A stretch of 64,000 bases of DNA. Origin: Odiellus spinosus. Lineage: Eukaryota > Arthropoda > Arachnida > Opiliones > Phalangiidae. A program made the translations under genes and the position numbers. Positions 1 to 64,000 of the stretch are shown here, piece after piece. Below the pieces are notes generated by a model. That model was not told where the DNA came from and made no database searches. It saw nothing but the letters and a program-made list of their open reading frames with translations. Location: assembly GCA_963920705.1 (NCBI GenBank), contig CAWUCO010000268.1, positions 558,001-622,000 on the forward strand. Direction: 5' to 3'. The number at the start of each line of letters is the position of its first letter. Position 1 is the first letter of the stretch.

Positions 1-3000
1 TTAAAAATTCGCTTTTTGATATTCGATGTTTTTTGAATTGTCCATATTTTCCATGTTTTTCAACGGATTTTCCAAAACTCTTGTTTTTTAGATAGACCAA
101 TATTTGCTCTTTCGAGTGTTCTTAAATTTGTCTAAATCGCTTAAAAATCAAAAGTTTTGTGTCCATTTGAATCCAATAATCTTGGATTTTTAGCGTTTTT
201 GCTTAATTTTAACCAATTTTATACTTGTCACGTTTTGGCAATTTAGACAAAACCAAAGTCATTCGAAAGAGCAATTAATGGACAGTCTAAATAATAAGAG
301 TTTTAAAAAATCCGTTGAAAAACAAGAAAAATATGGCCAATTCAAGAAACCATACAATATCAAAATAGTCAAATTTCAGATTTTCAAAATTCGCTTTTTG
401 ATATTAGATGTTTTTTGAATTGTCCATATTTTCCATGTTTTTCAACGGATTTTCCAAAACTCTTGTTTTTTAGATAGACCAATATTTGCTCTTTCGAGTG
501 GTCTTAATTTTGTCTAAATCGCTTAAAAATCAAAAGTTTTGTGTCCATTTGAATCCAATAATCTTGGATTTTTAAGCGTTTTTGCTTAATTTTAACCAAT
601 TTTATAGTTGTCATGTTTTGGCAATTTAGACAAAACCAAAGTCATTCGAAAGAGCAATTAATGGACAGTCTAAATAATAAGAGTTTTCAAAAATCCGTTG
701 AAAAACAAGAAAAATATGGCCAATTCAAGAAACCATACAATATCAAAATAGTCAAATTTCAGATTTTAAAAATTCGCTTTTTGATATTCGATGTTTTTTG
801 AATTGTCCATATTTTCCATGTTTTTCAACGGATTTTCCAAAACTCTTGTTTTTTAGATAGACCAATATTTGCTCTTTCGAGTGTTCTTAAATTTGTCTAA
901 ATCGCTTAAAAATCAAAAGTTTTGTGTCCATTTGAATCCAATAATCTTGGATTTTTAAGCGTTTTTGCTTAATTTTAACCAATTTTGTATTTGTCACGTT
1001 TTGGCAATTTAGACAAAACCAAAGTCATTCGAAAGAGCAATTAATGGACAGTCTAAATAATAAGAGTTTTCAAAAATCCGTTGAAAAACAAGAAAAATAT
1101 GGCCAATTCAAGAAACCATACAATATCAAAATAGTCAAATTTCAGATTTTAAAAATTCGCTTTTTGATATTCGATGTTTTTTGAATTGTCCATATTTTCC
1201 ATGTTTTTCAACGGATTTTCCAAAACTCTTGTTTTTTAGATAGACCAATATTTGCTCTTTCGAGTGTTCTTAAATTTGTCTAAATCGCTTAAAAATCAAA
1301 AGTTTTGTGTCCATTTGAATCCAATAATCTTGGATTTTTAAGCGTTTTTGCTTAATTTTAACCAATTTTGTATTTGTCACGTTTTGGCAATTTAGACAAA
1401 ACCAAAGTCATTCGAAAGAGCAATTAATGGACAGTCTAAATAATAAGAGTTTTCAAAAATCCGTTGAAAAACAAGAAAAATATGGCCAATTCAAGAAACC
1501 ATACAATATCAAAATAGTCAAATTTCAGATTTTAAAAATTCGCTTTTTGATATTCGATGTTTTTTGAATTGTCCATATTTTCCATGTTTTTCAACGGATT
1601 TTCCAAAACTCTTGTTTTTTAGATAGACCAATATTTGCTCTTTCGAGTGTTCTTAAATTTGTCTAAATCGCTTAAAAATCAAAAGTTTTGTGTCCATTTG
1701 AATCCAATAATCTTGGATTTTTAGCGTTTTTGCTTAATTTTAACCAATTTTATACTTGTCACGTTTTGGCAATTTAGACAAAACCAAAGTCATTCGAAAG
1801 AGCAATTAATGGACAGTCTAAATAATAAGAGTTTTAAAAAATCCGTTGAAAAACAAGAAAAATATGGCCAATTCAAGAAACCATACAATATCAAAATAGT
1901 CAAATTTCAGATTTTCAAAATTCGCTTTTTGATATTAGATGTTTTTTGAATTGTCCATATTTTCCATGTTTTTCAACGGATTTTCCAAAACTCTTGTTTT
2001 TTAGATAGACCAATATTTGCTCTTTCGAGTGGTCTTAATTTTGTCTAAATCGCTTAAAAATCAAAAGTTTTGTGTCCATTTGAATCCAATAATCTTGGAT
2101 TTTTAAGCGTTTTTGCTTAATTTTAACCAATTTTATAGTTGTCATGTTTTGGCAATTTAGACAAAACCAAAGTCATTCGAAAGAGCAATTAATGGACAGT
2201 CTAAATAATAAGAGTTTTCAAAAATCCGTTGAAAAACAAGAAAAATATGGCCAATTCAAGAAACCATACAATATCAAAATAGTCAAATTTCAGATTTTAA
2301 AAATTCGCTTTTTGATATTCGATGTTTTTTGAATTGTCCATATTTTCCATGTTTTTCAACGGATTTTCCAAAACTCTTGTTTTTTAGATAGACCAATATT
2401 TGCTCTTTCGAGTGTTCTTAAATTTGTCTAAATCGCTTAAAAATCAAAAGTTTTGTGTCCATTTGAATCCAATAATCTTGGATTTTTAGCGTTTTTGCTT
2501 AATTTTAACCAATTTTATACTTGTCACGTTTTGGCAATTTAGACAAAACCAAAGTCATTCGAAAGAGCAATTAATGGACAGTCTAAATAATAAGAGTTTT
2601 AAAAAATCCGTTGAAAAACAAGAAAAATATGGCCAATTCAAGAAACCATACAATATCAAAATAGTCAAATTTCAGATTTTAAAAATTCGCTTTTTGATAT
2701 TAGATGTTTTTTGAATTGGCTATATTTTCCATGTTTTTCAACGGATTTTCCAAAACTCTTGTTTTTTAGATAGACCAATATTTGCTCTATCGAGTGGTCT
2801 TAATTTTGTCTAAATCGCTGAAAAATCAAAAGTTTTGTGTCCATTTGAATCCAATAATCTTGGATTTTTAAGCGTTTTTGCTTAATTTTAACCAATTTTA
2901 TATTTGTCACAATTTTGCAATTTAGACAAAACCAAAGTCATTCGAAAGAGCAATTAATGGACAGTCTAAATAATAAGAGTTTTCAAAAATCCGTTGAAAA

Positions 3001-3062
3001 ACAAGAAAAATATGGCCAATTCAAGAAATCATAGAATATCAAAATAGTCAAATTTCAGATTT
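1..3062. repeat. Four-monomer higher-order repeat, two copies (period 1531)
   Basis: Seen: rare variants recur 1531 bases apart. The A-deleted TTTTTAGCGTTTTTGC is at about 191 and 1722. GTCATGTTTTGGCAA is at 612 and 2143. GAGTTTTAAAAAATCC is near 299 and 1830. Four monomers make one unit. The second copy decays after about 2.7 kb, where GGCTAT and CTATCGAGTGG variants appear. Confidence 0.75.
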
Positions 3063-3169
3063 TCAAAATTCGCTTTTTGATATTAGATGTTTTTTGAATT
3101 GTCCATATTTTCCATGTTTTTCAACGGATTTTCCAAAACTCTTGATTTTTAGATAGACCAATATTTGCT

Positions 3170-4640
3170 CTTTCAAATAGTCTTAATTTTGTCTAAATCG
3201 CTTAAAAATCAAAAGTTTTGTGTCCATTTGAATCCAATAATCTTGGATTTTTAAGTGTTTTTGCTTTATTTTAACCAATTTTATATTTGTCACAATTTTG
3301 CAATTTAGACAAAACCAAAGTCATTCGAAAGAGCAATTAATGGACAGTCTAAATAACAAGAGTTTTCAAAAATCCGTTGAAAAACAAGAAAAATATGGCC
3401 AATTCAAGAAATCATACAATATCAAAATAGTCAAATTTCAGATTTTCAAAATTCGCTTTTTGTTATTAGATGCTTTTTGAATTGTCCATATTTTCCATGT
3501 TTTTCAACGGATTTTCCAAAACTCTTGATTTTCAGATAGACCAATATTTGCTCTTTCGAGTGGTCTTAATTTTGTCTAAATCGCTTAAAAATCAAAAGTT
3601 TTGTGTCCATTTGAATCCAATAATCTTGGATTTTTAAGTGTTTTTGCTTAATTTTAACCAATTTCATATTGGTCACAATTTTGCAATTTAGACAAAACCA
3701 AAGTCATTCGAAAGAGCAATTAATGGACAGTCTAAATAATAAGAGTTTTCAAAAATCCGTTGAAAACCAAGAAAAATATGGCCAATTCAAGAAATCATAG
3801 AATATCAAAATAGTCAAATTTCAGATTTTCAAAATTCGCTTTTTGATATTAGATGTTTTTTGAATTGGCTATATTTTCCATGTTTTTCAACGGATTTTCC
3901 AAAACTCTTGTTTTTTAGATAGACCAATATTTGCTCTTTCGAGTAGTCTTAATTTTGTCTAAATCGCTTAAAAATCAAAAGTTTTGTGTCCATTTGAATC
4001 CAATAATCTTGGATTTTTAAGTGTTTTTGCTTAATTTTAACCAATTTTATATTTGTCACAATTTTGCAATTTAGACAAAACCAAAGTCATTCGAAAGAGC
4101 AATTAATGGACAGTCTAAATAATAAGAATTTTTTAAAAATCCGTTGAAAAACAAGAAAAATATGGCCAATTCAAGAAACCATACAATATCAAAATAGTCA
4201 AATTTCAGATTTTCAAAATTCGCTTTTTGATATTAGATGTTTTTTGAATTGTCCATATTTTCCATGTTTTTCAACGGATTTTCCAAAACTCTTGTTTTTT
4301 AGATAGACCAATATTTGCTCTTTCAAATAGTCTTAATTTTGTCTAAATCGCTTAAAAATCAAAAGTTTTGTGTCCATTTGAATCCAATAATCTTGGATTT
4401 TTAAGTGTTTTTGCTTTATTTTAACCAATTTTATATTTGTCACAATTTTGCAATTTAGACAAAACCAAAGTCATTCGAAAGAGCAATTAATGGACAGTCT
4501 AAATAACAAGAGTTTTCAAAAATCCGTTGAAAAACAAGAAAAATATGGCCAATTCAAGAAATCATACAATATCAAAATAGTCAAATTTCAGATTTTAAAA
4601 ATTCGCTTTTTGATATTAGATGTTTTTTGAATTGGCCATA
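3170..4640. repeat. Three-monomer duplication marked by TCAAATAGTC
   Basis: Seen: the rare variant TTTCAAATAGTC, in place of TTTCGAGTGGTC, lies near 3171 and 4321, 1150 bases apart, and is followed in each case by the TTTGCTTTATTTTAACC variant and the AAATAACAAGAG variant. Related monomers recur at about 13.5-14.4 kb. There TTGAAAACCAAG (near 13713) repeats the copy near 3761, about 9952 bases or 26 monomers away, together with TATTGGTCACAATT. Inferred: a block of several monomers was copied at a distance. Confidence 0.7.
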
Positions 4641-7600
4641 TTTTCCATGTTTTTCAACGGATTTTCCAAAACTCTTGATTTTCAGATAGACCAATATTTG
4701 CTCTTTCGAGTGGTCTTAATTTTGTCTAAATCGCTTAAAAATCAAAAGTTTTGTGTCCATTTGAATCCTATAATCTTGGATTTTTAAGCATTTTTGCTTT
4801 ATTTTAACCAATTTTATATTTGTCACAATTTTGCAATTTAGACAAAACCAAAGTCATTCGAAAGAGCAATTAATGGACAGTCTAAATACAAGAGTTTTCA
4901 AAAATCCGTTGAAAAACAAGAAAAATATGGCCAATTCAAGAAATCATACAATATCAAAATAGTCAAATTTCAGATTTTAAAAATTCGCTTTTTGATATTA
5001 GATGTTTTTTGAATTGTCCATATTTTCCATGTTTTTCAACGGATTTTCCAAAACTCTTGTTTTTTAGATAGACCAATATTTGCTCTTTCGAGTGGTCTTA
5101 ATTTTGTCTAAATCGCTTAAAAATCAAAAGTTTTGTGTCCATTTGAATCCAATAATCTTGGATTTTTAAGTGTTTTTGCTTAATTTTAACCAATTTTATA
5201 TTTGTCACAATTTTGCAATTTAGACAAAACCAAAGTCATTCGAAAGAGCAATTAATGGACAGTCTAAATAACAAGAGTTTTCAAAAATCCGTTGAAAAAC
5301 AAGAAAAATATGGCCAATTCAAGAAATCATACAATATCAAAATAGTCAAATTTCAGATTTTAAAAATTCGCTTTTTGATATTAGATGTTTTTTGAATTGG
5401 CCATATTTTCCATGTTTTTCAACGGATTTTCCAAAACTCCTGATTTTCAGATAGACCAATATTTGCTCTTTCGAGTGGTCTTAATTTTGTCTAAATCGCT
5501 TAAAAATCAAAAGTTTTGTGTCCATTTGAATCCTATAATCTTGGATTTTTAAGCATTTTTGCTATATTTTAACCAATTTTATATTTGTCACAATTTTGCA
5601 ATTTAGACAAAACCAAAGTCATTCGAAAGAGCAATTAATGGACAGTCTAAATACAAGAGTTTTCAAAAATCCGTTGAAAAACAAGAAAAATATGGCCAAT
5701 TCAAGAAATCATACAATATCAAAATAGTCAAATTTCAGATTTTAAAAATTCGCTTTTTGATATTAGATGTTTTTTGAATTGTCCATATTTTCCATGTTTT
5801 TCAACGGATTTTCCAAAACTCTTGTTTTTTAGATAGACCAATATTTGCTCTTTCGAGTGGTCTTAATTTTGTATAAATCGCTTAAAAATCAAAAGTTTTG
5901 TGTCCATTTGAATCCAATAATCTTGGATTTTTAAGTGTTTTTGCTTAATTTTAACCAATTTTATATTTGTCACAATTTTGCAATTTAGACAAAACCAAAG
6001 TCATTCGAAAGAGCAATTAATGGACAGTCTAAATACAAGAGTTTTCAAAAATCCGTTGAAAAACAAGAAAAATATGGCCAATTCAAGAAATCATACAATA
6101 TCAAAATAGTCAAATTTCAGATTTTAAAAATTCGCTTTTTGATATTAGATGTTTTTTGAATTGTCCATATTTTCCATGTTTTTCAACGGATTTTCCAAAA
6201 CTCTTGTTTTTTAGATAGACCAATATTTGCTCTTTCGAGTGGTCTTAATTTTGTCTAAATCGCTTAAAAATCAAAAGTTTTGTGTCCATTTGAATCCAAT
6301 AATCTTGGATTTTTAAGTGTTTTTGCTTAATTTTAACCAATTTTATATTTGTCACAATTTTGCAATTTAGACAAAACCAAAGTCATTCGAAAGAGCAATT
6401 AATGGACAGTCTAAATAATAAGAGTTTTCAAAAATCCGTTGAAAAACAAGAAAAATATGGCCAATTCAAGAAATCATAGAATATCAAAATAGTCAAATTT
6501 CAGATTTTCAAAATTCGCTTTTTGATATTAGATGCTTTTTGAATTGTCCATATTTTCCATGTTTTTCAACGGATTTTCCAAAACTCTTGATTTTCAGATA
6601 GACCAATATTTGCTCTTTCGAGTGGTCTTAATTTTGTCTAAATCGCTTAAAAATCAAAAGTTTTGTGTCCATTTGAATCCAATAATCTTGGATTTTTAAG
6701 TGTTTTTGCTTAATTTTAACCAATTTTATATTTGTCACAATTTTGCAATTTAGACAAAACCAAAGTCATTCGAAAGAGCAATTAATGGACAGTCTAAATA
6801 ATAAGAGTTTTCAAAAATCCGTTGAAAAACAAGAAAAATATGGCCAATTCAAGAAATCATAGAATATCAAAATAGTCAAATTTCAGATTTTAAAAATTCG
6901 CTTTTTGATATTAGATGTTTTTTGAATTGGCCATATTTTCCATGTTTTTCAACGGATTTTCCAAAACTCTTGATTTTCAGATAGACCAATATTTGCTCTT
7001 TCGAGTGGTCTTAATTTTGTCTAAATCGCTTAAAAATCAAAAGTTTTGTGTCCATTTGAATCCTATAATCTTGGATTTTTAAGCGTTTTTGCTTTATTTT
7101 AACCAATTTTATATTTGTCACAATTTTGCAATTTAGACAAAACCAAAGTCATTCGAAAGAGCAATTAATGGACAGTCTAAATACAAGAGTTTTCAAAAAT
7201 CCGTTGAAAAACAAGAAAAATATGGCCAATTCAAGAAATCATACAATATCAAAATAGTCAAATTTCAGATTTTAAAAATTCGCTTTTTGATATTAGATGT
7301 TTTTTGAATTGTCCATATTTTCCATGTTTTTCAACGGATTTTCCAAAACTCTTGTTTTTTAGATAGACCAATATTTGCTCTTTCGAGTGGTCTTAATTTT
7401 GTCTAAATCGCTTAAAAATCAAAAGTTTTGTGTCCATTTGAATCCAATAATCTTGGATTTTTAAGTGTTTTTGCTTAATTTTAACCAATTTTATATTTGT
7501 CACAATTTTGCAATTTAGACAAAACCAAAGTCATTCGAAAGAGCAATTAATGGACAGTCTAAATAATAAGAGTTTTCAAAAATCCGTTGAAAAACAAGAA

Positions 7601-10600
7601 AAATATGGCCAATTCAAGAAATCATAGAATATCAAAATAGTCAAATTTCAGATTTTCAAAATTCGCTTTTTGATATTAGATGCTTTTTGAATTGTCCATA
7701 TTTTCCATGTTTTTCAACGGATTTTCCAAAACTCTTGATTTTCAGATAGACCAATATTTGCTCTTTCGAATGGTCTTAATTTTGTCTAAATCGCTTAAAA
7801 ATCAAAAGTTTTGTGTCCATTTGAATCCAATAATCTTGGATTTTTAAGTGTTTTTGCTTTATTTTAACCAATTTTATATTTGTCACAATTTTGCAATTTA
7901 GACAAAACCAAAGACATTCGAAAGAGCAATTAATGGACAGTCTAAATAATAAGAGTTTTCAAAAATCCGTTGAAAAACAAGAAAAATATGGCCAATTCAA
8001 GAAATCATAGAATATCAAAATAGTCAAATTTCAGATTTTCAAAATTCGCTTTTTGATATTAGATGTTTTTTGAATTGTCCATATTTTCCTTGTTTTTCAA
8101 CGGATTTTCCAAAACTCTTGTTTTTTAGATAGACCAATATTTGCTCTTTCGAGTGGTCTTAATTTTGTCTAAATCGCTTAAAATTCAAAAGTTTTGTGTC
8201 CATTTGAATCCAATAATCTTGGATTTTTTGGCGTTTTTGCTTAATTTTAACCAATTTTATAGTTGTCACGTTTTGGCAATTTAGACAAAACCAAAGTCAT
8301 TCGAAAGAGCAATTAATGGACAGTCTAAATAATAAGAGTTTTCAAAAATCCGTTGAAAAACAAGAAAAATATGGCCAATTCAAGAAACCATACAATATCA
8401 AAATAGTCAAATTTCAGATTTTAAAAATTCGCTTTTTGATATTCGATGTTTTTTGAATTGTCCATATTTTCCATGTTTTTCAACGGATTTTCCAAAACTC
8501 TTGTTTTTTAGATAGACCAATATTTGCTCTTTCGAGTGGTCTTAATTTTGTCTAAATCACTTAAAATTCAAAAGTTTTGTGTCCATTTGAATCCAATAAT
8601 CTTGGATTTTTAAGCGTTTTTGCTTAATTTTAACCAATTTTATAGTTGTCATGTTTTGGCAATTTAGACAAAACCAAAGTCATTCGAAAGAGCAATTAAT
8701 GGACAGTCTAAATAATAACAGTTTTCAAAAATCCGTTGAAAAACAAGAAAAATATGGCCAATTCAAGAAATCATACAAAATCAAAATAGTCAAATTTCAG
8801 ATTTTAAAAATTCGCTTTTTGATATTAGATGTTTTTTGAATTGTCCATATTCTCCATGTTTTTCAACGGATTTTCCAAAATTCTTGTTTTTTAGATAGAC
8901 CAATATTTGCTCTTTCGAGTGGTCTTAATTTTGTCTAAATCGCTTAAAAATCAAAAGTTTTGTGTCCATTTGAATCCAATAATCTTGGATTTTTAAGCGT
9001 TTTTGCTTAATTTTAACCAATTTTATAGTTGTCACGTTTTGGCAATTTAGACAAAACCAAAGTCATTCGAAAGAGCAATTAATGGACAGTCTAAATAATA
9101 AGAGTTTTCAAAAATCCGTTGAAAAACAAGAAAAATATGGCCAATTCAAGAAACCATACAATATCAAAATAGTCAAATTTCAGATTTTAAAAATTCGCTT
9201 TTTGATATTCGATGTTTTTTGAATTGTCCATATATTCCATGTTTTTCAACGGATTTTCCAAAACTCTTGTTTTTTAGATAGACCAATATTTGCTCTTTCG
9301 AGTGGTCTTAATTTTGTCTAAATCACTTAAAATTCAAAAGTTTTGTGTCCATTTGAATCCAATAATCTTGGATTTTTAAGCGTTTTTGCTTAATTTTAAC
9401 CAATTTTATAGTTGTCATGTTTTGGCAATTTAGACAAAACCAAAGTCATTCGAAAGAGCAATTAATGGACAGTCTAAATAATAAGAGTTTTCAAAAATCC
9501 GTTGAAAAACAAGAAAAATATGGCCAATTCAAGAAACCATACAATATCAAAATAGTCAAATTTCAGATTTTAAAAATTCGCTTTTTGATATTCGATGTTT
9601 TTTGAATTGGCTATATTTTCCATGTTTTTCAACGGATTTTCCAAAACTATTGTTTTTTAGATAGACCAATATTTGCTCTTTCGAGTGGTCTAATTTTGTC
9701 TAAATCGCTTAAAAATCAAAAGTTTTGTGTCCATTTGAATCCAATAATCTTGGATTTTTAAGTGTTTTTGCTTAATTTTAACCAATTTTATATTTGTCAC
9801 AATTTTGCAATTTAGACAAAACCAAAGTCATTCGAAAGAGCAATTAATGGACAGTCTAAATAATAAGAGTTTTCAAAAATCCGTTGAAAAACAAGAAAAA
9901 TATGGCCAATTCAAGAAATCATACAATATCAAAATAGTCAAATTTCAGATTTTAAAAATTCGCTTTTTGATATTAGATGTTTTTTGAATTGTCCATATTT
10001 TCCATGTTTTTAAACGGATTTTCCAAAACTCTTGTTTTTTAGATAGACCAATATTTGCTCTTTCGAGTGGTCTAATTTTGTTTAAATCGCTTAAAAATCA
10101 AAAGTTTTGTGTCCATTTGAATCCAATAATCTTGGATTTTTAAGTGTTTTTCCTTAATTTTAACCAATTTTATATTTGTCACAATTTTGCAATTTAGACA
10201 AAACCAAAGTCATTCGAAAGAGCAATTAATGGACAGTCTAAATAATAAGAGTTTTCAAAAATCCGTTGAAAAACAAGAAAAATATGGCCAATTCAAGAAA
10301 TCATACAATATCAAAATAGTCAAATTTCAGATTTTAAAAATTCGCTTTTTGATATTCGATGTTTTTTTAATTGTCCATATTTTCCATGTTTTTCAACGGA
10401 TTTTCCAAAACTCTTGTTTTTTAGATAGACCAATATTTGCTCTTTCGAGTGGTCTTAATTTTGTCTAAATCACTTAAAATTCAAAAGTTTTGTGTCCATT
10501 TGAATCCAATAATCTTGGATTTTTAAGCGTTTTTGCTTAATTTTAACCAATTTTATAGTTGTCATGTTTTGGCAATTTAGACAAAACCAAAGTCATTCGA

Positions 10601-11699
10601 AAGAGTAATTAATGGACAGTCTAAATAATAAGAGTTTTCAAAAATCCGTTGAAAAACAAGAAAAATATGGCCAATTCAAGAAACCATACAATATCAAAAT
10701 AGTCAAATTTCAGATTTTAAAAATTCGCTTTTTGATATTCGATGTTTTTTGAATTGGCTATATTTTCCATGTTTTTCAACGGATTTTCCAAAACTATTGT
10801 TTTTTAGATAGACCAATATTTGCTCTTTCGAGTGGTCTAATTTTGTCTAAATCGCTTAAAAATCAAAAGTTTTGTGTCCATTTGAATCCAATAATCTTGG
10901 ATTTTTAAGTGTTTTTGCTTAATTTTAACCAATTTTATATTTGTCACAATTTTGCAATTTAGACAAAACCAAAGTCATTCGAAAGAGCAATTAATGGACA
11001 GTCTAAATAATAAGAGTTTTCAAAAATCCGTTGAAAAACAAGAAAAATATGGCCAATTCAAGAAATCATACAATATCTAAATAGTCAAATTTCAGATTTT
11101 AAAAATTCGCTTTTTGATATTCGATGTTTTTTGAATTGTCCATATTTTCCATGTTTTTCAACGGATTTTCCAAAACTCTTGTTTTTTAGATAGACCAATA
11201 TTTGCTCTTTCGAGTGGTCTTAATTTTGTCTAAATCGCTTAAAAATCAAAAGTTTTGTGTCCATTTGAATCCAATAATCTTGGATTTTTAAGCGTTTTTG
11301 CTTAATTTTAACCAATTTTATATTTGTCACAATTTTGCAATTTAGACAAAACCAAAGTCATTCGAAAGAGCAATTAATGGACAGTCTAAATAATAAGAGT
11401 TTTCAAAAATCCGTTGAAAAACAAGAAAAATATGGCCAATTCAAGAAATCATAGAATATCAAAATAGTCAAATTTCAGATTTTCAAAATTCGCTTTTTGA
11501 TATTAGATGTTTTTTGAATTGTCCATATTTTCCATGTTTTTCAACGGATTTTCCAAAACTCTTGTTTTTTAGATAGACCAATATTTGCTCTTTCGAGTGG
11601 TCTTAATTTTGTCTAAATCGCTTAAAAATCAAAAGTTTTGTGTCCATTTGAATCCAATAATCTTGGATTTTTAAGCGTTTTTGCTTAATTTTAACCAAT

Positions 11700-14600
11700 T
11701 TTGTATTTGTCACGTTTTGGCAATTTAGACAAAACCAAAGTCATTCGAAAGAGCAATTAATGGACAGTCTAAATAATAAGAGTTTTCAAAAATCCGTTGA
11801 AAAACAAGAAAAATATGGCCAATTCAAGAAATCATACAATATCAAAATAGTCAAATTTCAGATTTTAAAAATTCGCTTTTTGATATTAGATGTTTTTTGA
11901 TTTGTCCATATTTTCCATGTTTTTAAACGGATTTTCCAAAACTCTTGTTTTTTAGATAGACCAATATTTGCTCTTTCGAGTGGTCTTAATTTTGTCTAAA
12001 TCACTTAAAATTCAAAAGTTTTGTGTCCATTTGAATCCAATAATCTTGGATTTTTAAGCGTTTTTGCTTAATTTTAACCAATTTTATAGTTGTCACGTTT
12101 TGGCAATTTAGACAAAACCAAAGTCATTCGAAAGAGCAATTAATGGACAGTCTAAATAATAAGAGTTTTCAAAAATCCGTTGAAAAACAAGAAAAATATG
12201 GCCAATTCAATAAACCATACAATATCAAAATAGTCAAATTTCAGATTTTAAAAATTCGCTTTTTGATATTCGATGTTTTTTGAATTGTCCATATTTTCCA
12301 TGTTTTTCAACGGATTTTCCAAAACTCTTGTTTTTTAGATAGACCAATATTTGCTCTTTCGAGTGGTCTTAATTTTGTCTAAATCACTTAAAATTCAAAA
12401 GTTTTGTGTCCATTTGAATCCAATAATCTTGGATTTTTAAGCGTTTTTGCTTAATTTTAACCAATTTTATAGTTGTCATGTTTTAGCAATTTAGACAAAA
12501 CCAAAGTCATTCGAAAGAGCAATTAATGGACAGTCTAAATAATAAGAGTTTTCAAAAATCCGTTGAAAAACAAGAAAAATATGGCCAATTCAAGAAATCA
12601 TACAATATCAAAATAGTCAAATTTCAGATTTTAAAAATTCGCTTTTTGATATTCGATGTTTTTTTAATTGTCCATATTTTCCATGTTTTTCAACGGATTT
12701 TCCAAAACTCTTGTTTTTTAGATAGGCCAATATTTGCTCTTTCGAGTGGTCTTAATTTTGTCTAAATCGCTTTAAAATCAAAAGTTTTGTGTCCATTTGA
12801 ATCCAATAATCTTGGATTTTTAAGCGTTTTTGCTTAATTTTAACCAATTTTATATTTGTCACAATTTTGCAATTTAGACAAAACCAAAGTCATTCGAAAG
12901 AGCAATTAATGGACAGTCTAAATAATAAGAGTTTTCAAAAATCCGTTGAAAAACAAGAAAAATATGGCCAATTCAAGAAATCATAGAATATCAAAATAGT
13001 CAAATTTCAGATTTTCTAAATTCGCTTTTTGATATTAGATGTTTTTTGAATTGTCCATATTTTCCATGTTTTTCAACGGATTTTCCAAAACTCTTGTTTT
13101 TTAGGTAGACCAATATTTGCTCTTTCGAGTGGTCTTAATTTTGTCTAAATCGCTTAAAAATCAAAAGTTTTGTGTCCATTTGAATCCAATAATCTTGGAT
13201 TTTTAAGCGTTTTTGCTTAATTTTAACCAATTTTGTATTTGTCACGTTTTGGCAATTTAGACAAAACCAAAGTCATTCGAAAGAGCAATTAATGGACAGT
13301 CTAAATAATAAGAGTTTTCAAAAATCCGTTGAAAAACAAGAAAAATATGGCCAATTCAAGAAATCATACAATATCAAAATAGTCAAATTTCAGATTTTAA
13401 AAATTCGCTTTTTGATATTCGATGTTTTTTTAATTGTCCATATTTTCCATGTTTTTCAACGGATTTTCCAAAACTCTTGATTTTCAGATAGACCAATATT
13501 TGCTCTTTCGAGTGGTCTTAATTTTGTCTAAATCGCTTAAAAATCAAAAGTTTTGTGTCCATTTGAATCCAATAATCTTGGATTTTTAAGTGTTTTTGCT
13601 TAATTTTAACCAATTTCATATTGGTCACAATTTTGCAATTTAGACAAAACCAAAGTCATTCGAAAGAGCAATTAATGGACAGTCTAAATAATAAGAGTTT
13701 TCAAAAATCCGTTGAAAACCAAGAAAAATATGGCCAATTCAAGAAATCATAGAATATCAAAATAGTCAAATTTCAGATTTTCAAAATTCGCTTTTTGATA
13801 TTAGATGTTTTTTGAATTGGCTATATTTTCCATGTTTTTCAACGGATTTTCCAAAACTCTTGTTTTTTAGATAGACCAATATTTGCTCTTTCAAATAGTC
13901 TTAATTTTGTCTAAATCGCTTAAAAATCAAAAGTTTTGTGTCCATTTGAATCCAATAATCTTGGATTTTTAAGTGTTTTTGCTTTATTTTAACCAATTTT
14001 ATATTTGTCACAATTTTGCAATTTAGACAAAACCAAAGTCATTCGAAAGAGCAATTAATGGACAGTCTAAATAACAAGAGTTTTCAAAAATCCGTTGAAA
14101 AACAAGAAAAATATGGCCAATTCAAGAAATCATACAATATCAAAATAGTCAAATTTCAGATTTTAAAAATTCGCTTTTTGATATTAGATGTTTTTTGAAT
14201 TGGCCATATTTTCCATGTTTTTCAACGGATTTTCCAAAACTCTTGATTTTCAGATAGACCAATATTTGCTCTTTCGAGTGGTCTTAATTTTGTCTAAATC
14301 GCTTAAAAATCAAAAGTTTTGTGTCCATTTGAATCCTATAATCTTGGATTTTTAAGCATTTTTGCTTTATTTTAACCAATTTTATATTTGTCACAATTTT
14401 GCAATTTAGACAAAACCAAAGTCATTCGAAAGAGCAATTAATGGACAGTCTAAATACAAGAGTTTTCAAAAATCCGTTGAAAAACAAGAAAAATATGGTC
14501 AATTCAAGAAATCATACAATATCAAAATAGTCAAATTTCAGATTTTAAAAATTCGCTTTTTGATATTAGATGTTTTTTGAATTGTCCATATTTTCCATGT

Positions 14601-16500
14601 TTTTCAACAGATTTTCCAAAACTCTTGATTTTCAGATAGACCAATATTTGCTCTTTCGAGTGGTCTTAATTTTGTCTAAATCACTTAAAATTCAAAAGTT
14701 TTGTGTCCATTTGAATCCAATAATCTTGGATTTTTAAGCGTTTTTGCTTAATTTTAACCAATTTTGTATTTGTCACGTTTTGGCAATTTAGACAAAACCA
14801 AAGTCATTCGAAAGAGCAATTAATGGACAGTCTAAATAATAAGAGTTTTCAAAAATCCGTTGAAAAACAAGAAAAATATGGCCAATTCAAGAAATCATAC
14901 AATATCAAAATAGTCAAATTTCAGATTTTAAAAATTCGCTTTTTGATATTAGATGTTTTTTGAATTGTCCATATTTTCCATGTTTTTAAACGGATTTTCC
15001 AAAACTCTTGGTTTTTAGATAGACCAATATTTGCTCTTTCGAGTGGTCTTAATTTTGTCTAAATCACTTAAAATTCAAAAGTTTTGTGTCCATTTGAATC
15101 CAATAATCTTGGATTTTTAAGCGTTTTTGCTTAATTTTAACCAATTTTATAGTTGTCACGTTTTGGCAATTTAGACAAAACCAAAGTCATTCGAAAGAGC
15201 AATTAATGGACAGTCTAAATAATAAGAGTTTTCAAAAATCCGTTGAAAAACAAGAAAAATATGGCCAATTCAATAAACCATACAATATCAAAATAGTCAA
15301 ATTTCAGATTTTAAAAATTCGCTTTTTGATATTCGATGTTTTTTGAATTGTCCATATTTTCCATGTTTTTCAACGGATTTTCCAAAACTCTTGTTTTTTA
15401 GATAGACCAATATTTGCTCTTTCGAGTGGTCTTAATTTTGTCTAAATCACTTAAAATTCAAAAGTTTTGTGTCCATTTGAATCCAATAATCTTGGATTTT
15501 TAAGCGTTTTTGCTTAATTTTAACCAATTTTATAGTTGTCATGTTTTAGCAATTTAGACAAAACCAAAGTCATTCGAAAGAGCAATTAATGGACAGTCTA
15601 AATAATAAGAGTTTTCAAAAATCCGTTGAAAAACAAGAAAAATATGGCCAATTCAAGAAATCATACAATATCAAAATAGTCAAATTTCAGATTTTAAAAA
15701 TTCGCTTTTTGATATTCGATGTTTTTTGAATTGTCCATATTTTCCATGTTTTTCAACGGATTTTCCAAAACTCTTGTTTTTTAGATAGACCAATATTTGC
15801 TCTTTCGAGTGGTCTTAATTTTGTCTAAATCGCTTAAAAATCAAAAGTTTTGTGTCCATTTGAATCCAATAATCTTGGATTTTTAAGCGTTTTTGCTTAA
15901 TTTTAACCAATTTTATATTTGTCACAATTTTGCAATTTAGACAAAACCAAAGTCATTCGAAAGAGCAATTAATGGACAGTCTAAATAATAAGAGTTTTCA
16001 AAAATCCGTTGAAAAACAAGAAAAATATGGCCAATTCAAGAAATCATAGAATATCAAAATAGTCAAATTTCAGATTTTCTAAATTCGCTTTTTGATATTA
16101 GATGTTTTTTGAATTGTCCATATTTTCCATGTTTTTCAACGGATTTTCCAAAACTCTTGTTTTTTAGATAGACCAATATTTGCTCTTTCGAGTGGTCTTA
16201 ATTTTGTCTAAATCGCTTAAAAATCAAAAGTTTTGTGTCCATTTGAATCCAATAATCTTGGATTTTTAAGCGTTTTTGCTTAATTTTAACCAATTTTGTA
16301 TTTGTCACGTTTTGGCAATTTAGACAAAACCAAAGTCATTCGAAAGAGCAATTAATGGACAGTCTAAATAATAAGAGTTTTCAAAAATCCGTTGAAAAAC
16401 AAGAAAAATATGGCCAATTCAAGAAATCATACAATATCAAAATAGTCAAATTTCAGATTTTAAAAATTCGCTTTTTGATATTCGATGTTTTTTTAATTGT
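11700..16500. repeat. Eight-monomer block duplication (~3063 bp) within the left array
   Basis: Seen: three rare variants keep the same order and spacing in two blocks. AATTCAATAAACC is near 12205 and 15268. GTCATGTTTTAGCAA is near 12476 and 15538. CAGATTTTCTAAATTC is near 13011 and 16072, with a further copy near 17604. The offset is about 3.06 kb, or eight monomers. The blocks are not identical: the first has private changes AGGTAGACC (about 13104) and GATAGGCCAA (about 12721). Confidence 0.7.
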
Positions 16501-19139
16501 CCATATTTTCCATGTTTTTCAACGGATTTTCCAAAACTCTTGTTTTTTAGATAGACCAATATTTGCTCTTTCGAGTGGTCTTAATTTTGTCTAAATCACT
16601 TAAAATTCAAAAGTTTTGTGTCCATTTGAATCCAATAATCTTGGATTTTTAAGCGTTTTTGCTTAATTTTAACCAATTTTATAGTTGTCATGTTTTGGCA
16701 ATTTAGACAAAACCAAAGTCATTCGAAAGAGCAATTAACGGACAGTCTAAATAATAAGAGTTTTCAAAAATCCGTTGAAAAACAAGAAAAATATGGCCAA
16801 TTCAAGAAACCATACAATATCAAAATAGTCAAATTTCAGATTTTAAAAATTCGCTTTTTGATATTCGATGTTTTTTGAATTGTCCATATTTTCCATGTTT
16901 TTCAACGGATTTTCCAAAACTCTTGTTTTTTAGATAGACCAATATTTGCTCTTTCGAGTGTTCTTAAATTTGTCTAAATCGCTTAAAAATCAAAAGTTTT
17001 GTGTCCATTTGAATCCAATAATCTTGGATTTTTAGCGTTTTTGCTTAATTTTAACCAATTTTATACTTGTCACGTTTTGGCAATTTAGACAAAACCAAAG
17101 TCATTCGAAAGAGCAATTAATGGACAGTCTAAATAATAAGAGTTTTCAAAAATCCGTTGAAAAACAAGAAAAATATGGCCAATTCAAGAAATCATACAAT
17201 ATCAAAATAGTCAAATTTCAGATTTTAAAAATTCGCTTTTTGATATTCGATGTTTTTTGAATTGTCCATATTTTCCATGTTTTTCAACGGATTTTCCAAA
17301 ACTCTTGTTTTTTAGATAGACCAATATTTGCTCTTTCGAGTGGTCTTAATTTTGTCTAAATCGCTTAAAAATCAAAAGTTTTGTGTCCATTTGAATCCAA
17401 TAATCTTGGATTTTTAAGCGTTTTTGCTTAATTTTAACCAATTTTATATTTGTCACAATTTTGCAATTTAGACAAAACCAAAGTCATTCGAAAGAGCAAT
17501 TAATGGACAGTCTAAATAATAAGAGTTTTCAAAAATCCGTTGAAAAACAAGAAAAATATGGCCAATTCAAGAAATCATAGAATATCAAAATAGTCAAATT
17601 TCAGATTTTCTAAATTCGCTTTTTGATATTAGATGTTTTTTGAATTGTCCATATTTTCCATGTTTTTCAACGGATTTTCCAAAACTCTTGTTTTTTAGAT
17701 AGACCAATATTTGCTCTTTCGAGTGGTCTTAATTTTGTCTAAATCGCTTAAAAATCAAAAGTTTTGTGTCCATTTGAATCCAATAATCTTGGATTTTTAA
17801 GCGTTTTTGCTTAATTTTAACCAATTTTGTATTTGTCACGTTTTGGCAATTTAGACAAAACCAAAGTCATTCGAAAGAGCAATTAATGGACAGTCTAAAT
17901 AATAAGAGTTTTCAAAAATCCGTTGAAAAACAAGAAAAATATGGCCAATTCAAGAAATCATACAATATCAAAATAGTCAAATTTCAGATTTTAAAAATTC
18001 GCTTTTTGATATTCGATGTTTTTTTAATTGTCCATATTTTCCATGTTTTTCAACGGATTTTCCAAAACTCTTGTTTTTTAGATAGACCAATATTTGCTCT
18101 TTCGAGTGGTCTTAATTTTGTCTAAATCACTTAAAATTCAAAAGTTTTGTGTCCATTTGAATCCAATAATCTTGGATTTTTAAGCGTTTTTGCTTAATTT
18201 TAACCAATTTTGTATTTGTCACGTTTTGGCAATTTAGACAAAACCAAAGTCATTCGAAAGAGCAATTAATGGACAGTCTAAATAATAAGAGTTTTCAAAA
18301 ATCCGTTGAAAAACAAGAAAAATATGGCCAATTCAAGAAATCATACAATATCAAAATAGTCAAATTTCAGATTTTAAAAATTCGCTTTTTGATATTCGAT
18401 GTTTTTTTAATTGTCCATATTTTCCATGTTTTTCAACGGATTTTCCAAAACTCTTGTTTTTTAGATAGACCAATATTTGCTCTTTCGAGTGGTCTTAATT
18501 TTGTCTAAATCACTTAAAATTCAAAAGTTTTGTGTCCATTTGAATCCAATAATCTTGGATTTTTAAGCGTTTTTGCTTAATTTTAACCAATTTTATAGTT
18601 GTCATGTTTTGGCAATTTAGACAAAACCAAAGTCATTCGAAAGAGCAATTAAAGGACAGTCTAAATAATAAGAGTTTTCAAAAATCCGTTGAAAAACAAG
18701 AAAAATATGGCCAATTCAAGAAACCATACAATATCAAAATAGTCAAATTTCAGATTTTAAAAATTCGCTTTTTGATATTCGATGTTTTTTGAATTGTCCA
18801 TATTTTCCATGTTTTTCAACGGATTTTCCAAAACTCTTGTTTTTTAGATAGACCAATATTTGCTCTTTCGAGTGTTCTTAAATTTGTCTAAATCGCTTAA
18901 AAATCAAAAGTTTTGTGTCCATTTGAATCCAATAATCTTGGATTTTTAGCGTTTTTGCTTAATTTTAACCAATTTTATACTTGTCACGTTTTGGCAATTT
19001 AGACAAAACCAAAGTCATTCGAAAGAGCAATTAATGGACAGTCTAAATAATAAGAGTTTTCAAAAATCCGTTGAAAAACAAGAAAAATATGGCCAATTCA
19101 AGAAACCATACAATATCAAAATAGTCAAATTTCAGATTT

Positions 19140-22100
19140 TAAAAATTCGCTTTTTGATATTAGATGTTTTTTGAATTGGCTATATTTTCCATGTTTTTCA
19201 ACGGATTTTCCAAAACACTTGTTTTTTAGATAGACCAATATTTGCTCTATCGAGTGGTCTTAATTTTGTCTAAATCGCTGAAAAATCAAAAGTTTTGTGT
19301 CCATTTGAATCCAATAATCTTGGATTTTTAAGCGTTTTTGCTTAATTTTAACCAATTTTATATTTGTCACAATTTTGCAATTTAGACAAAACCAAAGTCA
19401 TTCGAAAGAGCAATTAATGGACAGTCTAAATAATAAGAGTTTTCAAAAACCCGTTGAAAAACAAGAAAAATATGGCCAATTCAAGAAATCATACAATATC
19501 AAAATAGTCAAATTTCAGATTTTAAAAATTCGCTTTTTGATATTAGATGTTTTTTGAATTGTCCATATTTTCCATGTTTTTCAACGGATTTTCCAAAACT
19601 CTTGTTTTTTAGATAGACCAATATTTGCTCTTTCGAGTGGTCTTAATTTTGTCTAAATCGCTTAAAAATCAAAAGTTTTGTATCCATTTGAATCCAATAA
19701 TCTTGGATTTTTAAGCGTTTTTGCTTAATTTTAACCAATTTTATATTTGTCACGTCTTGGCAATTTAGGCAAAACTTAAGTCATTCGAAAGAGCAATTAA
19801 TGGACAGTCTAAATAATAAGAGTTTTCAAAAATCCGTTGAAAAACAAGAAAAATATGGCCAATTCAAGAAACCATACAATATCAAAATAGTCAAATTTCA
19901 GATTTTAAAAATTCGCTTTTTGATATTAGATGTTTTTGAATTGGCTATATTTTCCATGTTTTTCAACGGATTTTCCAAAACTCTTGTTTTTTAGATAGAC
20001 CAATATTTGCTCTTTCGAGTGGTCTTAATTTTGTCTAAATCGCTTAAAAATCAAAAGTTTTGTGTCCATTTGAATCCAATAATCTTGGATTTTTAAGCGT
20101 TTTTGCTTAATTTTAACCAATTTTATATTTGTCACGTTTTGGCAATTTAGACAAAACCAAAGTCATTCGAAAGAGCAATTAATGGACAGTCTAAATAATA
20201 AGAGTTTTCAAAAATCCGTTGAAAAACAAGAAAAATATGGCCAATTCAAGAAATCATACAATATCAAAATAGTCAAATTTCAGATTTTAAAAATTCGCTT
20301 TTTGATATTAGATGTTTTTTGAATTGTCCATATTTTCCATGTTTTTCAACGGATTTTCCAAAACTCTTGTTTTTTAGATAGACCAATATTTGCTCTTTCG
20401 AGTGGTCTTAATTTTGTCTAAATCGCTTAAAATTCAAAAGTTTTGTGTCCATTTGAATCCAATAATCTTGGATTTTTAAGCGATTTTGCTTAATTTTAAC
20501 CAATTTTATAGTTGTCACGTTTTGGCAATTTAGACAAAACCAAAGTCATTCGAAAGAGCAATTAATGGACAGTCTAAATAATAAGAGTTTTCAAAAATCC
20601 GTTGAAAAACAAGAAAAATATGGCCAATTCAAGAAACCATACAATATCAAAATAGTCAAATTTCAGATTTTAAAAATTCGCTTTTTGATATTAGATGTTT
20701 TTTGAATTGTCCATATTTTCCATGTTTTTCAACGGATTTTCCAAAACTCTTGTTTTTTAGATAGACCAATATTTGCTCTTTCGAGTGGTCTTAATTTTGT
20801 CTAAATCGCTTAAAAATCAAAAGTTTTGTATCCATTTGAATCCAATAATCTTGGATTTTTAAGCGTTTTTGCTTAATTTTAACCAATTTTATATTTGTCA
20901 CGTTTTGGCAATTTAGACAAAACCAAAGTCATTCGAAAGAGCAATTAATGGACAGTCTAAATAATAAGAGTTTTCAAAAATCCGTTGAAAAACAAGAAAA
21001 ATATGGCCAATTCAAGAAATCATACAATATCAAAATAGTCAAATTTCAGATTTTAAAAATTCGCTTTTTGATATTAGATGTTTTTTGAATTGTCCATATT
21101 TTCCATGTTTTTCAACGGATTTTCCAAAACTCTTGTTTTTTAGATAGACCAATATTTGCTCTTTCGAGTGGTCTTAATTTTGTCTAAATCGCTTAAAATT
21201 CAAAAGTTTTGTGTCCATTTGAATCCAATAATCTTGGATTTTTAAGCGATTTTGCTTAATTTTAACCAATTTTATAGTTGTCACGTTTTGGCAATTTAGA
21301 CAAAACCAAAGTCATTCGAAAGAGCAATTAATGGACAGTCTAAATAATAAGAGTTTTCAAAAATCCGTTGAAAAACAAGAAAAATATGGCCAATTCAAGA
21401 AACCATACAATATCAAAATAGTCAAATTTCAGATTTTAAAAATTCGCTTTTTGATATTAGATGTTTTTTGAATTGTCCATATTTTCCATGTTTTTCAACG
21501 GATTTTCCAAAACTCTTGTTTTTTAGATAGACCAATATTTGCTCTTTCGAGTGGTCTTAATTTTGTCTAAATCGCTTAAAAATCAAAAGTTTTGTATCCA
21601 TTTGAATCCAATAATCTTGGATTTTTAAGCGTTTTTGCTTAATTTTAACCAATTTTATATTTGTCACGTCTTGGCAATTTAGGCAAAACTTAAGTCATTC
21701 GAAAGAGCAATTAATGGACAGTCTAAATAATAAGAGTTTTCAAAAATCCGTTGAAAAACAAGAAAAATATGGCCAATTCAAGAAACCATACAATATCAAA
21801 ATAGTCAAATTTCAGATTTTAAAAATTCGCTTTTTGATATTAGATGTTTTTGAATTGGCTATATTTTCCATGTTTTTCAACGGATTTTCCAAAACTCTTG
21901 TTTTTTAGATAGACCAATATTTGCTCTTTCGAGTGGTCTTAATTTTGTCTAAATCGCTTAAAAATCAAAAGTTTTGTGTCCATTTGAATCCAATAATCTT
22001 GGATTTTTAAGCGTTTTTGCTTAATTTTAACCAATTTTATATTTGTCACGTTTTGGCAATTTAGACAAAACCAAAGTCATTCGAAAGAGCAATTAATGGA

Positions 22101-24440
22101 CAGTCTAAATAATAAGAGTTTTCAAAAATCCGTTGAAAAACAAGAAAAATATGGCCAATTCAAGAAATCATACAATATCAAAATAGTCAAATTTCAGATT
22201 TTAAAAATTCGCTTTTTGATATTAGATGTTTTTTGAATTGTCCATATTTTCCATGTTTTTCAACGGATTTTCCAAAACTCTTGTTTTTTAGATAGACCAA
22301 TATTTGCTCTTTCGAGTGGTCTTAATTTTGTCTAAATCGCTTAAAAATCAAAAGTTTTGTATCCATTTGAATCCAATAATCTTGGATTTTTAAGCGTTTT
22401 TGCTTAATTTTAACCAATTTTATATTTGTCACGTCTTGGCAATTTAGGCAAAACTTAAGTCATTCGAAAGAGCAATTAATGGACAGTCTAAATAATAAGA
22501 GTTTTCAAAAATCCGTTGAAAAACAAGAAAAATATGGCCAATTCAAGAAACCATACAATATCAAAATAGTCAAATTTCAGATTTTAAAAATTCGCTTTTT
22601 GATATTAGATGTTTTTTGAATTGTCCATATTTTCCATGTTTTTCAACGGATTTTCCAAAACTCTTGTTTTTTAGATAGACCAATATTTGCTCTTTCGAGT
22701 GGTCTTAATTTTGTCTAAATCGCTTAAAAATCAAAAGTTTTGTATCCATTTGAATCCAATAATCTTGGATTTTTAAGCGTTTTTGCTTAATTTTAACCAA
22801 TTTTATATTTGTCACGTCTTGGCAATTTAGGCAAAACTTAAGTCATTCGAAAGAGCAATTAATGGACAGTCTAAATAATAAGAGTTTTCAAAAATCCGTT
22901 GAAAAACAAGAAAAATATGGGCAATTCAAGAAACCATACAATATCAAAATAGTCAAATTTCAGATTTTAAAAATTCGCTTTTTGATATTAGATGTTTTTG
23001 AATTGGCTATATTTTCCATGTTTTTCAACGGATTTTCCAAAACTCTTGTTTTTTAGATAGACCAATATTTGCTCTTTCGAGTGGTCTTAATTTTGTCTAA
23101 ATCGCTTAAAAATCAAAAGTTTTGTGTCCATTTGAATCCAATAATCTTGGATTTTTAAGCGTTTTTGCTTAATTTTAACCAATTTTATATTTGTCACGTT
23201 TTGGCAATTTAGACAAAACCAAAGTCATTCGAAAGAGCAATTAATGGACAGTCTAAATAATAAGAGTTTTCAAAAATCCGTTGAAAAACAAGAAAAATAT
23301 GGCCAATTCAAGAAATCATACAATATCAAAATAGTCAAATTTCAGATTTTAAAAATTCGCTTTTTGATATTAGATGTTTTTTGAATTGTCCATATTTTCC
23401 ATGTTTTTCAACGGATTTTCCAAAACTCTTGTTTTTTAGATAGACCAATATTTGCTCTTTCGAGTGGTCTTAATTTTGTCTAAATCGCTTAAAAATCAAA
23501 AGTTTTGTATCCATTTGAATCCAATAATCTTGGATTTTTAAGCGTTTTTGCTTAATTTTAACCAATTTTATATTTGTCACGTCTTGGCAATTTAGGCAAA
23601 ACTTAAGTCATTCGAAAGAGCAATTAATGGACAGTCTAAATAATAAGAGTTTTCAAAAATCCGTTGAAAAACAAGAAAAATATGGCCAATTCAAGAAACC
23701 ATACAATATCAAAATAGTCAAATTTCAGATTTTAAAAATTCGCTTTTTGATATTAGATGTTTTTTGAATTGGCTATATTTTCCATGTTTTTCAACGGATT
23801 TTCCAAAACACTTGTTTTTTAGATAGACCAATATTTGCTCTATCGAGTGGTCTTAATTTTGTCTAAATCGCTGAAAAATCAAAAGTTTTGTGTCCATTTG
23901 AATCCAATAATCTTGGATTTTTAAGCGTTTTTGCTTAATTTTAACCAATTTTATATTTGTCACAATTTTGCAATTTAGACAAAACCAAAGTCATTCGAAA
24001 GAGCAATTAATGGACAGTCTAAATAATAAGAGTTTTCAAAAACCCGTTGAAAAACAAGAAAAATATGGCCAATTCAAGAAATCATACAATATCAAAATAG
24101 TCAAATTTCAGATTTTAAAAATTCGCTTTTTGATATTAGATGTTTTTTGAATTGTCCATATTTTCCATGTTTTTCAACGGATTTTCCAAAACTCTTGTTT
24201 TTTAGATAGACCAATATTTGCTCTTTCGAGTGGTCTTAATTTTGTCTAAATCGCTTAAAAATCAAAAGTTTTGTATCCATTTGAATCCAATAATCTTGGA
24301 TTTTTAAGCGTTTTTGCTTAATTTTAACCAATTTTATATTTGTCACGTCTTGGCAATTTAGGCAAAACTTAAGTCATTCGAAAGAGCAATTAATGGACAG
24401 TCTAAATAATAAGAGTTTTCAAAAATCCCCTGAAAAACAA
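19140..24440. repeat. Twelve-monomer spaced duplication (offset 4593)
   Basis: Seen: CCAAAACACTTG (19210 and 23803), CTATCGAGTGG followed by AAATCGCTGAAAAATC, and CAAAAACCCGTTG (19444 and 24037) recur together at an offset of 4593, which is 12 monomers. A third relative of the CTATCGAGTGG/CGCTGAAAAATC monomer lies near 2787, more than 16 kb away. The segments between contain alternating AAGCGATTTTGC and CACGTCTTGG monomers. Confidence 0.7.
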
Positions 24441-24719
24441 GAAAAATATGGCCAATTCAAGAAACCATACAATATCAAAATAGTCAAATTTCAGATTTTA
24501 AAAATTCGCTTTTTGATATTAGATGTTTTTGATTTGGCTATATTTTCCATGTTTTTCAACGGATTTTCCAAAACTCTTGTTTTTTAGATAGACCAATATT
24601 TGCTCTTTCGAGTGGTCTTAATTTTGTCTAAATCGCTTAAAAATCAAAAGTTTTGTGTCCATTTGAATCCAATAATCTTGGATTTTTAAGCGTTTTTGCT
24701 TAATTTTAACCAATTTTAT

Positions 24720-27700
24720 ATTTGTCACGTTTTGGCAATTTAGACAAAACCAAAGTCATTCGAAAGAGCAATTAATGGACAGTCTAAATAATAAGAGTTT
24801 TCAAAAATCCGTTGAAAAACAAGAAAAATATGGCCAATTCAAGAAATCATACAATATCAAAATAGTCAAATTTCAGATTTTAAAAATTCGCTTTTTGATA
24901 TTAGATGTTTTTTGAATTGTCCATATTTTCCATGTTTTTCAACGGATTTTCCAAAACTCTTGTTTTTTAGATAGACCAATATTTGCTCTTTCGAGTGGTC
25001 TTAATTTTGTCTAAATCGCTTAAAATTCAAAAGTTTTGTGTCCATTTGAATCCAATAATCTTGGATTTTTAAGCGATTTTGCTTAATTTTAACCAATTTT
25101 ATAGTTGTCACGTTTTGGCAATTTAGACAAAACCAAAGTCATTCGAAAGAGCAATTAATGGACAGTCTAAATAATAAGAGTTTTCAAAAATCCGTTGAAA
25201 AACAAGAAAAATATGGCCAATTCAAGAAACCATACAATATCAAAATAGTCAAATTTCAGATTTTAAAAATTCGCTTTTTGATATTAGATGTTTTTTGAAT
25301 TGTCCATATTTTCCATGTTTTTCAACGGATTTTCCAAAACTCTTGTTTTTTAGATAGACCAATATTTGCTCTTTCGAGTGGTCTTAATTTTGTCTAAATC
25401 GCTTAAAAATCAAAAGTTTTGTATCCATTTGAATCCAATAATCTTGGATTTTTAAGCGTTTTTGCTTAATTTTAACCAATTTTATATTTGTCACGTTTTG
25501 GCAATTTAGACAAAACCAAAGTCATTCGAAAGAGCAATTAATGGACAGTCTAAATAATAAGAGTTTTCAAAAATCCGTTGAAAAACAAGAAAAATATGGC
25601 CAATTCAAGAAATCATACAATATCAAAATAGTCAAATTTCAGATTTTAAAAATTCGCTTTTTGATATTAGATGTTTTTTGAATTGTCCATATTTTCCATG
25701 TTTTTCAACGGATTTTCCAAAACTCTTGTTTTTTAGATAGACCAATATTTGCTCTTTCGAGTGGTCTTAATTTTGTCTAAATCGCTTAAAATTCAAAAGT
25801 TTTGTGTCCATTTGAATCCAATAATCTTGGATTTTTAAGCGATTTTGCTTAATTTTAACCAATTTTATAGTTGTCACGTTTTGGCAATTTAGACAAAACC
25901 AAAGTCATTCGAAAGAGCAATTAATGGACAGTCTAAATAATAAGAGTTTTCAAAAATCCGTTGAAAAACAAGAAAAATATGGCCAATTCAAGAAACCATA
26001 CAATATCAAAATAGTCAAATTTCAGATTTTAAAAATTCGCTTTTTGATATTAGATGTTTTTTGAATTGTCCATATTTTGCATGTTTTTCAACGGATTTTC
26101 CAAAACTCTTGTTTTTTAGATAGACCAATATTTGCTCTTTCGAGTGGTCTTAATTTTGTCTAAATCGCTTAAAAATCAAAAGTTTTGTATCCATTTGAAT
26201 CCAATAATCTTGGATTTTTAAGCGTTTTTGCTTAATTTTAACCAATTTTATATTTGTCACGTCTTGGCAATTTAGGCAAAACTTAAGTCATTCGAAAGAG
26301 CAATTAATGGACAGTCTAAATAATAAGAGTTTTCAAAAATCCGTTGAAAAACAAGAAAAATATGGCCAATTCAAGAAACCATACAATATCAAAATAGTCA
26401 AATTTCAGATTTTAAAAATTCGCTTTTTGATATTAGATGTTTTTGAATTGGCTATATTTTCCATGTTTTTCAACGGATTTTCCAAAACTCTTGTTTTTTA
26501 GATAGACCAATATTTGCTCTTTCGAGTGGTCTTAATTTTGTCTAAATCGCTTAAAAATCAAAAGTTTTGTGTCCATTTGAATCCAATAATCTTGGATTTT
26601 TAAGCGTTTTTGCTTAATTTTAACCAATTTTATATTTGTCACGTTTTGGCAATTTAGACAAAACCAAAGTCATTCGAAAGAGCAATTAATGGACAGTCTA
26701 AATAATAAGAGTTTTCAAAAATCCGTTGAAAAACAAGAAAAATATGGCCAATTCAAGAAATCATACAATATCAAAATAGTCAAATTTCAGATTTTAAAAA
26801 TTCGCTTTTTGATATTAGATATTTTTTGAATTGTCCATATTTTCCATGTTTTTCAACGGATTTTCCAAAACTCTTGTTTTTTAGATAGACCAATATTTGC
26901 TCTTTCGAGTGGTCTTAATTTTGTCTAAATCGCTTAAAAATCAAAAGTTTTGTATCCATTTGAATCCAATAATCTTGGATTTTTAAGCGTTTTTGCTTAA
27001 TTTTAACCAATTTTATATTTGTCACGTCTTGGCAATTTAGGCAAAACTTAAGTCATTCGAAAGAGCAATTAATGGACAGTCTAAATAATAAGAGTTTTCA
27101 AAAATCCGTTGAAAAACAAGAAAAATATGGCCAATTCAAGAAACCATACAATATCAAAATAGTCAAATTTCAGATTTTAAAAATTCGCTTTTTGATATTA
27201 GATGTTTTTTGAATTGTCCATATTTTCCATGTTTTTCAACGGATTTTCCAAAACTCTTGTTTTTTAGATAGACCAATATTTGCTCTTTCGAGTGGTCTTA
27301 ATTTTGTCTAAATCGCTTAAAAATCAAAAGTTTTGTATCCATTTGAATCCAATAATCTTGGATTTTTAAGCGTTTTTGCTTAATTTTAACCAATTTTATA
27401 TTTGTCACGTTTTGGCAATTTAGACAAAACCAAAGTCATTCGAAAGAGCAATTAATGGACAGTCTAAATAATAAGAGTTTTCAAAAATCCGTTGAAAAAC
27501 AAGAAAAATATGGCCAATTCAAGAAATCATACAATATCAAAATAGTCAAATTTCAGATTTTAAAAATTCGCTTTTTGATATTAGATGTTTTTTGAATTGT
27601 CCATATTTTCCATGTTTTTCAACGGATTTTCCAAAACTCTTGTTTTTTAGATAGACCAATATTTGCTCTTTCGAGTGGTCTTAATTTTGTCTAAATCGCT

Positions 27701-30080
27701 TAAAATTCAAAAGTTTTGTGTCCATTTGAATCCAATAATCTTGGATTTTTAAGCGATTTTGCTTAATTTTAACCAATTTTATAGTTGTCACGTTTTGGCA
27801 ATTTAGACAAAACCAAAGTCATTCGAAAGAGCAATTAATGGACAGTCTAAATAATAAGAGTTTTCAAAAATCCGTTGAAAAACAAGAAAAATATGGCCAA
27901 TTCAAGAAACCATACAATATCAAAATAGTCAAATTTCAGATTTTAAAAATTCGCTTTTTGATATTAGATGTTTTTTGAATTGTCCATATTTTCCATGTTT
28001 TTCAACGGATTTTCCAAAACTCTTGTTTTTTAGATAGACCAATATTTGCTCTTTCGAGTGGTCTTAATTTTGTCTAAATCGCTTAAAAATCAAAAGTTTT
28101 GTATCCATTTGAATCCAATAATCTTGGATTTTTAAGCGTTTTTGCTTAATTTTAACCAATTTTATATTTGTCACGTTTTGGCAATTTAGACAAAACCAAA
28201 GTCATTCGAAAGAGCAATTAATGGACAGTCTAAATAATAAGAGTTTTCAAAAATCCGTTGAAAAACAAGAAAAATATGGCCAATTCAAGAAATCATACAA
28301 TATCAAAATAGTCAAATTTCAGATTTTAAAAATTCGCTTTTTGATATTAGATGTTTTTTGAATTGTCCATATTTTCCATGTTTTTCAACGGATTTTCCAA
28401 AACTCTTGTTTTTTAGATAGACCAATATTTGCTCTTTCGAGTGGTCTTAATTTTGTCTAAATCGCTTAAAATTCAAAAGTTTTGTGTCCATTTGAATCCA
28501 ATAATCTTGGATTTTTAAGCGATTTTGCTTAATTTTAACCAATTTTATAGTTGTCACGTTTTGGCAATTTAGACAAAACCAAAGTCATTCGAAAGAGCAA
28601 TTAATGGACAGTCTAAATAATAAGAGTTTTCAAAAATCCGTTGAAAAACAAGAAAAATATGGCCAATTCAAGAAACCATACAATATCAAAATAGTCAAAT
28701 TTCAGATTTTAAAAATTCGCTTTTTGATATTAGATGTTTTTTGAATTGTCCATATTTTGCATGTTTTTCAACGGATTTTCCAAAACTCTTGTTTTTTAGA
28801 TAGACCAATATTTGCTCTTTCGAGTGGTCTTAATTTTGTCTAAATCGCTTAAAAATCAAAAGTTTTGTATCCATTTGAATCCAATAATCTTGGATTTTTA
28901 AGCGTTTTTGCTTAATTTTAACCAATTTTATATTTGTCACGTCTTGGCAATTTAGGCAAAACTTAAGTCATTCGAAAGAGCAATTAATGGACAGTCTAAA
29001 TAATAAGAGTTTTCAAAAATCCGTTGAAAAACAAGAAAAATATGGCCAATTCAAGAAACCATACAATATCAAAATAGTCAAATTTCAGATTTTAAAAATT
29101 CGCTTTTTGATATTAGATGTTTTTGAATTGGCTATATTTTCCATGTTTTTCAACGGATTTTCCAAAACTCTTGTTTTTTAGATAGACCAATATTTGCTCT
29201 TTCGAGTGGTCTTAATTTTGTCTAAATCGCTTAAAAATCAAAAGTTTTGTGTCCATTTGAATCCAATAATCTTGGATTTTTAAGCGTTTTTGCTTAATTT
29301 TAACCAATTTTATATTTGTCACGTTTTGGCAATTTAGACAAAACCAAAGTCATTCGAAAGAGCAATTAATGGACAGTCTAAATAATAAGAGTTTTCAAAA
29401 ATCCGTTGAAAAACAAGAAAAATATGGCCAATTCAAGAAATCATACAATATCAAAATAGTCAAATTTCAGATTTTAAAAATTCGCTTTTTGATATTAGAT
29501 ATTTTTTGAATTGTCCATATTTTCCATGTTTTTCAACGGATTTTCCAAAACTCTTGTTTTTTAGATAGACCAATATTTGCTCTTTCGAGTGGTCTTAATT
29601 TTGTCTAAATCGCTTAAAAATCAAAAGTTTTGTATCCATTTGAATCCAATAATCTTGGATTTTTAAGCGTTTTTGCTTAATTTTAACCAATTTTATATTT
29701 GTCACGTCTTGGCAATTTAGGCAAAACTTAAGTCATTCGAAAGAGCAATTAATGGACAGTCTAAATAATAAGAGTTTTCAAAAATCCGTTGAAAAACAAG
29801 AAAAATATGGCCAATTCAAGAAACCATACAATATCAAAATAGTCAAATTTCAGATTTTAAAAATTCGCTTTTTGATATTAGATGTTTTTTGAATTGTCCA
29901 TATTTTCCATGTTTTTCAACGGATTTTCCAAAACTCTTGTTTTTTAGATAGACCAATATTTGCTCTTTCGAGTGGTCTTAATTTTGTCTAAATCGCTTAA
30001 AAATCAAAAGTTTTGTATCCATTTGAATCCAATAATCTTGGATTTTTAAGCGTTTTTGCTTAATTTTAACCAATTTTATA
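24720..30080. repeat. Recent seven-monomer tandem duplication (2 x 2680 bp)
   Basis: Seen: every rare variant checked in about 24720-27400 has a partner exactly 2680 bases on. Examples are AAGCGATTTTGC (25071 and 27751), CATATTTTGCATG (26071 and 28751) and TTAGATATTTTTTG (near 26815 and 29495). Outside these limits the match fails: GTGTCC against GTATCC just before 24.72 kb, and CACGTTTTGG against CACGTCTTGG just after 30.08 kb. The edges are therefore about one whole seven-mer. Inferred: one unequal exchange, the youngest event I can resolve here. Confidence 0.8.
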
Positions 30081-32386
30081 TTTGTCACGTCTTGGCAATT
30101 TAGGCAAAACTTAAGTCATTCGAAAGAGCAATTAATGGACAGTCTAAATAATAAGAGTTTTCAAAAATCCGTTGAAAAACAAGAAAAATATGGGCAATTC
30201 AAGAAACCATACAATATCAAAATAGTCAAATTTCAGATTTTAAAAATTCGCTTTTTGATATTAGATGTTTTTGAATTGGCTATATTTTCCATGTTTTTCA
30301 ACGGATTTTCCAAAACTCTTGTTTTTTAGATAGACCAATATTTGCTCTTTCGAGTGGTCTTAATTTTGTCTAAATCGCTTAAAAATCAAAAGTTTTGTGT
30401 CCATTTGAATCCAATAATCTTGGATTTTTAAGCGTTTTTGCTTAATGTTAACCAATTTTATATTTGTCACGTTTTGGCAATTTAGACAAAACCAAAGTCA
30501 TTCGAAAGAGCAATTAATGGACAGTCTAAATAATAAGAGTTTTCAAAAATCCGTTGAAAAACAAGAAAAATATGGCCAATTCAAGAAATCATACAATATC
30601 AAAATAGTCAAATTTCAGATTTTAAAAATTCGCTTTTTGATATTAGATGTTTTTTGAATTGTCCATATTTTCCATGTTTTTCAACGGATTTTCCAAAACT
30701 CTTGTTTTTTAGATAGACCAATATTTGCTCTTTCGAGTGGTCTTAATTTTGTCTAAATCGCTTAAAATTCAAAAGTTTTGTGTCCATTTGAATCCAATAA
30801 TCTTGGATTTTTAAGCGTTTTTGCTTAATTTTAACCAATTTTATAGTTGTCACGTTTTGGCAATTTAGACAAAACCAAAGTCATTCGAAAGAGCAATTAA
30901 TGGACAGTCTAAATTATAAGAGTTTTCAAAAATCCGTTGAAAAACAAGAAAAATATGGCCAATTCAAGAAACCATACAAGATCAAAATAGTCAAATTTCA
31001 GATTTTAAAAATTCGCTTTTTGATATTCGATGTTTTTTGAATTGTCCATATTTTCCATGTTTTTCAACGGATTTTCCAAAACTCTTGTTTTTTAGATAGA
31101 CCAATATTTGCTCTTTCGAGTGGTCTTAATTTTGTCTAAATCACTTAAAATTCAAAAGTTTTGTGTCCATTTGAATCCAATAATCTTGGATTTTTAAGCG
31201 TTTTTGCTTAATTTTAACCAATTTTATAGTTGTCACGTTTTGGCAATTTAGACAAAACCAAAGTCATTCGAAAGAGCAATTAATGGACAGTCTAAATAAT
31301 AAGAGTTTTCAAAAATCCGTTGAAAAACAAGAAAAATATGGCCTATTCAAGAAACCATACAATATCAAAATAGTCAAATTTCAGATTTTAAAAATTCGCT
31401 TTTTGATATTAGATGTTTTTGAATTGGCTATATTTTCCATGATTTTCAACGGATTTTCCAAAACTCTTGTTTTTTAGATAGACCAATATTTGCTCTTTCG
31501 AATGGTCTTAATTTTGTCTAAATCGCTTAAAAATCAAAAGTTTTGTGTCCATTTGAATCCAATAATCTTGGATTTTTAAGCGTTTTTGCTTAATTTTAAC
31601 CAATTTTATATTTGTCACGTTTTGGCAATTTAGACAAAACCAAAGTCATTCGAAAGAGCAATTAATGGACAGTCTAAATAATAAGAGTTTTCAAAAATCC
31701 GTTGAAAAACAAGAAAAATATGGCCAATTCAAGAAATCATACAATATCAAAATAGTCAAATTTCAGATTTTAAAAATTCGCTTTTTGATATTAGATGTTT
31801 TTTGAATTGTCCATATTTTCCATGTTTTTCAACGGATTTTCCAAAACTCTTGTTTTTTAGATAGACCAATATTTGCTCTTTCGAGTGTTCTTAAATTTGT
31901 CTAAATCGCTTAAAAATCAAAAGTTTTGTGTCCATTTGAATCCAATAATCTTGGATTTTTAGCGTTTTTGCTTAATTTTAACCAATTTTATACTTGTCAC
32001 GTTTTGGCAATTTAGATAAAACCAAAGTCATTCGAAAGAGCAATTAATGGACAGTCTAAATAATAAGAGTTTTCAAAAATCCGTTGAAAAACAAGAAAAA
32101 TATGGCCAATTCAAGAAACCATACAATATCAAAATAGTCAAATTTCAGATTTTAAAAATTCGCTTTTTGATATTAGATGTTTTTGAATTGGCTATATTTT
32201 CCATGTTTTTCAAAGGATTTTCCAAAACTCTTGTTTTTTAGATAGACCAATATTTGCTCTTTCGAGTGGTCTTAATTATGTCTAAATCGCTTAAAAATCA
32301 AAAGTTTTGTGTCCATTTGAATCCAATAATCTTGGATTTTTAAGCGTTTTTGCTTAATTTTAACCAATTTTATATTTGTCACAATT

Positions 32387-35300
32387 TTGCAATTTAGACA
32401 AAACCAAAGTCATTCGAAAGAGCAATTAATGGACAGTCTAAATAATAAGAGTTTTCAAAAATCCGTTGAAAAACAAGAAAAATATGGCCAATTCAAGAAA
32501 TCATACAATATCAAAATAGTCAAATTTCAGATTTTAAAAATTCGCTTTTTGATATTCGATGTTTTTTGAATTGTCCATATTTTCCATGTTTTTCAACGGA
32601 TTTTCCAAAACTCTTGTTTTTTAGATAGACCAATATTTGCTCTTTCGAGTGGTATTAATTTTGTCTAAATCGCTTAAAAATCAAAAGTTTTGTGTCCATT
32701 TGAATCCAATAATCTTGGATTTTTAAGCGTTTTTGCTTAATTTTAACCAATTTTATATTTGTCAAAATTTTGCAATTTAGACAAAACCAAAGTCATTCGA
32801 AAGAGCAATTAATGGACAGTCTAAATAATAAGAGTTTTCAAAAATCCGTTGAAAAACAAGAAAAATATGGCCAATTCAAGAAACCATACAATATCAAAAT
32901 AGTCAAATTTCAGATTTTCAAAATTCGCTTTTTGATATTAGATGTTTTTTGAATTGGCTATATTTTCCATGTTTTTCAACGGATTTTCCAAAACTCTTGT
33001 TTTTTAGATAGACCAATATTTGCTCTTTCGAATGGTCTTAATTTTGTCTAAATCGCTTAAAATTCAAAAGTTTTGTGTCTATTTGAATCCAATAATCTTG
33101 GATTTTTAAGCGTTTTTGCTAAATTTTAACCAATTTTATATTTGTCACAATTTTGCAATTTAGACAAAACCAAAGTCATTCGAAAGAGCAATTAATGGAC
33201 AGTCTAAATAATAAGAGTTTTCAAAAATCCGTTGAAAACAAGAAAAATATGGCCAATTCAAGAAATCATAGAATATCAAAATAGTCAAATTTCAGATTTT
33301 CAAAATTCGCTTTTTGATATTAGATGTTTTTTGAATTGTCCATATTTTCCATGTTTTTCAACGGATTTTCCAAAACTCTTGTTTTTTAGATAGACCAATA
33401 TTTGCTCTTTCGAGTGGTCTTAATTATGTCTAAATCGCTTAAAAATCAAAAGTTTTGTGTCCATTTGAATCCAATAATCTTGGATTTTTAAGCGTTTTTG
33501 CTTAATTTTAACCAATTTTATATTTGTCACAATTTTGCAATTTAGACAAAACCAAAGTTATTCGAAAGAGCAATTAATGGACAGTCTAAATAATAAGAGT
33601 TTTCAAAAATCCGTTGAAAAACAAGAAAAATATGGCCAATTCAAGAAATCATACAATATCAAAATAGTCAAATTTCAGATTTTAAAAATTCGCTTTTTGA
33701 TATTCGATGTTTTTTGAATTGTCCATATTTTCCATGTTTTTCAACGGATTTTCCAAAACTCTTGTTTTTTAGATAGACCAATATTTGCTCTTTCGAGTGG
33801 TATTAATTTTGTCTAAATCGCTTAAAAATCAAAAGTTTTGTGTCCATTTGAATCCAATAATCTTGGATTTTTAAGCGTTTTTGCTTAATTTTAACCAATT
33901 TTATATTTGTCAAAATTTTGCAATTTAGACAAAACCAAAGTCATTCGAAAGAGCAATTAATGGACAGTCTAAATAATAAGAGTTTTCAAAAATCCGTTGA
34001 AAAACAAGAAAAATATGGCCAATTCAAGAAACCATACAATATCAAAATAGTCAAATTTCAGATTTTCAAAATTCGCTTTTTGATATTAGATGTTTTTTGA
34101 ATTGGCTATATTTTCCATGTTTTTCAACGGATTTTCCAAAACTCTTGTTTTTTAGATAGACCAATATTTGCTCTTTCGAGTGGTCTTAATTTTGTCTAAA
34201 TCGCTTAAAATTCAAAAGTTTTGTGTCCATTTGAATCCAATAATCTTGGATTTTTAAGCGTTTTTGCTTAATTTTAACCAATTTTATAGTTGTCACGTTT
34301 TGGCAATTTAGACAAAACCAAAGTCATTCGAAAGAGCAATTAATGGACAGTCTAAATAATAAGAGTTTTTAAAAATCCGTTGAAAAACAAGAAAAATATG
34401 GCCAATTCAAGAAACCATACAAGATCAAAATAGTCAAATTTCAGATTTTAAAAATTCGCTTTTTGATATTCGATGTTTTTTGAATTGTCCATATTTTCCA
34501 TGTTTTTCAACGGATTTTCCAAAACTCTTGTTTTTTAGATAGACCAATATTTGCTCTTTCGAGTGGTCTTAATTTTGTCTAAATCACTTAAAATTCAAAA
34601 GTTTTGTGTCCATTTGAATCCAATAATCTTGGATTTTTAAGCGTTTTTGCTTAATTTTAACCAATTTTATATTTGTCACAATTTTGCAATTTAGACAAAA
34701 CCAAAGTTATTCGAAAGAGCAATTAATGGACAGTCTAAATAATAAGAGTTTTCAAAAATCCGTTGAAAAACAAGAAAAATATGGCCAATTCAAGAAATCA
34801 TACAATATCAAAATAGTCAAATTTCAGATTTTAAAAATTCGCTTTTTGATATTCGATGTTTTTTGAATTGTCCATATTTTCCATGTTTTTCAACGGATTT
34901 TCCAAAACTCTTGTTTTTTAGATAGACCAATATTTGCTCTTTCGAGTGGTATTAATTTTGTCTAAATCGCTTAAAAATCAAAAGTTTTGTGTCCATTTGA
35001 ATCCAATAATCTTGGATTTTTAAGCGTTTTTGCTTAATTTTAACCAATTTTATATTTGTCAAAATTTTGCAATTTAGACAAAACCAAAGTCATTCGAAAG
35101 AGCAATTAATGGACAGTCTAAATAATAAGAGTTTTCAAAAATCCGTTGAAAAACAAGAAAAATATGGCCAATTCAAGAAACCATACAATATCAAAATAGT
35201 CAAATTTCAGATTTTCAAAATTCGCTTTTTGATATTAGATGTTTTTTGAATTGGCTATATTTTCCATGTTTTTCAACGGATTTTCCAAAACTCTTGTTTT

Positions 35301-35832
35301 TTAGATAGACCAATATTTGCTCTTTCGAGTGGTCTTAATTTTGTCTAAATCGCTTAAAATTCAAAAGTTTTGTGTCCATTTGAATCCAATAATCTTGGAT
35401 TTTTAAGCGTTTTTGCTTAATTTTAACCAATTTTATATTTGTCAAAATTTTGCAATTTAGACAAAACCAAAGTCATTCGAAAGAGCAATTAATGGACAGT
35501 CTAAATAATAAGAGTTTTCAAAAATCCGTTGAAAAACAAGAAAAATATGGCCAATTCAAGAAACCATACAATATCAAAATAGTCAAATTTCAGATTTTCA
35601 AAATTCGCTTTTTGATATTAGATGTTTTTTGAATTGGCTATATTTTCCATGTTTTTCAACGGATTTTCCAAAACTCTTGTTTTTTAGATAGACCAATATT
35701 TGCTCTTTCGAGTGGTCTTAATTTTGTCTAAATCGCTTAAAATTCAAAAGTTTTGTGTCCATTTGAATCCAATAATCTTGGATTTTTAAGCGTTTTTGCT
35801 TAATTTTAACCAATTTTATAGTTGTCACGTTT
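32387..35832. repeat. Three-monomer higher-order repeat, about three copies
   Basis: Seen: the variant GAGTGGTATTAATTTTG occurs near 32647, 33795 and 34944 (spacings 1148 and 1149). Each is followed one monomer later by GTCAAAATTTTGC and then GAATTGGCTAT. The third monomer differs among copies. It carries TCATAGAATATC in the first and AAACCATACAAGATC in the second and third, so the block was patched by exchange with other types. Confidence 0.7.
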
Positions 35833-37599
35833 TGGCAATTTAGACAAAACCAAAGTCATTCGAAAGAGCAATTAATGGACAGTCTAAATAATAAGAGTTT
35901 TTAAAAATCCGTTGAAAAACAAGAAAAATATGGCAAATTCAAGAAACCATACAAGATCAAAATAGTCAAATTTCAGATTTTAAAAATTCGCTTTTTGATA
36001 TTCGATGTTTTTTGAATTGTCCATATTTTCCATGTTTTTCAACGGATTTTCCAAAACTCTTGTTTTTTAGATAGACCAATATTTGCTCTTTCGAGTGGTC
36101 TTAATTTTGTCTAAATCACTTAAAATTCAAAAGTTTTGTGTCCATTTGAATCCAATAATCTTGGATTTTTAAGCGTTTTTGCTTAATTTTAACCAATTTT
36201 ATATTTGTCACAATTTTGCAATTTAGACAAAACCAAAGTTATTCGAAAGAGCAATTAATGGACAGTCTAAATAATAAGAGTTTTCAAAAATCCGTTGAAA
36301 AACAAGAAAAATATGGCCAATTCAAGAAACCATACAATATCAAAATAGTCAAATTTCAGATTTTCAAAATTCGCTTTTTGATATTAGATGTTTTTTGAAT
36401 TGGCTATATTTTCCATGTTTTTCAACGGATTTTCCAAAACTCTTGTTTTTTAGATAGACCAATATTTGCTCTTTCGAGTGGTCTTAATTTTGTCTAAATC
36501 GCTTAAAATTCAAAAGTTTTGTGTCCATTTGAATCCAATAATCTTGGATTTTTAAGCGTTTTTGCTTAATGTTAACCAATTTTATATTTGTCACGTTTTG
36601 GCAATTTAGACAAAACCAAAGTCATTCGAAAGAGCAATTAATGGACAGTCTAAATAATAAGAGTTTTCAAAAATCCGTTGAAAAACAAGAAAAATATGGC
36701 CAATTCAAGAAATCATACAATATCAAAATAGTCAAATTTCAGATTTTAAAAATTCGCTTTTTGATATTAGATGTTTTTTGAATTATCCATATTTTCCATG
36801 TTTTTCAACGGATTTTCCAAAACTCTTGTTTTTTAGATAGACCAATATTTGCTCTTTCGAGTGGTCTTAATTTTGTCTAAATCGCTTAAAATTCAAAAGT
36901 TTTGTGTCCATTTGAATCCAATAATCTTGGATTTTTAAGCGTTTTTGCTTAATTTTAACCAATTTTATAGTTGTCACGTTTTGGCAATTTAGACAAAACC
37001 AAAGTCATTCGAAAGAGCAATTAATGGACAGTCTAAATAATAAGAGTTTTCAAAAATCCGTTGAAAAACAAGAAAAATATGGCCAATTCAAGAAACCATA
37101 CAAGATCAAAATAGTCAAATTTCAGATTTTAAAAATTCGCTTTTTGATATTCGATGTTTTTTGAATTGTCCATATTTTCCATGTTTTTCAACGGATTTTC
37201 CAAAACTCTTGTTTTTTAGATAGACCAATATTTGCTCTTTCGAGTGGTCTTAATTTTGTCTAAATCACTTAAAATTCAAAAGTTTTGTGTCCATTTGAAT
37301 CCAATAATCTTGGATTTTTAAGCGTTTTTGCTTAATTTTAACCAATTTTATAGTTGTCACGTTTTGGCAATTTAGACAAAACCAAAGTCATTCGAAAGAG
37401 CAATTAATGGACAGTCTAAATAATAAGAGTTTTCAAAAATCCGTTGAAAAACAAGAAAAATATGGCCAATTCAAGAAACCATACAATATCAAAATAGTCA
37501 AATTTCAGATTTTAAAAATTCGCTTTTTGATATTCGATGTTTTTTGAATTGTCCATATTTTCCATGTTTTTCAACGGATTTTCCAAAACTCTTGTTTTT

Positions 37600-40500
37600 T
37601 AGATAGACCAATATTTGCTCTTTAGAGTGGTCTTAATTTTGTCTAAATCGCTTAAAAATCAAAAGTTTTGTGTCCATTTGAATCCAATAATCTTGGATTT
37701 TTAAGCGTTTTTGCTTAATTTTAACCAATTTTATATTTGTCACAATTTTGCAATTTAGACAAAACCAAAGTCATTCGAAAGAGCAATTAATGGACAGTCT
37801 AAATAATAAGAGTTTTCAAAAATCCGTTGAAAAACAAGAAAAATATGGCCAATTCAAGAAACCATACAATATCAAAATAGTCAAATTTCAGATTTTAAAA
37901 ATTCGCTTTTTGATATTAGATGTTTTTGAATTGGCTATATTTTCCATGTTTTTCAACGGATTTTCCAAAACTCTTGTTTTTTAGATAGACCAATATTTGC
38001 TCTTTCGAGTGTTCTTAAATTTGTCTAAATCGCTTAAAAATCAAAAGTTTTGTGTCCATTTGAATCCAATAATCTTGGATTTTTAAGCTTTTTTGCTTAA
38101 TTTTAACCAATTTTATATTGGTCACAATTTTGCAATTTAGACAAAACCAAAGTCATTCGAAAGAGCAATTAATGGACAGTCTAAATAATAAGAGTTTTCA
38201 AAAATCCGTTGAAAAACAAGAAAAATATGGCCAATTCAAGAAATCATACAATATCAAAATAGTCAAATTTCAGATTTTAAAAATTCGCTTTTTGATATTC
38301 GATGTTTTTTGAATTGTCCATATTTTCCATGTTTTTCAACGGATTTTCCAAAACTCTTGTTTTTTAGATAGACCAATATTTGCTCTTTCGAGTGGTATTA
38401 ATTTTGTCTAAATCGCTTAAAAATCAAAAGTTTTGTGTCCATTTGAATCCAATAATCTTGGATTTTTAAGCGTTTTTGCTTAATTTTAACCAATTTTATA
38501 TTTGTCAAAATTTTGCAATTTAGACAAAACCAAAGTCATTCGAAAGAGCAATTAATAGACAGTCTAAATAATAAGAGTTTTCAAAAATCCGTTGAAAAAC
38601 AAGAAAAATATGGCCAATTCAAGAAACCATACAATATCAAAATAGTCAAATTTCAGATTTTCAAAATTCGCTTTTTGATATTAGATGTTTTTTGAATTGG
38701 CTATATTTTCCATGTTTTTCAACGGATTTTCCAAAACTCTTGTTTTTTAGATAGACCAATATTTGCTCTTTCGAGTGGTCTTAATTTTGTCTAAATCGCT
38801 TAAAATTCAAAAGTTTTGTGTCCATTTGAATCCAATAATCTTGGATTTTTAAGCGTTTTTGCTTAATGTTAACCAATTTTATATTTGTCACGTTTTGGCA
38901 ATTTAGACAAAACCAAAGTCATTCGAAAGAGCAATTAATGGACAGTCTAAATAATAAGAGTTTTCAAAAATCCGTTGAAAAACAAGAAAAATATGGCCAA
39001 TTCAAGAAATCATACAATATCAAAATAGTCAAATTTCAGATTTTAAAAATTCGCTTTTTGATATTAGATGTTTTTTGAATTATCCATATTTTCCATGTTT
39101 TTCAACGGATTTTCCAAAACTCTTGTTTTTTAGATAGACCAATATTTGCTCTTTCGAGTGGTCTTAATTTTGTCTAAATCGCTTAAAATTCAAAAGTTTT
39201 GTGTCCATTTGAATCCAATAATCTTGGATTTTTAAGCGTTTTTGCTTAATTTTAACCAATTTTATAGTTGTCACGTTTTGGCAATTTAGACAAAACCAAA
39301 GTCATTCGAAAGAGCAATTAATGGACAGTCTAAATAATAAGAGTTTTCAAAAATCCGTTGAAAAACAAGAAAAATATGGCCAATTCAAGAAACCATACAA
39401 GATCAAAATAGTCAAATTTCAGATTTTAAAAATTCGCTTTTTGATATTCGATGTTTTTTGAATTGTCCATATTTTCCATGTTTTTCAACGGATTTTCCAA
39501 AACTCTTGTTTTTTAGATAGACCAATATTTGCTCTTTCGAGTGGTCTTAATTTTGTCTAAATCACTTAAAATTCAAAAGTTTTGTGTCCATTTGAATCCA
39601 ATAATCTTGGATTTTTAAGCGTTTTTGCTTAATTTTAACCAATTTTATAGTTGTCACGTTTTGGCAATTTAGACAAAACCAAAGTCATTCGAAAGAGCAA
39701 TTAATGGACAGTCTAAATAATAAGAGTTTTCAAAAATCCGTTGAAAAACAAGAAAAATATGGCCAATTCAAGAAACCATACAATATCAAAATAGTCAAAT
39801 TTCAGATTTTAAAAATTCGCTTTTTGATATTCGATGTTTTTTGAATTGTCCATATTTTCCATGTTTTTCAACGGATTTTCCAAAACTCTTGTTTTTTAGA
39901 TAGACCAATATTTGCTCTTTAGAGTGGTCTTAATTTTGTCTAAATCGCTTAAAAATCAAAAGTTTTGTGTCCATTTGAATCCAATAATCTTGGATTTTTA
40001 AGCGTTTTTGCTTAATTTTAACCAATTTTATAGTTGTCACGTTTTGGCAATTTAGACAAAACCAAAGTCATTCGAAAGAGCAATTAATGGACAGTCTAAA
40101 TAATAAGAGTTTTCAAAAATCCGTTGAAAAACAAGAAAAATATGGCCAATTCAAGAAACCATACAATATCAAAATAGTCAAATTTCAGATTTTAAAAATT
40201 CGCTTTTTGATATTCGATGTTTTTTGAATTGTCCATATTTTCCATGTTTTTCAACGGATTTTCCAAAACTCTTGTTTTTTAGATAGACCAATATTTGCTC
40301 TTTAGAGTGGTCTTAATTTTGTCTAAATCGCTTAAAAATCAAAAGTTTTGTGTCCATTTGAATCCAATAATCTTGGATTTTTAAGCGTTTTTGCTTAATT
40401 TTAACCAATTTTATATTTGTCACAATTTTGCAATTTAGACAAAACCAAAGTCATTCGAAAGAGCAATTAATGGACAGTCTAAATAATAAGAGTTTTCAAA

Positions 40501-43500
40501 AATCCGTTGAAAAACAAGAAAAATATGGCCAATTCAAGAAACCATACAATATCAAAATAGTCAAATTTCAGATTTTAAAAATTCGCTTTTTGATATTAGA
40601 TGTTTTTGAATTGGCTATATTTTCCATGTTTTTCAACGGATTTTCCAAAACTCTTGTTTTTTAGATAGACCAATATTTGCTCTTTCGAGTGGTATTAATT
40701 TTTTTCTAAATCGCTTAAAAATCAAAAGTTTTGTGTCCATTTGAATCCAATAATCTTGGATTTTTAAGCGTTTTTGCTTAATTTTAACCAATTTTATATT
40801 TGTCAAAATTTTGCAATTTAGACAAAACCAAAGTCATTCGAAAGAGCAATTAATGGACAGTCTAAATAATAAGAGTTTTCAAAAATCCGTTGAAAAACAA
40901 GAAAAATATGGCCAATTCAAGAAACCATACAATATCAAAATAGTCAAATTTCAGATTTTCAAAATTCGCTTTTTGATATTAGATGTTTTTTGAATTGGCT
41001 ATATTTTCCATGTTTTTCAACGGATTTTCCAAAACTCTTGTTTTTTAGATAGACCAATATTTGCTCTTTCGAGTGGTCTTAATTTTGTCTAAATCGCTTA
41101 AAATTCAAAAGTTTTGTGTCCATTTGAATCCAATAATCTTGGATTTTTAAGCGTTTTTGCTTAATTTTAACCAATTTTATATTGGTCACAATTTTGCAAT
41201 TTAGACAAAACCAAAGTCATTCGAAAGAGCAATTAATGGACAGTCTAAATAATAAGAGTTTTCAAAAATCCGTTGAAAAACAAGAAAAATATGGCCAATT
41301 CAAGAAATCATACAATATCAAAATAGTCAAATTTCAGATTTTAAAAATTCGCTTTTTGATATTCGATGTTTTTTGAATTGTCCATATTTTCCATGTTTTT
41401 CAACGGATTTTCCAAAACTCTTGTTTTTTAGATAGACCAATATTTGCTCTTTCGAGTGGTATTAATTTTGTCTAAATCGCTTAAAAATCAAAAGTTTTGT
41501 GTCCATTTGAATCCAATAATCTTGGATTTTTAAGCGTTTTTGCTTAATTTTAACCAATTTTATATTTGTCAAAATTTTGCAATTTAGACAAAACCAAAGT
41601 CATTCGAAAGAGCAATTAATGGACAGTCTAAATAATAAGAGTTTTCAAAAATCCGTTGAAAAACAAGAAAAATATGGCCAATTCAAGAAACCATACAATA
41701 TCAAAATAGTCAAATTTCAGATTTTCAAAATTCGCTTTTTGATATTAGATGTTTTTTGAATTGGCTATATTTTCCATGTTTTTCAACGGATTTTCCAAAA
41801 CTCTTGTTTTTTAGATAGACCAATATTTGCTCTTTCGAGTGGTCTTAATTTTGTCTAAATCGCTTAAAATTCAAAAGTTTTGTGTCCATTTGAATCCAAT
41901 AATCTTGGATTTTTAAGCGTTTTTGCTTAATTTTAACCAATTTTATAGTTGTCACGTTTTGGCAATTTAGACAAAAGCAAAGTCATTCGAAAGAGCAATT
42001 AATGGACAGTCTAAATAATAAGAGTTTTCAAAAATCCGTTGAAAAACAAGAAAAATATGGCCAATTCAAGAAACCATACAAGATCAAAATAGTCAAATTT
42101 CAGATTTTAAAAATTCGCTTTTTGATATTCGATGTTTTTTGAATTGTCCATATTTTCCATGTTTTTCAACGGATTTTCCAAAACTCTTGTTTTTTAGATA
42201 GACCAATATTTGCTCTTTCGAGTGGTCTTAATTTTGTCTAAATCACTTAAAATTCAAAAGTTTTGTGTCCATTTGAATCCAATAATCTTGGATTTTTAAG
42301 CGTTTTTGCTTAATTTTAACCAATTTTATAGTTGTCACGTTTTGGCAATTTAGACAAAACCAAAGTCATTCGAAAGAGCAATTAATGGACAGTCTAAATA
42401 ATAAGAGTTTTCAAAAATCCGTTGAAAAACAAGAAAAATATGGCCAATTCAAGAAACCATACAATATCAAAATAGTCAAATTTCAGATTTTAAAAATTCG
42501 CTTTTTGATATTCGATGTTTTTTGAATTGTCCATATTTTCCATGTTTTTCAACGGATTTTCCAAAACTCTTGTTTTTTAGATAGACCAATATTTGCTCTT
42601 TAGAGTGGTCTTAATTTTGTCTAAATCGCTTAAAAATCAAAAGTTTTGTGTCCATTTGAATCCAATAATCTTGGATTTTTAAGCGTTTTTGCTTAATTTT
42701 AACCAATTTTATATTTGTCACAATTTTGCAATTTAGACAAAACCAAAGTCATTCGAAAGAGCAATTAATGGACAGTCTAAATAATAAGAGTTTTCAAAAA
42801 TCCGTTGAAAAACAAGAAAAATATGGCCAATTCAAGAAACCATACAATATCAAAATAGTCAAATTTCAGATTTTAAAAATTCGCTTTTTGATATTCGATG
42901 TTTTTTGAATTGTCCATATTTTCCATGTTTTTCAACGGATTTTCCAAAACTCTTGTTTTTTAGATAGACCAATATTTGCTCTTTAGAGTGGTCTTAATTT
43001 TGTCTAAATCGCTTAAAAATCAAAAGTTTTGTGTCCATTTGAATCCAATAATCTTGGATTTTTAAGCGTTTTTGCTTAATTTTAACCAATTTTATATTTG
43101 TCAAAATTTTGCAATTTAGACAAAACCAAAGTCATTCGAAAGAGCAATTAATGGACAGTCTAAATAATAAGAGTTTTCAAAAATCCGTTGAAAAACAAGA
43201 AAAATATGGCCAATTCAAGAAACCATACAATATCAAAATAGTCAAATTTCAGATTTTCAAAATTCGCTTTTTGATATTAGATGTTTTTTGAATTGGCTAT
43301 ATTTTCCATGTTTTTCAACGGATTTTCCAAAACTCTTGTTTTTTAGATAGACCAATATTTGCTCTTTCGAGTGGTCTTAATTTTGTCTAAATCGCTTAAA
43401 ATTCAAAAGTTTTGTGTCCATTTGAATCCAATAATCTTGGATTTTTAAGCGTTTTTGCTTAATTTTAACCAATTTTATAGTTGTCACGTTTTGGCAATTT

Positions 43501-46500
43501 AGACAAAAGCAAAGTCATTCGAAAGAGCAATTAATGGACAGTCTAAATAATAAGAGTTTTCAAAAATCCGTTGAAAAACAAGAAAAATATGGCCAATTCA
43601 AGAAACCATACAAGATCAAAATAGTCAAATTTCAGATTTTAAAAATTCGCTTTTTGATATTCGATGTTTTTTGAATTGTCCATATTTTCAATGTTTTTCA
43701 ACGGATTTTCCAAAACTCTTGTTTTTTAGATAGACCAATATTTGCTCTTTCGAGTGGTCTTAATTTTGTCTAAATCACTTAAAATTCAAAAGTTTTGTGT
43801 CCATTTGAATCCAATAATCTTGGATTTTTAAGCGTTTTTGCTTAATTTTAACCAATTTTATAGTTGTCACGTTTTGGCAATTTAGACAAAACCAAAGTCA
43901 TTCGAAAGAGCAATTAATGGACAGTCTAAATAATAAGAGTTTTCAAAAATCCGTTGAAAAACAAGAAAAATATGGCCAATTCAAGAAACCATACAATATC
44001 AAAATAGTCAAATTTCAGATTTTAAAAATTCGCTTTTTGATATTCGATGTTTTTAGAATTGTCCATATTTTCCATGTTTTTCAACGGATTTTCCAAAACT
44101 CTTGTTTTTTAGATAGACCAATATTTGCTCTTTAGAGTGGTCTTAATTTTGTCTAAATCGCTTAAAAATCAAAAGTTTTGTGTCCATTTGAATCCAATAA
44201 TCTTGGATTTTTAAGCGTTTTTGCTTAATTTTAACCAATTTTATATTTGTCACAATTTTGCAATTTAGACAAAACCAAAGTCATTCGAAAGAGCAATTAA
44301 TGGACAGTCTAAATAATAAGAGTTTTCAAAAATCCGTTGAAAAACAAGAAAAATATGGCCAATTCAAGAAACCATACAATATCAAAATAGTCAAATTTCA
44401 GATTTTAAAAATTCGCTTTTTGATATTCGATGTTTTTTGAATTGTCCATATTTTCCATGTTTTTCAACGGATTTTCCAAAACTCTTGTTTTTTAGATAGA
44501 CCAATATTTGCTCTTTAGAGTGGTCTTAATTTTGTCTAAATCGCTTAAAAATCAAAAGTTTTGTGTCCATTTGAATCCAATAATCTTGGATTTTTAAGCG
44601 TTTTTGCTTAATTTTAACCAATTTTATATTTGTCACAATTTTGCAATTTAGACAAAACCAAAGTCATTCGAAAGAGCAATTAATGGACAGTCTAAATAAT
44701 AAGAGTTTTCAAAAATCCGTTGAAAAACAAGAAAAATATGGCCAATTCAAGAAACCATACAATATCAAAATAGTCAAATTTCAGATTTTAAAAATTCGCT
44801 TTTTGATATTAGATGTTTTTGAATTGGCTATATTTTCCATGTTTTTCAACGGATTTTCCAAAACTCTTGTTTTTTAGATAGACCAATATTTGCTCTTTCG
44901 AGTGTTCTTAAATTTGTCTAAATCGCTTAAAAATCAAAAGTTTTGTGTCCATTTGAATCCAATAATCTTGGATTTTTAAGCTTTTTTGCTTAATTTTAAC
45001 CAATTTTATATTGGTCACAATTTTGCAATTTAGACAAAACCAAAGTCATTCGAAAGAGCAATTAATGGACAGTCTAAATAATAAGAGTTTTCAAAAATCC
45101 GTTGAAAAACAAGAAAAATATGGCCAATTCAAGAAATCATACAATATCAAAATAGTCAAATTTCAGATTTTAAAAATTCGCTTTTTGATATTCGATGTTT
45201 TTTGAATTGTCCATATTTTCCATGTTTTTCAACGGATTTTCCAAAACTCTTGTTTTTTAGATAGACCAATATTTGCTCTTTCGAGTGGTATTAATTTTGT
45301 CTAAATCGCTTAAAAATCAAAAGTTTTGTGTCCATTTGAATCCAATAATCTTGGATTTTTAAGCGTTTTTGCTTAATTTTAACCAATTTTATATTTGTCA
45401 AAATTTTGCAATTTAGACAAAACCAAAGTCATTCGAAAGAGCAATTAATGGACAGTCTAAATAATAAGAGTTTTCAAAAATCCGTTGAAAAACAAGAAAA
45501 ATATGGCCAATTCAAGAAACCATACAATATCAAAATAGTCAAATTTCAGATTTTCAAAATTCGCTTTTTGATATTAGATGTTTTTTGAATTGGCTATATT
45601 TTCCATGTTTTTCAACGGATTTTCCAAAACTCTTGTTTTTTAGATAGACCAATATTTGCTCTTTCGAGTGGTCTTAATTTTGTCTAAATCGCTTAAAATT
45701 CAAAAGTTTTGTGTCCATTTGAATCCAATAATCTTGGATTTTTAAGCGTTTTTGCTTAATTTTAACCAATTTTATAGTTGTCACGTTTTGGCAATTTAGA
45801 CAAAAGCAAAGTCATTCGAAAGAGCAATTAATGGACAGTCTAAATAATAAGAGTTTTCAAAAATCCGTTGAAAAACAAGAAAAATATGGCCAATTCAAGA
45901 AACCATACAAGATCAAAATAGTCAAATTTCAGATTTTAAAAATTCGCTTTTTGATATTCGATGTTTTTTGAATTGTCCATATTTTCAATGTTTTTCAACG
46001 GATTTTCCAAAACTCTTGTTTTTTAGATAGACCAATATTTGCTCTTTCGAGTGGTCTTAATTTTGTCTAAATCACTTAAAATTCAAAAGTTTTGTGTCCA
46101 TTTGAATCCAATAATCTTGGATTTTTAAGCGTTTTTGCTTAATTTTAACCAATTTTATAGTTGTCACGTTTTGGCAATTTAGACAAAACCAAAGTCATTC
46201 GAAAGAGCAATTAATGGACAGTCTAAATAATAAGTGTTTTCAAAAATCCGTTGAAAAACAAGAAAAATATGGCCAATTCAAGAAACCATACAATATCAAA
46301 ATAGTCAAATTTCAGATTTTAAAAATTCGCTTTTTGATATTCGATGTTTTTTGAATTGTCCATATTTTCCATGTTTTTCAACGGATTTTCCAAAACTCTT
46401 GTTTTTTAGATAGACCAATATTTGCTCTTTAGAGTGGTCTTAATTTTGTCTAAATCGCTTAAAAATCAAAAGTTTTGTGTCCATTTGAATCCAATAATCT

Positions 46501-47660
46501 TGGATTTTTAAGCGTTTTTGCTTAATTTTAACCAATTTTATATTTGTCACAATTTTGCAATTTAGACAAAACCAAAGTCATTCGAAAGAGCAATTAATGG
46601 ACAGTCTAAATAATAAGAGTTTTCAAAAATCCGTTGAAAAACAAGAAAAATATGGCCAATTCAAGAAACCATACAATATCAAAATAGTCAAATTTCAGAT
46701 TTTAAAAATTCGCTTTTTGATATTAGATGTTTTTGAATTGGCTATATTTTCCATGTTTTTCAACGGATTTTCCAAAACTCTTGTTTTTTAGATAGACCAA
46801 TATTTGCTCTTTCGAGTGTTCTTAAATTTGTCTAAATCGCTTAAAAATCAAAAGTTTTGTGTCCATTTGAATCCAATAATCTTGGATTTTTAAGCTTTTT
46901 TGCTTAATTTTAACCAATTTTATATTGGTCACAATTTTGCAATTTAGACAAAACCAAAGTCATTCGAAAGAGCAATTAATGGACAGTCTAAATAATAAGA
47001 GTTTTCAAAAATCCGTTGAAAAACAAGAAAAATATGGCCAATTCAAGAAATCATACAATATCAAAATAGTCAAATTTCAGATTTTAAAAATTCGCTTTTT
47101 GATATTCGATGTTTTTTGAATTGTCCATATTTTCCATGTTTTTCAACGGATTTTCCAAAACTCTTGTTTTTTAGATAGACCAATATTTGCTCTTTCGAGT
47201 GGTATTAATTTTGTCTAAATCGCTTAAAAATCAAAAGTTTTGTGTCCATTTGAATCCAATAATCTTGGATTTTTAAGCGTTTTTGCTTAATTTTAACCAA
47301 TTTTATATTTGTCAAAATTTTGCAATTTAGACAAAACCAAAGTCATTCGAAAGAGCAATTAATGGACAGTCTAAATAATAAGAGTTTTGAAAAATCCGTT
47401 GAAAAACAAGAAAAATATGGCCAATTCAAGAAACCATACAATATCAAAATAGTCAAATTTCAGATTTTCAAAATTCGCTTTTTGATATTAGATGTTTTTT
47501 GAATTGGCTATATTTTCCATGTTTTTCAACGGATTTTCCAAAACTCTTGTTTTTTAGATAGACCAATATTTGCTCTTTCGAGTGGTCTTAATTTTGTCTA
47601 AATCGCTTAAAATTCAAAAGTTTTGTGTCCATTTGAATCCAATAATCTTGGATTTTTAAG
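37600..47660. repeat. Recurrent four-monomer block in three positions
   Basis: Seen: an ordered string of variants appears at about 37.6-38.8, 44.5-45.7 and 46.4-47.6 kb. The string is TTTAGAGTGGTC, CACAATTTTGC with the T5 state, GTGTTCTTAAATTTG, AAGCTTTTTTGC, TATTGGTCACAATT, GGTATTAATT, GTCAAAATTTTGC. Offsets are 6893 (18 monomers) and 1914 (5 monomers). Additional partial relatives occur at about 40.3-41.8 kb. ACAAAAGCAAAG near 41973, 43505 and 45804 marks interleaved copies of a neighbouring type. Confidence 0.65.
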
Positions 47661-50600
47661 CGTTTTTGCTTAATTTTAACCAATTTTATATTTGTCACAA
47701 TTTTGCAATTTAGACAAAACCAAAGTCATTCGAAAGAGCAATTAATGGACAGTCTAAATAATAAGAGTTTTCAAAAATCCGTTGAAAACAAGAAAAATAT
47801 GGCCAATTCAAGAAATCATAGAATATCAAAATAGTCAAATTTCAGATTTTCAAAATTCGCTTTTTGATATTAGATGTTTTTTGAATTGTCCATATTTTCC
47901 ATGTTTTTCAACGGATTTTCCAAAACTCTTGTTTTTTAGATAGACCAATATTTGCTCTTTCGAGTGGTCTTAATTTTGTCTAAATCGCTTAAAAATCAAA
48001 AGTTTTGTGTCCATTTGAATCCAATAATCTTGGATTTTTAAGCGTTTTTGCTTAATGTTAACCAATTTTATATTTGTCACGTTTTGGCAATTTAGACAAA
48101 ACCAAAGTCATTCGAAAGAGCAATTAATGGACAGTCTAAATAATAAGAGTTTTCAAAAATCCGTTGAAAAACAAGAAAAATATGGCCAATTCAAGAAATC
48201 ATACAATATCAAAATAGTCAAATTTCAGATTTTAAAAATTCGCTTTTTGATATTAGATGTTTTTTGAATTATCCATATTTTCCATGTTTTTCAACGGATT
48301 TTCCAAAACTCTTGTTTTTTAGATAGACCAATATTTGCTCTTTCGAGTGGTCTTAATTTTGTCTAAATCGCTTAAAATTCAAAAGTTTTGTGTCCATTTG
48401 AATCCAATAATCTTGGATTTTTAAGCGTTTTTGCTTAATTTTAACCAATTTTATAGTTGTCACGTTTTGGCAATTTAGACAAAACCAAAGTCATTCGAAA
48501 GAGCAATTAATGGACAGTCTAAATAATAAGAGTTTTCAAAAATCCGTTGAAAAACAAGAAAAATATGGCCAATTCAAGAAACCATACAAGATCAAAATAG
48601 TCAAATTTCAGATTTTAAAAATTCGCTTTTTGATATTCGATGTTTTTTGAATTGTCCATATTTTCCATGTTTTTCAACGGATTTTCCAAAACTCTTGTTT
48701 TTTAGATAGACCAATATTTGCTCTTTCGAGTGGTCTTAATTTTGTCTAAATCACTTAAAATTCAAAAGTTTTGTGTCCATTTGAATCCAATAATCTTGGA
48801 TTTTTAAGCGTTTTTGCTTAATTTTAACCAATTTTATAGTTGTCACGTTTTGGCAATTTAGACAAAACCAAAGTCATTCGAAAGAGCAATTAATGGACAG
48901 TCTAAATAATAAGAGTTTTCAAAAATCCGTTGAAAAACAAGAAAAATATGGCCAATTCAAGAAACCATACAATATCAAAATAGTCAAATTTCAGATTTTA
49001 AAAATTCGCTTTTTGATATTCGATGTTTTTTGAATTGTCCATATTTTCCATGTTTTTCAACGGATTTTCCAAAACTCTTGTTTTTTAGATAGACCAATGT
49101 TTGCTCTTTAGAGTGGTCTTAATTTTGTCTAAATCGCTTAAAAATCAAAAGTTTTGTGTCCATTTGAATCCAATAATCTTGGATTTTTAAGCGTTTTTGC
49201 TTAATTTTAACCAATTTTATATTTGTCACAATTTTGCAATTTAGACAAAACCAAAGTCATTCGAAAGAGCAATTAATGGACAGTCTAAATAATAAGAGTT
49301 TTCAAAAATCCGTTGAAAAACAAGAAAAATATGGCCAATTCAAGAAACCATACAATATCAAAATAGTCAAATTTCAGATTTTAAAAATTCGCTTTTTGAT
49401 ATTAGATGTTTTTGAATTGGCTATATTTTCCATGTTTTTCAACGGATTTTCCAAAACTCTTGTTTTTTAGATAGACCAATATTTGCTCTTTCGAGTGGTC
49501 TTAATTTTGTCTAAATCGCTAAAAATCAAAAGTTTTGTGTCCATTTGAATCCAATAATCTTGGATTTTTAAGCGTTTTTGCTTAATTTTAACCAATTTTA
49601 TATTTGTCACGTTTTGGCAATTTAGACAAAACCAAAGTCATTCGAAAGAGCAATTAATGGACAGTCTAAATAATAAGAGTTTTCAAAAATCCGTTGAAAA
49701 ACAAGAAAAATATGGCCAATTCAAGAAATCATACAATATCAAAATAGTCAAATTTCAGATTTTAAAAATTCGCTTTTTGATATTAGATGTTTTTTGAATT
49801 GTCCATATTTTCCATGTTTTTCAACGGATTTTCCAAAACTCTTGTTTTTTAGATAGACCAATATTTGCTCTTTCGAGTGTTCTTAAATTTGTCTAAATCG
49901 CTTAAAAATCAAAAGTTTTGTGTCCATTTGAATCCAATAATCTTGGATTTTTAAACGTTTTTGCTTAATTTTAACCAATTTTATACTTGTCACGTTTTGG
50001 CAATTTAGACAAAACCAAAGTCATTCGAAAGAGCAATTAATGGACAGTCTAAATAATAAGAGTTTTCAAAAATCCGTTGAAAAACAAGAAAAATATGGCC
50101 AATTCAATAAACCATACAATATCAAAATAATCAAATTTCAGATTTTAAAAATTCGCTTTTTGATATTAGATGTTTTTTGAATTGGCTATATTTTCCATGT
50201 TTTTTAACGGATTTTCCAAAACTCTTGTTTTTTAGATAGACCAATATTTGCTCTTTCGAGTGGTCTTAATTTTGTCTAAATCGCTTAAAAATCAAAAGTT
50301 TTGTGTCCATTTGAATCCAATAATCTTGGATTTTTAAGCGTTTTTGCTTAATTTTAACCAATTTTATATTTGTCACGTTTTGGCAATTTAGACAAAACCA
50401 AAGTCATTCGAAAGAGCAATTAATGGACAGTCTAAATAATAAGAGTTTTCAAAAATCCGTTGAAAAACAAGAAAAATATGGCCAATTCAATAAACCATAC
50501 AATATCAAAATAGTCAAATTTCAGATTTTAAAAATTCGCTTTTTGATATTAGATGTTTTTTGAATTGGCTATATTTTCCATGTTTTTTAACGGATTTTCC

Positions 50601-50934
50601 AAAACTCTTGTTTTTTAGATAGACCAATATTTGCTCTTTCGAGTGGTCTTAATTTTGTCTAAATCGCTTAAAAATCAAAAGTTTTGTGTCCATTTGAATC
50701 CAATAATCTTGGATTTTTAAGTGTTTTTGCTTAATTTTAACCAATTTTATATTTGTCACAATTTTGCAATTTAGACAAAACCAAAGTCATTCGAAAGAGC
50801 AATTAATGGACAGTCTAAATAATAAGAGTTTTCAAAAATCCGTTGAAAAACAAGAAAAATATGGCCAATTCAAGAAACCATACAATATCAAAATAGTCAA
50901 ATTTCAGATTTTAAAAATTCGCTTTTTGATATTA

Positions 50935-50958
50935 AAAACAGGCCAGCTGGCCTGTTTT
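50935..50958. repeat. Perfect 24-bp palindrome at the island's left edge
   Basis: Seen: half-site AAAACAGGCCAG is followed directly by its exact reverse complement, with the centre at 50946/50947 (AG|CT). It begins on the first non-satellite base. A hairpin or a dimer-binding site would both fit. The same palindrome opens the second direct-repeat copy. Confidence 0.9.
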
Positions 50959-51047
50959 ATTTATAGGTGTCTCAAAATTTCATTAGAAAAGTCTATGGAG
51001 ATTTGTCTTATGAGGTGGAATTCTTTGTCATATTGATAACTGAGATA

Positions 51048-51080
51048 TTCTTCTTCTTCTTCTTCTTCTTCTTCTTCTTC
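51048..51080 (+). repeat. (TTC)11 microsatellite
   Basis: Seen: eleven uninterrupted TTC units inside copy A. The matching position of copy B has ten. The run is old enough to predate the A/B duplication or is a shared slippage hotspot. Confidence 0.95.
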
Positions 51081-51095
51081 TCCCGACCGCGAGTC

Positions 51096-51360
51096 CGTTT
51101 CATTGAGAGTTTGCATTCGAGAGAGAAAAATATGTTAGGATCATGGGGGTACTCTATATTTTTCTATGTTTTTCTGATGAATACTTCGACTGAGATAACA
51201 AAAGCTTTATAGATAACGTTGAAGCCCCGTGAAAGACGGCGTTTCATTCAGAGTTTGCATTCGAGAGAGAGAGAAATGTTGGGGTGTTCTATATTTTTTA
51301 TACTTTTCTGATGTTGAATACTACGACTGAGATAACAAAAACTTTAGATAACGTTAAAGC
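51096..51360. repeat. Internal two-fold tandem repeat, period 144
   Basis: Seen: CGTTTCATT followed by GAGTTTGCATTCGAGAGAG starts at 51096 and again at 51240 (one base of the first block differs). Each unit also contains CTCTATATTTTT, a TTTTCTGATG block, CGACTGAGATAACAAAA and AGATAACGTT. The equivalent pair in copy B starts at 52375 and 52517 (period 142), so this tandem duplication predates the A/B duplication. Confidence 0.8.
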
Positions 51361-51431
51361 GAAAGACGGAATAAGGAAACTATTTTTGTAGTCAAAGCGA
51401 AAGACGGAATAAGGAAACTATTTTTTTAGTC
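51356..51431. repeat. 38-bp tandem duplication, two copies, one mismatch
   Basis: Seen: units 51356-51393 and 51394-51431, each beginning AAAGCGAAAGACGG and containing AATAAGGAAACTA, differ at one base (TTTTTG against TTTTTT before TAGTC). Absent from copy B, so it is recent. Confidence 0.9.
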
Positions 51432-51646
51432 TCTATATCTAAGAAACGCACGGAATGTTTTGTTGATAATGTTTTATTAACAAAATTAGAATGATGTACC
51501 GTAGGGTAGATAAACTAGGGTATTTCACATTAGCCTCAATGATATATAGAGATGAGATTTCCAAAATGTCTTAGAAAAATGGACTCTGAGACAGATTTAA
51601 TTAATTCATTAGTTTATAAAAATCGGCGGTGGGACACCACTCCCCC

Positions 51647-51680
51647 AGTAGGCCACTCTTTGTTAGTGGGCCCGTTTTTT
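51647..51680 (+). repeat. GGCC hairpin followed by a T6 run (first copy)
   Basis: Seen: GGCCACT (51651-51657) can pair with AGTGGGCC (51665-51672) with one bulged G and a 7-base loop. It is followed by CCGTTTTTT. The AGTAGGCCA start and CCGTTTTTT end are both repeated in the hairpin at 53524-53556. The layout resembles an intrinsic terminator, but in a eukaryotic setting a structural or binding-site role is as likely. Confidence 0.5.
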
Positions 51681-51697
51681 ATCTTGCCTACTTTGGG

Positions 51698-51705
51698 TAT
51701 AAAAG
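51698..51705 (+). promoter_or_regulatory. Putative TATA box of the 64-codon gene
   Basis: Seen: TATAAAAG, in unique sequence, about 33 bases before a good initiator. It fits the RNA polymerase II core-promoter consensus and is placed correctly for the downstream open frame. Confidence 0.45.
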
Positions 51706-51728
51706 GCTAGGTATTCAGCGAAACAATA

Positions 51729-51734
51729 TCATTT
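51729..51734 (+). promoter_or_regulatory. Putative initiator (TCAKTY match)
   Basis: Seen: TCATTT matches the arthropod initiator consensus TCAKTY at all six positions. The presumed start base is A51731, 33 bases after the first T of the TATA box. This would give a 5' leader of about 109 bases before ATG51840. Confidence 0.4.
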
Positions 51735-51839
51735 GACTGCTAAATATCTCGACGTCAACTTGGAAGTATTGGTTAGTCATTACTTTGAACTCCAAGGTGG
51801 AAGGATAGCGTCTCATCTTCATTAACTGACTGGCGTGCC

Positions 51840-52034
51840 ATGAAACACTCGTCCATCACATTGTCAGCAGTATCTACTTATCATCTGCATAAGTCATTCT
51901 ATGAAGAAACCTGCCTGCTAGAAAACCGCGCTATGCGTCAAGACTTTGAGGAAGTGGGAACCCTGAGCAAGAACTTCTACATCGTCAGCCTGATCATTGC
52001 ATACATGGAAATATTTATTTTAACCATCGCGTGA
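51840..52034 (+). CDS. Unrecognised 64-residue protein with C-terminal hydrophobic segment
   Basis: I do not recognise a family. Seen: ATG with G at -3 (GCCATGA), 64 codons, TGA at 52032. Residues 1-45 are polar, with a charged middle (YEETCLLENRAMRQDFEE, about 21-38). Residues 46-64 are hydrophobic (FYIVSLIIAYMEIFILTIA, with one Glu at 57), long enough for one membrane span ending at the C-terminus, as in tail-anchored proteins. Codons 35-56 end in G or C in 17 of 22 cases, unlike the AT-rich surroundings. A TATA box and initiator lie upstream, and AATAAA follows the stop by 14 bases. Inferred: a compact transcribed unit or a captured exon fragment. It sits between direct-repeat copies A and B and is not seen after B. 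It could also be chance; no homologue can be checked here. Confidence 0.4.
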   Translation: MKHSSITLSAVSTYHLHKSFYEETCLLENRAMRQDFEEVGTLSKNFYIVSLIIAYMEIFILTIA

Positions 52035-52048
52035 ATTACGCTTGACTA

Positions 52049-52054
52049 AATAAA
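52049..52054 (+). terminator. Putative polyadenylation signal of the 64-codon gene
   Basis: Seen: AATAAA 14 bases after the TGA, followed within about 20 bases by a T/GT-rich stretch (TTTGTTATAGAGGTGTTTTT). This is the usual layout of a metazoan cleavage and polyadenylation site. Confidence 0.45.
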
Positions 52055-52210
52055 TCATATTTGTTATAGAGGTGTTTTTATTTCAATGTCACACATACTT
52101 GTTATTTTAAAACCTTTAACTAAGGGATACTGGTCTCTTGTTTACATTTTTAGGTTTTCGGCAATATGGGTATCTAATTTTAGGAATTCCTGAAAAACTG
52201 TTACCCACCT
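52055..52210. other. Unassigned spacer between the 64-codon gene and copy B
   Basis: Seen: about 150 bases of AT-rich unique sequence ending in CCTATATTA before the second palindrome. Nothing recognisable. Confidence 0.6.
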
Positions 52211-52216
52211 ATATTA

Positions 52217-52240
52217 AAAACAGGCCAGCTGGCCTGTTTT
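52217..52240. repeat. Second copy of the 24-bp palindrome
   Basis: Seen: identical to the copy at the island's left edge, with the centre at 52228/52229. It is also preceded by ATATTA (52211-52216), the same six bases the satellite provides at the first copy. Inferred: the shared preceding bases could be a target preference, part of the repeated unit, or chance. Confidence 0.9.
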
Positions 52241-52329
52241 ATTTATAAGTGTCTCAAAATTTCATTAGAAAAGTCTATGGAGATTTGTCTTATGAGGTGG
52301 AATCTTTTTTGTCAATGATAACTGAGGTT

Positions 52330-52359
52330 TTCTTCTTCTTCTTCTTCTTCTTCTTCTTC
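52330..52359 (+). repeat. (TTC)10 microsatellite
   Basis: Seen: ten uninterrupted TTC units inside copy B, at the place equivalent to the (TTC)11 run of copy A, followed in both by CCGACCGCGAGTCCG. Confidence 0.95.
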
Positions 52360-53079
52360 GTCCGACCGCGAGTCCGTTTCATTGAGTGTTTGCATTCGAG
52401 AGAGAAAAATTCGTTAGGCTCGTGGGGGTACTCTATATTTTTCTATACGTTTCGGATTAATACTAAGACTGAGTTATCAAAAGCTGTAGATAAGGTTGAA
52501 ACACCGTGAAAGACGGCGTTTCATTGGGAGTTTGCATTAGAAAGAGAGAAATGTGTTAGATTTACAAGGGTGTTCTATTATATTTTTATTATACTTTTAT
52601 TATGTTGAATACTAAGACTGAATAACAGTAGCTTTGATTACGTTGGATAGGAAGACGGATAAAAAGATAACGTTGGTGTATGCAGTTGAATAAAAAACTT
52701 GTGTCTAATTAAATATAAATTATAAAGCAGAACGCGAGAGATACAAACGATATATGTTTTGGTTTAAAAGATATAGGACGATGCCTAGAATTCTACGTAT
52801 TGAGTCAAATGCAAAACAGTGTTTTTAACGTTTATAGTGCGTATTGAATTTTTTTTATCAATGATTATAAGCCACAGGGTACATAAACTTGGGTATTATA
52901 CAATAGCCCAAATGGTATATAACGGTGAGATTTTGAAATGTCTTAGAAAATGGACTCTGAGACAGACGTACAATAAATTGATTTAGTTATAAAAGTTGGC
53001 GGGAAATTTAAATGATGCTGCAGAATTTAAAGGAGTCTAGAAAGGATACGGATATAAGAACAAAATTGGACACACGCGC

Positions 53080-53238
53080 GATAGGACACAATATCGATGG
53101 GATATAATCTCGATGGGACGCAATCTCGACAGAACATAATGTCGATACAACACAATCTTGATAGACCGTAATCTTCATGTACATAATCTCAAGTGGAATC
53201 TTTATCGATAGTTCACAACCTCGAAAGGACATTTTGTT
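53080..53238. repeat. Degenerate 16-bp minisatellite, about ten units
   Basis: Seen: consecutive 16-base units close to GATGGGACATAATCTC. Starts are 53080, 53096, 53112, 53128, 53144, 53160, 53176 (15 bases), 53191, 53207 and 53223. AAT at unit positions 10-12 and a final CTC/CTT/TC are best kept, and the last units are weak. On the reverse strand this creates a 74-codon open frame (53008-53232), which is a by-product of the repeat. Confidence 0.85.
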
Positions 53239-53260
53239 TCCTTGCCCTTCTTGTAATATT

Positions 53261-53370
53261 TTAGGTAAGGTTACGTTAGTTAATCACTCGAACTACGTCA
53301 TCCCTCCAACTAGTTAAACACTTGCTCTAACCCATTCCTCTTATTATATTATAGGTAAGGTTACGTTAGT
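53261..53370 (+). repeat. Spaced direct repeat of a TTAGG-like 20-mer (period 90)
   Basis: Seen: TAGGTAAGGTTACGTTAGT occurs at 53262-53280 and 53352-53370. Both are preceded by similar CC-TTCTT/CCTCTT-plus-TATT tracts, so the repeat unit is probably about 90 bases and diverged. Read in fives, the first copy is TTAGG TAAGG TTACG TTAGT, one mismatch at most per unit from TTAGG, the common arthropod telomere repeat. Each copy also contains AG|GTAAGG, a good splice-donor match. Either resemblance may be chance. Confidence 0.6.
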
Positions 53371-53434
53371 AGAGTGCAACAGTCTCAGTCTGATTTAGTT
53401 GCAGTCGACGCGAAGTCAGCCCCTTTAGAGTGTT

Positions 53435-53478
53435 CGAACTTTCGGTACTATCATGTGTTCGACATAACGAACTTTCGG
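53435..53478. repeat. Short direct repeat CGAACTTTCGG, period 33
   Basis: Seen: CGAACTTTCGG at 53435-53445 and 53468-53478, with GTGTTCGA before the first and again between the copies. No function suggested. Confidence 0.6.
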
Positions 53479-53523
53479 ACTCGTCGTCCAATTCTTACAA
53501 TGGGATGTAAATACGTTTTTCAG

Positions 53524-53556
53524 TTGGCCTATCGCCAGTAGGCCAAATCCGTTTTT
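53524..53556 (+). repeat. GGCC hairpin followed by a T6 run (second copy)
   Basis: Seen: TTGGCCTA (53524-53531) pairs perfectly with TAGGCCAA (53539-53546) around a 7-base loop. ATCCGTTTTTT follows. It shares AGTAGGCCA and CCGTTTTTT with the hairpin at 51647-51680, although the stems differ. The second hairpin lies about 520 bases after the end of copy B, the first about 12 bases after copy A. Confidence 0.6.
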
Positions 53557-53910
53557 TAAGGGAAGTCGACGTAGTTTTTCGAGAGATAAAAGTCATTTGC
53601 GCCTATGGATAGAACACATTCTCTCTCTGTCATTCATGCGTTCAACATCGTGTAAAAAAAAAAGTTGACGTCTCTAGCCTGCTGCAGAGGTGGAAGTTCC
53701 GTGGTGACGCCTAGAATGTCTTAGCCTTCAAGGATTAGGATAGGCCAAGTAGAGGACAAGTAGTGGATAGATGCCTGGGGCCATCATCCTGTACATCTCT
53801 TGGACAGCAGAGTAAAGGAAGACTTACGTTTCTTTAGGAACAGTGCGGAGGACTTGGCATAGTTTTTTGCAAATATGTTCTTTAACGCGATGTTGTTTTT
53901 ACGACTTCGT
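53557..53910. other. Unassigned unique sequence with an A10 run
   Basis: Seen: mixed-composition unique sequence with an A10 run at 53654-53663 and a more GC-rich part around 53670-53860 that has no long frame in either direction and no domain I recognise. It may be a relic of a gene or transposon; nothing decides this. Confidence 0.5.
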
Positions 53911-53967
53911 TTGCTTTTTTTTTGCAGGGCTCTTTGAATTTATGAGAATTATACTTGTAATAATAAA
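53911..53967 (+). promoter_or_regulatory. Splice-acceptor-like tract followed by AATAAA
   Basis: Seen: a T-rich tract (TTGC then nine T) ends in GCAG|GG, with the AG at 53926-53927. AATAAA follows at 53962-53967, then a T/GT-rich stretch. Together these look like a short terminal exon of about 50-60 bases. The GTAAGG sites at 53265 and 53355 are possible donors. All reading frames after the acceptor stop quickly (TTATGA in one), so it would be 3' untranslated. This is signal matching only. Confidence 0.3.
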
Positions 53968-55581
53968 GTTTAATGTTTATTCTGGTCTCGATCGTCTCGT
54001 TAATTCTCGGGTAGATATTTTAGTATCTTAGTGGATGTTCATGGTAATCACTTTTCGTTATCTTTAAGTTAGCAGATTAAAACAACGCTAGTAAGGTCGC
54101 GTCAGGCTAGTATATTTTATCATTCGAATTAGCCAATATCCCTTTAGCTAGTAATCCTTTGGTATCACCCTTCTCTCTTATAATTGACGAGTTCGGAATT
54201 GAAGCGAATCTTCCAGAGCCATGGCGCGATTGAGGTATAACATCGTTATGCCGCTTTCGTCGTTCTTATTCTAAACTAAGCGTAGTGGATGAATACATGG
54301 ATGGAAACAAAGAAAGAGTCATCATATTATATGTATCGGCAAATTCGGACTTTATTAATATTTTCTTATATAACCTTTAAAATCTTTGACTCCTACCCTT
54401 TAATTCGTAAATACTTGTATTTGTAAACGGCAGAGACTCCGCCCCCCCCCCCAGAACAATTACAGTCGTAGGGTGTTTTTTCTTTTAGGTCTTCCGATAC
54501 GCGTATCTAGCTAGCGCGAGGTCGGAGGTTAGAGTTGTAATGGTTCTTCTTGCACATGGACTTCTTTTTTTTTATAAATCGGTCCCATGTGTACTCAATT
54601 TTAAGAAAACTTTAAATTCCTTTTAGTTGCCATGCCCGCGTATGCCGCGTCATGGTACCAATTATATATTTTCCTACTTACTGGTATCCTGAGGTTGGAC
54701 TGGAGACTTAAAAGCGAGAGGTCATAATTTTTAAATTGAGTTTAAATATACGGAGTAAGAAAAAGGCTTGATCGCCATGTACAAAATAAAATCTAACCGG
54801 GCAATCAGATGATTCGAAATCACGCGATGACGAGACGTCAGCGACCAGTATTCTGTATACATTTCAATCTTTAATTGTGCGCGTCAGTCCACCATTATTT
54901 GTGCGCGTCGTGTAACGCGTCCTCACAGGAAAACGAGTGAGTTCAAAGCTATTTTAAAAGGGTACCAATTAATTAGGTCAAAACTATTAATCTAATAGCC
55001 CATGAGGTGCACCATGGCAGACCAGTATTTATTAAGTGTTGTTAATAATTTTCATTAACCGGCAAATAAACTGAATAGTTTCATTTTAAATCTAAGTGAA
55101 AAATGAAAATTAAACGGTATAAACCATCATAATGAAAACAACGGCTTAAGCGATGTTAATATTCATCTAAATCGAAAGCACTTCTGAATTAAACTGTGTG
55201 AAATGAAATTTAAGAACTATAGTTTTATGCTGAGAGTATTGACGTGTTCGTTCTGCGGGAGCTCGAGGGAATATTTTTGAATATGGCAAAAACAAGAACT
55301 TAATCAATTTACTTTTAAAAAGATCGAATAACGTGCTGCGATCGAGATTAAAAAAGATGTCGCGTGCACCATAGGATATTTAATCTTAAACCACAGTTAT
55401 AGTGCCCCATAATTTAGAACAACAATAACCGATTATAAAGTTTGTACAATATAAAATAATCATATATATTAAATCATTTCAATTTAAACTTGTAAATTTG
55501 CAATTTTAATTCCTACCACTAAATTAAAAAAAAATGGGTTAATTGATTTACAAGTGTTTAATTTTTCCAAAAGCAAACACA
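53968..55581. other. Unassigned unique AT-rich sequence
   Basis: Seen: about 1.6 kb without long open frames, repeats or RNA genes that I can identify. It holds a C11 run at 54442-54452 and a twice-repeated GTGCGCGTC (near 54877 and 54901). After about 55000 it is markedly AT-rich. I checked for tRNA B-box and TATA-plus-frame arrangements and saw none. Confidence 0.6.
54442..54452 (+). repeat. C11 homopolymer
   Basis: Seen: eleven consecutive C in otherwise AT-rich unique sequence (CTCCG before, AGAACA after). Worth noting as a spot where base calling may be off by one or more. Confidence 0.85.
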
Positions 55582-55586
55582 AATTA

Positions 55587-55876
55587 TACAAAAACGTTGT
55601 TTTGCTTCGCACTTCAAAAAAGTGCATTTATAGGTAAGAATTTCAAACCCGTGAAGGGACAGAAATTATAAATTCACAGTGAAAGAAATATGAAAGTCAC
55701 AGTCTAAGAAATCATAAAGCTATAATTATTATACAAAAACGTTGTTTTGCTTCGTACTTCAAAAATGTGCATTTAAAGGTTAGAATTTCAAACCCGTGAA
55801 GGGACAGAAATTATAAATTCACAGTGAAAGAAATATGAAAGTCACAGTCTAAGAAATCATAAAGCTATAATTATAA
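55587..55876 (+). repeat. Left-arm tandem pair, 2 x 145 bp
   Basis: Seen: units 55587-55731 and 55732-55876 match apart from about four substitutions (TTCGCAC/TTCGTAC, AAAAGTGC/AAATGTGC, TTATAGG/TTAAAGG, GGTAAG/GGTTAG) and a different final few bases. Shared core includes CCCGTGAAGGGACAG and GTCACAGTCTAAG. Confidence 0.9.
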
Positions 55877-56216
55877 TAATTAATATGAATAAAAAATTTA
55901 CAAAAAAATGACGTATAAATTCGGCCTATCGAAACTTTTAATTATGCAGAAATCATTCTGTTGTAGAATTCACTCTTGGTAAGGGTAACTAAAAGCCAAC
56001 TATGCGTGGAAAGGTAGAATAGCATAATACCAAATAGTTCCTGCCCGCGTTATTAAAATGTTTAGTTGTAAGGATGGATGGTTGCAGTTTTCAGTTAGTA
56101 AAAGGAAACATTCGCCTCTTTATAAAGTTTCTAATCATTAAATCTACATAAGTAAAAGTTTCGATAGGCCGAATTTATACGTCATTTTTTTGTAAATTTT
56201 TTATTCATGTTAATTA

Positions 56217-56506
56217 TTATAATTATAGCTTTATGATTTCTTAGACTGTGACTTTCATATTTCTTTCACTGTGAATTTATAATTTCTGTCCCTTCACGGG
56301 TTTGAAATTCTAACCTTTAAATGCACATTTTTGAAGTACGAAGCAAAACAACGTTTTTGTATAATAATTATAGCTTTATGATTTCTTAGACTGTGACTTT
56401 CATATTTCTTTCACTGTGAATTTATAATTTCTGTCCCTTCACGGGTTTGAAATTCTTACCTATAAATGCACTTTTTTGAAGTGCGAAGCAAAACAACGTT
56501 TTTGTA
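56217..56506 (-). repeat. Right-arm tandem pair, 2 x 145 bp (inverted)
   Basis: Seen: mirror of the left-arm pair. The outer unit (about 56362-56506) matches the left outer unit and the inner unit (about 56217-56361) matches the left inner one, with the four inter-unit differences kept in both arms. Confidence 0.9.
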
Positions 56507-56796
56507 TAATTAGATGTTTTTTGAATTGGCTATATTTTCCATGTGTTTCAACGGATTTTCCAAAACTCTTGTTTTTTAGATAGACCAATATTTGCTCTTT
56601 CGAGTGGTCTTAATTTTGTCTAAATCGCTTAAAAATCAAAAGTTTTGTGTCCATTTGAATCCAATAATCTTGGATTTTTAAGCGTTTTTGCTTAATTTTA
56701 ACCAATTTTATATTTGTCACGTTTTGGCAATTTAGACAAAACCAAAGTCATTCGAAAGAGCAATTAATGGACAGTCTAAATAATAAGAGTTTTCAA

Positions 56797-59700
56797 AAAC
56801 CCGTTGAAAAACAAGAAAAATATGGCCAATTCAAGAAATCATACAATATCAAAATAGTCAAATTTCAGATTTTAAAAATTCGCTTTTTGATATTAGATGT
56901 TTTTTGAATTGGCTATATTTTCCATGTTTTTCAACGGATTTTCCAAAACTCTTGTTTTTTAGATAGACAAATATTTGCTCTTTCGAGTGGTCTTAATTTT
57001 GTCTAAATCGCTTAAAAATCAAAAGTTTTGTGTCCATTTGAATCCAATAATCTTGAATTTTTAAGCGTTTTTGCTTAATTTTAACCAATTTTATATTTGT
57101 CACGTTTTGGCAATTTAGACAAAACCAAAGTCATTCGAAAGAGCAATTAATGGACAGTCTAAATAATAAGAGTTTTCAAAAACCCGTTGAAAAACAAGAA
57201 AAATATGGCCAATTCAAGAAATCATACAATATCAAAATAGTCAAATTTCAGATTTTAAAAATTCGCTTTTTGATATTAGATGTTTTTTGAATTGTCCATA
57301 TTTTCCATGTTTTTCAACGGATTTTCCAAAACTCTTGTTTTTAGATAGACCAATATTTGCTCTTTCGAGTGGTCTTAATTTTGTCTAAATCGCTTAAAAA
57401 TCAAAAGTTTTGTATCCATTTGAATCCAATAATCTTGGATTTTTAAGCGTTTTTGCTTAATTTTAACCAATTTTATATTTGTCACGTCTTGGCAATTTAG
57501 GCAAAACTTAAGTCATTCGAAAGAGCAATCAATGGACAGTCTAAATAATAAGAGTTTTCAAAAATCCGTTGAAAAACAAGAAAAATATGGCCAATTCAAG
57601 AAACCATACAATATCAAAATAGTCAAATTTCAGATTTTAAAAATTCGCTTTTTGATATTAGATGTTTTGAATTGGCTATATTTTCCATGTTTTTCAACGG
57701 ATTTTCCAAAACTCTTGTTTTTTAGATAGACCAATATTTGCTCTTTCGAGTAGTCTTAATTTTGTCTAAATCGCTTAAAAATCAAAAGTTTTGTGTCCAT
57801 TTGAATCCAATAATCTTGGATTTTTAAGCATTTTTGCTTAATTTTAACCAATTTTATATTTGTCACGTTTTGGCAATTTAGACAAAACCAAAGTCATTCG
57901 AAAGAGCAATTAATGGACAGTCTAAATAATAAGAGTTTTCAAAAATCCGTTGAAAAACAAGAAAAATATGGCCAATTCAATAAACCATACAATATCAAAA
58001 TAGTCAAATTTCAGATTTTAAAAATTCGCTTTTTGATATTAGATGTTTTTTGAATTGGCTATATTTTCCATGTTTTTTAACGGATTTTCCAAAACTCTTG
58101 TTTTTTAGATAGACCAATATTTGCTCTTTCGAGTGGTCTTAATTTTGTCTAAATCGCTTAAAAATCAAAAGTTTTGTGTCCATTTGAATCCAATAATCTT
58201 GGATTTTTAAGTGTTTTTGCTTAATTTTAACCAATTTTATATTTGTCACAATTTTGCAATTTAGACAAAACCAAAGTCATTCGAAAGAGCAATTAATGGA
58301 CAGTCTAAATAATAAGAGTTTTCAAAAATCCGTTGAAAAACAAGAAAAATATGGCCAATTCAAGAAACCATACAATATCAAAATAGTCAAATTTCAGATT
58401 TTAAAAATTCGCTTTTTGATATTAGATGTTTTTTGAATTGGCTATATTTTCCATGTTTTTCAACGGATTTTCCAAAACTCTTGTTTTTTAGATAGACCAA
58501 TATTTGCTCTTTCGAGTGGTCTTAATTTTGTCTAAATCGCTTAAAAATCAAAAGTTTTGTGTCCATTTGAATCCAATAATCTTGGATTTTTAAGCGTTTT
58601 TAGTTAATTTTAACCAATTTTATATTTGTCACGTTTTGGCAATTTAGACAAAACCAAAGTCATTCGAAAGAGCAATTAATGGACAGTCTAAATAATAAGA
58701 GTTTTCAAAAACCCGTTGAAAAACAAGAAAAATATGGCCAATTCAAGAAATCATACAATATCAAAATAGTCAAATTTCAGATTTTAAAAATTCGCTTTTT
58801 GATATTAGATGTTTTTTGAATTGGCTATATTTTCCATGTTTTTCAACGGATTTTCCAAAACTCTTGTTTTTTAGATAGACAAATATTTGCTCTTTCGAGT
58901 GGTCTTAATTTTGTCTAAATCGCTTAAAAATCAAAAGTTTTGTGTCCATTTGAATCCAATAATCTTGGATTTTTAAGCGTTTTTGCTTAATTTTAACCAA
59001 TTTTATATTTGTCACGTTTTGGCAATTTAGACAAAACCAAAGTCATTCGAAAGAGCAATTAATGGACAGTCTAAATAATAAGAGTTTTCAAAAACCCGTT
59101 GAAAAACAAGAAAAATATGGCCAATTCAAGAAATCATACAATATCAAAATAGTCAAATTTCAGATTTTAAAAATTCGCTTTTTGATATTAGATGTTTTTT
59201 GAATTGTCCATATTTTCCATGTTTTTCAACGGATTTTCCAAAACTCTTGTTTTTAGATAGACCAATATTTGCTCTTTCGAGTGGTCTTAATTTTGTCTAA
59301 ATCGCTTAAAAATCAAAAGTTTTGTATCCATTTGAATCCAATAATCTTGGATTTTTAAGCGTTTTTGCTTAATTTTAACCAATTTTATATTTGTCACGTC
59401 TTGGCAATTTAGGCGAAACTTAAGTCATTCGAAAGAGCAATCAATGGACAGTCTAAATAATAAGAGTTTTCAAAAATCCGTTGAAAAACAAGAAAAATAT
59501 GGCCAATTCAAGAAAACATACAATATCAAAATAGTCAAATTTCAGATTTTAAAAATTCGCTTTTTGATATTAGATGTTTTTGAATTGGCTATATTTTCCA
59601 TGTTTTTCAACGGATTTTCCAAAACTCTTGTTTTTTAGATAGACCAATATTTGCTCTTTCGAGTAGTCTTAATTTTGTCTAAATCGCTTAAAAATCAAAA

Positions 59701-61310
59701 GTTTTGTGTCCATTTGAATCCAATAATCTTGGATTTTTAAGCGTTTTTGCTTAATTTTAACCAATTTTATATTTGTCACAATTTTGCAATTTAGACAAAA
59801 CCAAAGTCATTCGAAAGAGCAATTAATGGACAGTCTAAATAATAAGAGTTTTCAAAAATCCGTTGAAAAACAAGAAAAATATGGCCAATTCAAGAAACCA
59901 TACAATATCAAAATAGTCAAATTTCAGATTTTAAAAATTCGCTTTTTGATATTAGATGTTTTTTGAATTGGCTATATTTTCCATGTTTTTCAACGGATTT
60001 TCCAAAACTCTTGTTTTTTAGATAGACCAATATTTGCTCTTTCGAGTGGTCTTAATTTTGTCTAAATCGCTTAAAAATCAAAAGTTTTGTGTCCATTTGA
60101 ATCCAATAATCTTGGATTTTTAAGCGTTTTTGCTTAATTTTAACCAATTTTATATTTGTCACGTTTTGGCAATTTAGACAAAACCAAAGTCATTCGAAAG
60201 AGCAATTAATGGACAGTCTAAATAATAAGAGTTTTCAAAAACCCGTTGAAAAACAAGAAAAATATGGCCAATTCAAGAAATCATACAATATCAAAATAGT
60301 CAAATTTCAGATTTTAAAAATTCGCTTTTTGATATTAGATGTTTTTTGAATTGGCTATATTTTCCATGTTTTTCAACGGATTTTCCAAAACTCTTGTTTT
60401 TTAGATAGACAAATATTTGCTCTTTCGAGTGGTCTTAATTTTGTCTAAATCGCTTAAAAATCAAAAGTTTTGTGTCCATTTGAATCCAATAATCTTGGAT
60501 TTTTAAGCGTTTTTGCTTAATTTTAACCAATTTTATATTTGTCACGTTTTGGCAATTTAGACAAAACCAAAGTCATTCGAAAGAGCAATTAATGGACAGT
60601 CTAAATAATAAGAGTTTTCAAAAACCCGTTGAAAAACAAGAAAAATATGGCCAATTCAAGAAATCATACAATATCAAAATAGTCAAATTTCAGATTTTAA
60701 AAATTCGCTTTTTGATATTAGATGTTTTTTGAATTGTCCATATTTTCCATGTTTTTCAACGGATTTTCCAAAACTCTTGTTTTTAGATAGACCAATATTT
60801 GCTCTTTCGAGTGGTCTTAATTTTGTCTAAATCGCTTAAAAATCAAAAGTTTTGTATCCATTTGAATCCAATAATCTTGGATTTTTAAGCGTTTTTGCTT
60901 AATTTTAACCAATTTTATATTTGTCACGTCTTGGCAATTTAGGCAAAACTTAAGTCATTCGAAAGAGCAATCAATGGACAGTCTAAATAATAAGAGTTTT
61001 CAAAAATCCGTTGAAAAACAAGAAAAATATGGCCAATTCAAGAAACCATACAATATCAAAATAGTCAAATTTCAGATTTTAAAAATTCCCTTTTTGATAT
61101 TAGATGTTTTTGAATTGGCTATATTTTCCATGTTTTTCAACGGATTTTCCAAAACTCTTGTTTTTTAGATAGACCAATATTTGCTCTTTCGAGTAGTCTT
61201 AATTTTGTCTAAATCGCTTAAAAATCAAAAGTTTTGTGTCCATTTGAATCCAATAATCTTGGATTTTTAAGCGTTTTTGCTTAATTTTAACCAATTTTAT
61301 ATTTGTCACG
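56797..61310. repeat. Higher-order repeat of the right array (5-mer then 4-mer)
   Basis: Seen: the variant series AAACCCGTTG, AGACAAATATTTGC, AAACCCGTTG, T-short CTTGTTTTTAGATAG, GTATCC, CACGTCTTGG, GAGCAATCAATGG occurs three times. Copies start near 56797, 58709 and 60239. The first spacing is 1912 (five monomers) and the second 1530 (four). The extra monomer in the first copy is the one with AATTCAATAAACC and TTTTTTAACGG (about 57850-58210), which also occurs at 50385-50740 just left of the island. Confidence 0.75.
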
Positions 61311-61315
61311 TTTTG

Positions 61316-61697
61316 GCAATTTAGACAAAACCAAAGTCATTCGAAAGAGCAATTAATGGACAGTCTAAATAATAAGAGTTTTCAAAAATCCGTTGAAAAA
61401 CAAGAAAAATATGGCCAATTCAAGAAACCATACAATATCAAAATAGTCAAATTTCAGATTTTAAAAATTCGCTTTTTGATATTAGATGTTTTTGAATTGG
61501 CTATATTTTCCATGTTTTTCAACGGATTTTCCAAAACTCTTGTTTTTTAGATAGACCAATATTTGCTCTTTCGAGTGGTCTTAATTATGTCTAAATCGCT
61601 TAAAAATCAAAAGTTTTGTGTCCATTTGAATCCAATAATCTTGGATTTTTAAGCGTTTTTGCTTAATTTTAACCAATTTTATATTTGTCACGTTTTG
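61316..61697. repeat. Representative satellite monomer with full-length internal dyad
   Basis: Seen: taken as a reference unit. Bases 61316-61423 and the reverse complement of 61492-61599 align over 108 positions without gaps, with 88 matches by hand count. Key shared blocks are AATCCGTTGAAAAACA, ACTCGAAAGAGCAA or ATTCGAAAGAGCAA, and AGCCAATTCAA or GGCCAATTCAA. The dyad continues inward with a gap to AATATCAAAA (61434-61443) against TTTTGATATT (61474-61483), leaving about 30 unpaired bases. A second perfect 12-bp inverted repeat, CGCTTAAAAATC (61597-61608) and GATTTTTAAGCG (61644-61655), has a 35-base spacer. Inferred: the monomer arose by inverted duplication of a roughly 140-bp ancestor plus a tail. 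Long inverted subunits are known in some beetle satellites. Confidence 0.9.
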
Positions 61698-64000
61698 GCA
61701 ATTTAGACAAAACCAAAGTCATTCGAAAGAGCAATTAATGGACAGTCTAAATAATAAGAGTTTTCAAAAATCCGTTGAAAAACAAGAAAAATATGGCCAA
61801 TTCAAGAAACCATACAATATCAAAATAGTCAAATTTCAGATTTTAAAAATTCGCTTTTTGATATTAGATGTTTTTGAATTTTCTATATTTTCCATGTTTT
61901 TCAACGGATTTTCCAAAACTCTTGTTTTTTAAATAGACCAATATTTGCTCTTTCGAGTGGTCTTAATTATGTCTAAATCGCTTAAAAATCAAAAGTTTTG
62001 TGTCCATTTGAATCCAATAATCTTGGATTTTTAAGCGTTTTTGCTTAATTTTAACCAATTTTATATTTGTCACGTTTTGGCAATTTAGACAAAACCAAAG
62101 TCATTCGAAAGAGCAATTAATGGACAGTCTAAATAATAAGAGTTTTCAAAAATCCGTTGAAAAACAAGAAAAATATGGCCAATTCAAGAAACCATACAAT
62201 ATCAAAATAGTCAAATTTCAGATTTTAAAATTTCGCTTTTTGATATTAGATGTTTTTGAATTGGCTATATTTTCCATGTTTTTCAACGGATTTTCCAAAA
62301 CTCTTGTTTTTTAGATAGACCAATATTTGCTCTTTCGAGTGGTCTTAATTTTGTCTAAATCGCTTAAAAATCAAAGGTTTTGTGTCCATTTGAATCCAAT
62401 AATCTTGGATTTTAAAGCGTTTTTGCTTAATTTTAACCAATTTTATATTTGTCACGTTTTGGCAATTTAGGCAAAACTTAAGTCATTCGAAAGAGCAATT
62501 AATGGACAGTCTAAATAATAAGAGTTTTCAAAAATCCGTTGAAAAACAAGAAAAATATGGCCAATTCAAGAAACCATACAATATCAAAATAGTCAAATTT
62601 CAGATTTTAAAAATTCGCTTTTTGATATTAGATGTTTTTGAATTGGCTATATTTTCCATGTTTTTCAACGGATTTTCCAAAACTCTTGTTTTTTAGATAG
62701 ACCAATATTTGCTCTTTCGAGTGGTCTTAATTTTGTCTAAATCGCTTAAAAATCAAAAGTTTTGTGTCCATTTGAATCCAATAATCTTGGATTTTTAAGC
62801 GTTTTTGCTTAATTTTAACCAATTTTATATTTGTCACGTTTTGGCAATTTAGACAAAACCAAAGTCATTCGAAAGAGCAATTAATGGACAGTCTAAATAA
62901 TAAGAGTTTTCAAAAATCCGTTGAAAAACAAGAAAAATATGGCCAATTCAAGAAATCATACAATATCAAAATAGTCAAATTTCAGATTTTAAAAATTCGC
63001 TTTTTGATATTAGATGTTTTTTGAATTGTCCATATTTTCCATGTTTTTCAACGGATTTTCCAAAACTCTTGCTTTTAGATAGACCAATATTTGCTCTTTC
63101 GAGTGTTCTTAAATTTGTCTAAATCGCTTAAAAATCAAAAGTTTTGTGTCCATTTGAATCCAATAATCTTGGATTTTTAGCGTTTTTGCTTAATTTTAAC
63201 CAATTTTACACTTGTCACGTTTTGGCAATTTAGACAAAACCAAAGTCATTCGAAAGAGCAATTAATGGACAGTCTAAATAATAAGAGTTTTCAAAAATCC
63301 GTTGAAAAACAAGAAAAATATGGCCAATTCAAGAAACCATACAATATCAAAATAGTCAAATTTCAGATATTAAAAATTCGCTTTTTGATATTAGATGATT
63401 TTGAATTGGCTATATTTTCCATGTTTTTCAACGGATTTTCCAAAACTCTTGTTTTTTAGATAGACCAATATTTGCTCTTTCGAGTGGTCTTAATTATGTC
63501 TAAATCGCTTAAAAATCAAAAGTTTTGTGTCCATTTGAATCCAATAATCTTGGATTTTTAAGCGTTTTTGCTTAATTTTAACCAATTTTATATTTGTCAC
63601 GTTTTGGCAATTTAGACAAAACCAAAGTCATTCGAAAGAGCAATTAATGGACAGTCTAAATAATAAGAGTTTTCAAAAATCCGTTGAAAAACAAGAAAAA
63701 TATGGCCAATTCAAGAAACCATACAATATCAAAATAGTCAAATTTCAGATTTTAAAAATTCGCTTTTTGATATTAGATGTTTTTGAATTGGCTATATTTT
63801 CGATGTTTTTCAACGGATTTTCCAAAACTCTTGTTTTTTAGTTAGACCAATATTTGCTCTTTCGAGTGGTCTTAATTATGTCTAAATCGCTAAAAAATCA
63901 AAAGTTTTGTGTCCATTTGAATCCAATTATCTTGGATTTTTAAGCGTTTTTGCTTAATTTTAACCAATTTTATATTTGTCACGTTTTGGCAATTTAGACA

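What the first reader, a model, noticed from the sequence alone, without database searches (positions are those of the whole stretch)
50929..56516. A 5.57-kb unit inserted cleanly into a higher-order satellite, register preserved, with ATTA at both edges
The satellite breaks after GATATTA and resumes at ATTAGATG, the same base of the same monomer. The variant order left of the break (AATTCAATAAACC, TTTTTTAACGG, AAGTGTTTTTGC, CACAATTTTGC) and right of it (AAACCCGTTG, AGACAAATATTTGC, T-short CTTGTTTTTAG, CACGTCTTGG) is the order seen without interruption at 57.85-59.5 kb. The offset between left tail and right array (7490) less one five-mer (1912) is 5578, which equals the island plus four bases. 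So no satellite was lost or gained apart from ATTA. This argues for a real insertion rather than a mis-join, and gives an internal empty-site reference near 58418.
Basis: partly seen in the sequence, partly recalled or inferred. Interest (0 to 1): 0.8.

Follow-up and report, generated by a model that had tools for sequence, protein, structure and literature searches.

The report
Jumping element aimed at satellite DNA
The 5.6-kb island in the satellite array is one recent copy of a mobile element, most likely of the rolling-circle (Helitron) kind with unusual ends, that slips between an A and a T of the host DNA, and copies of its family are found again and again at one exact base of the satellite repeat, in one direction.

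Summary
The insertion is real. The element is window 50932-56509 (5578 bp), between A50931 and T56510; the satellite is uninterrupted at the paralogous site 58421|58422. In the 21 copies read (window plus 20 fetched) both ends are fixed and the host is A|T; 9 of 21 have an empty site in held sequence, gapless at the join. 'ATTA at both edges' is not a target duplication: the left TTA is element sequence in all 21. Copies differ by 0.69% on average and two at different places are identical: very recent movement. The left end is a 24-bp palindrome (298 exact in the genome, control 0), the right end a foldback. Five of 36 Helitron Rep hits compared have this right terminus downstream on the same strand, none on the wrong side. 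Best reading: a non-autonomous Helitron-superfamily element with non-canonical ends (no TC, no CTRR, no subTIR found). Unexpected: 28 left ends and 40 right ends lie at one satellite base, GACTA|TTTTG; 26 pair up, with spans of 2.9-20 kb; the left end in the opposite orientation there: 0. Five of these were read, falling in four lineages.

The parts
50932..56509 (+). Whole element, 5578 bp, non-autonomous; long form with two left termini and one right terminus
   Evidence: Same ends in 21 of 21 copies read. The + strand is inferred from the strand of Rep relative to the right terminus in larger relatives.
50935..50958 (.). 24-bp perfect palindrome at the left (inferred 5') terminus, 3 bases from the end
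   Evidence: 298 exact in the genome, reversed control 0; fold z -3.7; terminal 60 bases 59 of 60 identical to the internal terminus.
50932..52213 (+). Unit A: 1282 bp between the outer and the internal left terminus; absent from short copies
   Evidence: Short copy L040 begins at the equivalent of 52214; A against A' 84.7% over 452 columns.
51840..52034 (+). 64-aa open frame; not evidently maintained
   Evidence: Same peptide in 9 of 21 copies, missense in 6, stops in 2, not found by the script in 4; no Pfam match.
52214..52240 (+). Internal second left terminus (TTA + the same palindrome), start of short copies
52214..55581 (+). Unit A' and body, no long reading frame
   Evidence: Longest stop-to-stop frame wholly inside the element is 91 aa.
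55582..55950 (+). Foldback, left arm (two 145-bp tandem units)
   Evidence: 369-nt arm, 99% complementary to the right arm; tandem units.
56143..56511 (-). Foldback, right arm; the element ends at 56509, the last two arm bases are host
50931..50931 (.). Host A on the left of the insertion; the host T on the right is 56510
   Evidence: A on the left and T on the right in 21 of 21 copies.
58421..58422 (.). Paralogous empty site (GATA|TTAG) in the neighbouring duplicated block
   Evidence: 300-bp gapless match 58272-58571.
56510..64000 (.). 383-bp satellite, right of the island (also 1-50931 on the left)

Best explanation
The island is a non-autonomous rolling-circle transposon of the Helitron superfamily with non-canonical ends. 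A Rep/helicase made by larger relatives would nick at the left end (TTA plus a 24-bp palindrome), carry one strand through to the right end (foldback ...GTATA or GTATAA), and join it between an A and a T of the target without a target duplication. The long form has two left ends and one right end because one member inserted into or beside another and the pair then moved as one. In the satellite there is a strong, oriented hot spot at GACTA|TTTTG; the window copy sits at another satellite A|T. Shown: fixed ends, A|T, empty sites, recent copies, nested and tandem forms, hot spot. Inferred: the enzyme, the 5'-to-3' polarity, the rolling-circle steps and the reason for the hot spot.
For: Both ends fixed and host A|T in 21 of 21 copies; 44 of 45 left flanks shown in a wider list have A. 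Empty sites gapless at the join for 9 of 21. Self-nested copies at A|T in L021 and L011, tandem units in L039. Copies 0-0.97% apart. Terminal palindrome, 298 exact against 0 in the control, and the terminal 60 bases far better conserved than the interior. Five of 36 Rep hits compared have the family's right terminus downstream on the same strand, at 6187, 8575, 8673, 8803 and 15930 bp, none on the wrong strand or upstream. C259: both family ends at the hot spot 20,023 bp apart, enclosing a Rep domain in an open frame of 2983 aa. Several 5' termini with one 3' terminus are described for FoHelis (PMC5148889, sections 10 and 16 read).
Against: Ends are not canonical: no 5' TC, no CTRR 3', no palindrome about 11 nt from the inferred 3' end; the hairpin nearest the right end is weak (14 of 200 shuffles fold as well). 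The Rep link rests on coordinates; no Rep-bearing relative was read end to end, 31 of 36 Rep hits compared show no such terminus, and the Rep loci that were read (L033-L038, and L041 upstream of another Rep) show no convincing similarity to the island. An AT duplication cannot be told from none. The foldback also occurs without the body, which could mean an independent TIR element.
Confidence: 0.77

Rival explanations
1. A cut-and-paste DNA transposon: the foldback is a terminal-inverted-repeat (MITE-like) element whose transposase also accepts the left end, inserting at AT with a 2-bp AT duplication.
For: 369-bp inverted arms. 19 of 49 clusters of right-end motifs on C1 and the listed part of C2 have no exact body junction within 1.2 kb, including 5 facing pairs 580-893 bp apart, 4 of them at least 39 kb from an exact palindrome. 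An AT duplication fits all 21 copies. Both ends share TTA and AAAAAC (seen directly).
Against: The two ends of the island are not inverted repeats of each other. The right end wobbles by one base between nearly identical copies. No superfamily with an AT duplication is known to me (recalled). The Rep association on one strand would be unexplained.
Confidence: 0.14
2. About the hot spot alone: the copies at GACTA|TTTTG come from a few insertions multiplied with the satellite array, not from repeated targeting.
For: Several spans recur almost exactly, for example four near 7.2 kb on C6 and five near 3.3 kb. L020 and L023 are 0.04% apart at the same site.
Against: L010, L016 and L028 each group with copies at other sites, support 1.0, 0.97 and 0.999; hot-spot status needs four changes on the tree, as many as shuffled labels give (3-5). 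Spans range from 2.9 to 20 kb.
Confidence: 0.25
3. Assembly mis-join or chance capture of unrelated DNA in a satellite break.
Against: The same two ends recur in 20 other copies read, many outside satellite.
Confidence: 0.02

Closest known systems
Canonical Helitron (Helitron1), e.g. Helraiser (PMC4778049, passages read; definition also in PMC4067079, passages read)
   Same: Target A|T with no target duplication; palindrome at one terminus; Rep-helicase relatives suspected; several termini and altered ends.
   Different: No 5' TC or 3' CTRR; the palindrome lies 3 bases from the other (inferred 5') end rather than about 11 nt from the 3' end; foldback right end.
FoHeli elements of Fusarium oxysporum (PMC5148889; outline with abstract, sections 6, 10, 16 read)
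   Same: Non-canonical termini, hairpin at the 5' end, copies with several 5' termini and one 3' terminus, nested and composite copies; sometimes very recent.
   Different: FoHelis have asymmetric terminal inverted repeats and other terminal motifs; none was found here. No satellite hot spot in the sections read.
Helentron / HINE / DINE-1 (PMC4067079 and PMC7492417, passages read)
   Same: Non-coding members outnumber coding ones, no target duplication, number of terminal bases varies between copies.
   Different: They insert in TT and carry 11-15 bp subTIRs; here the target is A|T and no subTIR was found.
Foldback / MITE-like TIR transposons (recalled)
   Same: Long inverted arms in the right module, which also occurs alone.
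   Different: The whole island has no inverted terminal repeats and no unambiguous duplication.

Membership tests
Helitron superfamily | Insertion between A and T without target duplication | tested here: met
   21 of 21 A|T, 9 of 21 with gapless empty sites. A 1-bp A or 2-bp AT duplication would give the same letters.
Helitron superfamily | Mobilised by a Rep (HUH) - helicase protein | tested here: inconclusive
   5 of 36 Rep hits compared have the right terminus downstream on the same strand, 0 control; no such relative was read end to end.
Canonical Helitron (Helitron1) | 5' TC and 3' CTRR ends | tested here: not met
   Ends are TTAAAAACAGG... and ...GTATA or GTATAA in 21 of 21; reversed: TTATAC or TATAC ... 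GTTTTTAA.
Canonical Helitron (Helitron1) | 16-20 nt palindrome about 11 nt from the 3' end | tested here: not met
   The 24-bp palindrome is 3 bases from the left end, which is the inferred 5' end; if polarity were reversed it would be at the 3' end but still too close.
Helentron / HINE | Insertion in TT | tested here: not met
   A|T in 21 of 21.
Helentron / HINE | 11-15 bp subterminal inverted repeats | tested here: not met
   Best inverted match between the right 40 and the left 110 bases is 6 bp; 381 and 372 of 500 shuffles score as well.
FoHeli-like (Helitron2 variant) | Asymmetric terminal inverted repeats | tested here: not met
   same test.
TIR DNA transposon | Inverted repeats at the two ends of the element | tested here: not met
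   Both foldback arms lie at the right side; no inverted match to the left end.
TIR DNA transposon | Target duplication around solo foldbacks | not tested
   Their flanks could not be fetched.

The most novel reading that the evidence does not exclude
A Helitron relative with near site-specific, strand-oriented integration: its Rep recognises one position of a self-complementary satellite monomer, an unpaired A at the foot of the predicted 383-nt hairpin (CTA|TTTTGATATT), as nucleases of single-stranded DNA might. It would use megabases of satellite as a safe harbour while still moving elsewhere at other A|T sites.
Probability: 0.4. Interest if true: 0.78.

Novelty: new variant of a known kind. 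Interest (0 to 1): 0.56.

Why it matters
Canonical Helitrons are described as inserting at A|T (PMC4067079, passages) and, as I recall, with little further choice. Here 26 pairs of family ends sit at one base of a satellite monomer in one orientation, with spans from 2.9 to 20 kb. If these are repeated insertions, target choice by a eukaryotic HUH transposase becomes testable, and there is a concrete route by which satellite arrays gain and tolerate mobile DNA. Because the satellite target is present tens of thousands of times (estimate), satellite copies bring their own empty-site control.

Tried and rejected
Rejected or dropped: an ATTA or TTA duplication (TTA is element sequence at all 21 sites). 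A satellite that is higher-order throughout. My first orientation, with the left palindrome as 3' terminator (note): the strand of Rep relative to the right terminus reversed it (note); this is an inference. A maintained small gene at 51840-52034. tRNA or known RNA: none; one match under its family's cut-off, at the left edge. The two end sequences have 0 exact matches in viral contigs. First attempts to link the element to Rep: no match longer than 20 bp in L033-L038, and only weak ones in L041 (best E 0.049, 30 bp at 80%). Rep hits against exact palindromes on C1-C5: 1 of 33 lies within 60 kb (12.7 kb), and that palindrome is on the other strand; the later test against right ends gave the link. 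Sequence strings in papers: 0 papers hold any of six. Searches for Helitron hot spots or site preference in satellites: nothing in the titles and abstract beginnings listed describes one; one search found 0 papers, and the library lacks most subscription journals.
Full report
WHAT IS THERE. The window is G000:C261:558001-622000 of an unnamed 443-Mb assembly. Outside the island it is a 383-bp satellite: with the island taken out, 152 monomers, 110 of them 383 bp and 38 of them 382 bp, about 97.3-97.7% alike at every lag from 1 to 20 (join two bases short). The island is 50932-56509, 5578 bp. The higher-order order is local: monomers 132-135 match 137-140 at 99.2-100%, with a further shift by four beyond, and a few other blocks of the window show modest peaks.

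IT IS A MOBILE ELEMENT. A search with 50929-53900, the left half of the island, scored 40 of 1463 candidates. It gave 29 places, the window included, that run from query base 1-3 to the end at 97-100% identity, and 12 long matches that begin at 1280-1286. With the window that makes 21 copies, chosen by similarity to the window copy and so not a random sample of the family. All 21 have the same two ends. For L021 the script printed the left flank of an outer partial copy; the inner copy also follows an A. Mean pairwise difference is 0.69%, maximum 0.97%; L025 and L026 are identical with different flanks; the window copy, L009 and L010 differ by 0.05-0.09% and sit at three different satellite positions. 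Movement is therefore very recent. Exact counts in the genome: left 24-bp palindrome 298, body/foldback junction 27-mer 270, right-end 35-mer 823; the reversed controls are 0. The palindrome occurs twice in long copies, so these are not counts of elements.

HOW IT SITS IN THE HOST. In 21 of 21 copies the host base on the left is A and on the right T. For 9 of 21 (8 in satellite plus L018) held sequence contains an uninterrupted version of the joined flanks, gapless at the join; for L018 the match is 84% over 225 columns with gaps elsewhere. The other 12 had none in held sequence and were not searched in the genome. Of 266 left ends matched by a wider pattern, letters were shown for 45: A in 44; without the internal junction, 37 of 37 distinct flanks have A. 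The right end is GTATAA in 15 of 21 and GTATA in 6, and nearly identical copies differ in this (L025 and L026, L020 and L023, L027 and L028), so the wobble seems to arise in transposition. No duplication, a 1-bp A duplication in the first class, or a 2-bp AT duplication give the same letters. ATTA is not a duplication: TTA is element sequence at every site read, for example GACTA|TTTTG, where the host has no TTA.

ANATOMY. The left terminus is TTA and a perfect 24-bp palindrome. A second, complete left terminus lies at 52214. Unit A (1282 bp) matches the following unit A' at 84.7% over 452 columns but at 59 of 60 bases at the end itself, which points to selection on the terminus. The short copy L040 begins at the equivalent of 52214. 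Copies nested in other copies at A|T are seen in L021 (gtcata|ttgata) and L011 (ctgagata|ttaaaa), and L039 holds tandem 1.9-kb units joined at gccaa|TTAAAAACAGG. This fits self-insertion followed by joint movement or unequal exchange, as proposed for Fusarium FoHelis with several 5' termini (PMC5148889, sections 10 and 16). The right part is a foldback: two 369-nt arms, 99% complementary, 192 nt apart, each with two 145-bp tandem units. It is not exclusive to this element: on C1 and the listed part of C2, 19 of 49 clusters of right-end motifs have no exact body junction within 1.2 kb, including 5 facing pairs 580-893 bp apart, of which 4 lie 39 kb or more from any exact palindrome listed. Mutated junctions would also look like this. 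Their flanks could not be read.

CODING. The longest stop-to-stop frame wholly inside is 91 aa. Ten frames gave one Pfam line, below its cut-off. The 64-aa frame at 51840-52034 gives the same peptide in 9 of 21 copies, has missense changes in 6, stops in 2, and was not found by the script in 4. I take the element as non-autonomous.

WHO MOVES IT. The genome has 150 scored matches to the Helitron Rep domain PF14214. I compared 36 of them (all 33 on C1-C5, two on C259, one on C261) with right termini known: 5 have this family's right terminus downstream on the same strand within 20 kb, at 6187, 8575, 8673, 8803 and 15930 bp; 31 have none; none has one on the wrong strand or upstream. For C259 and C261 only minus-strand hot-spot right ends were entered in the script; by eye no plus-strand one lies within 20 kb. 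The three near 8.7 kb are the only members of the 108.6-bit Rep group among the 36. On C259 the two family ends, both at the hot spot, are 20,023 bp apart and enclose a Rep in an open frame of 2983 aa; the two ends could still belong to different insertions, and I could not read the stretch. A read Rep locus of similar profile, L037, has Helitron_like_N (E 1.6e-30), and a neighbouring frame matches PIF1 helicase weakly (E 3.1e-6, over its cut-off). Whether L037 has these ends is unknown; its 3.5 kb show no similarity to the island. The strand of Rep makes the left palindrome the 5' end and the foldback the 3' end. That is an inference, and it reversed my first assumption.

THE HOT SPOT. 28 left ends lie at TTTGACTA|TTAAAAACAGG and 40 right ends match GTAT(N)ATTTTGATAT, 25 with and 15 without one extra base. 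26 of the 28 left ends have a right end on the same strand within 25 kb, with spans of 2.9, 3.3, 4.0, 4.3, 4.5-4.6, 5.4, 5.6, 5.7, 7.2, 9.4 and 20 kb; 2 left and 14 right ends have no exact partner. The left end in the opposite orientation at the same dinucleotide: 0; the right end in that orientation was not searched. In the window 150 exact TTTGACTATTTTG cores are present. The consensus monomer has 40 AT dinucleotides, so 80 site-orientations. Of the 8 satellite copies read, 5 are at this site. L010, L016 and L028 each group with copies at other sites (support 1.0, 0.97, 0.999), while L020 and L023 may be one event; hot-spot status needs four changes on the tree, and shuffled labels need 3-5. 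If choice were uniform, four or more of seven events at one site has P about 7e-5. The satellite is about 4.7% of the assembly if the window's rate (91 exact 32-mers in 152 monomers) holds for the 32,418 in the genome (my arithmetic); 8 of 21 copies lie in it, P about 3e-6. Both P values treat the sample as unbiased, which it is not. A monomer folds as one long imperfect hairpin (-86 kcal/mol, z -12.1, 0 of 100 shuffles as good), and the hot-spot A is an unpaired base near the foot of the stem: a structural cause is possible and untested. The window's own insertion is at another position, GATA|TTAG, and on the other satellite strand.

VERDICT. A real and recent insertion of a non-autonomous, Helitron-like element whose ends fit neither the canonical Helitron nor the Helentron definition as tested, with an unexpected oriented hot spot in a satellite. 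The host species was not identified.

Noticed in passing
window 58020-58402 (one satellite monomer): The 383-bp monomer is one long imperfect dyad: as a single strand it folds to -86 kcal/mol, z -12.1 against 100 shuffles.
   Followed up: partly
G000 C1:9177421, 11451843, 11828958, 15629301; C2:21073714: Facing pairs of the foldback ends without the exact body junction nearby: the right module may move by itself.
   Followed up: partly
G000 C2:20703572-20707511: Two outward right-end motifs 3.9 kb apart with no body junction listed: perhaps a longer element with the same inverted ends.
   Followed up: no
G000 C1:16515094-16523992 and 16637105-16649792: Palindrome-to-junction distances of 8.9 and 12.7 kb with the same left flank: longer family members of unknown content.
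   Followed up: no
G000 C137:2851961-2901455: Four Helitron Rep matches on one strand in about 50 kb, with a short form of this element's left part at 2862734-2864415 among them.
   Followed up: partly
window 53068-53174 and 53249-53370: A degenerate 16-bp minisatellite (GGACACAATCTCGATA) and two copies of a 32-bp motif with TAGGTAAGGTTACGTTAG inside the body.
   Followed up: no
window 51048-51081 and 52330-52359: Perfect TTC microsatellites at the equivalent place of units A and A'.
   Followed up: no
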